From NCBI GenBank assembly GCA_903884265.1, contig CAISEG010000062.1:1-39861 (forward strand): a DNA stretch of 39,861 bases, in the 5' to 3' direction. The first letter of the stretch is position 1. Every line of letters starts with the position of its first letter. Below, piece after piece: positions 1 to 39,861 of this stretch. This DNA is from an uncultured Anaerolineales bacterium (GTDB lineage: Bacteria > Chloroflexota > Anaerolineae > Anaerolineales > Villigracilaceae). The position numbers were made by a program, and so were the translations under genes. The notes below the pieces were generated by a model that was given only the letters and a program-made list of their open reading frames with translations, did not search any database and had not been told where the DNA came from.

Positions 1-674
1 ATCTCAAAGCGGAAGATAACATGCATCGGCATCGGTTCAAGCTCCAGGCGATTGATGACGGTATCTTCCTCGCCTAGCTCTTCCCAAACCTTGTATAGGG
101 TGGCAGTTTGAGTGCTCCGTTCGTACACCCATTTTAATTGCGACCTCATTCGGGCTCCGGTTTGCGGGTGGATCTTAATACCGGCGCCTTCGAATGGGGG
201 ATTCTTTTCTGGCCGGATTTCACCCATCCAGGTATGATCAATCTGATCGACATGCAGGACCAACAGTCCGCCGGGAAGAAGGTGACGGCGAATAGATTGT
301 AAACAATTCATTTGATCTTGTGGAGTGAGCATAAATTGAAAAGAATGCACCGGGATAATCACCAACCCAAACCGCTCGCCCAGATCAAAAGAACGCATAT
401 CCCCCTGTACCCAGCGGACATTAGGCAGGCCCTGTGTTTTCTGTTGAGCCACGGCAAGCATATCAGCAGCTAAATCTAAGCCGACCACGCGGACGCCTGT
501 GTGTGCCAGTCGCAACGCTACCCGTCCTGTTCCACATGCAATATCGAGCACGGCTTGCCCTTTTGCTCTAACAGCGTTTACCAATTTCAAATAATAGTCG
601 ATCTCACCCGGCCAATCGGGCATACCATCGTCGTACACGAGAGCATCTGCATTTGAAAAACATTGGTCCGTCAT
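1..674 (-). CDS. Class I SAM-dependent methyltransferase (partial, C-terminus beyond left edge)
   Basis: I translated this frame by hand; it stays open to the window edge. Residues around 43-48 read LDIACGTGR, the glycine-rich SAM-binding motif I of class I methyltransferases. It is followed by an acidic motif II (VVGLDLAADML) and by VRWVQGDMRSF, which fits the motif that contacts the adenine. The N-terminal YDDGMPDWPGEIDYY resembles small stand-alone methyltransferases of the Methyltransf_25 type. The ATG ending at 674 is preferred because AAGGA lies about 11 bases upstream; an in-frame ATG at 698 has no ribosome binding site. The substrate cannot be read from the sequence. About 225 residues are visible, so little is probably missing. 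It lies downstream of sbcC on the same strand with a gap of about 150 bases, so a shared transcript is possible but not shown. Confidence 0.85.
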   Translation of the reverse strand, partial: MTDQCFSNADALVYDDGMPDWPGEIDYYLKLVNAVRAKGQAVLDIACGTGRVALRLAHTGVRVVGLDLAADMLAVAQQKTQGLPNVRWVQGDMRSFDLGERFGLVIIPVHSFQFMLTPQDQMNCLQSIRRHLLPGGLLVLHVDQIDHTWMGEIRPEKNPPFEGAGIKIHPQTGARMRSQLKWVYERSTQTATLYKVWEELGEEDTVINRLELEPMPMHVIFRFE

Positions 675-826
675 ATTTAAGATTTCCTTGATGTTCATCG
701 ATACTCAGGGTAATTTAAATATTATCCATGATGTATTTTGCATCATGCTCATGGGGATTGAGTCCTCGACTTAATGATTCATACTCACCCCGAAACAAAT
801 GGTCCGGTAGCCATAAAATAATAAAG

Positions 827-3382
827 TTACATCACCGTTGCTGTTGATCCTGTCTCGGTTTTTTCGACCTCGATCCTGTTCGGGAAGGCGTCTTTTAGCT
901 CATCCAGATGGGTGATGACCAGGATCTTGGCGAAGTCTGGACGGACGGCATTAATGGCCTGGATCAACCGCTGGCGTCCCAGGGCATCCTGGGAACCAAA
1001 ACCCTCGTCAATGACCAGCATCTGCAAGCGTGCCCCCTTGCGCTGGGCTAATACTTCCGAAAGCGCCAGCCGGATGGCAAAGTTGACCCGGAACGCCTCC
1101 CCTCCGGAGAACATCTCGTAATCCCGTTCCCCGGCTCCATCGCTGACATGGATCTCAAGTGTCTCGCGCATATCCTTGCGCTTCTCATCTTTATACTTCG
1201 CCTGGGTCTCAAAATGAAGATGCATGGTATCTTCGCTCAGGCGGCCAAGGATTTCATTGGCCTTCATCTCGATCTCCGGCAAGGCCTGCTCAATGAGCAG
1301 CGCCGGAACACCGTCCTTGCCAAAGGCACGTTCCAGGGTCTTGTAACGGCCGATCTGCAGACCCAATTCGCCTCGCTCGGTCTCCAGTTTTTTCTTGCGT
1401 TTCCGTAAATCGCCGAGAACGGTGACCTTCTGACGGGCCGCGCCAACTTCCTGGTTTAACTGGTTCTCGCGTTCCTGTGAGTCGAACAGTGCTCGCTCAA
1501 CAGTATCCAAATCAGGAGCCTGGGCTTCAACAGCCGCCAGGGCCTCCAGCGCAGATTGATGCTCGATTTGCTGGTTGGCGATTTCCGCCGCCAGTATCGT
1601 TATCTGGGAATTGAGATTGGCGATCTCATCGTTGAGCGGTTTGAGCGCCGCCCGGGCAGACTCAAGCTTCCGAAAATCGGTCTCAGCAGGGCGTCTCTGC
1701 ATCTCTGTCCGCCGTATCGCATCGTGGGCAGCCGCATCATAACCGAGTGTGGCCAGGTCCTTGTCCACTTTTGCTAGTTTCTTACGCGCCTCGGCTGCAT
1801 ATTTTTCGCCTTCAAGCAGCTTGTTAACTTTCACCAAACGCTTCGCCCCATTGCTTTCCCATTCCATGGTCTGCTTTCGCATCGTCTCCAGCCGCTCGGC
1901 CAGTTGCGCGACGGTATTCGAGAGCGAGAGCCGGTCAGCGTCAGCATTGGCAGAGCTTGAAATTTGTTCCCTAAGACTCTCAAGTTGGGCTGCAAGGGTC
2001 TCCATTGCAGTCTTGTTCGCCCGGTAGGTATCGCCTTTGGTGTTCCCTTCGGCTTGCAATTGTTCCAGCGTGGACTGGCGATGCCCCGCACTTAGTGGCT
2101 GCCCGCATAGTGGACAAGCCCCGCCATCAGCCGCTTCAAGTTGTTGCATGCGCAGCTTGAGCTCATCCATTTCGATTTTCAGGCTGGCGTTCTCTGTGCG
2201 CAATTCCGCCTGCCGCTCGCGCCCGCCCTGGATCTGTTTTTCCAGCCTGGATCGTTCGTCCAGTTTCGTTTCGGCTTCGGTCAGAGCCTTTCTTGCAGAC
2301 TCCAATTCGGTCGCCAATTCAGCAGATAGTATTACCTGCTTGCCAACTTCAGCTCCCTGTTGCTCCAGGGTCTGTTTTTCTTGTTCCAACTTTGCCTTAT
2401 CGGCATTGATTTCGTTAAGAAATGGAAGCCGGAATTTTTCCTGCGCGTGGAATTGGGAAGCCGTTCCATCCCATTTTTCCAATTCCGTGCGAGCCTGCTG
2501 CCAGGCATTATAGGCCGCTTCGACCTCACCCGCGCGCCCCAGCAGGTCTGCATGGGGTTGGCGCTCGGCCTCTCGTTCGGTAAGGCGGGACCGGAGTCCG
2601 GTTAGAGTCGCCTGGGAACGTTCGAGGGTCTGCACCATTTTTTGGACCAGTTCGCGCTGTTTGTCCAGGCCGGCGCGCACCTGTTTGACGCTTGCAAGCG
2701 CCGCTTCCTGAACCTTGCGGATGGACACCAGACCACTAAGTTGTGTCTCCAGTTCGGCCAGGCGCTCCTTGCGGGGTTCTTCTTCGGCGAGTTCGGTTTC
2801 GATCTCGTTCATGCGGCCGTCCACCGCATCGAGATTGCTTTCCAATCTCTTGCGGCGCTCGGCAGTGCGTTCCTTATAGACTTCCCAAATTTCCAGGCCA
2901 AGTATGTTACCCAGGATATCTTTGCGGCGGGTGGGCGGCTGCTGGGCGAACTGGTCGGCGCGACCCTGCAGGAAAAACGATACATTGATGAAGGTTTCGT
3001 AATCGAGGCGCAGAACATTCTCGATGCGCGCCTGGGTCTCACGGATGGTATGCTCGGTCAGCGGTCGCCAGGTACCACCATCTGAAATCTGGAATTCCAA
3101 TGTGCTGGTCTTCCCCCGCGCCAGTGACCGGATGACCCGGTACTGGTTGTTCTCATACCCAAATGTGAACGCCACTTCAGCCGCTGTTGACTGCAGGTTG
3201 ATAACCGACTCATCCCTTTTACGCGCCTGGCCAAAAAGAGCCCAGGTCATCGCATCCAGCAGCGAGGATTTACCCGCGCCGTTCTGTCCTGAGATACAGG
3301 CCAGATCGAAACCGCTGAAGTCCAATTCGACCGGGTCGCGGTAGGAGAGGAAACCGGAAAGTTTCAGACGCAAAGGAATCAC
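827..3382 (-). CDS. sbcC: SbcC/Rad50-type exonuclease ATPase subunit
   Basis: An 851-residue SMC-like ATPase. The N-terminus has the Walker A motif GQNGAGKSS (about residues 33-41) after FLSYRDPVELDF. Long Glu/Arg/Leu-rich coiled coils follow, interrupted near residues 420-430 by the zinc-hook CPLCGQPL. The C-terminus has the ABC signature FSGGE and Walker B MLVIDEGFGSQD. This order is that of SbcC/Rad50, the ATPase of the Mre11-Rad50-type nuclease that opens hairpins and processes DNA ends. The family partner SbcD (Mre11) normally lies next to it, but neither flank here encodes one, so it must be elsewhere if it exists. The start codon follows an A-rich stretch without a strong ribosome binding site. 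The length is shorter than Escherichia coli SbcC and close to Rad50-like proteins of other phyla. Confidence 0.93.
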   Translation of the reverse strand: MIPLRLKLSGFLSYRDPVELDFSGFDLACISGQNGAGKSSLLDAMTWALFGQARKRDESVINLQSTAAEVAFTFGYENNQYRVIRSLARGKTSTLEFQISDGGTWRPLTEHTIRETQARIENVLRLDYETFINVSFFLQGRADQFAQQPPTRRKDILGNILGLEIWEVYKERTAERRKRLESNLDAVDGRMNEIETELAEEEPRKERLAELETQLSGLVSIRKVQEAALASVKQVRAGLDKQRELVQKMVQTLERSQATLTGLRSRLTEREAERQPHADLLGRAGEVEAAYNAWQQARTELEKWDGTASQFHAQEKFRLPFLNEINADKAKLEQEKQTLEQQGAEVGKQVILSAELATELESARKALTEAETKLDERSRLEKQIQGGRERQAELRTENASLKIEMDELKLRMQQLEAADGGACPLCGQPLSAGHRQSTLEQLQAEGNTKGDTYRANKTAMETLAAQLESLREQISSSANADADRLSLSNTVAQLAERLETMRKQTMEWESNGAKRLVKVNKLLEGEKYAAEARKKLAKVDKDLATLGYDAAAHDAIRRTEMQRRPAETDFRKLESARAALKPLNDEIANLNSQITILAAEIANQQIEHQSALEALAAVEAQAPDLDTVERALFDSQERENQLNQEVGAARQKVTVLGDLRKRKKKLETERGELGLQIGRYKTLERAFGKDGVPALLIEQALPEIEMKANEILGRLSEDTMHLHFETQAKYKDEKRKDMRETLEIHVSDGAGERDYEMFSGGEAFRVNFAIRLALSEVLAQRKGARLQMLVIDEGFGSQDALGRQRLIQAINAVRPDFAKILVITHLDELKDAFPNRIEVEKTETGSTATVM

Positions 3383-3477
3383 AAATCTATTTTAACCGCA
3401 AAGTCACATAGAACCAAAAGAAAAACAGGATTTTGCCTTCTGACTTTTCCATATACCTGGCTCGGAATTCATTTAAC

Positions 3478-3506
3478 TTGCCCATCCTCTGCAGGCATGT
3501 TATCAT
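3478..3506 (+). promoter_or_regulatory. Candidate sigma-70-type promoter for the Thr/Pro-rich protein and M42 genes
   Basis: TTGCCC at 3478-3483 and TATCAT at 3501-3506 are separated by 17 bases. The -10 matches 5 of 6 consensus positions and the -35 matches 3. A start point about 6-7 bases downstream would fall at the GTG codon at 3513, so the first message could be leaderless. Read from sequence only. Confidence 0.4.
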
Positions 3507-3512
3507 ACCTAG

Positions 3513-3929
3513 GTGGTCTCCAATCTTTCCAAGCGTAACCGTACACAGCTTATCCTGGCAGTCGTCGTTTTGGCAACTATACCTTGCTATTGTCTGGGAA
3601 TCATCATCCGGCAGCTTGCTCCCGACCGGAATTCTGTTACGCCGACGACCACTATTACGACCACATCCACAATTACTTCTACCTCCACTCCAACAATTAC
3701 ACTGACCCTATCTCCTACCTTGACCATCACCTCAACAACCACACCTTCGCCTACCCCCCCGCCAACAGCTACCCCTACGTACACACCCACCTGGACTTTT
3801 ACGCCTACATCCACTTTCACGCCGAGCCCAACGCCGACACAAATTCCAACCTTCACAGATACGCCTACTTCCACATTTACAGACACACCTGTCCCACCCT
3901 CACCCACCGACACCCAGCCGACCCCTTAA
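3513..3929 (+). CDS. Membrane-anchored Thr/Pro-rich low-complexity protein
   Basis: 138 residues. After a short basic start (SKRNRTQ) there is one hydrophobic helix (about residues 12-33, LILAVVVLATIPCYCLGIII). The rest (about 43-138) is almost wholly Thr, Pro and Ser in TPTPT/TSTFT-like repeats. Such tails are typical of exported wall-spanning linkers in Chloroflexota. No folded domain is seen. The start is taken as GTG at 3513, since an in-frame TAG immediately precedes it and no in-frame ATG follows; there is no ribosome binding site, so translation may be leaderless. The next gene begins 26 bases after the stop. The repetitive coding DNA also leaves the opposite strand open, but the hydrophobic-then-TP-rich order favours this strand. 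Function unknown. Confidence 0.6.
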   Translation: MVSNLSKRNRTQLILAVVVLATIPCYCLGIIIRQLAPDRNSVTPTTTITTTSTITSTSTPTITLTLSPTLTITSTTTPSPTPPPTATPTYTPTWTFTPTSTFTPSPTPTQIPTFTDTPTSTFTDTPVPPSPTDTQPTP

Positions 3930-3955
3930 TCCTTCCTGCAAACACCCAATTTCAA

Positions 3956-5029
3956 ATGACCGATATAACCCCCTTTCTCAAAGAACTGCTCTCCGCTCCC
4001 GGTCTCTCTGGCTACGAAGATTCTGTTGCAGAGATCATCTTCTCAAAATGGACACCCCTCGTCGACACGATCAACCGCGGCAAACTTGGCTCCCTGCATG
4101 GATTCCGGCACGGCACCGGTAAAAGCCCGCGCCCATCCGTGATGGTTGCTGCCCATATGGATGCCATTGGCCTGATGGTCACCGGCATAGTAGACGGCTT
4201 CCTGCGTCTCACCGATGTTGGCGGCGTGGACCCGCGCGTCCTGCCAGGCACACTGGTCACCGTGTACGCTTCGGGTGCTCAAGGACATCCTCCTATCCCC
4301 GGCCTGGTCGTCCAGCCGTCCATCCGACTCCTGCCCCCTGAATTAGGCCTGAACCCCGTTCCTCTGGAATATCTGTTCGTCGATACCGGTCTTTCGCCGA
4401 GTAAAGTAGAGCAGCTTGTCCGGGTAGGTGACACTGTGTCGTTTGCCCAGCCGCCCGTTGAGTTGAGCGGCGAGACTATCGCCGGTCACTCGCTGGATAA
4501 TCGCGCCTCCGTTGCTGCGTTAACCATCTGTTTGGAAGAGTTGCAGACCCGCCCACACATATGGGACGTGTGGGCTGTTGCCACCACCCAGGAGGAGGGT
4601 GGTATGAAAGGAGCCATCGGCTCAACCTTTGAACTGCACCCCACGATTGCCATTGCTATGGACGTAACTTTCGCCAAAGGGCCCGGCGCAAGCGATTGGC
4701 AGACCGTCCCTTTTGGTAAAGGTCCCACCCTCTGCATGGGACCCAATATCCACCCGGCCATGCACAAGGCAATGCTGGATCTGGCCGAAAGGCTCGAAAT
4801 TCCCTACGGTTTGGAATACACCCCGCGTCACACTGGGACGGATGGCTTCGCCACGCAGGTGGCGGCAGAAGGTGTCCCGACCCTTGTGGTGGGTATCCCG
4901 CTGCGCTATATGCACACGCCAGTGGAATTGGTCGCCATCAAAGATATTCAGCGTGCCGGGCGGTTGCTGGCTGAATTCATCGCCGGGCTGCCGGTTGATT
5001 TCATGGAAAAGATAACCTGGGATGATTAG
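3956..5029 (+). CDS. M42 family metallo-aminopeptidase, paralogue 1
   Basis: 357 residues with all the expected M42 metal and catalytic positions: AHMDAIGL (His67), SLDNR (Asp181), TQEEGG (Glu213/Glu214), AMDVT (about Asp236) and the C-terminal His in LRYMHTPVE. M42 enzymes are cytoplasmic, two-metal aminopeptidases that form large tetrahedral (TET) shells and trim peptides released by proteases. The ATG at 3956 is chosen because homology begins there (MTDITPFLKELLSAPGLSGYE); an upstream ATG in the same frame only reads the Thr/Pro gene out of frame. No strong ribosome binding site is visible, so coupling to the preceding gene is possible. Its end overlaps the next M42 gene. Peptide specificity cannot be predicted from these motifs. 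Confidence 0.93.
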   Translation: MTDITPFLKELLSAPGLSGYEDSVAEIIFSKWTPLVDTINRGKLGSLHGFRHGTGKSPRPSVMVAAHMDAIGLMVTGIVDGFLRLTDVGGVDPRVLPGTLVTVYASGAQGHPPIPGLVVQPSIRLLPPELGLNPVPLEYLFVDTGLSPSKVEQLVRVGDTVSFAQPPVELSGETIAGHSLDNRASVAALTICLEELQTRPHIWDVWAVATTQEEGGMKGAIGSTFELHPTIAIAMDVTFAKGPGASDWQTVPFGKGPTLCMGPNIHPAMHKAMLDLAERLEIPYGLEYTPRHTGTDGFATQVAAEGVPTLVVGIPLRYMHTPVELVAIKDIQRAGRLLAEFIAGLPVDFMEKITWDD

Positions 5030-6089
5030 GATGCCGACAATCGGAAACGCTCAACTCAAACTGCTTGAAAAACTTTGTAACGCCTGCTCTGTCTCCGGCG
5101 ACGAGGGCGAGGTGCGCAAGATCGTTCTGGAAGAACTCAAAGATCACGCCGAAAATATCCGGGTGGACGCTCTCGGCAACGTACTGGTCACTCGCCTCGG
5201 GTCTGGGAAAAAGCGCATGAAAGTAATGCTCTCCGCCCATATGGACGAAGTCGGCTTTATGTTGGTGGGAGACGACGGCGAGGGTCTGTTCCGCTTCGAG
5301 ACTGTCGGTGGGATGGATGTCCGCACTTTACCCGGCAAAGTTGTGCTGGTCGGCAAACACCACCTGCCTGGTGTTATTGGAGCACGCCCCATCCACCTGA
5401 CTACCACCGAAGAGCGCAGGCAAATAATCCCGCTGGATGCCCTGCGGATTGACATTGGTCCCGCTGGGGGAAAGACCAGGCTGGGCGATCGGGCCACTTT
5501 TGCCACCCGTTTCCAGCGCAATGGTCCGGTAATCATCGCCAAGGCTCTCGATAACCGTTTTGGCGTCGTCACCCTGCTTGAACTCGTCAAGAACGCCCCG
5601 GCCAATATCGATCTGCTGGTGGCTTTCACGGTCCAGGAGGAAGTTGGCCTGCGCGGGGCGAAGGTTGCCGCTTACGCCTTCAACCCTGACCTGGCGATCG
5701 TGTTGGATGCCACCCCCGCCAATGATCTGCCCAGCTGGGATGGCGAAGAAAATGTCTCATACAACACAAAACTTGGGTTCGGCCCGGCAATTTATATTGC
5801 CGACAGCGATTCATTCTCCGACCCGCGCCTCGTCCGCCATTTGAGCAGGACTGCCGAGAATGAAGGCATCCGCTACCAGTTCCGCCAGCCGGGCGGGGGT
5901 GGCACAGACGCTGGAGCCATCCACAAAGCGCGCACTGGTATCCCGAGTGTCTCGGTTTCGGTGCCGCACCGCTACAGTCACACTGCCGCCTCGATTGCCC
6001 GCCTGGATGACTGGAAGGATACCTTCGCACTGGTCTATGCCGCGCTGGTACGCCTCACACCCGATTTACTCGCCTCGGAGCGTAAATAG
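5022..6089 (+). CDS. M42 family metallo-aminopeptidase, paralogue 2
   Basis: 355 residues, with the family ligands again complete: SAHMDEVGFM, KALDNRFG, VQEEVGLRGA, VLDATPAND and HRYSHTAAS. It is clearly diverged from its neighbours, so this is an old duplication rather than a recent one. Its start overlaps the end of paralogue 1 by 8 bases (ATG at 5022; an in-frame ATG at 5031 is also possible), which suggests translational coupling. It contains an EGLFRFETVGGMDVRTLPG segment equivalent to the loop found in all three copies. Different M42 paralogues in one cell are known to assemble separate or mixed TET particles with different residue preferences; whether that happens here is inference. 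Confidence 0.93.
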   Translation: MIRMPTIGNAQLKLLEKLCNACSVSGDEGEVRKIVLEELKDHAENIRVDALGNVLVTRLGSGKKRMKVMLSAHMDEVGFMLVGDDGEGLFRFETVGGMDVRTLPGKVVLVGKHHLPGVIGARPIHLTTTEERRQIIPLDALRIDIGPAGGKTRLGDRATFATRFQRNGPVIIAKALDNRFGVVTLLELVKNAPANIDLLVAFTVQEEVGLRGAKVAAYAFNPDLAIVLDATPANDLPSWDGEENVSYNTKLGFGPAIYIADSDSFSDPRLVRHLSRTAENEGIRYQFRQPGGGGTDAGAIHKARTGIPSVSVSVPHRYSHTAASIARLDDWKDTFALVYAALVRLTPDLLASERK

Positions 6090-6166
6090 GACAGATGGAC
6101 TGAAATCCTACTCCACCTCTGAAACAGCCTCTTCCCCAGAGTAGCTATCATCTCCAAGGAGATTTT

Positions 6167-7162
6167 ATGAAGAACCTCATCCAAAAATTGACCGAAACCT
6201 TTTCCCCCTCCGGCAATGAAACCGTCATCTGCGAAGTGATCCGCAAGGAGATCAAAGCCTTCGTCGACGATGTCAGCGTCGACGCGCTGGGAAACTTGAT
6301 CGCCCGCAAAGGCTCCAAATCAAAAAACGGTCTAAAGATCATGCTGGCCGGCCACATGGACGAGATCGGCCTGATGGCCACCCATATTGACGGGAATGGT
6401 TTCATCCGCTTCACCGGCCTTGGCGGTATCCGTCTGACCGGCCTGACCGGCAGCCGCGTCCGCTTCATGGACGGCACCCCCGGCATCATCGGTGCAGAAC
6501 GGCTTACCGACCTGACCAAGGCACCTTCACTCGAGCAATGCTTTATTGACGTGGGCGCATCCAGCAGGAAGGATTGCCCGGTTAAGGTGGGCGACGTTTG
6601 CGCCTTTGATCGTCCCTTCCTTGACCTGGGAAACCGGATGATCGCCAAGTCCATGGATGACCGCATCGGTTGTGCGGTCATGATCGAAGCCTTGCGCACC
6701 ATGAAGGCTTCTCCTCATGAACTCTATTTCGTCTTTACCACCCAGGAGGAAGTAGGTCTGCGCGGGGCTACCACCTCTGCTTTCGGCGTGGACCCGGAAC
6801 TCGCCCTGTCTGTGGATGTGACTACCACCGGCGACACCCCGAAAGGCTCCAAGATGGAAGTTTCCCTTGGCAATGGCCCGGCGGTCAAAGTCAAGGACGG
6901 GGGCATGCTGGCCGACCCGCGCATCGTCAACTGGATGATCCGCACTGCAGAGAAGGCCAAAATCCCCTTTCAACGCGAAGTTCTCGAAGGCGGCACCACC
7001 GACGCGCGTGCCATGCAGGTGGCACGTGCCGGGATCCCATCCGGCTGCCTATCGGTCCCGACCCGCTACGTGCACAGCCCATCAGAGATGGTTGACACCG
7101 CTGATGTGCAAAACTCTGTCAAGCTGCTGGTCGCCCTATTGAGCGCTCCAGTAGGGTTATAA
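6167..7162 (+). CDS. M42 family metallo-aminopeptidase, paralogue 3
   Basis: 331 residues, the shortest of the three. Motifs: AGHMDEIGLM, KSMDDRIGCA, TQEEVGLRGA, SVDVTTTGD, and RYVHSPSEM near the end. All metal ligands and the general-base glutamate are present. It has its own strong ribosome binding site (AAGGAG at 6156-6161, 5 bases before the ATG) and lies 77 bases after paralogue 2, so it is probably co-transcribed but independently translated. A hairpin 20 bases after the stop closes the run. The family has also been labelled endoglucanase in older annotation; the residues seen support peptidase activity. Confidence 0.93.
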   Translation: MKNLIQKLTETFSPSGNETVICEVIRKEIKAFVDDVSVDALGNLIARKGSKSKNGLKIMLAGHMDEIGLMATHIDGNGFIRFTGLGGIRLTGLTGSRVRFMDGTPGIIGAERLTDLTKAPSLEQCFIDVGASSRKDCPVKVGDVCAFDRPFLDLGNRMIAKSMDDRIGCAVMIEALRTMKASPHELYFVFTTQEEVGLRGATTSAFGVDPELALSVDVTTTGDTPKGSKMEVSLGNGPAVKVKDGGMLADPRIVNWMIRTAEKAKIPFQREVLEGGTTDARAMQVARAGIPSGCLSVPTRYVHSPSEMVDTADVQNSVKLLVALLSAPVGL

Positions 7163-7181
7163 ACCGTCTTCATAATAAACA

Positions 7182-7201
7182 GCGCACCTGTTCAGGTGCG
7201 C
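7182..7201. terminator. Bidirectional terminator between convergent genes
   Basis: A perfect 9-bp inverted repeat (GCGCACCTG / CAGGTGCGC, two bases between) lies between the M42 stop and the convergent gene ending at 7236. The T-rich tract is poor on the plus strand (CGTTTGAT) and somewhat better on the minus strand (TGTTTATT). Confidence 0.6.
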
Positions 7202-7235
7202 CGTTTGATATTAAGGGCTATTTATTATCCGGCAA

Positions 7236-7526
7236 CTAACTGGCTTTTTCTTCTTCCTTCTTCTGCTTCTTGGGCATCCCCCACATGAAAATGGCTACGC
7301 CAAGCCCAATCCCGAAGGCACCCAGGGCTCCCCAGGCCAGGAAGTCAACCAGGGCAATCACCAGGCCGACCAGCGCCACGAAGACAATTGCCTGTAACTG
7401 CCAGACCTGCGCCTTGCGCAGCAAGTCGAGGCTTAGCCAGCCAATGCCCACACCCAGGAACGCCATGCCGATCAGGCGCAAAATTGAGGCGAGCAGGTTG
7501 ATAATATCGTAAACGATAGTTGGCAT
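7236..7526 (-). CDS. Small membrane protein, function unknown
   Basis: 96 residues. Three hydrophobic segments can be drawn (about residues 11-31, 45-64 and 66-84), and the C-terminus is a charged KKQKKEEEK tail typical of a cytosolic end. The start is well supported by AAAGGAGG a few bases upstream. It lies 31 bases after the DUF456-like gene on the same strand, so the two probably share a message. I recognise no family motif. Confidence 0.7.
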   Translation of the reverse strand: MPTIVYDIINLLASILRLIGMAFLGVGIGWLSLDLLRKAQVWQLQAIVFVALVGLVIALVDFLAWGALGAFGIGLGVAIFMWGMPKKQKKEEEKAS

Positions 7527-7557
7527 ACTTCCTCCTTTATCGAAAACAGAAAATGGT

Positions 7558-8067
7558 TTACGCCCAGGCCCAGATAAGCCAGAGGCCGATCATGACAAGT
7601 CCAATTATAAACCGGAATACAAACGCCCAGCCGCAACCGATCATCATCCCTTTCATGGAAGCCAGGCCTTTCCTGGCATCCTTCAAGCGCAACCATTCGA
7701 TCAGGAATAAAACCAGCAATGCAGCAAGGATTCCGCCAATGATCGGGATGGGGATGATAAAACTCCCCAGGATGGCGGATGCCATTGCGATCAAAATAAC
7801 CCACCAGGGAGCGCCACCTTTGTGCGCCTGTGTTCCCATGAGCACATTATCCAGGATGGACCCCACCAGCATCAATATTGTGATGAGTCCGAACATGACC
7901 CAGCCGAGCACCCCAAACCCGGCCGCGATCCCATAACCAAGCGCAGATACCCAGATGATCACCAAACCTGGGAGAATAGGGATCACCAACAGGCCCACCG
8001 CCATCATTACGATGGCAACACCTTTGGCAACCTGTTCGAGATCTATGCTGTAGGGACCGATCTGCAT
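7558..8067 (-). CDS. DUF456-like membrane protein
   Basis: 169 residues, strongly hydrophobic, with four to five predicted helices. Segments such as LLVIPILPGLVIIWVSALGYG near the start, and GGAPWWVILIAMASAILGSF then IPIIGGILAALLVLFLIEWLR, match the glycine/proline pattern of DUF456 proteins (internally repeated membrane proteins of unknown role). It follows serS by 18 bases on the same strand, so it may be read from the serS T-box transcript. The family assignment rests on pattern memory, not on a search. Confidence 0.7.
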   Translation of the reverse strand: MQIGPYSIDLEQVAKGVAIVMMAVGLLVIPILPGLVIIWVSALGYGIAAGFGVLGWVMFGLITILMLVGSILDNVLMGTQAHKGGAPWWVILIAMASAILGSFIIPIPIIGGILAALLVLFLIEWLRLKDARKGLASMKGMMIGCGWAFVFRFIIGLVMIGLWLIWAWA

Positions 8068-8085
8068 CTTCTGCTCCAGGATACC

Positions 8086-9357
8086 CTACCGGCGGATGAT
8101 ATCCACCCCACCCATCCATGGAAGCAGGGCTTCTGGCACTTTCACAGATCCGTCAGCTTGCTGATAGTTTTCAAGCACCGCGATCAGGGTGCGTGGCATT
8201 CCAAGGCCTGAACCGTTCAACGTGTGGACAAAACGCGTCTTGCCGCCGTCCGCGGGGCGATACTTGATGTTCGCCCGCCGCGCCTGGAAATCCGTATCGT
8301 TCGAGACCGAGGACACTTCCAACCATTCCTGCAAACCTGGCGCCCATACTTCGATATCGTAGGTCATCGTCGCCCCGAAACCGATGTCACCGGTGCAGAG
8401 TTGCTTGACGCGGTAGGTCAGCCCCAACCCTGAGCAAGTTGCCTCGGCGTGTTCCCGCATTTTCTCCAGCATGGCATCTGACTCTTCCGGCTTGCTGAAG
8501 ATGTACATCTCGACTTTGTCGAACTGGTGACCGCGTTTGATGCCGCGCACGTCTCGCCCGGCGCTCATTTTCTCACGCCGGAAACAGGGGGTGTAAGCGG
8601 TATATTGTAATGGCAGTTGTTTCTCGTCCAGAATTTCGTCCATATGCAGACCGGTCAGCGGAACCTCTGCGGTGGGGACCATCCACAGGTCTTCTTCGGC
8701 GTCGTGGTACAGGTTTTCGGCAAACTTGGGCAGCTGACCGGCCGCATAAAGTGTGGCGGCTTTGACCATGAACGGGGTGTACTGCTCGATATAACCCTGG
8801 CGGTTGTGCAGGTCGAGCATATAGGCGATCAATGCCCTTTGGAGGCGCGCCCCAAGTCCGGTCAGCACATAGAAGCGCGAGCCGGTGATCTTGACGCCGC
8901 GCTCGAAGTCCAGGATGCCCAGCGCTGGCCCCAGGTCCCAGTGGATTTTCGGCTCAAAATCGAACTCCCTGAGCTGGCCTACCGTCCGCAGGACGATATT
9001 CTCGCCCTCGTCCTTACCAACAGGCGTACGGGCGTCCGGGAGGTTGGGAATGGTGGCTGCCACAGATTTGAGTTCTTCTTCGACATCCGCCACTTCCTTG
9101 TCGATTGTGGCGATCTTGTCGCCGACCGCGCGCATGGACTCGATCTTGGCTTGGCGTGCCGCGGCATCTTTTTCTTGGCTGATCTCTTTCGAGACGGCGT
9201 TGCGCCTGGCTTTCAGGGCCTCCACCTCGGTCAGGATCCCGCGCCGCCGGGCGTCCAACTCCAGGATGCGGTCCACTGGCCCAGGGTCCATCTGCCGGTC
9301 CGATAACGCCTTGCGGACCAGGTCGGGTTGTTCACGAATGAGATTGATGTCCAACAT
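8086..9357 (-). CDS. serS: Seryl-tRNA synthetase
   Basis: 423 residues. The N-terminal coiled-coil arm begins [18 protein letters not shown] and runs through Glu/Lys/Arg-rich helices to about residue 105; it binds the long variable arm of tRNA-Ser. The class II core follows: motif 2 region [24 protein letters not shown] and motif 3 [20 protein letters not shown]. The protein charges tRNA-Ser with serine in the cytoplasm. The ATG at 9357 is chosen because the family N-terminus starts there and GGAGGTG precedes it; the in-frame ATG further upstream would translate the T-box terminator. Regulation is by the T-box leader directly upstream. Confidence 0.97.
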
Positions 9358-9665
9358 AAAGCACCTCCATGAAAAAGAATACGCCCCCTCGGTTTGCAGG
9401 ACGAAGGGGCGTCTCGTGGTGCCACCTGCTTTTATTCTCACGTACGCAGTAACGGGCGCATCCGGCTCTCTTACGGTTCTTTGTAGTAACGACTTTAGTC
9501 GTTATTGACGGTTGAAACCGTCACTCCAAACAGCCCCTGCGAGAGCAACTTCTCTCCTGCGAGAGACCGGAGGGGATTTTGCCGTAGTTCCGCCTGCCTC
9601 GCACCCACCGGCAGGTCTCTGGACGGAGTAACGGGTACTGGTCTCCGGGTAAGTTATTGAATGTT
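9358..9665 (-). promoter_or_regulatory. T-box riboswitch leader of serS (Ser, specifier UCC)
   Basis: Read on the minus strand. The conserved T-box element AGGTGGCACCACG lies at 9427-9415 and would pair with the uncharged tRNA acceptor end. It is followed by a terminator stem (ACGCCCC / GGGGCGT, 9412-9381) and a T-rich run ending just before the ribosome binding site. Stem I can be drawn with GAGACC (9646-9641) pairing GGTCTC (9568-9563). AGTA follows the 5' strand directly, and the codon TCC (9571-9569) sits just above the 3' strand, which is the architecture of the T-box specifier loop. UCC is a serine codon and matches the downstream gene. Serine starvation should therefore raise serS expression. 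Two perfect palindromes lie between stem I and the antiterminator. Confidence 0.88.
9487..9523. repeat. Two adjacent 18-base perfect palindromes inside the T-box leader
   Basis: TAACGACTTTAGTCGTTA (9487-9504) and TGACGGTTGAAACCGTCA (9506-9523) are each 8-bp stems with 2-base centres. Short palindromes of this style recur as dispersed elements in some Chloroflexota and cyanobacterial genomes (from memory, not checked). They fill the place where stems II/III usually lie. No second copy was seen in this window. Confidence 0.6.
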
Positions 9666-9671
9666 AGGCAG

Positions 9672-9680
9672 ATTATACCA
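9672..9680 (-). promoter_or_regulatory. Extended -10 promoter of the serS leader
   Basis: On the minus strand TGGTATAAT is a consensus TATAAT with an extended TGN. The upstream ACGACA is only a weak -35 at a long spacing. The position places the transcript start near 9665, just before stem I of the T-box. Confidence 0.6.
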
Positions 9681-9709
9681 AAACCTTTAGATTATTTGTC
9701 GTACCACTC

Positions 9710-10309
9710 TTACTTGATCCCCTTGAATTCTTCCGCCGTTGCCTGGCCTGGCTGGCTGATGCCTTCGCGCTTGAATACCTTCCATGGTGTCAGGAAAAGG
9801 ATCTTGAGGTCCAGCCAGAACGAGCGATGGTCCACATACCACACGTCCAGGCGGAATTTTTCCTCCCAGTCCAGGGTATTCCGTCCGTGGATCTGCGCCC
9901 AGCCGGTAATACCCGGCAGTACATCATGCCGGCGCATCTGCTCCGGGGTGTAGCGTTTCAGGTACTGCATCAGCAGCGGGCGTGGTCCCACCAGGCTCAT
10001 TTCGCCGCGTAAAACATTCCAGACCTGGGGCAAGTCGTCCAGGCTGGTGGAGCGCAGGAAACGCCCAAAGGAGGTCAATCGCTCGGCGTCCGGCAGCAGG
10101 TTCCCGTCTGGTCCCTTGCGGTTCGTCATCGTCCGGAATTTATAGGTGATGAACGGACGGCCTTTATAGCCAGGGCGCTGCTGCAGGAACAAGACTGGAG
10201 TTCCAAGGAAAACCCACACCAGCAGGCTGATGACAAGCATACCTGGCAGGATTACAATTAAGCCAAGGATGGTCGCCAGCAGGTCGAAAATTCTTTTTAG
10301 GCGTGACAT
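9710..10309 (-). CDS. Small bacterial sugar transferase (polyprenyl-phosphate glycosyl-1-phosphate transferase, PglC-like)
   Basis: 199 residues: one N-terminal hydrophobic segment (about 9-34), then the catalytic domain with [44 protein letters not shown] and the later [12 protein letters not shown]. This is the minimal PglC/WcaJ-type enzyme, which moves a sugar-1-phosphate from a UDP-sugar onto undecaprenyl phosphate at the inner membrane face. It starts glycan, capsule or O-unit synthesis. The catalytic pair is Asp-Asp (LDDLPQ) where PglC has Asp-Glu, a common family variant. No other glycan genes lie next to it. It is divergent from the response regulator; no clear ribosome binding site is seen before the ATG. 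Confidence 0.9.
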
Positions 10310-10358
10310 ACAACCATTCTACCAAAAGATTGTGGTATATTTTGAACAGAGGCGCAAT

Positions 10359-11036
10359 ATGAACGAACGTATTCTGATCATAGAAGACGATCCAGCCATT
10401 TTGAAGGTGCTCCAGCGCGGGCTGACCTATGAAGGTTACCTGGTGGACATTGCCACCGACGGCCGCACCGGCCTGAACCTGGCACACGACCATCATCCTG
10501 ACATGGTCATCCTGGATTGGATGTTGCCCGGTATGGACGGGCTGGAGGTTTGCCGCCGCCTGCGCATGGGGGGCAGCCTGCCTATTTTAATGCTGACTGC
10601 CAAGGAGACCGTTCAGGATCGCGTGCAGGGGCTCGACGCAGGCGCAGACGATTACCTGGTCAAACCGTTCAATCTCGAGGAATTGCTTGCCCGCATGCGC
10701 GCCCTTCTGCGCCGCACCCAGACCGAGCGCAACCAGGTCTACCAGTTTGTCGATTTGACCATGGATAGTGTTTCCCGCCAGGTGACGCGCGGCAAACGTC
10801 TCATTCCGCTGACAGCCAAAGAGTACGAACTGCTTGAGCTGTTCCTGCGCCACCCTCGCCAGGTGCTGACACGTGAAGTGATCTTCGACCGCGTCTGGGG
10901 CTACGATTTCGGTGGCGAGAGTAACGTGCTTGAAGTCTACATCCGCTATTTGCGACAAAAACTGGAATCAGAAAACGAGATGCGTTTGATCCATACCGTG
11001 CGCAGTGTGGGCTATGTCCTGCGCGAGAACCCGTAA
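10359..11036 (+). CDS. OmpR/PhoB-family response regulator
   Basis: 225 residues. The receiver domain starts [15 protein letters not shown] with the acidic pocket, the phosphoacceptor is Asp53 in [12 protein letters not shown], and the conserved Lys lies in DDYLVKPFN. The C-terminal winged helix has [22 protein letters not shown] and ends with [13 protein letters not shown]. It binds DNA when phosphorylated by the kinase encoded immediately downstream (the TAATG junction overlaps by one base). The ATG at 10359 is favoured by CAGAGG 6 bases upstream; an in-frame extension to 10230 runs antisense through the sugar transferase gene and is rejected. The target regulon cannot be inferred. Confidence 0.96.
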
Positions 11037-12427
11037 TGTCCCTGCGTTTACGCCTGACAATCTTATATTCAGCACTGATCGGGGGAATTTTGCTGGTTTT
11101 CGGAATCCTGCTCTATTCCCTGGTCAATGTTCTGCTGGTCAGCCAGGTGGACACGACCTTGTACCAGACCGCCAATGATTTGCTGCAAGGCTGGAGGGTT
11201 GGACCGGCAGGTGAACTAAGCCAGGAAACCCTTCCCAAGCTCAACCTGACTTCATTTGTTTATTTTCAGATCTGGGACAACAATGGGCGGCTGCATTCGT
11301 CCTCACCCGGTCTTGGTATGATCAGCCAGCCGTTCGACCCTGTAGGCTACCAGTTAAAACGTACCGTGTACCGTGATGCACTGATTCAGAATTTCCCCTT
11401 GCGCGTCTTGAATGTGCCTCTGGAAGCAGGGGGGCGTACAATAGGGACTCTGCAAGTGGCAGCCAGTATGACCATGGTGGATACCACCCGTCATTCTCTT
11501 GTGCAGACGACCATTATCATTGCGTTGGTTGCCATCCTTTTATCCGCGGCGCTTTCCTGGTTCTTTATCGGTCAGGCGCTCTCGCCGCTGGTTAAGATCA
11601 CCGAGAGTGCCCTGCACCTCTCTGACGCTGAAGACCTCTCCCAACGCCTGCCTCTGCGCGGTGCTGAGAACGATGAAATAAGCCGTCTGGTGAACGCCTT
11701 TAATGCTACTCTGGGGCGGTTGGAAAAACTCTTCACCTCCCAGCAGCGCTTCCTGGCTGACGTTAGTCACGAACTGCGCACCCCGTTAACCGTCATCAAG
11801 GGTAACGCGGACCTGATGCGCCGGATGAAACACGTGGACGTGGAATCCCTGGATAGCATTGAAGACGAGGCTGACCGCCTTACGCGTCTTGTTGGAGACT
11901 TGTTGCTCGAGGCACAGGCCGAATCAGGGAAACTGCCTTTACATTTTGCTCCGGTCGAGTTGGATACGCTCCTGCTTGAAGTTTTCAAAGAAATGCGCAT
12001 TCTGGCACGTGAGCGCATTCAGATCAAACTCCCCGAGATTGACCAGATTGTGATCAATGGTGACCGGGACCGCTTGAAACAGGTTCTGATCAACCTGATC
12101 GCCAACGCCATTAAATACACCCCGCAAGGCGGCGAGGTGTTCCTTAGTTTGGGAAAAGTCGGTGATAACGCCCGGTTGATTGTGCGTGATACCGGTCTTG
12201 GTATCCCTGCGGAAGATATGCCCCACATCTTCGAACGCTTCTATCGCGCCGAAAAGTCCCGCTCACGCTCTAAAATTGGCGGGTTTGGGTTGGGGCTCCC
12301 GATCGCCTATTGGATTGTCACGCATCACGGGGGACAGATCGAAGTTGATTCTGTGGAGGGCAAGGGCACCACGTTTTGCATTTACCTGCCATTACCGCAG
12401 ACTTCGGAAGCTACCCCTAAGGATTAA
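11036..12427 (+). CDS. Membrane sensor histidine kinase
   Basis: 463 residues. TM1 lies at about residues 7-29, an extracytoplasmic sensor region at about 30-160, and TM2 at about 163-182. Then come HAMP, the dimerisation/phosphoacceptor helix DVSHELRTPLTVIKGNADLM (His245), and the ATP-binding domain with N box LINLIANAIKYTPQGG, G1 DTGLGIP, F box FERFYRA and G2 GGFGLGLPI. It is the partner of the adjacent OmpR-type regulator. The sensor region has no recognised PAS, Cache or CHASE signature, so the signal is unknown. Its last 11 bases overlap the convergent lytic transglycosylase gene. Confidence 0.95.
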   Translation: MSLRLRLTILYSALIGGILLVFGILLYSLVNVLLVSQVDTTLYQTANDLLQGWRVGPAGELSQETLPKLNLTSFVYFQIWDNNGRLHSSSPGLGMISQPFDPVGYQLKRTVYRDALIQNFPLRVLNVPLEAGGRTIGTLQVAASMTMVDTTRHSLVQTTIIIALVAILLSAALSWFFIGQALSPLVKITESALHLSDAEDLSQRLPLRGAENDEISRLVNAFNATLGRLEKLFTSQQRFLADVSHELRTPLTVIKGNADLMRRMKHVDVESLDSIEDEADRLTRLVGDLLLEAQAESGKLPLHFAPVELDTLLLEVFKEMRILARERIQIKLPEIDQIVINGDRDRLKQVLINLIANAIKYTPQGGEVFLSLGKVGDNARLIVRDTGLGIPAEDMPHIFERFYRAEKSRSRSKIGGFGLGLPIAYWIVTHHGGQIEVDSVEGKGTTFCIYLPLPQTSEATPKD

Positions 12428-13112
12428 TACCCAATCGTTTGGCCGCCTGCCGGCACAAATATACCCCGCTTGCCGTCAGCCATTCCTGCAGGCGTGGGCT
12501 TTCACTTGCTCCACTGGAAGCCTCAGCGTAAATGCCGCTTCCCCAGTAAGCATATCGCTGGGTCTCCGCCGACCAGTCTGACTCAGACATTCCGATCACG
12601 CCAATCCCGCCGTTGTAACCAGCCAATGCCAGGCGCTGGTCGCCCTGCGCTGTTTCCAGTGAGCGACTGAGATAATCCAGTCCACGCAATGCGTTTGTAT
12701 CGGGGGCGTAGGGGTCATCGCTGGCAGTGAAATGATAAGGCATCACCTGGAAAAGCCCCATTGCCCCGGCTCGCGAAAGCGCCCGCGGGTCCCCGCAGGA
12801 CTCGATCTGCATCACTGTCGCGACCAGGTTCGGGTCCAGCCCTGCCGCGGCAGCCCAAACCTGGATCCTACCAGCCCAGTATTGCACTTCAGGCGTGAAA
12901 ACGGATGAGAGCGTGGCACTGGTCTGAATATCCGCTCTTTGTCCCGTACTTCCGGCTGGTGTAGGAGAAAGCGTCGAGCCGAGCGCAAAAAAAGTCAGAA
13001 GCACGCCAATACCTACCACCGCCAACGGTGGGAGCAGGTAACCAGACAGATAACCGCCTCCTGAGGAGGCGGCTGTCTGTGAGCAAATAGGATCAGAGTA
13101 TGGGGAAGCCAT
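12417..13112 (-). CDS. Lytic transglycosylase (SLT domain) with N-terminal membrane anchor
   Basis: 231 residues. A single membrane segment (about 27-45, LLPPLAVVGIGVLLTFFAL) is followed by a short linker and an SLT domain. Catalytic Glu104 sits in MQIESCGDP, followed by AGAMGLFQVMP and LALAGYNGG, the standard family-1 lysozyme-like motifs. The enzyme would cleave peptidoglycan glycan strands outside the membrane. It lies 17 bases after the upstream membrane-protein gene on the same strand and has no convincing ribosome binding site or promoter of its own, so it is probably expressed from the LexA-type promoter at 13912-13940. Its stop overlaps the convergent kinase gene by 11 bases. SLT proteins serve in wall remodelling or open a path for secretion and conjugation machines; no such machine is encoded here. 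Confidence 0.9.
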   Translation of the reverse strand: MASPYSDPICSQTAASSGGGYLSGYLLPPLAVVGIGVLLTFFALGSTLSPTPAGSTGQRADIQTSATLSSVFTPEVQYWAGRIQVWAAAAGLDPNLVATVMQIESCGDPRALSRAGAMGLFQVMPYHFTASDDPYAPDTNALRGLDYLSRSLETAQGDQRLALAGYNGGIGVIGMSESDWSAETQRYAYWGSGIYAEASSGASESPRLQEWLTASGVYLCRQAAKRLGINP

Positions 13113-13129
13113 GGTCCGGATTCAAAGGA

Positions 13130-13861
13130 CTAGGAATTACGCGGGGTATCGATATACTCTGCCTCGCGTGCAGGCTTGCTTTGCATCGACAGGTTATGAT
13201 AAGTAGGTTCAGGCCGGGCGTAGCTCGATTCGGAGCGTGCCAGCTTGCTCGCCGACCGGAAGGAAGAGACTGTGGATGGTCGCGGGCGGGAGCTCAGCGC
13301 ACTGGCGGGCTGAAGTACCGGCAGGCGCTGGGAGGAATTGCGGGTTTCAGCCTGGCTGAACAGTTTCTCCCCTTTGACTGAGAAAGTCCCAATGATCAGG
13401 ACGCGGATCAGCAGGACCATGATGGCGACGAAGACCGGAACCACCTTGGTCAGTACGGTGGCGCTGATGACTTCGCTGCTCAGGGTGCTGTGACTGGCGA
13501 TGGCCACCGCCACACCCCACCAGGTGAGGGTCGCGTTCATTGCCGCGGCCAGGAGCCAGGCCCCGAACAGGTACCATACTTCTGCAGGCTCGTCGCGTCC
13601 CTGCTCCGGGGTAAATAAACGGGCGATACCGGCGAAGTCAATGCCGCAGAAAGCCAGGGCAAGGATCGTTGCCCAGCGGATGCCGGCAAATTTCAGATCA
13701 CCCAAGACATCATTTAGAGCGAACTGGGTGGTGCTGTAGTTGAACATCTCGAAAGCCAGTAGCGCGCCAATGATGATGACGCCCCAGGCCAGCCCGCGTC
13801 GGACGGTAAGACCTTTGAACATTGAGGCGATGCCCCGGGTGTTTCGGATACTTGTGTTCAT
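13130..13861 (-). CDS. Four-helix membrane protein of unknown function, first gene of a LexA-type operon
   Basis: 243 residues. Four hydrophobic segments are seen at about 24-40, 62-80, 97-121 and 137-158. A polar, Ser/Arg-rich and probably disordered tail follows (about 165-243: SSRPRPSTVSSFRSASKLARSES). The N-terminus MASMFKGLTVRRG-like segment is basic. No catalytic motif is visible and I do not recognise a named family. The start has an excellent ribosome binding site (AAAGGAGG). It is followed after 17 bases by the SLT transglycosylase, and preceded by a consensus promoter holding a GAAC-N4-GTTC palindrome, so damage-controlled expression is inferred. Possible roles are a wall or division checkpoint, or part of an export apparatus; neither can be shown from sequence. 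Confidence 0.75.
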   Translation of the reverse strand: MNTSIRNTRGIASMFKGLTVRRGLAWGVIIIGALLAFEMFNYSTTQFALNDVLGDLKFAGIRWATILALAFCGIDFAGIARLFTPEQGRDEPAEVWYLFGAWLLAAAMNATLTWWGVAVAIASHSTLSSEVISATVLTKVVPVFVAIMVLLIRVLIIGTFSVKGEKLFSQAETRNSSQRLPVLQPASALSSRPRPSTVSSFRSASKLARSESSYARPEPTYHNLSMQSKPAREAEYIDTPRNS

Positions 13862-13911
13862 GACGACCTCCTTTGTCGCAATAGAACGTTTGTGCTAGTC
13901 AGATCTTGCAC

Positions 13912-13940
13912 ATTATAGAACGCGTGTTCTATTTTGTCAA
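13912..13940 (-). promoter_or_regulatory. Consensus promoter with LexA-type operator in the spacer
   Basis: On the minus strand TTGACA (13940-13935) and TATAAT (13917-13912) are both perfect consensus hexamers with a 17-base spacer. The spacer contains ATAGAACACGCGTTCTAT across the -10 edge; its core GAAC-ACGC-GTTC (13929-13918) is a perfect palindrome of the GAAC-N4-GTTC form used by LexA in Firmicutes and Actinobacteria. A second, imperfect half (GAACGTTTGTGC on the plus strand, 13884-13895) lies downstream of the start point. A repressor here would directly block RNA polymerase. Confidence 0.75.
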
Positions 13941-14000
13941 GGGTTAGTTTCGAGAATAAAATTGGATTATCATATTTCTTTTCGGCTCTTGAGCCTGGAG

Positions 14001-14080
14001 CCGTCTATGGAGGCATCCCCTCTCCGACAGCGACATAAAAACTCAAGCAGCAGATCCACTTCCATAACCACTGCTTTGAT
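14001..14080 (+). pseudogene. Relic of the 5' end of ligA
   Basis: Bases 14041-14080 match the intact ligA at 15077-15116 at about 35 of 40 positions, with a 17-base exact run (CAGCAGATCCACTTCCA at 14048 and 15084). Weaker similarity extends left to an ATGGA at 14007, equivalent to the ligA start, with at least one single-base deletion, so the frame is broken. Nothing ligA-like follows after about 14080. It reads as a decayed duplicate of the first 25 or so ligA codons, now about 1 kb upstream of the true gene on the other side of a lipoprotein gene. Confidence 0.65.
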
Positions 14081-14130
14081 TTATTTCACAGTCCTTCAGA
14101 ATGGTCAAACCAATGGATCCATTAATTAAG

Positions 14131-14165
14131 GATGGCTCCGTTTCCTCCAGGGGAACGGAGCCATC
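14131..14165 (-). terminator. Terminator hairpin after the DUF4232-like lipoprotein gene
   Basis: GATGGCTCCGTT (14131-14142) pairs perfectly with AACGGAGCCATC (14154-14165), with further C-G pairs inside. The stem lies about 80 bases past the stop of the minus-strand lipoprotein gene. The T-tract is poor on the minus strand (CTTAATTAAT) and moderate on the plus strand (CTTCGGTTTTCC). Confidence 0.6.
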
Positions 14166-14243
14166 TTCGGTTTTCCGATAACTTCTGATTCTGCCTGGCT
14201 GCTCAAATGGAACAGTCTCGAACAGGCTTTTCATCCGTTCTGT

Positions 14244-14987
14244 CTAATAGGGGGGGATTGCCGGGTTCAACTTCGAAATACCCACAGAAGATAGATATCC
14301 GGGTGCATTGCAAGCTCCCCCGCTTTGAATATCCGTCTGGATATTGAGTACACCCCCATTGTCGATCAGGGTCATCCGGATCACCGCGCCCCCGGAAACG
14401 GGGTCCCCGCACCAGTTTGACCAGCTCAGGTTGAGCCAGGCTGTCCAACCCGGCCATAACCCTATTTTCGCGGTAGTCGATTCCCGTGCCTGTTCTGTCG
14501 CCGCGGCCGCAGCCTCCGCGGGACCCATCTCGAAATAATGATAATCCACATCCAACGGATGGCCTTGCTGATCCATGAGGACGACCTGGGGCCATGCCTG
14601 TAAAAAGCACGCGGTGTTGCTGATATTCGTTAAACCGGCACCGAGCAGGATCTGTTGGGAGGCGGCGTTCGACCCGAAGGAGATCTTCAAATCAGCCAGG
14701 CGGCAGGTGGGTGAGTCAGGCGGAATGGTGGGAATGGGCGTCTCGCTCGGCTGGGCGGTCATGCTGGCAGCCATGGCGGTTCCGAGGGCATATTTGTTCC
14801 CCATAATTGCCGTGATCGTGGCGTCATTTGCCGGATAACCACTGGTTTGCGTTTCAGCTTCGGCAGTAATTGCAAAAAGCTTGGTTTGATTGAACGCCAA
14901 TTCAGTGGGTGTCTTCGTCGTGGAAACCGGTGAGGCTGCACAGGCAGCCAGGAACCAAGGTAAAATAAAGAACAGGATGCGTTTCAC
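14244..14987 (-). CDS. Exported lipoprotein with a DUF4232-like domain
   Basis: 247 residues. The signal peptide MKRILFFILPWFLAAC has a lipobox LAAC, so cleavage and lipidation at Cys16 are expected. A Thr/Pro stretch (about 81-91) is followed from about residue 93 by a domain starting CRLADLKISFG and containing LLGAGLTNISNTACFLQAWPQVVLMDQQG. This fits the DUF4232 pattern of secreted proteins, with paired cysteines that may form a disulphide. The start is GTG (14987), supported by AGAGG about 7 bases upstream. The gene is divergent from ligA with 54 bases between, and sits between a ligA relic and the real ligA, which hints that the locus was rearranged. Function unknown. Confidence 0.8.
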   Translation of the reverse strand: MKRILFFILPWFLAACAASPVSTTKTPTELAFNQTKLFAITAEAETQTSGYPANDATITAIMGNKYALGTAMAASMTAQPSETPIPTIPPDSPTCRLADLKISFGSNAASQQILLGAGLTNISNTACFLQAWPQVVLMDQQGHPLDVDYHYFEMGPAEAAAAATEQARESTTAKIGLWPGWTAWLNLSWSNWCGDPVSGGAVIRMTLIDNGGVLNIQTDIQSGGACNAPGYLSSVGISKLNPAIPPY

Positions 14988-15026
14988 TCGAGCCTCTGAC
15001 CAATTGTACGCTTATCTCTCCCGTAA

Positions 15027-17120
<2,094 letters not shown>

Positions 17121-17211
17121 TACGTCTCGCATTCTCATTTTATTCTTGAGTCACATACTATGATGCTTGTTATGGTCTGATAATTACCGGTTCATCCAAA
17201 AGGAGATTGCC

Positions 17212-17601
17212 ATGTCCAAACTCATCAAGCAAACCGTCGCCTTCAAAGCCTCCCCGCACGAGGTCTACGAGGCGCTGATGGACTCAAAGAAACACGCCGC
17301 CTTCACCGGTGGCAAGGCCAGCATGAGTCGCGCCGTAGGCGGGAAATTTACCGCCTACGACAATTACATCGCTGGGAAAAATGTCGAGCTGGTGCCCGAC
17401 AAAAAGATTGTCCAGGATTGGCGTGCCGTGGACTGGCCGGAAGGCTATTTCTCGCGCGTCACGTTCAAGTTCACCGCCGTCCCGGAAGGCACCCGCCTCG
17501 ATTTCACCCACGCGCATGTCCCCACAGGCACCGAAAAGGAGTTCACCCAGGGCTGGATCGAAAATTACTGGGAGCCAATGAAGGCTTTTCTGGAGAAGTA
17601 A
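17212..17601 (+). CDS. SRPBCC / AHSA1-like domain protein
   Basis: 129 residues. KLIKQTVAFKASPHEVYEALMDSKKHAAFTGG is the typical opening of the Bet v1-like SRPBCC fold (AHSA1 / START-like). The rest continues with the pattern GGKFTAYDNYIAGKNVELVPDKKIVQDWR and ends in a long helix, WIENYWEPMKAFLEK. Such proteins have a hydrophobic pocket; bacterial members are often stand-alone with unknown ligands. The ATG at 17212 has AAAGGAG 7 bases upstream; longer in-frame starts do not. The next gene begins 11 bases after its stop, so the two are probably co-expressed. Confidence 0.88.
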   Translation: MSKLIKQTVAFKASPHEVYEALMDSKKHAAFTGGKASMSRAVGGKFTAYDNYIAGKNVELVPDKKIVQDWRAVDWPEGYFSRVTFKFTAVPEGTRLDFTHAHVPTGTEKEFTQGWIENYWEPMKAFLEK

Positions 17602-17612
17602 CCAGGGTTTTT

Positions 17613-18035
17613 ATGAACAAATTATTTTTACGAATCTTCATGGCGCTGAACACCTTCGCCATCCATGCCAGCCGGGGGCGCCTCGGCAGCCAGCTCGGCA
17701 CGCAGACCATCTTGCTGCTGCACAGCGCCGGGCACAAATCCGGTAAGCACCATGTCACCCCTATCGCCTATTTCTATACAGATGGCTTCTATTTCCTGAT
17801 CGGGTCCAACTGGGGCAAGGATCACAATGCTGGATGGTACCATAACCTGTTGGAACAGCCACGCACCCGGATCGAAGTACGGGGGAAGACCATCCAGGTC
17901 GAAGCTCGCCCGGCAGAAGGTGAGGAGTACGACCGCCTGTGGAAATACGCTATCGAACACCATCCGCCCTATCTGCATTACAAGGAAATGACAAAGCGGC
18001 ATATCCCGATTGTCATCCTGAAACCGGTAGCCTGA
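17613..18035 (+). CDS. F420-type nitroreductase/quinone-reductase family protein (Ddn-like)
   Basis: 140 residues. Motifs ILLLHSAGHKSGKHHVTPIAYF, FLIGSNWGKDHNAGWYHNLLEQPRTRIEVRGKTIQVEARPA and the closing IPIVILKPV are those of the deazaflavin-dependent (F420H2) oxidoreductase family related to mycobacterial Ddn, a split beta-barrel fold. The substrate is unknown. The ATG at 17613 fits the family length; longer in-frame starts overlap the SRPBCC gene. Ribosome binding site CAGGG is modest. Whether this organism makes F420 cannot be seen here; some relatives may bind other flavins. Confidence 0.85.
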   Translation: MNKLFLRIFMALNTFAIHASRGRLGSQLGTQTILLLHSAGHKSGKHHVTPIAYFYTDGFYFLIGSNWGKDHNAGWYHNLLEQPRTRIEVRGKTIQVEARPAEGEEYDRLWKYAIEHHPPYLHYKEMTKRHIPIVILKPVA

Positions 18036-18055
18036 ACCGACCCTGCGGTTGTCTG

Positions 18056-18064
18056 TGCTATACT
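18056..18064 (+). promoter_or_regulatory. Candidate extended -10 promoter before the oxoamine synthase gene
   Basis: TGCTATACT is an extended -10 (TGN plus TATACT) with no clear -35. It lies 30 bases before the ATG at 18095 and just after the preceding stop codon. Confidence 0.35.
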
Positions 18065-18094
18065 TACGCAGATTTTTTTGGACAAGGAGCCCCC

Positions 18095-19306
18095 ATGGAC
18101 ATCCACACCACCGATGACGCCGTCACCCGCCGGATTGGTTTCTTCACCGAGCGCGTGATGAAAATGCGCCAGAATGATCTCTATTTTTACAACCAGCCGA
18201 TCGAGGAGATCAAAGGCGGTTCGCGGGTCGTCGTCCGGGGTCGTGAGATGGGGATGTACGCCTCGTATAGTTATTTGGGCCTTATCGGTCATCCGCGCAT
18301 CAACGCGGCTGCCAAGGCTGCCATAGATAAATTCGGCACGGGCACCAACGGCGTCCGCCTGCTGGCTGGCACCCTGACGATCCACACCGAGCTCGAAGAG
18401 ACCATCGCCGCCTTCAAACACGCCGAAGAGGCCATTACCTACTCCTCCGGTTATGTCACCAACCTGACCGTGCTCTCCACCCTGATGGGCCGTGGCGACT
18501 ATGTCATCTCCGACAAACTTAACCACGCCTCCATCGTGGACGGTTGTCTCATGTCGGGTGCGGAATTCCGCCGCTTCAAGCACAACGATATGGCTGAGCT
18601 GGAACGCCGCCTCCAGCAGGCACCCAATGACGTGGCAAAACTTGTGGTGGCGGATGCCGTTTTCAGCATGGATGGCGACGTGCTCGACCTGCCGAAGACG
18701 GTCGAACTCTGTAAAAAGTACAACGCCTGGCTGATGATCGACGAAGCTCACTCGGTGGGCGTGCTGGGCAAGACCGGGCGCGGCATCGAGGAGCACTTCG
18801 GCCTGGGTGACGTGGTGGATATCAAGATGGGCACGCTCAGCAAGACCATCCCATCGGTGGGCGGATACGTGGCCGGCAGGAAGGAACTTATCCAGTACCT
18901 GCGCCATGCCAGCCGGGCTTTCATTTTCTCCGCCGCCCTGCCTCCGGCGCAGGCCGCTGCCGCCAATGAAGCCTTCAAGGTCATCCTGGATGAGCCCTGG
19001 CGCATCGAAAAAGTCACAGCCAATGGGCAGCAATTCATCAACGGCCTGAAGGGTGCCGGTTTCGATACCTTGCAGACCACCACCGCCATCGTGCCGGTGC
19101 TGTGTGGTTCCGACGAGCGCGCCTACAAGCTGACCCAGATCTGCCAGCACCGGGACCTGTTCGTCCTGCCGGTTGTCTCTCCGGCCGTACCGGAGGGCCT
19201 GGCCCGCCTGCGCGCCACCGTCACTGCCGCCCATGAGCCGAAAGAGATCGACTACGCCCTGGGTATCATTGCAGCTGCCGGGCGCGAGATCGGGATCATT
19301 CAATAA
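18095..19306 (+). CDS. PLP-dependent alpha-oxoamine synthase (BioF/Kbl/serine palmitoyltransferase-like)
   Basis: 403 residues. Family signatures: YSYLGLIGHPRI, GTGTNGVRLLAGTLTIHTELE, SDKLNHASIVDG, VVADAVFSMDGD, IDEAHSVGVLGKTGRG, and the PLP lysine (Lys250) in MGTLSKTIPSVGGYVAG. These enzymes condense an acyl-CoA with an amino acid and lose CO2. Members make 8-amino-7-oxononanoate, 2-amino-3-ketobutyrate, 5-aminolevulinate or 3-ketosphinganine. The residues seen do not settle which; the TLSKT-PS-GGY form suggests the broader SPT/CqsA-like side rather than classical BioF or Kbl, and no biotin or threonine-degradation genes are adjacent. Start supported by AAGGAG 5 bases upstream of the ATG. 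Confidence 0.9.
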   Translation: MDIHTTDDAVTRRIGFFTERVMKMRQNDLYFYNQPIEEIKGGSRVVVRGREMGMYASYSYLGLIGHPRINAAAKAAIDKFGTGTNGVRLLAGTLTIHTELEETIAAFKHAEEAITYSSGYVTNLTVLSTLMGRGDYVISDKLNHASIVDGCLMSGAEFRRFKHNDMAELERRLQQAPNDVAKLVVADAVFSMDGDVLDLPKTVELCKKYNAWLMIDEAHSVGVLGKTGRGIEEHFGLGDVVDIKMGTLSKTIPSVGGYVAGRKELIQYLRHASRAFIFSAALPPAQAAAANEAFKVILDEPWRIEKVTANGQQFINGLKGAGFDTLQTTTAIVPVLCGSDERAYKLTQICQHRDLFVLPVVSPAVPEGLARLRATVTAAHEPKEIDYALGIIAAAGREIGIIQ

Positions 19307-19366
19307 CCAGTAAGAGTGGTCAACTAGCTGTCTGCCCTTTTTATTATCAAGAGAGATACCCTGAAT

Positions 19367-19696
19367 ATGACAAGGCGCGACTGGTATTGCGAGGATGTTC
19401 TTTCAGGAAAACTCGAAGTGAGAAAAGTATGGGAGGATGATCTCGTATTGGCTTTTCACCACCCACAGCCTAAATCCGAGATCCACGTAGTTGTCATCCC
19501 CAAGAAGCACATTAGCTCCATCCTGGATCCGTCCGCCCTTGATGGTGGTCTGCTCACTTCGATGGTCCGGGCCATCCAGGAAGTTGCTAGGAGTCTCGAA
19601 CTCGACCAGGCAGGTTTCTATGTACAGACATACGCGGCGGCGCCAGGTGTTACCCCGCATATGCACTGGCATATCCATGGGCCTGGAATACCGTGA
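19367..19696 (+). CDS. HIT-domain protein
   Basis: 109 residues. The histidine triad appears as HMHWHIHGP near the C-terminus, preceded by the usual core VLAFHHPQPKSEIHVVVIPKKHI and ALDGGLLTSMVRAIQEVARSLEL. HIT proteins are small dimeric nucleotide hydrolases or transferases. This one is of the Hint/HinT size but slightly short at the C-terminus. Its TGA stop overlaps the GTG start candidate of the next gene (GTGA, 19693-19696), which suggests translational coupling. The ribosome binding site (AGAGAG) is distant. The nucleotide substrate is unknown. Confidence 0.88.
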   Translation: MTRRDWYCEDVLSGKLEVRKVWEDDLVLAFHHPQPKSEIHVVVIPKKHISSILDPSALDGGLLTSMVRAIQEVARSLELDQAGFYVQTYAAAPGVTPHMHWHIHGPGIP

Positions 19697-20910
19697 AAGA
19701 CCTTTCAACTCCCATGCAAACATATCCGATTCTCGTGCTCAAACCCGGACGCGAAAAATCACTCCTGCGCCGCCACCCGTGGATCTTCTCCGGCGCCATT
19801 GCCCGCCTGGACGGAAGCCCTGCCTCCGGCGAGACAGTGGACCTGCTGGCTGCGGATGGACAGTTCCTGGCCCGCGCAGCCTACAGCCCGATTTCGCAGA
19901 TCCGTGCGCGTGTCTGGACTTTTGACCCGTCCGAACCTGTCGATGCGGATTTCTTCCGGCATCGGATTAAAACCGCCATTGCTTCCCGTGACACCTGGCA
20001 GGGTTCCCGTAGTTCGGACGCCTTCCGCCTTATTCACGCCGAATCCGACGGCCTGCCCGGTCTGATCGTGGATCGTTACGCCGACACTCTCGTTCTCCAA
20101 TCCCTGACCGCTGGTTCCGAATATTGGAAAGAGACCATCGCCGATTTGCTGCTCGAACTGACCGGCCTGGCAACCATTTATGAGCGCTCCGACGCGGACG
20201 TGCGTGAGTTGGAAGGCTTACCGCCGAAAACCGGTCCCCTGCGCGGGACTATTCCCCAATCCCCAATTACCATCACTGAAAACGGATTGAAATTCCACGT
20301 CAACCTGGAAACCGGCCATAAAACTGGCTTCTACCTCGACCAGCGCTTCAACCGTCAACGTCTGCGCGGGTTGGCCGAAGACTGTGACGTGCTGGACTGT
20401 TTCTGCTATACCGGTGGGTTCACGCTTAACGCCTTGGCAGGCGGAGCCAGGTCGGTGCTTTCTGTAGATGCCTCGGCAGATGCCCTGGCATTGTGCCGCG
20501 AAAATGTCGCCCTCAATGCCCTCCCCGCTGACCGTCACACCACCCTGGAAGGCGACGTCTTCCAACTCCTGCGCAAATTCAGGGATGAAGCCCGGTCCTT
20601 TGATTTGATCATCCTCGACCCGCCCAAGTTCGCCCCCACCGCCGCCCAGGCTGAGAAAGCCGCCCGCGGCTACAAGGACATCAACCTGCTGGCCTTCAAA
20701 CTCCTGCGCCCCGGCGGGATCCTGCTTACATTTTCATGTTCGGGTGGGATCGACGCCGACCTGTTCCAAAAGATCATCGCTTCCGCCGCCCTGGATGCTG
20801 GCGTGGAGGCGCAGATCTTCGAGCACTTATCGCAGGCTCCGGACCACCCCGTGGCACTGAACTTCCCCGAGGGGACCTATTTGAAAGGTTTGGGTTGCAT
20901 TAAAACGTAG
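19693..20910 (+). CDS. RlmI-like class I rRNA (cytosine-5) methyltransferase
   Basis: 405 residues from the GTG at 19693; an ATG at 19714 is the alternative start. The N-terminal PUA domain begins PILVLKPGREKSLLRRHPWIFSGAI. The RlmI-type central segment is RLIHAESDGLPGLIVDRYAD, then GHKTGFYLDQRFNR. The SAM site is VLDCFCYTGGFTLNALAGGA and the catalytic motif LIILDPPKFAP, followed by LLTFSCSGGI. RlmI methylates C1962 of 23S rRNA in Escherichia coli, and close relatives have similar roles; the exact target here is inference. It ends with a strong terminator 22 bases downstream. Confidence 0.93.
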   Translation: MKDLSTPMQTYPILVLKPGREKSLLRRHPWIFSGAIARLDGSPASGETVDLLAADGQFLARAAYSPISQIRARVWTFDPSEPVDADFFRHRIKTAIASRDTWQGSRSSDAFRLIHAESDGLPGLIVDRYADTLVLQSLTAGSEYWKETIADLLLELTGLATIYERSDADVRELEGLPPKTGPLRGTIPQSPITITENGLKFHVNLETGHKTGFYLDQRFNRQRLRGLAEDCDVLDCFCYTGGFTLNALAGGARSVLSVDASADALALCRENVALNALPADRHTTLEGDVFQLLRKFRDEARSFDLIILDPPKFAPTAAQAEKAARGYKDINLLAFKLLRPGGILLTFSCSGGIDADLFQKIIASAALDAGVEAQIFEHLSQAPDHPVALNFPEGTYLKGLGCIKT

Positions 20911-20931
20911 AGGTGTTGCATGTTGCACCCA

Positions 20932-20960
20932 GGGCGACCCGGCAGGTCGCCCGTTTTTTT
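20932..20960 (+). terminator. Intrinsic terminator after the RlmI-like gene
   Basis: GGGCGACC (20932-20939) pairs with GGTCGCCC (20945-20952) and is followed by G and seven T residues. The same core with a different loop base recurs after rny (27693) and at 30625. The remaining bases to 21045 hold no gene that I can see. Confidence 0.92.
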
Positions 20961-21045
20961 ACAACATTTCCGCCTCCATGCGATAATCTTGCATGCGGCC
21001 TTTGGAATTCCGCTCTCGATTTTAAATGAATGGGCTGCGAAGAAA

Positions 21046-21073
21046 TAAAAAAAGGACGGATTTTCATCCGTCC
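21046..21073 (-). terminator. Intrinsic terminator after the lipoprotein gene
   Basis: On the minus strand GGACGGAT, a GAAA loop and ATCCGTCC are followed by TTTTTTTATTT. It lies 14 bases past the stop of the gene ending at 21087. Confidence 0.93.
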
Positions 21074-21086
21074 CTTCAAGAAAGGT

Positions 21087-21830
21087 CTACCAAAAACCGT
21101 TGATATAATCCTGGATATCCGGCGGGGGCTGAACACCGGTTTCGATGGTGACGTTGTCTGTAAAAAACGGCCTTTTCGTACCATCTTCAAGGGTCACTGT
21201 CCGTTCCAGCCTTAGCAGCAATCCGGTCTCCGTGTCAAAAGAAGCAATGCTCCCAGCAGCGTTAAATGGCTGGGTATAGTCTTCGGTCGTGCGTGGCGAG
21301 GCAAGCTTTTCATCCAAAGTAAATATAGTGGCGGTCTTCCCATTAACCTCCCCCGTTGTCACCACCGGATGCCCGCTCCTGGAGATAAAAGAATCCATCT
21401 CATCCGCGAACTGATAGTCGAGGGATAAAGTATATGGATTCAGGGGATTGGAGACGTTGGTTGTCAGGTTGTAAAGAAGATTATTCAAGAACACCGTCAC
21501 TTCGATCGTCTTTCCATCCTGTGAGCTCATGATCCATACGTACTGGTAGACAAGTTTTGAGTCATTGATGTGATACCAGATATCAACGGTCTGGACCAGG
21601 GGAACCACCTGTCCGGTTGACAAGGTTCCCCGGTCGGCTTTGTCGGTGTCATAGCCGATCTGTTCGGTGACGTGCACCCAACCGGGCTGATTGACCAAAA
21701 CTTTTGCTTTGTTGTTCAGCCCTTGCAGCAGTTTCGTGGCATTGCTGTCAGCAGATGACCCGCCGCAAGCCGAAAGAAGGCCTGTCAATATGGATGTAAC
21801 CAGTAAGAACACTAAAATTTTCCTAAACAT
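21087..21830 (-). CDS. Exported lipoprotein, LppX/LprG-like
   Basis: 247 residues. Signal peptide MFRKILVFLLVTSILTGLLSACGG with lipobox LSAC. The mature part has no enzyme motif; it alternates strands such as VHVTEQIGYDTD, TVDIWYHINDSKLVYQYVWI and GLLLRLERTVTLEDG. This resembles outer-leaflet lipoproteins with a half-barrel fold (LolA/LppX-type), but the similarity is by pattern only. AGGAG lies 6 bases before the ATG. It is the last gene of a minus-strand set with two small membrane proteins and is closed by a strong terminator. Function unknown. Confidence 0.8.
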   Translation of the reverse strand: MFRKILVFLLVTSILTGLLSACGGSSADSNATKLLQGLNNKAKVLVNQPGWVHVTEQIGYDTDKADRGTLSTGQVVPLVQTVDIWYHINDSKLVYQYVWIMSSQDGKTIEVTVFLNNLLYNLTTNVSNPLNPYTLSLDYQFADEMDSFISRSGHPVVTTGEVNGKTATIFTLDEKLASPRTTEDYTQPFNAAGSIASFDTETGLLLRLERTVTLEDGTKRPFFTDNVTIETGVQPPPDIQDYINGFW

Positions 21831-21883
21831 TTCAACTCCTGGAGTTTGTGATTTTCAGCTGGATAACTGCCGGACGTGCGGGA

Positions 21884-22117
21884 TTAATCCTCGCCCAGTG
21901 ACAAAATGGAGCGCAGCAAACCTGCCAGCATCACGCCCAGTTGCACGCCTTTGGCTGGGGTGATCGCCAGCGGCTGGCCTTTTTGTTCGGCCCGTTTGGT
22001 CAGCAGGAAGGCCGCGCCCACACCCACCAGTGCGCCGACCAACCCGCCGATGAGCATTGTCCTGAGTTGCCAGGAGTTATCCGGCAGGGGTGACTCGATA
22101 ATAACGGTTTCTTCCAT
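21884..22117 (-). CDS. Small membrane protein with one glycine-rich helix
   Basis: 77 residues. One helix (about 22-40, MLIGGLVGALVGVGAAFLL) with GxxxG spacing suited to helix packing, then a basic KRAEQKGQP segment and an amphipathic C-terminal part (GVQLGVMLAGLLRSILSLGED). It resembles YtxH-like envelope proteins in layout, but no firm family can be named. A GAAAGGATC ribosome binding site precedes the ATG. It lies 49 bases after the neighbouring membrane protein gene. Confidence 0.7.
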   Translation of the reverse strand: MEETVIIESPLPDNSWQLRTMLIGGLVGALVGVGAAFLLTKRAEQKGQPLAITPAKGVQLGVMLAGLLRSILSLGED

Positions 22118-22166
22118 GGATTAGATCCTTTCGTATGGGATGGGCAGGGTTTTTCCGTACCCGGGG

Positions 22167-22583
22167 TTACTTCAGTTTAAAAATGGATTTGATCACCGCC
22201 CCAGCCTGTCGGAACCAGACAATGGGCTTTGCCGCCCCGTTCGCTGCCTGACGCGTCCCTGTGGAAATCCGGGTAAAAATTCCCTGGGCTTTACCCGTGT
22301 AGCGCGGCAAGAGCTGAAGCAGTTTGGCCATCCCATAGATGATGGTGATCACAAAAACCAGGATTGCCAGGGCAAAGAAGAGCATAGGAGCGAGCAGCCA
22401 GATCACCGAAACATCGGCCAGGACCCTGCTCCCCGGGGTTTTTCCGGTAACCGCCAGTACCGCCCCTGCAACGATCAGCCCTGCCATTACCAGGAATGGC
22501 ACTAGGATCTGCCAGGCAAATTGTCGCTGATGGGCGCGCATGCTCGCATGGGTCGGGCGGTCAACAGAACGCTTGTTTTCCAT
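22167..22583 (-). CDS. Two-helix membrane protein, function unknown
   Basis: 138 residues. Basic N-terminus, then helices at about 26-47 (ILVPFLVMAGLIVAGAVLAV) and about 61-87 (IWLLAPMLFFALAILVFVITIIYG), and a basic cytosolic tail ending in KSIFKLK. No recognised motif. The neighbouring 77-residue protein and the lipoprotein follow on the same strand, so the three may form an envelope-related operon. The ribosome binding site is weak. It lies downstream of maeB but is separated from it by a strong terminator. Confidence 0.65.
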   Translation of the reverse strand: MENKRSVDRPTHASMRAHQRQFAWQILVPFLVMAGLIVAGAVLAVTGKTPGSRVLADVSVIWLLAPMLFFALAILVFVITIIYGMAKLLQLLPRYTGKAQGIFTRISTGTRQAANGAAKPIVWFRQAGAVIKSIFKLK

Positions 22584-22600
22584 GCGGTGATTCTAGCACA

Positions 22601-22640
22601 AAAAGAAACCCTGGCAGGTCTGCTTAACCCTGCCAGGGTT
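22601..22640 (-). terminator. Intrinsic terminator of maeB
   Basis: A 12-bp stem (AACCCTGGCAGG, 22607-22618; CCTGCCAGGGTT, 22629-22640) is followed on the minus strand by TCTTTTTG. It lies about 20 bases past the maeB stop. Confidence 0.92.
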
Positions 22641-22658
22641 GATTGAAAACGGAGTATT

Positions 22659-24917
22659 TTACTTTCGGCCCATGGCATCCACGGCAGCAATGGCAGCCAC
22701 CTGGACGATGGCATCCACCTCATCACCGGTTTGCAAGACATGGATCGGGGCCCCCACACCAACCAGCACCGGACCGATTGCCTTGGCATTGCCCAGGCGG
22801 GCCAGCAATTTGTAGGCAATGTTAGCCGACTCGAGCGAGGGGAAGACCAGCACGTTGGCATTCTTGACCGCGCTGAACGGGTAACGCTGCTCGACGATCT
22901 CAGCCACCACCGCTGTATCCGCCTGCATTTCACCGTCCACCTGCATTCCAGGTTCCCGGGCCTTGACGATTGCCACAGCCTTGCTGACCTTTTGAGCCAG
23001 CGGGTGATCAGTGGAACCGAAGTTGGAGAAGGACAGGAAAGCCACGCGCGGCTCAATCTCGATCTGCCTGGCAAAACCGGCCGCCAGGCAGGCGATCTCT
23101 GCCAGTTCCTCAGCGGTTGGATCGACGTTGACAGTGGTGTCCGTGAACAGGAAGACGCGCTCTTCCACGATCATAATGTATACGCCGATGACCAGCGCCG
23201 CCCCTGGGCGGGTGTGATGGACCTGCAGGGCCGGGCGGATGACATCCGGGTATTCGGAGGTCAGGCCGGATACAAAGGCATCCGCATCCCCCATTTTAAC
23301 CATCAGCGGTCCAAGTACGTTCGGTTCGCGCACTCGCTTCTGGGCCTTGGCCAGGGTCATACCCTTTCGGCCGCGCAGTTCATAGTAGGTTTTAACATAT
23401 TCGTCGAACTTGGCAAATTGGTTCGGATCCAGGATCTGGCAGTCGAGTTTGACAGCCAGGTCGGCGGCTTTTTTCTTAATGACCTCCGGGCGGCCAATGA
23501 GGATCGGGATGGCGATCTTTTCCTCCAATACCTGGGCTGCCGCGCGGATGATCTTGAGCTCTTCGCCCTCCGCAAAAACGACGCGCTTCTTCGGTTGGGC
23601 CGATTTGGCTTTGTTCATGAAGAAGTAGCGTACACGCGCTCCCTTGCCTTGCCGGAAGGCCAGTTGTTCGCGGTACTCATCCAGGTCGATCGGCTTGCGG
23701 GCTACACCGGTTTCCATGGCGGCCTTGGCCACTGCCGGGGATTCCCATAACAGCACGCGCGGGTCGAGCGGCTTGGGGATGATGTATTCCCGGCCAAATT
23801 TAAGGCTTTCAACCCCATAAGCGCGCAGGACCGAATCAGGGACATCTTCGCGGGTCAGGTTATATAACGACTGCGAAGCGGCAAACTTCATCTCTTCGTT
23901 GATGGCCCGGGCTCGCACATCCAGTGCCCCGCGGAAGATGAACGGGAAGCCGAGCACGTTGTTGACCTGGTTCGGGTAGTCCGAACGGCCGGTAGCAACG
24001 ATGGCGTCTGGGCGTGCTTCTTTTGCCAGTTCGTACTTGATTTCAGGGTCCGGATTCGCCATGGCGCAGATGAATGGGTTCTCGGCCATCGACTTGACCA
24101 TCTCAGGGGTCAGTACATTGGCTATTGAGAGACCCAGGAAAACATCTGCCCCTCGCACCGCATCTGCTAGGGTGCGGCAATCCGTATCCACAACAAAGCG
24201 CTCTTTATACTTATTCATCCCTTCAGTACGGCCTTTGTAAATGACGCCCCGGCTGTCGAGCATCATAATATTTGATCGTTGGATCCCCCAGCGAATGGCC
24301 AATTCAGCACAGGAAACCGCCGATGCGCCTGCGCCGGAGATGACCATTCGTACGTCTTGGTGCTTCTTGCCGACAATTTCCAGCACATTTGCCAGGGCAG
24401 CCGATGAAATGATGGCTGTACCGTGTTGGTCATCGTGAAAGACCGGAATATCGAGCATTCCTTTGAGCGTCTCTTCGATGTAGAAACATTCCGGAGCCTT
24501 GATGTCTTCCAGGTTGATGCCGCCAAAAGTGGGGGCGATGCAGCGCGCCACGTTGATGACTTCATCCGGGTCGTGGCTGTCCACTTCGATGTCAAACACA
24601 TCTATGTCAGCAAATTTCTTGAAAAGCACGCCCTTTCCTTCCATGACTGGCTTGCCGGCCAATGCGCCGCGGTCGCCCAGGCCGAGGATGGCTGTACCGT
24701 TGGAAAGGACAGCCACAAGGTTGCCTTTTGAGGTGTACTCATAAGCCGCTTCCGGATCCTTCTCGATATCCAGCACCGGCACGGCCACACCCGGCGTATA
24801 GGCCAAACCCAGGTCACGCTGGGTATCCATGGGTTTGGTCGGCACGACGGCGATCTTGCCAGGTTTCCCATTCAGATGATGGTAATCACGGGCATCTTGA
24901 TCAGTGATTTTTGCCAT
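22659..24917 (-). CDS. maeB: NADP-dependent malic enzyme with C-terminal phosphotransacetylase-like domain
   Basis: 752 residues in two parts. The malic domain (about 1-430) has [59 protein letters not shown] (metal and substrate region) and the Rossmann segment [17 protein letters not shown]. From about residue 445 a PTA-like domain follows ([27 protein letters not shown]-type [23 protein letters not shown]). MaeB enzymes convert malate to pyruvate with NADP reduction; the PTA domain is thought to sense acetyl-CoA rather than to catalyse. The start is supported by GGAGGTCC before the ATG. A -10-like GATAAT lies upstream, but no clear promoter can be assigned. Confidence 0.96.
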
Positions 24918-25080
24918 GTAGGACCTCCATTTGGTTTTTATTACTTGATCGTAAGTTTATTATCGCATAATTGATAGATAGGTTGTTAGTTCCTTTTGTC
25001 ACGAAAAAATCAAACGCCTTACCCGTTTCCGGGTGAATTCTTTGTGATTATGTGAGAATCCGACAAGCGAACCGGGATTT

Positions 25081-25093
25081 TATAATGTATAAT
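25081..25093 (+). promoter_or_regulatory. Twin -10 boxes before a structured untranslated region
   Basis: Two perfect TATAAT hexamers lie 7 bases apart (25081-25086 and 25088-25093). The only -35 resemblance is CCGACA at 25060-25065, with a short 15-base spacer to the first box. They would start transcription near 25093-25100, about 380 bases before recX. Confidence 0.5.
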
Positions 25094-25097
25094 AGTG

Positions 25098-25275
25098 TTG
25101 TCTGGATATTGGACGCACCGCTTTAGTATTCAACGTGCTTGGCGGCCACGGCTTGAAACAGACCTCTTGGAAAATCCCGGGTATGCCCCTTGACCCGTAA
25201 CATGGGCATCTTTTATGGGAAGTCTGAACAAAACGAACATGCGGAACAGGACCGGATAGATTTTCTGAAAGACTA
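25098..25275 (+). ncRNA. Candidate structured RNA of unknown class
   Basis: There is no open reading frame of note here, but strong nested pairing. Hairpin A: TTCAACGTG (25129-25137) with CACG-GC-TTGAA (25147-25157). Hairpin B: CAGAC (25159-25163) with GTCTG (25222-25226), enclosing TCCC (25175) with GGGA (25217) and ATGCCC (25183) with GGGCAT (25204). An outer CCGC (25118-25121) can pair with GCGG (25241-25244), closing both into a three-way junction. Twin TATAAT boxes stand immediately upstream. Size and layout could suit a 6S-like RNA or a leader RNA, but I see no sequence signature of 6S, tmRNA, RNase P RNA, SRP RNA or a known riboswitch. The ends are estimated. Confidence 0.45.
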
Positions 25276-25478
25276 AAGACCCCCCTCTCGACCGCATCCG
25301 GTATCTGACCCGTTACCGGTTCCCGATAAAACCATCTATGTCTTTGCCCGGGGTGGGGTGCAGATAGATGGATACCCAGGAGATTTTTCCACAGCCGTGA
25401 CCCCTGATACAGGCGGTTTGCGGCTGTGAATATTTAAGCCTCACCCCTGCTCCCTCGGGCAGGTGGAAATAAAGTTTC
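25276..25478 (+). other. Hairpin-rich untranslated region directly before recX
   Basis: Gene-free. Visible stems: CCGGTA/TACCGG (around 25297-25318), CCATCTAT/ATAGATGG (around 25331-25372), CACAGCCG/CGGCTGTG (around 25390-25430, followed by AATATTT), and CCTGC/GCAGG just before recX. The third could end an upstream RNA. AGGTGG at about 25461 is the likely recX ribosome binding site, at a rather long spacing of about 12 bases. Confidence 0.5.
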
Positions 25479-26135
25479 ATGAGTAAAATTACGGCGATCG
25501 AACCTCAGCAAAAGAACCCCCAGCGGGTGAACATTCATCTGGATGGGGAGTTCGCCTTCGGCCTGGCCCGGATCACTGCTGGCTGGTTGAAGGTGGGTCA
25601 GGAACTGGGCGAAGAGAAGGTTGCCGCTCTACAGGCCGAAGACGCAAATGAAACGGCCTACCAGAAAGCCCTGCATTTCCTGAGTTACCGTCCGCGCTCT
25701 TCGGCGGAAGTACGCCAGAACCTTACGAAACGTGGCACCCCCGAAGCTCTTGTTGCAGAGACGGTGGATCGCCTTCAGCGCGCCGGGCTGGTCAATGACC
25801 AGGAATTTGCCCGGGCCTGGGTCGAGAACCGCAACACCTTCCAACCTCGCAGCAAATCCGCGTTGCGGATGGAATTGCGGCGCAAAGGTCTTAGCGACGA
25901 GATCGTCCAGGTTGTGCTGGACGAAGAGGTGGACGAGGAAGCCCTGGCCTTCGCGGCCGCCCGCAAATATGCGCGGCGCTTGGCGGGTCTGGAATGGCTC
26001 GAGTTCCGCCAGAAGTTAAGCGGATTCCTAGCCCGCCGCGGCTTCTCGTACACCACCCTGTCCCCGGTCGTCTCTGAAGTCTGGAAAGAAACCCGGACGG
26101 CGGATGACGGGGGAACTCTTAATGACAAGGATTGA
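25479..26135 (+). CDS. recX: Regulatory protein RecX
   Basis: 218 residues. The N-terminal ITAIEPQQKNPQRVNIHLDGEFAFGL is the extra domain of long RecX proteins. The three-helix repeats follow: ALHFLSYRPRSSAEVRQNLTKRG, VDRLQRAGLVNDQEFARAWVENRNTFQPRSKSALRMELRRKG and the third repeat RKYARRLAGLEWLEFRQKLSGFLARRGFSY. RecX binds RecA filaments and limits or modulates recombination. recA, its frequent neighbour, is not in this window; instead recX is coupled to rny, whose start lies a few bases past the recX stop. Confidence 0.93.
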   Translation: MSKITAIEPQQKNPQRVNIHLDGEFAFGLARITAGWLKVGQELGEEKVAALQAEDANETAYQKALHFLSYRPRSSAEVRQNLTKRGTPEALVAETVDRLQRAGLVNDQEFARAWVENRNTFQPRSKSALRMELRRKGLSDEIVQVVLDEEVDEEALAFAAARKYARRLAGLEWLEFRQKLSGFLARRGFSYTTLSPVVSEVWKETRTADDGGTLNDKD

Positions 26136-26137
26136 AC

Positions 26138-27667
26138 ATGGACCCTATTATTGCAATTGTAATTGCCGCCCTGACCCTGCTCCTGGGTCTGGCCATCGGC
26201 TTTTTCATCAGCCGGGCTCAAACTGAAAAAGCCCAGCATGGCGCACGTGACAAGGCGGAAAAATTCCTGCAGGAGACGCGCGAACAGGCACGTACCATTG
26301 AATTGCAGGCTCGCGATAATGCCCTCAAGATCTCCCAGGCTGCCGAAGGCGAGATCACCCGTCTGCGCACCGAATTGAATAAGGAAGACGAGCGCCTGCA
26401 AAAACGCCGCGCAGAACTCGACGGCCGGGTGGAAAAACTGGAACAACGCGAACAGACGGTGAATAAGCACCAGAGCGCTGTGGACCGCCGTGCCAACGAG
26501 GTCGAAAAGTTACACGAACAGGAGATGGTGGAACTCCAGCGCGTGGCCCAGATGAATGTTGACGAAGCCCGCACCATCCTGTTGGCTGAGGTGGAGAAGG
26601 ACGCCCGCAATGATATGGCGCGCATCATCCGTCAGATCGAAGCGGAAGCACGCGAAGAGGGCGACAAGCGCGCCCGCAAACTCATTGCCGATTCCATCCA
26701 GCGCGTTGCCACGGATCAAGTGGCAGAATTTACCACCTCGCTTGTACCCCTGCCCAACGAGGAAATGAAGGGTCGCATCGTGGGCCGCAACGGGCGCAAT
26801 ATTCGCGCCTTCGAGCAGGCTGCCGGAGTGGACGTGATCGTCGATGATACTCCCGAGGCCGTGACCATCTCCTGCTTCGAGCCGGTGCGTCGTGAAGTAG
26901 CTCGTCGCGCCTTGGCGCGTCTGATCTTGGATGGCCGCATCCACCCGGCGCATATCGAAAAAGTTTTGGAAGAAGAGCAGAAGGCCGTGGACAAGGTCAT
27001 CGTGGAAGCCGGCGAACAGGCTGCCTTTGATGCTGGCGTCACCGGTCTTCATCCGGAAGTGCTGCGCATGATGGGCCGGCTCAAGTTCCGCACCTCCTAC
27101 GGGCAGAACCAGCTGGCTCACGCCGTGGAAGTGGCAAAACTTTCCGGCATATTGGCAGCCGAATTGGGCGCCAATGAAGATATTTGCCGCCAGGGTGGCT
27201 TCCTGCACGACCTGGGCAAAGCCATGGACCACAATCAGGAGGGCACTCATGCCCTGCTGGGCGCAGAGTTTGCCAAACGTTACGGCGTGAATGCCACCGT
27301 GGTCAATGCCATTGCCGGTCACCACCATGAAGTTGAGCAGGAAAGTGTGGAAGCCGTCATCACCGAATCGGCTGATGCGATCTCCGGCGCCCGTCCCGGT
27401 GCACGTCGTGAGGACCTGGAAGCCTACATCAAACGCATCCGCACGCTGGAAGATATGGCCACCGCCTTCAAAGGCGTCTCGCAGGCCTATGCCATTCAGG
27501 CCGGGCGCGAGGTGCGCATCATCGTCCGCCCCGAAGAGATCGACGATCTGGAAGCAGCCCGTCTGGCCCGCGACATTGCCAAGAAGATAGAAGAGACCAT
27601 GCAGTACCCCGGCCAGATCCGGGTGACGGTCATCCGCGAGACACGTGCAACGGAATACGCGAAATAG
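26138..27667 (+). CDS. rny: Ribonuclease Y
   Basis: 509 residues. One N-terminal membrane helix (IIAIVIAALTLLLGLAIGFFI), a long charged coiled coil (about 30-190), a KH domain (LPNEEMKGRIVGRNGRNIRAFEQAAGVDVIVDDTP), and an HD domain with HDLGKAMDHNQEGTHALLG and AIAGHHHEVE. This is the full RNase Y order: a membrane-anchored endoribonuclease that starts mRNA decay. The ATG at 26138 is preferred because AAGGA lies 7 bases upstream; a TTG at 26132 overlaps the recX stop. A strong terminator follows at 27687. Confidence 0.97.
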   Translation: MDPIIAIVIAALTLLLGLAIGFFISRAQTEKAQHGARDKAEKFLQETREQARTIELQARDNALKISQAAEGEITRLRTELNKEDERLQKRRAELDGRVEKLEQREQTVNKHQSAVDRRANEVEKLHEQEMVELQRVAQMNVDEARTILLAEVEKDARNDMARIIRQIEAEAREEGDKRARKLIADSIQRVATDQVAEFTTSLVPLPNEEMKGRIVGRNGRNIRAFEQAAGVDVIVDDTPEAVTISCFEPVRREVARRALARLILDGRIHPAHIEKVLEEEQKAVDKVIVEAGEQAAFDAGVTGLHPEVLRMMGRLKFRTSYGQNQLAHAVEVAKLSGILAAELGANEDICRQGGFLHDLGKAMDHNQEGTHALLGAEFAKRYGVNATVVNAIAGHHHEVEQESVEAVITESADAISGARPGARREDLEAYIKRIRTLEDMATAFKGVSQAYAIQAGREVRIIVRPEEIDDLEAARLARDIAKKIEETMQYPGQIRVTVIRETRATEYAK

Positions 27668-27686
27668 CAAAGATGGAATTAATATC

Positions 27687-27724
27687 AGAGCAGGGCGACC
27701 CGGCGGGTCGCCCTGCTCTTTTTT
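27687..27724 (+). terminator. Intrinsic terminator of rny
   Basis: A perfect 15-bp stem (AGAGCAGGGCGACCC with GGGTCGCCCTGCTCT, loop GGC) is followed by six T residues. It is part of the duplicated segment, so a second copy lies at 30619-30656. Confidence 0.95.
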
Positions 27725-27787
27725 CAGCCCTGTTCTTTTATCAGCCCGTTCTTTTATCAGATGGACACGCCATCTGCTTCATTCCCT

Positions 27788-28249
27788 TCAGGTTCCAACG
27801 AATGGGTTCCCGCACTTCTCCTCCCCCACCCTGGTCTCCGGCCCATGCCCCGAAAGGATGCGCGTTTCGTCTGGCAGCGTAAACACCTGCTTTTGAATGC
27901 TCTCCAACAGCTCATCCAAGTCGCCGCCAGGCAGATCCGTCCGGCCGATGCCACCTTTGAAGATCAAATCACCGCTAAAGAGAACATTTTCTTGCGCACA
28001 ATAGAACATGCAATGGCCCGGCGAGTGTCCTGGTGAATGGCGGACTTGGAACCTGTAACCTCCAACCGAAAGTACCCGGATCGCCGCCAGGTCTACAGAT
28101 GGGAGCGGGCCAAGGGTGAATTCAAACCCCAGCCCTTTGCCCAAGCCATGGTTCTTCAACAATTCAAGGTCGGCGGAATGAAGTGCCACCGGCAGGTCGG
28201 GCCGCTGGAGTGCCTCCACCAGTTCCGCGGCACCGCTGAAATGATCAAA
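27788..28249 (-). pseudogene. 5'-truncated copy of the MBL-fold hydrolase gene
   Basis: The frame is open and aligns with the intact gene at 30720-31358, but it begins at FDHFSGAAELVEALQRP. The first 59 or so codons are missing, including both His residues of the HAHFDH metal motif, so it cannot make an active enzyme. About eight amino-acid differences from the intact copy have built up. It reads into transposase DNA at 28250. An internal ATG at 28219 could start a 143-residue fragment, but no function is expected. Confidence 0.88.
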
Positions 28250-28250
28250 G

Positions 28251-28825
28251 ATATCGTTGTCAAAATCAAAACTAATGATTTAGAAATCATGTTCCGAATG
28301 GACCGCGGCTATTTTGATGAAGAAATTATTGAAACGATCGAATCACTGGGATGCAAGTATTTGATCAAGACCAAAGAATATCTAACCCTTGTTTCTCAAG
28401 TAACGGATCCATCTAATTTATTCGTGACAGGTGATGAGGGCAGGGAAACGGCTGAGCTTTTTACGAAACAAAACGCATGGGACAAAGATCGAAGATTTAT
28501 AGTCTCTTGGGTATTGAAACCAGAATAAGAAAGGGTGCAATTATCTCTCATAGACAGCGACGAATACGATTACTTATTCTTTGTAACCAATACTGAACGC
28601 CCTTCAGAAAAAGTGTTTATTTCTTACGAAAAGCGTGGCAATGTTGAGAATTACATCAAAGAAGCCAAGTATGATGTGGCGGTAGGGCATCATTCATTGA
28701 AATCGTTTTGGGCCAATGAGGCAGTGTTCCAAATGATGATGCTTTTATACAATCTGTTTTTGCTGTTCAAATTCGATTTTCTGGGGATTCAGAATTCAGA
28801 CAGTAAATCAAGACATTTCGTTTGA
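28251..28825 (+). pseudogene. IS1380-like transposase remnant
   Basis: The C-terminal half of a DDE transposase. FRMDRGYFDEEIIETIESLGCKYLIKTKEYL matches the second-acid region of the IS1380 family (R-DSGF type), and ISYEKRGNVENYIKEAKYD the YE-RG-xE-xIkE-K region with the last catalytic Glu, followed by FWANEAVFQMMMLLYNLF. The N-terminal half is missing, cut at the repeat junction. An in-frame TAA at 28526-28528 interrupts it, with the same frame continuing on both sides, so it is a nonsense change, not a frameshift. Base composition is AT-richer than the neighbours. No terminal inverted repeats could be identified. Confidence 0.8.
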
Positions 28826-30335
<1,510 letters not shown>

Positions 30336-30488
30336 TGTGATCATCACTAGTGCATTGTTTTTGACTGCTCTAGACGCAGGTGTCGAAGCCTGCCCGCGGA
30401 CCGAACTTCTGTTTGCCCCAAGGGGATTAGAATAACCGTTCGGGTCTTGGAAAACTCACAAGAATTGTTGCCACCAAAAGAATCGAAA

Positions 30489-30520
30489 GACCACAAACCA
30501 GCAATGAAAGGCTTGTGGTC
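30489..30520 (-). terminator. Hairpin after the tRNA-like fragment
   Basis: GACCACAAACC (30489-30499) pairs with GGCTTGTGGTC (30510-30520) with one mismatch. On the minus strand it is followed by TTTCGATT. It lies just downstream of the tRNA 3'-like sequence, as a tRNA gene terminator would. The bases from 30336 to 30488 hold nothing else recognisable. Confidence 0.5.
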
Positions 30521-30525
30521 TATTT

Positions 30526-30550
30526 GTAAGCCTGACAGGATTCGAACTGA
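30526..30550 (-). other. tRNA 3'-end-like fragment (possible integration footprint)
   Basis: On the minus strand CAGTTCGAATCCTGTCAGG followed by CTTAC has the T-loop motif GTTCGAATC and an acceptor-like 3' strand. The T stem pairs poorly, and no matching 5' acceptor strand (GTAAGCC-type), D arm or anticodon arm lies upstream. It is therefore not an intact tRNA gene, only a fragment that resembles the last third of one. Confidence 0.4.
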
Positions 30551-30614
30551 TAGTAACTTCTCATACAGGTTCCTTTACAACCTTCGACATTATGCACAGC
30601 ACATAGATTTCCTC

Positions 30615-31181
30615 TATCAGAGCAGGGCGACCCGGCGGGTCGCCCTGCTCTTTTTTCAGCCCTGTTCTTTTATTAGCCCGTTCTTTTATCAGATGGACAC
30701 GCCATCTGCTTCAGTCCCTTCAGGTTCCAACGAATGGGTTCCCGCACTTCTCCACCCCCACCCAGGTCTCCGGCCCATGCCCCGAAAGGATACGCGTCTC
30801 GTCTGGCAGCGTAAACACCTGCTTTTGAATGCTCTCCACCAGCTCATCCAAGTCGCCGCCAGGCAGGTCCGTCCGGCCGATGCCACCTTGGAAGATCAAA
30901 TCACCGCTAAAGAGAACATTTTCTTGCGCACAATAGAACATGCAATGGCCCGGCGAGTGTCCTGGCGTATGGCGGACTTGGAACCTGTAATCTCCAACCG
31001 AAAGTACCCGGATCGCTGCCAGGTCTACAGACGGGAGCGGGCCAAGGGCGAATTCAAACCCCAGCCCCTTGCGCAGGCCATGGTTCTTCAACAATTCAAG
31101 GTCGGCGGAGTGAAGTGCCACCGGCAGGTCGGGCCGCTGGAGTGCCTCCACCAGTTCCGCAGCACCGGCGAAATGATCAAA
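30615..31181. repeat. Right copy of the 567-bp direct repeat
   Basis: Pairs with 27683-28249 (offset 2,932). In this copy the hydrolase gene continues intact past the repeat end to its start at 31358, and the rny-type terminator hairpin with six T residues lies at 30619-30656 although no rny copy precedes it. Confidence 0.93.
30619..30656 (+). terminator. Second copy of the rny terminator
   Basis: Same 15-bp stem and six T residues as at 27687-27724. In its present place it can stop plus-strand transcription from the MFS gene before it runs antisense into the hydrolase gene. Confidence 0.85.
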
Positions 31182-31358
31182 ATGGGCGTGGGTATACCAG
31201 AGCTGGTCGATCTTCCAGCCGCGCTTCTGCGCTTCAGTCGTGATAACCCGGCCGTCCCAGGCCGGGTCGATCACCGCCGCCTCACCTGAGTTGGGGTCGG
31301 CGATCAGGTAACAATTCGTGGAAGCGGGGCCAAGAACCAGGGGGATGATTTCAAGCAT
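30720..31358 (-). CDS. MBL-fold metallo-hydrolase (glyoxalase II-like, YcbL type)
   Basis: 212 residues. MLEIIPLVLGPASTNCYLI is the typical start of small glyoxalase II-like hydrolases. The metal motif is THAHFDH (His57, His59, Asp61, His62), with further ligands in HTPGHSPGH and LFSGDLIFQGGIGRTDLPGGD, and SGHGPET near the end. It is likely a dimetal thioester or lactone hydrolase in the cytoplasm; the substrate is unknown. The ATG at 31358 has GGAG 8 bases upstream; the longer in-frame ORF to 31688 runs inside the MFS gene and is rejected. It starts 2 bases after the MFS stop, so it is the third gene of an operon. Its 3' part is duplicated at 27788-28249. Confidence 0.93.
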   Translation of the reverse strand: MLEIIPLVLGPASTNCYLIADPNSGEAAVIDPAWDGRVITTEAQKRGWKIDQLWYTHAHFDHFAGAAELVEALQRPDLPVALHSADLELLKNHGLRKGLGFEFALGPLPSVDLAAIRVLSVGDYRFQVRHTPGHSPGHCMFYCAQENVLFSGDLIFQGGIGRTDLPGGDLDELVESIQKQVFTLPDETRILSGHGPETWVGVEKCGNPFVGT

Positions 31359-31360
31359 GC

Positions 31361-32515
31361 TCAAAGCTCCAGGAACTGGCCGGCTGGTTCCGATTCTTTT
31401 TCCGTCTGGCGTGGTGTAAAGGCAATCGAGATTAAGATCACCACACCGATCAATCCCAGGCTGACCGGGTACACGATGATCGGTTCGCGCGTATATAGGA
31501 CTCCTGCCAGCAGGGGCGCTAGGGTCATGGCTAGCGAGCTGAAAGTCTCGGCCACGCCGTAGGCAAGCCCCATCTGTGCCGGGTGCACCAGAGGACGCGC
31601 TTGTGCGTAAATGAACGAACGGGCCGAGCGGTACCCGCCTAGCAGAAAGTAACCCAGCGCGTACCAGGGTACTCCCATTCCCTTCCATAAAATCAAGCTA
31701 AAAAACGCCACCGAGGCCTGTGCCAGCAAAAACCCGGTCCGGGCCGCGAATTGTCCCAGGATTAGGTTTAATGCCGCATTCCCAAAACTGCCCACGGAGC
31801 CGAGCAGGCCAATGGATTCCAGCGACAGCCCGCGTTCGTTTTGCAGGAATTTGGGCGTCAGCGGTTGGGGCAGGTACATGACGAACATCGCCACGCAGAC
31901 GATCCCTACCAATGTCATGAATCGTGTGTTCGTCCATAGCTTCGCTGGCGGGGCGGCAGGGTCGTGTTCGTCGCGCGGTTGGGGACGGATGAAGAGCAGG
32001 ATGCCTGTTGAGACGATAAAGATGCAGGCGGAGATCATATAAACGAGATGCAGGCCGTACCGTTCTCCGATCCAACCGCCGGAGATCGGTCCGAGCACCG
32101 CCCCAAGGTTGAAAGAGGCCGACATCAAGGTCATGGCGCGCACCGGGGAAAGTTTCCCGCGCGCCGCTGTCACGTAAGAGTTCAACGGCGCGGAGACGAA
32201 TGCGGTCAGCCCATAAAAAAGTACTCCAACAATAAAAACAGGCAGTGTCCGCGCCATCGCCATGATCCAGGTGGCGATTAAGCCGGAAGTCCAGGCGGCA
32301 ATGACGATCGGTTTTCGTCCCACGCGGTCTGCCAGGTAGCCGGCTGGGATATGCGCCAGCATCATCGCCAGGCCGAAGGCGCTGAAAACCGTGGCAATGG
32401 TCATCGTGCTTGCCCCCAGTTGCTGTAAATAGATCGGTTGGAAATAGATGAACATTCCCTCGCCGATCCCCCAGGTGAAGAGGGAAGCAAATAACAGGAT
32501 TAGGTCAACGCTCAT
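31361..32515 (-). CDS. Major facilitator superfamily transporter
   Basis: 384 residues with about 12 helices. The loop 2-3 signature is GYLADRVGRKPIV, followed by MTLMSASFNLGAVLGPISGGWIGERYG, the helix 5 motif seen in drug and sugar exporters. The N-terminus MSVDLILLFASLFTWGIGEGMFIYFQPIYLQQLG suggests a general effluxer. Its ATG overlaps the stop of the upstream esterase gene (ATGA), and the hydrolase gene follows after 2 bases, so esterase, transporter and hydrolase are co-expressed. It is not closely similar to the MFS protein at 29181-30335. Confidence 0.93.
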   Translation of the reverse strand: MSVDLILLFASLFTWGIGEGMFIYFQPIYLQQLGASTMTIATVFSAFGLAMMLAHIPAGYLADRVGRKPIVIAAWTSGLIATWIMAMARTLPVFIVGVLFYGLTAFVSAPLNSYVTAARGKLSPVRAMTLMSASFNLGAVLGPISGGWIGERYGLHLVYMISACIFIVSTGILLFIRPQPRDEHDPAAPPAKLWTNTRFMTLVGIVCVAMFVMYLPQPLTPKFLQNERGLSLESIGLLGSVGSFGNAALNLILGQFAARTGFLLAQASVAFFSLILWKGMGVPWYALGYFLLGGYRSARSFIYAQARPLVHPAQMGLAYGVAETFSSLAMTLAPLLAGVLYTREPIIVYPVSLGLIGVVILISIAFTPRQTEKESEPAGQFLEL

Positions 32516-33291
32516 GCAGACGCGACCCGCTCGATGAAATCAGCCGCGGCCTTGAAAACAAATTCCCGCTTTGGTTCTTCGGTGATGACGTGACTGCTGC
32601 CTTCTATCCATATCTTTTGCTTGTCGGTCGTGCCGAGAGCCGCGTGGATGGAATCCATACTGCCTTCGAAAATGTAATGATCATCCCGGGAGCAGATCAG
32701 GAGTACCGGCGCGGTAACCTGCGCCAGCGATGCGCGCATGATGCCCAGCAGGTCGTTCAGTTCGCCGATGCAGCGCAGCGGGTTTTCAGAGTAGGCCACA
32801 TGTTGTTTGAAGGCGGCCTTGTCAAACCAGTCGGCCCCCGGCTCGCCTCTCCCCTTGGGCATGTAAGGACGTACACTGGCCAAGAACTTAATGTACTTGA
32901 GACGTGGGTCATCCGGTAATTTATAGGGGGTGGATAAAGCCACCACACCCCGCACCGGGAGCCTGCTCGCCATGGTCAGCGACAGTACCCCGCCCATCGA
33001 CAGACCAAGCAGGAAGATCTGCTCGGTGCAGCTGCGTAGCAAATGATAACCATCCTCCACCGAGAGCAGCCAGTCTGTATAACGCGAGCGGATCATGTCT
33101 TCAGGTTTTGTGGCATGTCCCGCCAGGCGTATGCCGCAGACGGTGTAACCCTGGCGGTTCAGGTACTCCCCCAGCCAGCGCATCTCTTTCGGCGCGCCCG
33201 TGAATCCATGTGTAAGCAGGCAGCCGATTTTGGCGTTTTCGCCTTTTCCGGGGAAGAAGAACGGTTCTGCAGTGGGAATGATTTGGGACAT
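32512..33291 (-). CDS. Alpha/beta hydrolase, carboxylesterase (Est30-like)
   Basis: 259 residues. LLTHGFTGAPKEMRWLGEYLNRQGYTV is the oxyanion-hole region, the nucleophile is Ser98 in LGLSMGG, the acid is in ICSRDDHYIFEG and the His in EGSSHVITEEPKRE. This arrangement matches thermophile-type small carboxylesterases that cleave short-chain esters. It is the first gene of the operon with the MFS transporter and MBL hydrolase. The ribosome binding site GAGG precedes the ATG; a TATAAT and an inverted repeat lie upstream. The natural substrate is unknown. Confidence 0.93.
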   Translation of the reverse strand: MSQIIPTAEPFFFPGKGENAKIGCLLTHGFTGAPKEMRWLGEYLNRQGYTVCGIRLAGHATKPEDMIRSRYTDWLLSVEDGYHLLRSCTEQIFLLGLSMGGVLSLTMASRLPVRGVVALSTPYKLPDDPRLKYIKFLASVRPYMPKGRGEPGADWFDKAAFKQHVAYSENPLRCIGELNDLLGIMRASLAQVTAPVLLICSRDDHYIFEGSMDSIHAALGTTDKQKIWIEGSSHVITEEPKREFVFKAAADFIERVASA

Positions 33292-33313
33292 AAGCGCCTC
33301 AGAATAAAGGGTT

Positions 33314-33340
33314 TGTGACGCGTGTTACATACAGATTATA
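33314..33340 (-). promoter_or_regulatory. -10 box with overlapping operator-like inverted repeat, esterase operon
   Basis: TATAAT on the minus strand at 33340-33335 has no good -35. The inverted repeat TGTGACGCGTGTTACA (33314-33329 on the plus strand) would cover the start point. Its TGTGA-N6-TTACA form is close to CRP/FNR-family sites (TGTGA-N6-TCACA), and its place suggests repression. Confidence 0.4.
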
Positions 33341-33391
33341 ACCCCGCCTGGCTTGCCCTTAAAATAAAAGCAGCTTGGCCGGAGGCAGGTG

Positions 33392-33973
33392 TTATTGGGA
33401 TTCGTGATCGGTCAGAGCTGTTTTCCTGAGACCTCTCATCCAGGCGGGTTGCAGTTTCGCGATCTGCCAATAGACCGGGCATTCTGTGTCGTGTGCGCCG
33501 GGCAGGTAACCGGTGGAAAGCAGGAATTCCTTGACGATCTCCCCGCCGGTGAAAACAAAGGTCTTTTTGAACAGTTTCGTCCATTCATCCTGGCTGATGG
33601 GGTGATGTACATCCAGCCAACCCCTGAAGGAGCCAAACTCCGCCCGCAGGCCCTGGATGCGACGTGCATTCTCGATCGCCGCGTGCACCTTGAGCCGGTT
33701 GCGGATGATGCCTGCATCGGCCAGCAACCGGGCAGTATCTGCATCGACGTATGCCGCCACGCTGTCCACATCGAAACCTTCGTAGGCCCTGCGGAAATTG
33801 GCCTGTTTCTTTAAAATGGTGATCCACGACAATCCTGCCTGGTTGATCTCGAGCACCAGGCGCTCAAAGAGAGCCGGGTCATCCGTCAGCGGGAAGCCGT
33901 ACTCGCGATCGTGGTAATTTTTGTTGAAGGTGTCTTCCGGATGTTCTCGCAGATATTGGCAGTAAGTCATCAT
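33392..33973 (-). CDS. tag: DNA-3-methyladenine glycosylase I (Tag)
   Basis: 193 residues. The opening YCQYLREHPEDTFNKNYHDREYGFPLTDD, ERLVLEINQAGLSWITILKKQANFRRAYEGFDV, and LADAGIIRNRLKVHAAIENARRI are typical of the Tag family, which removes 3-methyladenine from alkylated DNA. The C-terminal zinc region (GYLPGAHDTECPVYWQI) differs somewhat from Escherichia coli Tag, so the metal site may be altered. The first ATG overlaps the aminotransferase stop (ATGA), so it is translated as the last gene of a four-gene set. Confidence 0.92.
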   Translation of the reverse strand: MMTYCQYLREHPEDTFNKNYHDREYGFPLTDDPALFERLVLEINQAGLSWITILKKQANFRRAYEGFDVDSVAAYVDADTARLLADAGIIRNRLKVHAAIENARRIQGLRAEFGSFRGWLDVHHPISQDEWTKLFKKTFVFTGGEIVKEFLLSTGYLPGAHDTECPVYWQIAKLQPAWMRGLRKTALTDHESQ

Positions 33974-35100
33974 GGCCGACCTGTCTTGGTTGTGCGCTCA
34001 TCGAGAAACTGCTCCAGCTGCGCCAGGGCTTGTGGCATATTCCTGCGCGCAAAGCCCAGCCGGAAATGATTTCCCGGATGGTCGTACATCGTTCCCGGCA
34101 GGAGCAGCACGCCCGAACTGGTCACCAGTTGGTGACAGAACTGTCCCACATCCTCGCCAAGCAGGCGCGGAAAAGCGATCGGTCCGGCCTTTGGGCGCAC
34201 CCACTCAAAATCAGCCGCGCGTGCCGCAAAAAAGGGCTCCAACAGGGACAGGTTATCGCGGATGATCTGCAAATTCCGCCCGGTGACCTGGCTGCGATGC
34301 CGCAGGGCCAGTTCGGATAGGTATTCACTGGGGGCACTGCTGCAGATGGTGGTGTAATCCTTGAGCGCGGCCATGCGCTCAAGGACTGAGGCGTTGTGCG
34401 TGGCAACCCAGCCGATGCGCAGCCCGGCCAGCCCGTAGGCCTTGGACATGACCCCCAGCGAGACGGCGCTCGGGTTGATGTCACACGCCGAGGGGAGTCG
34501 GTCCGCCTGGTCGTATTCCAGCTCGCGATAGACCTCGTCGGAGAAGAGAATGACACCGCGTTCCTGCGCCAGGGTATTGAGTGCTCGGTAATCGGCTTGC
34601 GTCATCAGGAAACCGGTCGGGTTATGCGGCGTGTTGACGATTACCGCGCGTGTATTCGGGCGCAGATTGCTTTTGAGTTCGTCCAGGTCGAGCGCCCACC
34701 TGTTTTGCAGGCGGGCTTCCCAAAAGGTCACTTCACAGCCAATGCTCCTGGCAATCTCGAATAGCGACTGGTAGCAAGGCCAATGCACGATAATGTGGTC
34801 GCCGGGTTGCAGTACAGCCTGCATGAACAGGAAGATGGCTTCTTCCGCTCCGCTGTGGACGAGGACCTGCTCAGGCTGGATGCCGGTATAGATGCGGCTG
34901 ATCTCCTGCCGCAGCGAGGGCGCACCGGACGATTCGGTGTAACCCAGCCAGTGTCGCCTCAGGCCTTCTTCTGCCTCCGGCTCAAGGGCCAGTAGGTCGG
35001 CGACGGACAGCGATTCGCAGTCCGAACTGCACAACAGGTACTTTGCATTGAACTCGTAATGGGCGAAATAACGTTCCAGTTTGAAAGGGGTCAGTTGCAT
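33970..35100 (-). CDS. PLP-dependent aminotransferase class I/II
   Basis: 376 residues. Fold type I features: VHSGAEEAIFLFMQAVLQPGDHIIV, VNTPHNPTGFLMT, LFSDEVYRELEYD, and PLP Lys220 in VMSKAYGLAGLRIGWVA, with the substrate-carboxylate Arg in NHFRLGFARRN. The N-terminus has FAHYEFNAKYLLCSSDCESLSVADLL, as in a subgroup close to capreomycidine-synthase/AlaC-like enzymes. The amino donor and acceptor cannot be told. The ATG at 35100 starts 2 bases after the preceding stop, so the long in-frame extension to 35343, which reads through that gene, is rejected. It overlaps tag by 4 bases. Confidence 0.92.
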   Translation of the reverse strand: MQLTPFKLERYFAHYEFNAKYLLCSSDCESLSVADLLALEPEAEEGLRRHWLGYTESSGAPSLRQEISRIYTGIQPEQVLVHSGAEEAIFLFMQAVLQPGDHIIVHWPCYQSLFEIARSIGCEVTFWEARLQNRWALDLDELKSNLRPNTRAVIVNTPHNPTGFLMTQADYRALNTLAQERGVILFSDEVYRELEYDQADRLPSACDINPSAVSLGVMSKAYGLAGLRIGWVATHNASVLERMAALKDYTTICSSAPSEYLSELALRHRSQVTGRNLQIIRDNLSLLEPFFAARAADFEWVRPKAGPIAFPRLLGEDVGQFCHQLVTSSGVLLLPGTMYDHPGNHFRLGFARRNMPQALAQLEQFLDERTTKTGRP

Positions 35101-35102
35101 AT

Positions 35103-35486
35103 CTATTCCACATCCTTGGCCCACGAGCCGCTTGGATAGATGAATTTCGGTTCCTGTGGGTCCACTTTTAACGAGATTTCTTTTCCTGTTACCACGTATT
35201 CCAGTGCTTCCTCTTCCACCAGCCAAGTTGTCGTCGCAGTGTAGGCTGGCGTGCCGGGCAGGTGAACTTCCATCTCCAGCATAACGCGTACCATTTTGCC
35301 CAGACCCGCGGCTCCATGGGTGGAGGTGACGATCCGCGCCCATGCCCAGACGGCGCGTTCACGTCGTGTCTGGGGGGTGTCCTTTGTTTTCTTTTTCCCG
35401 GACGTGCGGCGTATGTTCACCATGACCCACACGGCTGCTCCCACCATGATGGTCGCCATGATAATTCCAAATGCATCAACTGACAT
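35103..35486 (-). CDS. Membrane-anchored protein of unknown function
   Basis: 127 residues from the ATG at 35486, which has GGAG 7 bases upstream; an ATG at 35498 in frame is less well placed. One N-terminal helix (about 5-22, FGIIMATIMVGAAVWVMV), a basic linker (RRTSGKKKTKDTPQTRRER) and a beta-rich cytosolic domain with ARIVTSTHGAAGLGKMVRVMLEMEV and a closing KFIYPSGSWAKDVE. I do not recognise a family. It overlaps the upstream gene by 11 bases and is followed after 2 bases by the aminotransferase. Confidence 0.7.
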   Translation of the reverse strand: MSVDAFGIIMATIMVGAAVWVMVNIRRTSGKKKTKDTPQTRRERAVWAWARIVTSTHGAAGLGKMVRVMLEMEVHLPGTPAYTATTTWLVEEEALEYVVTGKEISLKVDPQEPKFIYPSGSWAKDVE

Positions 35487-35799
35487 TTTGGTCTCCATCT
35501 GCCAGCCCCTCCATAAGGCGGGCGAAGCCGTCGTATGGGGCCAGGGGGATCAGAACAAAGTCGATCAGCCCGGCCTGCACCAGCGGAAGCGTGGAAAGCA
35601 GATGGCCGGCTTCTTCAGCATGGGCACATTCCAGCATTAGGATTGCAGTGTGCTCCTCAGCATGGAAATAGATCTCGCGCAGCGTGCCGGATTGCTGAAG
35701 CTCCCAGACACGGCGAGCTTCGTCTTTTAGCAGAGGCTGGAATCTGTCGCCGGTTGACCCGGGGAGTTCACGTTCAAGGGCAAGGATTTTCATTTTCAT
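35476..35799 (-). CDS. Muconolactone isomerase / YciI-like small protein
   Basis: 107 residues with the dimeric ferredoxin-like pattern: KILALERELPG, LLKDEARRVWELQQSGTLREIYFHAEEHTAILMLECAHAEEAGHLLSTLPLVQAGLIDFVLIPLAPYDGFARL. This suits the muconolactone delta-isomerase-like/YciI superfamily; such proteins are often isolated and of unknown role. It is the first gene of the four-gene minus-strand set, with a weak ribosome binding site and no clear promoter seen. No aromatic-degradation genes are nearby, so the isomerase activity itself is doubtful. Confidence 0.8.
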   Translation of the reverse strand: MKMKILALERELPGSTGDRFQPLLKDEARRVWELQQSGTLREIYFHAEEHTAILMLECAHAEEAGHLLSTLPLVQAGLIDFVLIPLAPYDGFARLMEGLADGDQNVS

Positions 35800-35932
35800 T
35801 CTCGCAAAACGGTAATTATTATGAACGCATTGAATAAATGAGCTTGGCCGCGAAAAGATTCCTATCCGTGTAACTCGTAATGGGAAGAGGAACTTTCCTG
35901 TTCAAAAGAGTTAGTTTGCATGGTCAGTTCTT

Positions 35933-36826
35933 TCACGGCTGTCCGAAGACACCTATCTCGGTATAGTACCACTGGTCCCCGCGCCAGGCAAAGAAACCGA
36001 TGATATTTTGCGCCATGCGGGGGTTGAGCGCGCCTCCGCTGCAGCAGCCGTAGTGCCAGGCACCGTCGTAACCCAGCGCGATCTCCTGCCCATCATAGGA
36101 AACTCCGGTTTTGCCATCCCGTTTGAAAAAGTAGAACGGCCTGCCGTGAAGGATCTGAAAGCCGAAAGATTCGTCATAACCCTGGAGTTCATTAAGCGAT
36201 TGGCCGTCCACAAAGATTTCGCCTATGAAAAATGAATCCACCAACTGAGTGTTGGGCTGTAACCGTTCTTTCTCGTGGGCAACTTCGAACGCCCAGTGAT
36301 CATCATAAACGGTCAGGACCCTGAAGGGAGACGTTGTCCCGGGTGGTTCGATCGGTGTTGAAAAAATGACATTTCCATTGCGAGTCACTTGAGCGATCAC
36401 TTTCCCGTTTTCTGTTGGCCCCCACACCGCTTCCAGTTTTTCGTTCCCCTGCATGACCCACAAGTCTCCCCAACCTACACTGTAATACTCATTGGGCGGC
36501 AAGGTTTCGTCCCATAAGCTGGTATGTTTTTGCAGCACATACGCTTGCGTCAACGCATCCAGTGGATTAAAAAGGAGCGGCTCGATCTGCGGCTGTTCCG
36601 CCAGCGGATGCTCCTCGATGCTCAGGCCGGAAGGGAAGATCCAGGGCGTGTTCGTTGCCACCGGCGTAAAGACTCTCACGGTCAAAGTTGTGGTCGGTTC
36701 GGAAGTTGAGGGCGGCGGGGGCGTTGCGCTCGGCGCAATATCCGTAGCGGTGCTGGTCGGAACCTGGCTTGCTGTCCCGCAAGCGGCGAGAAGATAGCAG
36801 AGAGATAAGCAAAAGATGCGCTTCAT
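35933..36826 (-). CDS. Exported lipoprotein with Thr/Pro linker
   Basis: 297 residues from the ATG at 36826 (MKRIFCLSLCYLLAACG). Lipobox LAAC, then a Thr/Ser/Pro linker (about 19-65), then a beta-rich domain with VWGPTENGKVIAQVTRNGNVIFSTP, VYDDHWAFEVAHEKERL, IGEIFVDGQSLNELQGYDESFGFQILHGRPFYFFKRDGKTGVSYDGQEI. The repeated strand-turn pattern suggests a propeller-like or beta-sandwich fold, not a named family. Longer in-frame starts (to 36859) would weaken the signal peptide. It is preceded by the M24 gene with 39 bases between. Function unknown. Confidence 0.8.
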   Translation of the reverse strand: MKRIFCLSLCYLLAACGTASQVPTSTATDIAPSATPPPPSTSEPTTTLTVRVFTPVATNTPWIFPSGLSIEEHPLAEQPQIEPLLFNPLDALTQAYVLQKHTSLWDETLPPNEYYSVGWGDLWVMQGNEKLEAVWGPTENGKVIAQVTRNGNVIFSTPIEPPGTTSPFRVLTVYDDHWAFEVAHEKERLQPNTQLVDSFFIGEIFVDGQSLNELQGYDESFGFQILHGRPFYFFKRDGKTGVSYDGQEIALGYDGAWHYGCCSGGALNPRMAQNIIGFFAWRGDQWYYTEIGVFGQP

Positions 36827-36865
36827 GTTTTTGAAAGGCTGCACCATTTTGCACCCCATCTCAAG

Positions 36866-37966
36866 TTATCCCACCACCCGTAACTCGCGCCGCATATCGC
36901 TCAGGCACTCTGCTCCGGTCCCGGTGATCACCATGTTGTCCTCGATCCGCACGCCATTGCGCTCCGGCAGGTAGATCCCGGGTTCCACTGTGTAGGCCAT
37001 GCCCGCCTGCAGGGATTGCATATTGTCGCCGCGCATGTAGGGCTCCTCATGGCCTTCCATGCCGATGCCGTGCCCTGTCCGGTGGGTGAAATATTTCCCA
37101 TAACCGGCGTTCTCGATCACCTCCCGCGCTGCCTTGTCTACTGCCGCGCAGGCTGCACCGGGTTTCCCCGCCGCCCGCCCGGCTGCATTGGCTTCCAGTA
37201 CGATCCGGTGGATCTTGCAGTACTCTGCCTCCACCTCCCCCACCGCAAAGGTGCGCGTCAGGTCCGAGATGTAGCCGTCCACCGCCGCGCCCCAGTCCAC
37301 CACCAGCAGGTCACCCGCCCGTATTTTTCGGTCCGAAGGGCTGGCGTGCGGGTTGGCGCTGTTCGGCCCGCCGGAGACGATCGGTGCGAACGGCATCTCG
37401 GACTGTGAGCCGCCTCGCAGCAATTGGACAACCAGTTCCGATGCCAATTCCTTTTCGGTCATGCCTGCTTTGATCAGCGGGATCGTTGCTTCCAGCGCGG
37501 ACTGCGCAACTTTGACTGCTTTGCGCATTGCAGCAATTTCGTCCGCATCCTTTCGGATCCTGAGGCTGCTGACCAACTCCGCTGCATCCGGAAAGTCCGC
37601 TCCGGGTGCGCCGGCCTTGACCTGGCGGAACTCCAGCAGGCGCATCTGCCGCGGCTCCACACCGATTCGCTTGCCCTCCAGGTTCAACGAGCTGACCGCC
37701 TTGTGGAAGACAGCCTCCCACTCGGCAGGATTTTCACCGTACGGGAACGCTTGGTACGGCAGACCGGCCATCTTGAGCATTTCCAGTTCCGGCAGGATGA
37801 TGACAGGTTCGTGGTCAGCGGTGAACAGGGCCACCACCGGCCGTTCCGAAAGATGGAAATGCAGCCCGGTCAGGTAGACCAGGCTGGGCCCGGCATTCAG
37901 TGCCAGGGCCTCCAATCCGGAAACGTGGAGGCCAGCTGCAAGCTTGGAAAGACGTGGAGTAGTCAT
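36866..37966 (-). CDS. M24 family Xaa-Pro aminopeptidase (PepQ/PepP-like)
   Basis: 366 residues. An N-terminal creatinase-like domain (about 1-125) precedes the pita-bread domain. Metal ligands: Asp in LVVDWGAAVDGY, Asp in ISDLTRTF, His in HRTGHGIGMEGHE, Glu in VEPGIYLP and Glu in RIEDNMVI. It removes N-terminal residues next to proline, probably in the cytoplasm, and complements the M42 enzymes elsewhere in the window. The ATG at 37966 has AAAGGA 7 bases upstream; the ATG at 37987 does not. Confidence 0.95.
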   Translation of the reverse strand: MTTPRLSKLAAGLHVSGLEALALNAGPSLVYLTGLHFHLSERPVVALFTADHEPVIILPELEMLKMAGLPYQAFPYGENPAEWEAVFHKAVSSLNLEGKRIGVEPRQMRLLEFRQVKAGAPGADFPDAAELVSSLRIRKDADEIAAMRKAVKVAQSALEATIPLIKAGMTEKELASELVVQLLRGGSQSEMPFAPIVSGGPNSANPHASPSDRKIRAGDLLVVDWGAAVDGYISDLTRTFAVGEVEAEYCKIHRIVLEANAAGRAAGKPGAACAAVDKAAREVIENAGYGKYFTHRTGHGIGMEGHEEPYMRGDNMQSLQAGMAYTVEPGIYLPERNGVRIEDNMVITGTGAECLSDMRRELRVVG

Positions 37967-38034
37967 GGAAAATCCTTTCGCAACCATGGATATAAAGGGG
38001 AAAAAGGCTTTGTGAAACTATGCGCCTTTCGTGT

Positions 38035-38847
38035 TTATACTTTATGGAATCGCTTAACGAACGCCACCTTCAAGAACCAGTCCACCGGTCCGGGGAAAAG
38101 CGTATCAAACCCGATCAAAGGCCGGAACCACCAGGGAAGGATCAGCGTCCGCCGGGGATGCCGAGCCAGGTCGACGGTTCGGCGGGCAACATAATCAGAG
38201 CTCATATTGATCCAGCGCGGCACCTTGATGTTCCGTTTGAGAGCATTATCACCGGATTGCTGGCCGAACTCGGTCGGTGCCGGGCCGGGGTAAATGCCAG
38301 ACACATGAATGCCGAAGGGAGCCACTTCACGCCTCAGCGCATCGGTAAATCCGTGCAGCCCGTACTTGGTGGCGGCATAAACGGTATACATCGGCGCCGC
38401 GATCAGCCCTGCCACCGACGACATATTGAGGATGTGTCCCGAGCGCCGGGCCAGCATGGACGGCAGGACGGCTCTTGTCACCTGTATTACCCCGCGTAAA
38501 TTGACATCCATCGCCGTGTCGATGTTGGTGGCAGGATCGAGGTTTTCGAGCCAATCCAGTCGCCCCACCCCGGCGTTGTTTAAGAGGATGTCGATGCGAC
38601 CAAAAGTATCCAGCACGGTCTGGATGGCCTCGTCGATCTGGGCCTGCTCGCTTACATCCAACGGGACGGCAAAGGCCTGCCCGCCTGCCAGGCGGATCTC
38701 TTCGGCCAGGGCGCTTAGCCGGTCCATGCGCCGGGCGGCCAGGACGACCATACAGCCTTCCTTGGCAAACAGCCGCGCCGCATCCGCGCCGAAGCCGGAC
38801 GAAGCGCCGGTAATAAAGACAACCTGATCTTTCAAGGATTTTGGCAT
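38035..38847 (-). CDS. Short-chain dehydrogenase/reductase
   Basis: 270 residues. Cofactor motif TGASSGFG (residues 13-20), LDVSE, NNAG (90-93), catalytic Ser in NMSSVAG (about 143-144), and Tyr157/Lys161 in YAATK. The arginines in AARRMDR after strand 2 favour NADP. It ends in an extra basic tail (RHPRRTLILPWWFRPLIGFDTLFPGPVDWFLKVAFVKRFHKV), as in SDRs that associate with the membrane. Substrate unknown. Ribosome binding site GAGGG lies just before the ATG. It is separated from lon by a terminator hairpin. Confidence 0.94.
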   Translation of the reverse strand: MPKSLKDQVVFITGASSGFGADAARLFAKEGCMVVLAARRMDRLSALAEEIRLAGGQAFAVPLDVSEQAQIDEAIQTVLDTFGRIDILLNNAGVGRLDWLENLDPATNIDTAMDVNLRGVIQVTRAVLPSMLARRSGHILNMSSVAGLIAAPMYTVYAATKYGLHGFTDALRREVAPFGIHVSGIYPGPAPTEFGQQSGDNALKRNIKVPRWINMSSDYVARRTVDLARHPRRTLILPWWFRPLIGFDTLFPGPVDWFLKVAFVKRFHKV

Positions 38848-38865
38848 TTTCCCTCAATGAATTAA

Positions 38866-38907
38866 AAACAATGGCGCAAATATTTTATCCTATTTGCGCC
38901 ACTGTTT
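38866..38907 (-). terminator. Intrinsic terminator of lon
   Basis: A 17-bp stem with one mismatch (AAACAATGGCGCAAATA, 38866-38882; TATTTGCGCCACTGTTT, 38891-38907) is followed on the minus strand by TTAATTC-type sequence. It lies just after the lon stop. Confidence 0.75.
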
Positions 38908-38919
38908 AGGGTTAGCTGT

Positions 38920-39861
38920 TTACTCTCCCGCTGCCTCGCCCGTGTCTTCCTGCCTGCGCCGCGGACGGGGTGGCTCCAGGGTCGCTTCTTTTGCCAGGGC
39001 CATTTCAAGCACCTGGTCCATGTGCTGGATGGGGACGATCTTCAGATCCTCGCGCACCTTCTTGGGCACATCCACCAGGTCTTTCATATTTTTCTCCGGC
39101 AGGAGGATCACCTTCAACCCGGCGCGGTGGGCAGCCAGTACTTTTTCGCGCAGCCCTCCAATGGGCAGCACGCGCCCGCGCAGGGTGATCTCTCCGGTCA
39201 TGCCCACTTCCTTGTGGACCGCTCGTCCGGTCAATGCAGAGATAAGCGCAGTCGCCAGCGTGATGCCCGCCGACGGGCCATCCTTCGGGATGGCTCCTTC
39301 CGGCAGATGCACGTGGATGTCCATGCGCTCGAAAACCTCAAAATCTATCCCCAGCAGCGCAGCCCGCGACTTGACATATGTCAGTGCGGCCTGTCCGGAT
39401 TCCTGCATCACGTCCCCGATCTGGCCGGTCATCTGCAGGTTGCCTTTGCCATCCAGGACGGCCACTTCGACGGAGATGATCTCACCGCCGCTCTCGGTCC
39501 ATGCCAGGCCGGTGGCCACGCCCACTTCGTCCTTGCGCTCGGCCTCGGTTTGGAAGAACTGCTGGGGGCCAAGAAACTTCTCGACCAGGTCCGGCAGGAT
39601 CTCGGTGGGATAGCGCTTTTCTTCGGCTTTCCAGCGCGCCACTTTGCGGCAGATGCGTCCGATCTCACGCTCAAGGTTGCGCACACCCGCTTCGTAGGTG
39701 TACTCGCGGACGATGCGTTGTAGGGCTTCGATGCTGAAGTTCAGGCCGAGGTCTTCGATTCCGCTTTCTTCCAACTGGCGCGGGATCAGGAACCGGTCGG
39801 CAATGATAAGTTTCTCTTCTTCGATATAGCCGGGGAACTCGATCACCTCCAACCGGTCCAG
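38920..39861 (-). CDS. lon: ATP-dependent Lon protease (partial, N-terminus beyond right edge)
   Basis: The last 313 residues are present; the frame is open to the window edge, where DRLEVIEFPGYIEEEK is the end of the AAA+ module. The sensor-2/linker part (YTYEAGVRNLEREIGRICRKVA) follows, then the protease domain with catalytic Ser in PKDGPSAGITLA and Lys in GGLREKVLAAHRAG. Lon degrades misfolded and regulatory proteins in the cytoplasm. The C-terminus has a charged extension (EPPRPRRRQEDTGEAAGE) beyond the usual Lon end. The ATG at 39852 is internal, not the start. Confidence 0.96.
   Translation of the reverse strand: MDRLEVIEFPGYIEEEKLIIADRFLIPRQLEESGIEDLGLNFSIEALQRIVREYTYEAGVRNLEREIGRICRKVARWKAEEKRYPTEILPDLVEKFLGPQQFFQTEAERKDEVGVATGLAWTESGGEIISVEVAVLDGKGNLQMTGQIGDVMQESGQAALTYVKSRAALLGIDFEVFERMDIHVHLPEGAIPKDGPSAGITLATALISALTGRAVHKEVGMTGEITLRGRVLPIGGLREKVLAAHRAGLKVILLPEKNMKDLVDVPKKVREDLKIVPIQHMDQVLEMALAKEATLEPPRPRRRQEDTGEAAGE

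Follow-up and report, generated by a model that had tools for sequence, protein, structure and literature searches.

The gene-free interval that precedes recX and rny, the gene of RNase Y, in an uncultured member of the Anaerolineales raises the question whether it encodes a structured RNA and, if so, what this RNA would do for the two genes behind it. The window, by which we denote the entire stretch of 39,861 nucleotides that was analysed, belongs to an assembly of 1.66 Mb with a completeness of 71%. Its list of open reading frames contains no gene between 24917, the start of a divergent malic enzyme-type gene on the minus strand (22659–24917), and the beginning of recX at 25479, and TATAAT boxes are located at 25081–25086 and 25088–25093. 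The gap and the twin boxes had both been pointed out in a preliminary description of the sequence, which had suggested a new structured RNA that might act as leader of a recX-rny operon. Of the two boxes, the second alone occurs generally in relatives, where every family member examined carries a TATAAT upstream of the 3' end of the RNA, mostly 300–370 nt before it. Beginning at this second box, the leader has a length of about 340 nt (Table 1).

Other features of the window were noticed in its vicinity. A similar box, UAGUUCC(U/A)UUUGUCAC, recurs close to the beginning of the divergent malic enzyme gene, at about 24985–25020 in the window and at the corresponding location in several further genera; it is possibly the promoter of this gene or the site of a regulator. 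Further downstream, a stretch encoding a hydrolase of the metallo-beta-lactamase fold was recognized by eye in two near-identical copies (27757–28219 and 30689–31290), as were transposase-like reading frames at 28037–28825; the arrangement suggests either an effect of the assembly or a duplication around an insertion element.

Conservation and genomic position of the leader

BLASTN searches of 152 family genomes detected the stretch in 12, in all cases upstream of recX. From these 12 leaders, we built the covariance model R1, which comprises 299 positions and contains no recX sequence, and which, when run against 400 genomes of the order, matches 91 at a single place each. The preliminary description had named a lack of conservation in relatives as one observation that would speak against its proposal; these matches document the opposite. 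We inspected 90 of the matching places, 89 of which could be evaluated since one contig ends too early. In 88 of the 89, the end of the RNA is found between –10 and +121 nt from recX, with rny following wherever the contig extends far enough; one weak match (E 8e-4) is not accompanied by recX. Since R1 was constructed without recX sequence, the adjacency to this gene independently confirms the homology of the element and its location in cis. The 3' hairpin described below is also present before recX in five family members that have no R1 match among the matches listed (L109, L110, L112, L183 and L190), and the true frequency of the element is thus probably higher than counted.

A search of the 4227 families of Rfam, which include the T-box and the cobalamin riboswitch, returned no match for the window at the gathering score and, at E-values up to 10, the only matches of the window and of 11 homologous loci were to Xist_exon1 and sucA and are attributable to chance. 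This covariance-model search, which had been advised in the preliminary description, agrees with its statement that the sequence does not resemble a known RNA class. A look-alike of the core of the cobalamin riboswitch (GAAAAUCC-GGG-GCCCC), noticed by eye, was dropped as no homolog reached an E-value of 10. A BLASTN search of plasmids with the stretch found no match, and a literature search revealed no paper that would join recX, RNase Y and Chloroflexi and, among the results listed, none on the leader. As a whole, the leader folds modestly better than shuffled sequences (z –2.2). The stretch is a real, conserved and structured 5' leader of recX-rny that has no family in Rfam, with conservation, position and absence from Rfam bearing out the new RNA proposed in the preliminary description, and conservation and position its reading as operon leader.

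Helical organization of the leader

The leader is predicted to fold into a series of helices that are listed in Table 1 together with the flanking elements. In close relatives, P1, P2, P4, P5 and P6 are paired to 81–97%, with several pairs changed on both sides, and the helix model as a whole is paired to 89.9% compared to 31–52% when slid by 1–3 columns. The same order of helices (P1, P2, P4, P5, P6, P7) is found in a separate genus (g26) with a RecX identity of roughly 58–64%, where the model is paired to 88.5% compared to 29–49% when slid, and where the counterpart of P5, formed in other genera by GUGAAGUC with GGCUUCAC, is paired to 95%. Between genera, the sequence of the leader core has strongly diverged. 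The GUUUAA tail and UUGAAAC, which were considered as a further pairing, are both nearly invariant. Three loci (L044, L025 and L009) carry large insertions inside the RNA that add hairpins close to P7 or within the loop of the terminator, which suggests that the tips of P7 and of the terminator hairpin may be free to vary.

Table 1. Features of the leader and its surroundings in the window.
Feature	Position	Strand	Basis
Twin TATAAT boxes; the second (25088–25093) is the likely –10 element	25081–25093	+	Read from sequence; box upstream in relatives
Leader RNA; start placed from the –10 box; conserved core 25142–25439	25100–25439	+	BLASTN and covariance-model matches in relatives; alignments A2, A4, A5
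S1 GGCCACGGCU, 5' strand of putative long-range helix P1 (antiterminator)	25144–25153	+	Complementary to 25393–25402; swap tests
P2 5' strand CUCUUGG, partner 25376–25382	25164–25170	+	88% paired, both sides change
P4 hairpin (GCCC/GGGC)	25185–25207	+	Close relatives 89% paired; another genus has CUCCC/GGGAG as counterpart
P5 5' strand GGGAA, partner 25320–25324, register uncertain in the window's genus	25217–25221	+	81% paired
P6 hairpin (CCGGUA/UACCGG)	25298–25319	+	91% paired, both sides change
P7 hairpin (AUCUAU/AUAGAU)	25334–25369	+	Pairs read from sequence; counterpart 87% paired in g26
P2 3' strand CCAGGAG, partner 25164–25170	25376–25382	+	Same pairing evidence as for the 5' strand
Terminator-like 3' hairpin (CACAGCCG...CGGCUGUG)	25390–25428	+	z –5.5; 97–98% paired in relatives
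S2 AGCCGUGACC, shared strand, pairs with S1 (P1) or S3 (3' hairpin)	25393–25402	+	Complementarity, swap tests
U-rich tail after the hairpin, AAUAUUUAAG in the window, often UGUGUUUAA-like in relatives	25429–25438	+	U counts
recX, first gene under the leader	25479–26135	+	ORF; adjoins 88/89 evaluable model matches
rny (RNase Y), second gene	26138–27667	+	ORF; after recX in 63/63 class-level loci

This organization differs from the one drawn in the preliminary description. Several of the stems postulated there do exist, but the folding of its two main hairpins is no more stable than that of shuffled sequences (25159–25226, z –0.3; 25129–25157, z +0.5), and their outer helices are formed in only 52–60% of the alignment cells of relatives. 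Within the first hairpin, the inner portion with the GCCC/GGGC stem and its neighbours is retained at 81–89%, but the outer helix is not. With hairpins at the level of shuffles and outer stems that are not conserved, the three-way junction loses its support in the form in which it was proposed. Overlooked at that stage were the hairpin at 25390–25428 and the long-range complementarity of 25144–25153 with 25393–25402.

A 3' hairpin that shares a strand with a probable long-range helix

The 3' hairpin is the strongest local element tested, with none of 200 shuffled sequences folding as well, and its S2×S3 stem is almost invariant in relatives. In the tail following it, 79 family members average 4.9 U per 8 nt, a middling value for a terminator, and the sequence found in the window is poor in this respect, whereas in other families of the class the tail mostly contains 5–7 U. 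The distance from the hairpin to the start codon of recX is at most 15 nt in 51 of the 79 family genomes. A Shine-Dalgarno-like motif is absent from all 51 but present in 17 of the 28 genomes with a more remote start; in the window, recX begins 50 nt downstream of the hairpin and is preceded by a GGA motif. This relationship between distance and motif suggests that the hairpin may mask the start codon in many species and terminate transcription in others. By either route, the hairpin is likely the OFF form of the leader and P1 the ON form.

The S2 strand of the hairpin is complementary to S1, a segment residing about 250 nt upstream, with which it could form 9 of 10 pairs with a single mismatch in the window, and the core of this helix P1 is paired to 96.6% in close relatives. 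Since S2 is required in both structures, P1 and the hairpin are mutually exclusive. When either state was enforced in 78 leaders, the predicted energies of the hairpin relative to P1 showed a median difference of –2.0 kcal/mol, with an interquartile range from –5.2 to +3.1 kcal/mol, and the two states are thus a balanced pair of nearly equal predicted stability.

We have investigated the specificity of this interaction in 63 distinct combinations of S1, S2 and S3 by exchanging partners between leaders. The native S1×S2 duplex has a mean energy of –15.9 kcal/mol, a value that was reached in none of 5000 permutations, compared to –12.7 kcal/mol with permuted partners. S2×S3 is likewise stronger in native than in swapped combinations, and the non-pairing control S1×S3 gives no signal; these permutation tests ignore the relatedness of the sequences. 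At position 6, S2 changes together with both of its partners, with S1, S2 and S3 carrying U, A, U in 22 cases, A, U, G/A in 24 and G, C, G in 3. On a tree of RecX and RNase Y, this change corresponds to only about two events. The counting of sequences has thus overstated the covariation, and we therefore rely on the duplex swap tests. In phylogenetically independent pairs, the native S1×S2 duplex outperformed the swapped one in 12 cases and was inferior in 5 (median sign p about 0.10), with the control being even; S2×S3, whose stem hardly varies, gave no signal in this test. At the level of the class, an upstream complement to the 5' strand of the terminator reached p<0.05 in 13 of 52 loci where 2.6 would be expected, thus in a minority of loci, and in a two-way-centred comparison of 45 loci the terminator strand is better complemented by its own leader than are the strands of other species (z 3.7, 6 of 20,000 permutations). 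Together, we regard the long-range helix P1 as probably real, with the tree-corrected support being moderate.

The recA-recX-rny locus in the class

Outside the family, we have identified 63 recX loci in other families of the class. In all of them, recX is followed by rny, and recA was detected immediately upstream of recX at 42, separated from it by mostly 280–850 nt. In 45 of the 63 loci, recX is preceded by a strong intrinsic terminator, which typically reads AGCUGUGGCC...GGCCACAGCU-UUUUU and is the most widely conserved piece of the element. A class-level alignment (f56) was left out of the evidence because one of its loci, L119, is in the wrong orientation. In f9, another family of the same order, weak R1 matches are located behind the end of recA and ahead of recX, with RecA being recognized by its C-terminal sequence, which was afterwards used as query; at five of its loci (L087, L092, L096, L097 and L101), we observed the element in the recA-recX spacer with an S1-like 5' strand after the end of recA. 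In the sampled loci of other Chloroflexota classes, the spacer, where recA was found, comprises 40–232 nt and contains at most a simple terminator. In three loci from these classes (L196, L199 and L203), the order recA-recX-rny is retained, the spacer is short and its terminator simple, and these loci offer a natural outgroup for the origin of the long leader. In the family of the window, the link to recA is missing and a promoter is present instead. In the simplest history, for which we infer the direction, a recA-recX terminator would have grown into a long leader in the class, before recA became unlinked and a promoter was gained in the family of the window.

Proposed mechanism and competing explanations

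The anatomy of the leader is reasonably supported by its conservation, position, complementarity, mutual exclusion of structures, near-equal energies and the class-wide presence of the terminator. We consider it likely that the RNA acts in cis on the recX-rny operon as a leader with two states, which would operate by termination and antitermination or by masking of the start. In this mechanism, transcription would begin just past the TATAAT box and the RNA would fold into a multi-helix domain closed by the long-range helices P1 and P2 (25144–25170 with 25376–25402). While S2 is held in P1, the hairpin would not form and RNA polymerase would proceed, which also would free the way for ribosomes where the start codon of recX lies directly behind the hairpin. 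Opening or loss of P1 would allow S2 to pair with S3, and the resulting hairpin would stop transcription at the U-rich tail or cover the start of recX. We infer the assignment of the ON and OFF states and the action of the hairpin in vivo from this arrangement. As for the signal, our leading guess, offered tentatively and by analogy, is a feedback by RNase Y, whose binding or cleavage of the leader would remove S1 and let the hairpin form; cleavage of the segment that separates S1 from S2 would release S2 for this purpose. A small molecule or other ligand appears unlikely as signal, and a fixed partial attenuation that follows no signal somewhat unlikely. Since recX and rny are linked in all class loci, recX would be equally a candidate for the target of the leader as rny.

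A hairpin that merely lowers the expression of recX-rny, either as partial terminator or as remnant of a recA-recX spacer, with the upstream domain serving stability or folding and no switch involved, would account for the simple terminators with short spacers in other Chloroflexota classes, for the terminator being the most widely conserved piece and for the near invariance of the S2×S3 stem. A plain terminator would, however, require neither the approximately 250 nt of upstream domain with paired helices that is kept over many genera nor an S1 that tracks S2, and we thus find this explanation doubtful. The P1-gated anatomy, with conserved segments in the junction (UGGAAAAUCC and GGGUACGCCCC) and a closing helix that shares a strand with the terminator, could equally belong to a riboswitch, where the domain would bind a small molecule or ion that steadies P1 and turns on recX-rny. 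The sole gene context of recX-rny suggests no metabolite though, none of the Rfam families matches and the core sequence diverges strongly between genera, which makes a riboswitch rather unlikely.

Its own promoter, the terminator-like end and a single copy per genome would also fit a gene for a free small RNA that happens to be located upstream of recX. We regard this as improbable, as the adjacency to recX is fixed even where recA instead of a promoter is found upstream, as the proximity of the recX start to the hairpin in the 51 genomes described above implies that the leader runs into the gene, and as a stable free RNA would have no need for a strand shared between P1 and the hairpin. A diverged 6S RNA, which the preliminary description had put forward as alternative, or another housekeeping RNA would fit an RNA that is single-copy, structured and absent from Rfam. 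Besides lacking any Rfam match at the leader, carriers of the element contain the true RNAs at other sites: of 41 family genomes, 35 have 6S RNA (RF00013) at a separate locus, among them the carriers G142, G077 and G078, and RNase P RNA (RF00010) was likewise located apart from the element in 51 of 61 genomes of the order, again including carriers such as G142. These separate copies refute both 6S and RNase P RNA, leaving a housekeeping RNA extremely improbable. Finally, some start codons reside inside the leader, but alignments A4 and A5 contain no conserved start codon that would open a frame of conserved length, and attenuation by a leader peptide is thus very improbable.

Discussion

Intergenic terminators between recA and recX are known in Escherichia coli and other bacteria, and recA-recX spacers are usually regarded as simple terminators. 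The element described here has in common with them the hairpin before recX and, in most families of the class and in the f9 relatives, the location after recA. It differs by the long leader in front of the hairpin, by an upstream complementary strand that could disarm it, by rny following recX and, in the family of the window, by a promoter where others have recA. With terminator/antiterminator leaders and P1-gated riboswitches it shares a strand common to a domain-closing helix and a terminator-like hairpin, and near-equal predicted energies of the two states, whereas the lack of an Rfam match and of a known ligand, the single gene context and the unusual length of the domain set it apart. 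The 5' UTR of E. coli rne, by which RNase E autoregulates, is likewise a long structured leader of the gene of a decay endonuclease, although enzyme and RNA are unrelated and we know of no terminator switch in it. RNase Y of Bacillus subtilis autoregulates via its own transcript, whose decay proceeds by cleavage in the 5' UTR and early open reading frame (PMC10303841). This offers a precedent for control of the same gene through its transcript; the abstract of that paper makes no mention of a two-state leader, and in our case recX comes first and cleavage would be hypothetical.

In the loci described here, the recA-recX spacer is a long conserved RNA that probably is able to disarm its own terminator. 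In one large family, this RNA is found apart from recA behind its own promoter, which permits a comparison of leaders with and without recA upstream. The alignment and covariance model are ready for use in tests, in a phylum where, to our knowledge, little RNA regulation has been studied. We tentatively propose a new class of regulated leaders in Anaerolineae that would be placed between recA and recX-rny, or replace this link, and that may serve as one switch for RNase Y and RecX in response to RNase Y itself or a ligand. The main decay endonuclease and a modulator of RecA would thereby come under one RNA element and, if this is true, the cell would tie its capacity for RNA decay and its control of recombination to a single RNA switch.
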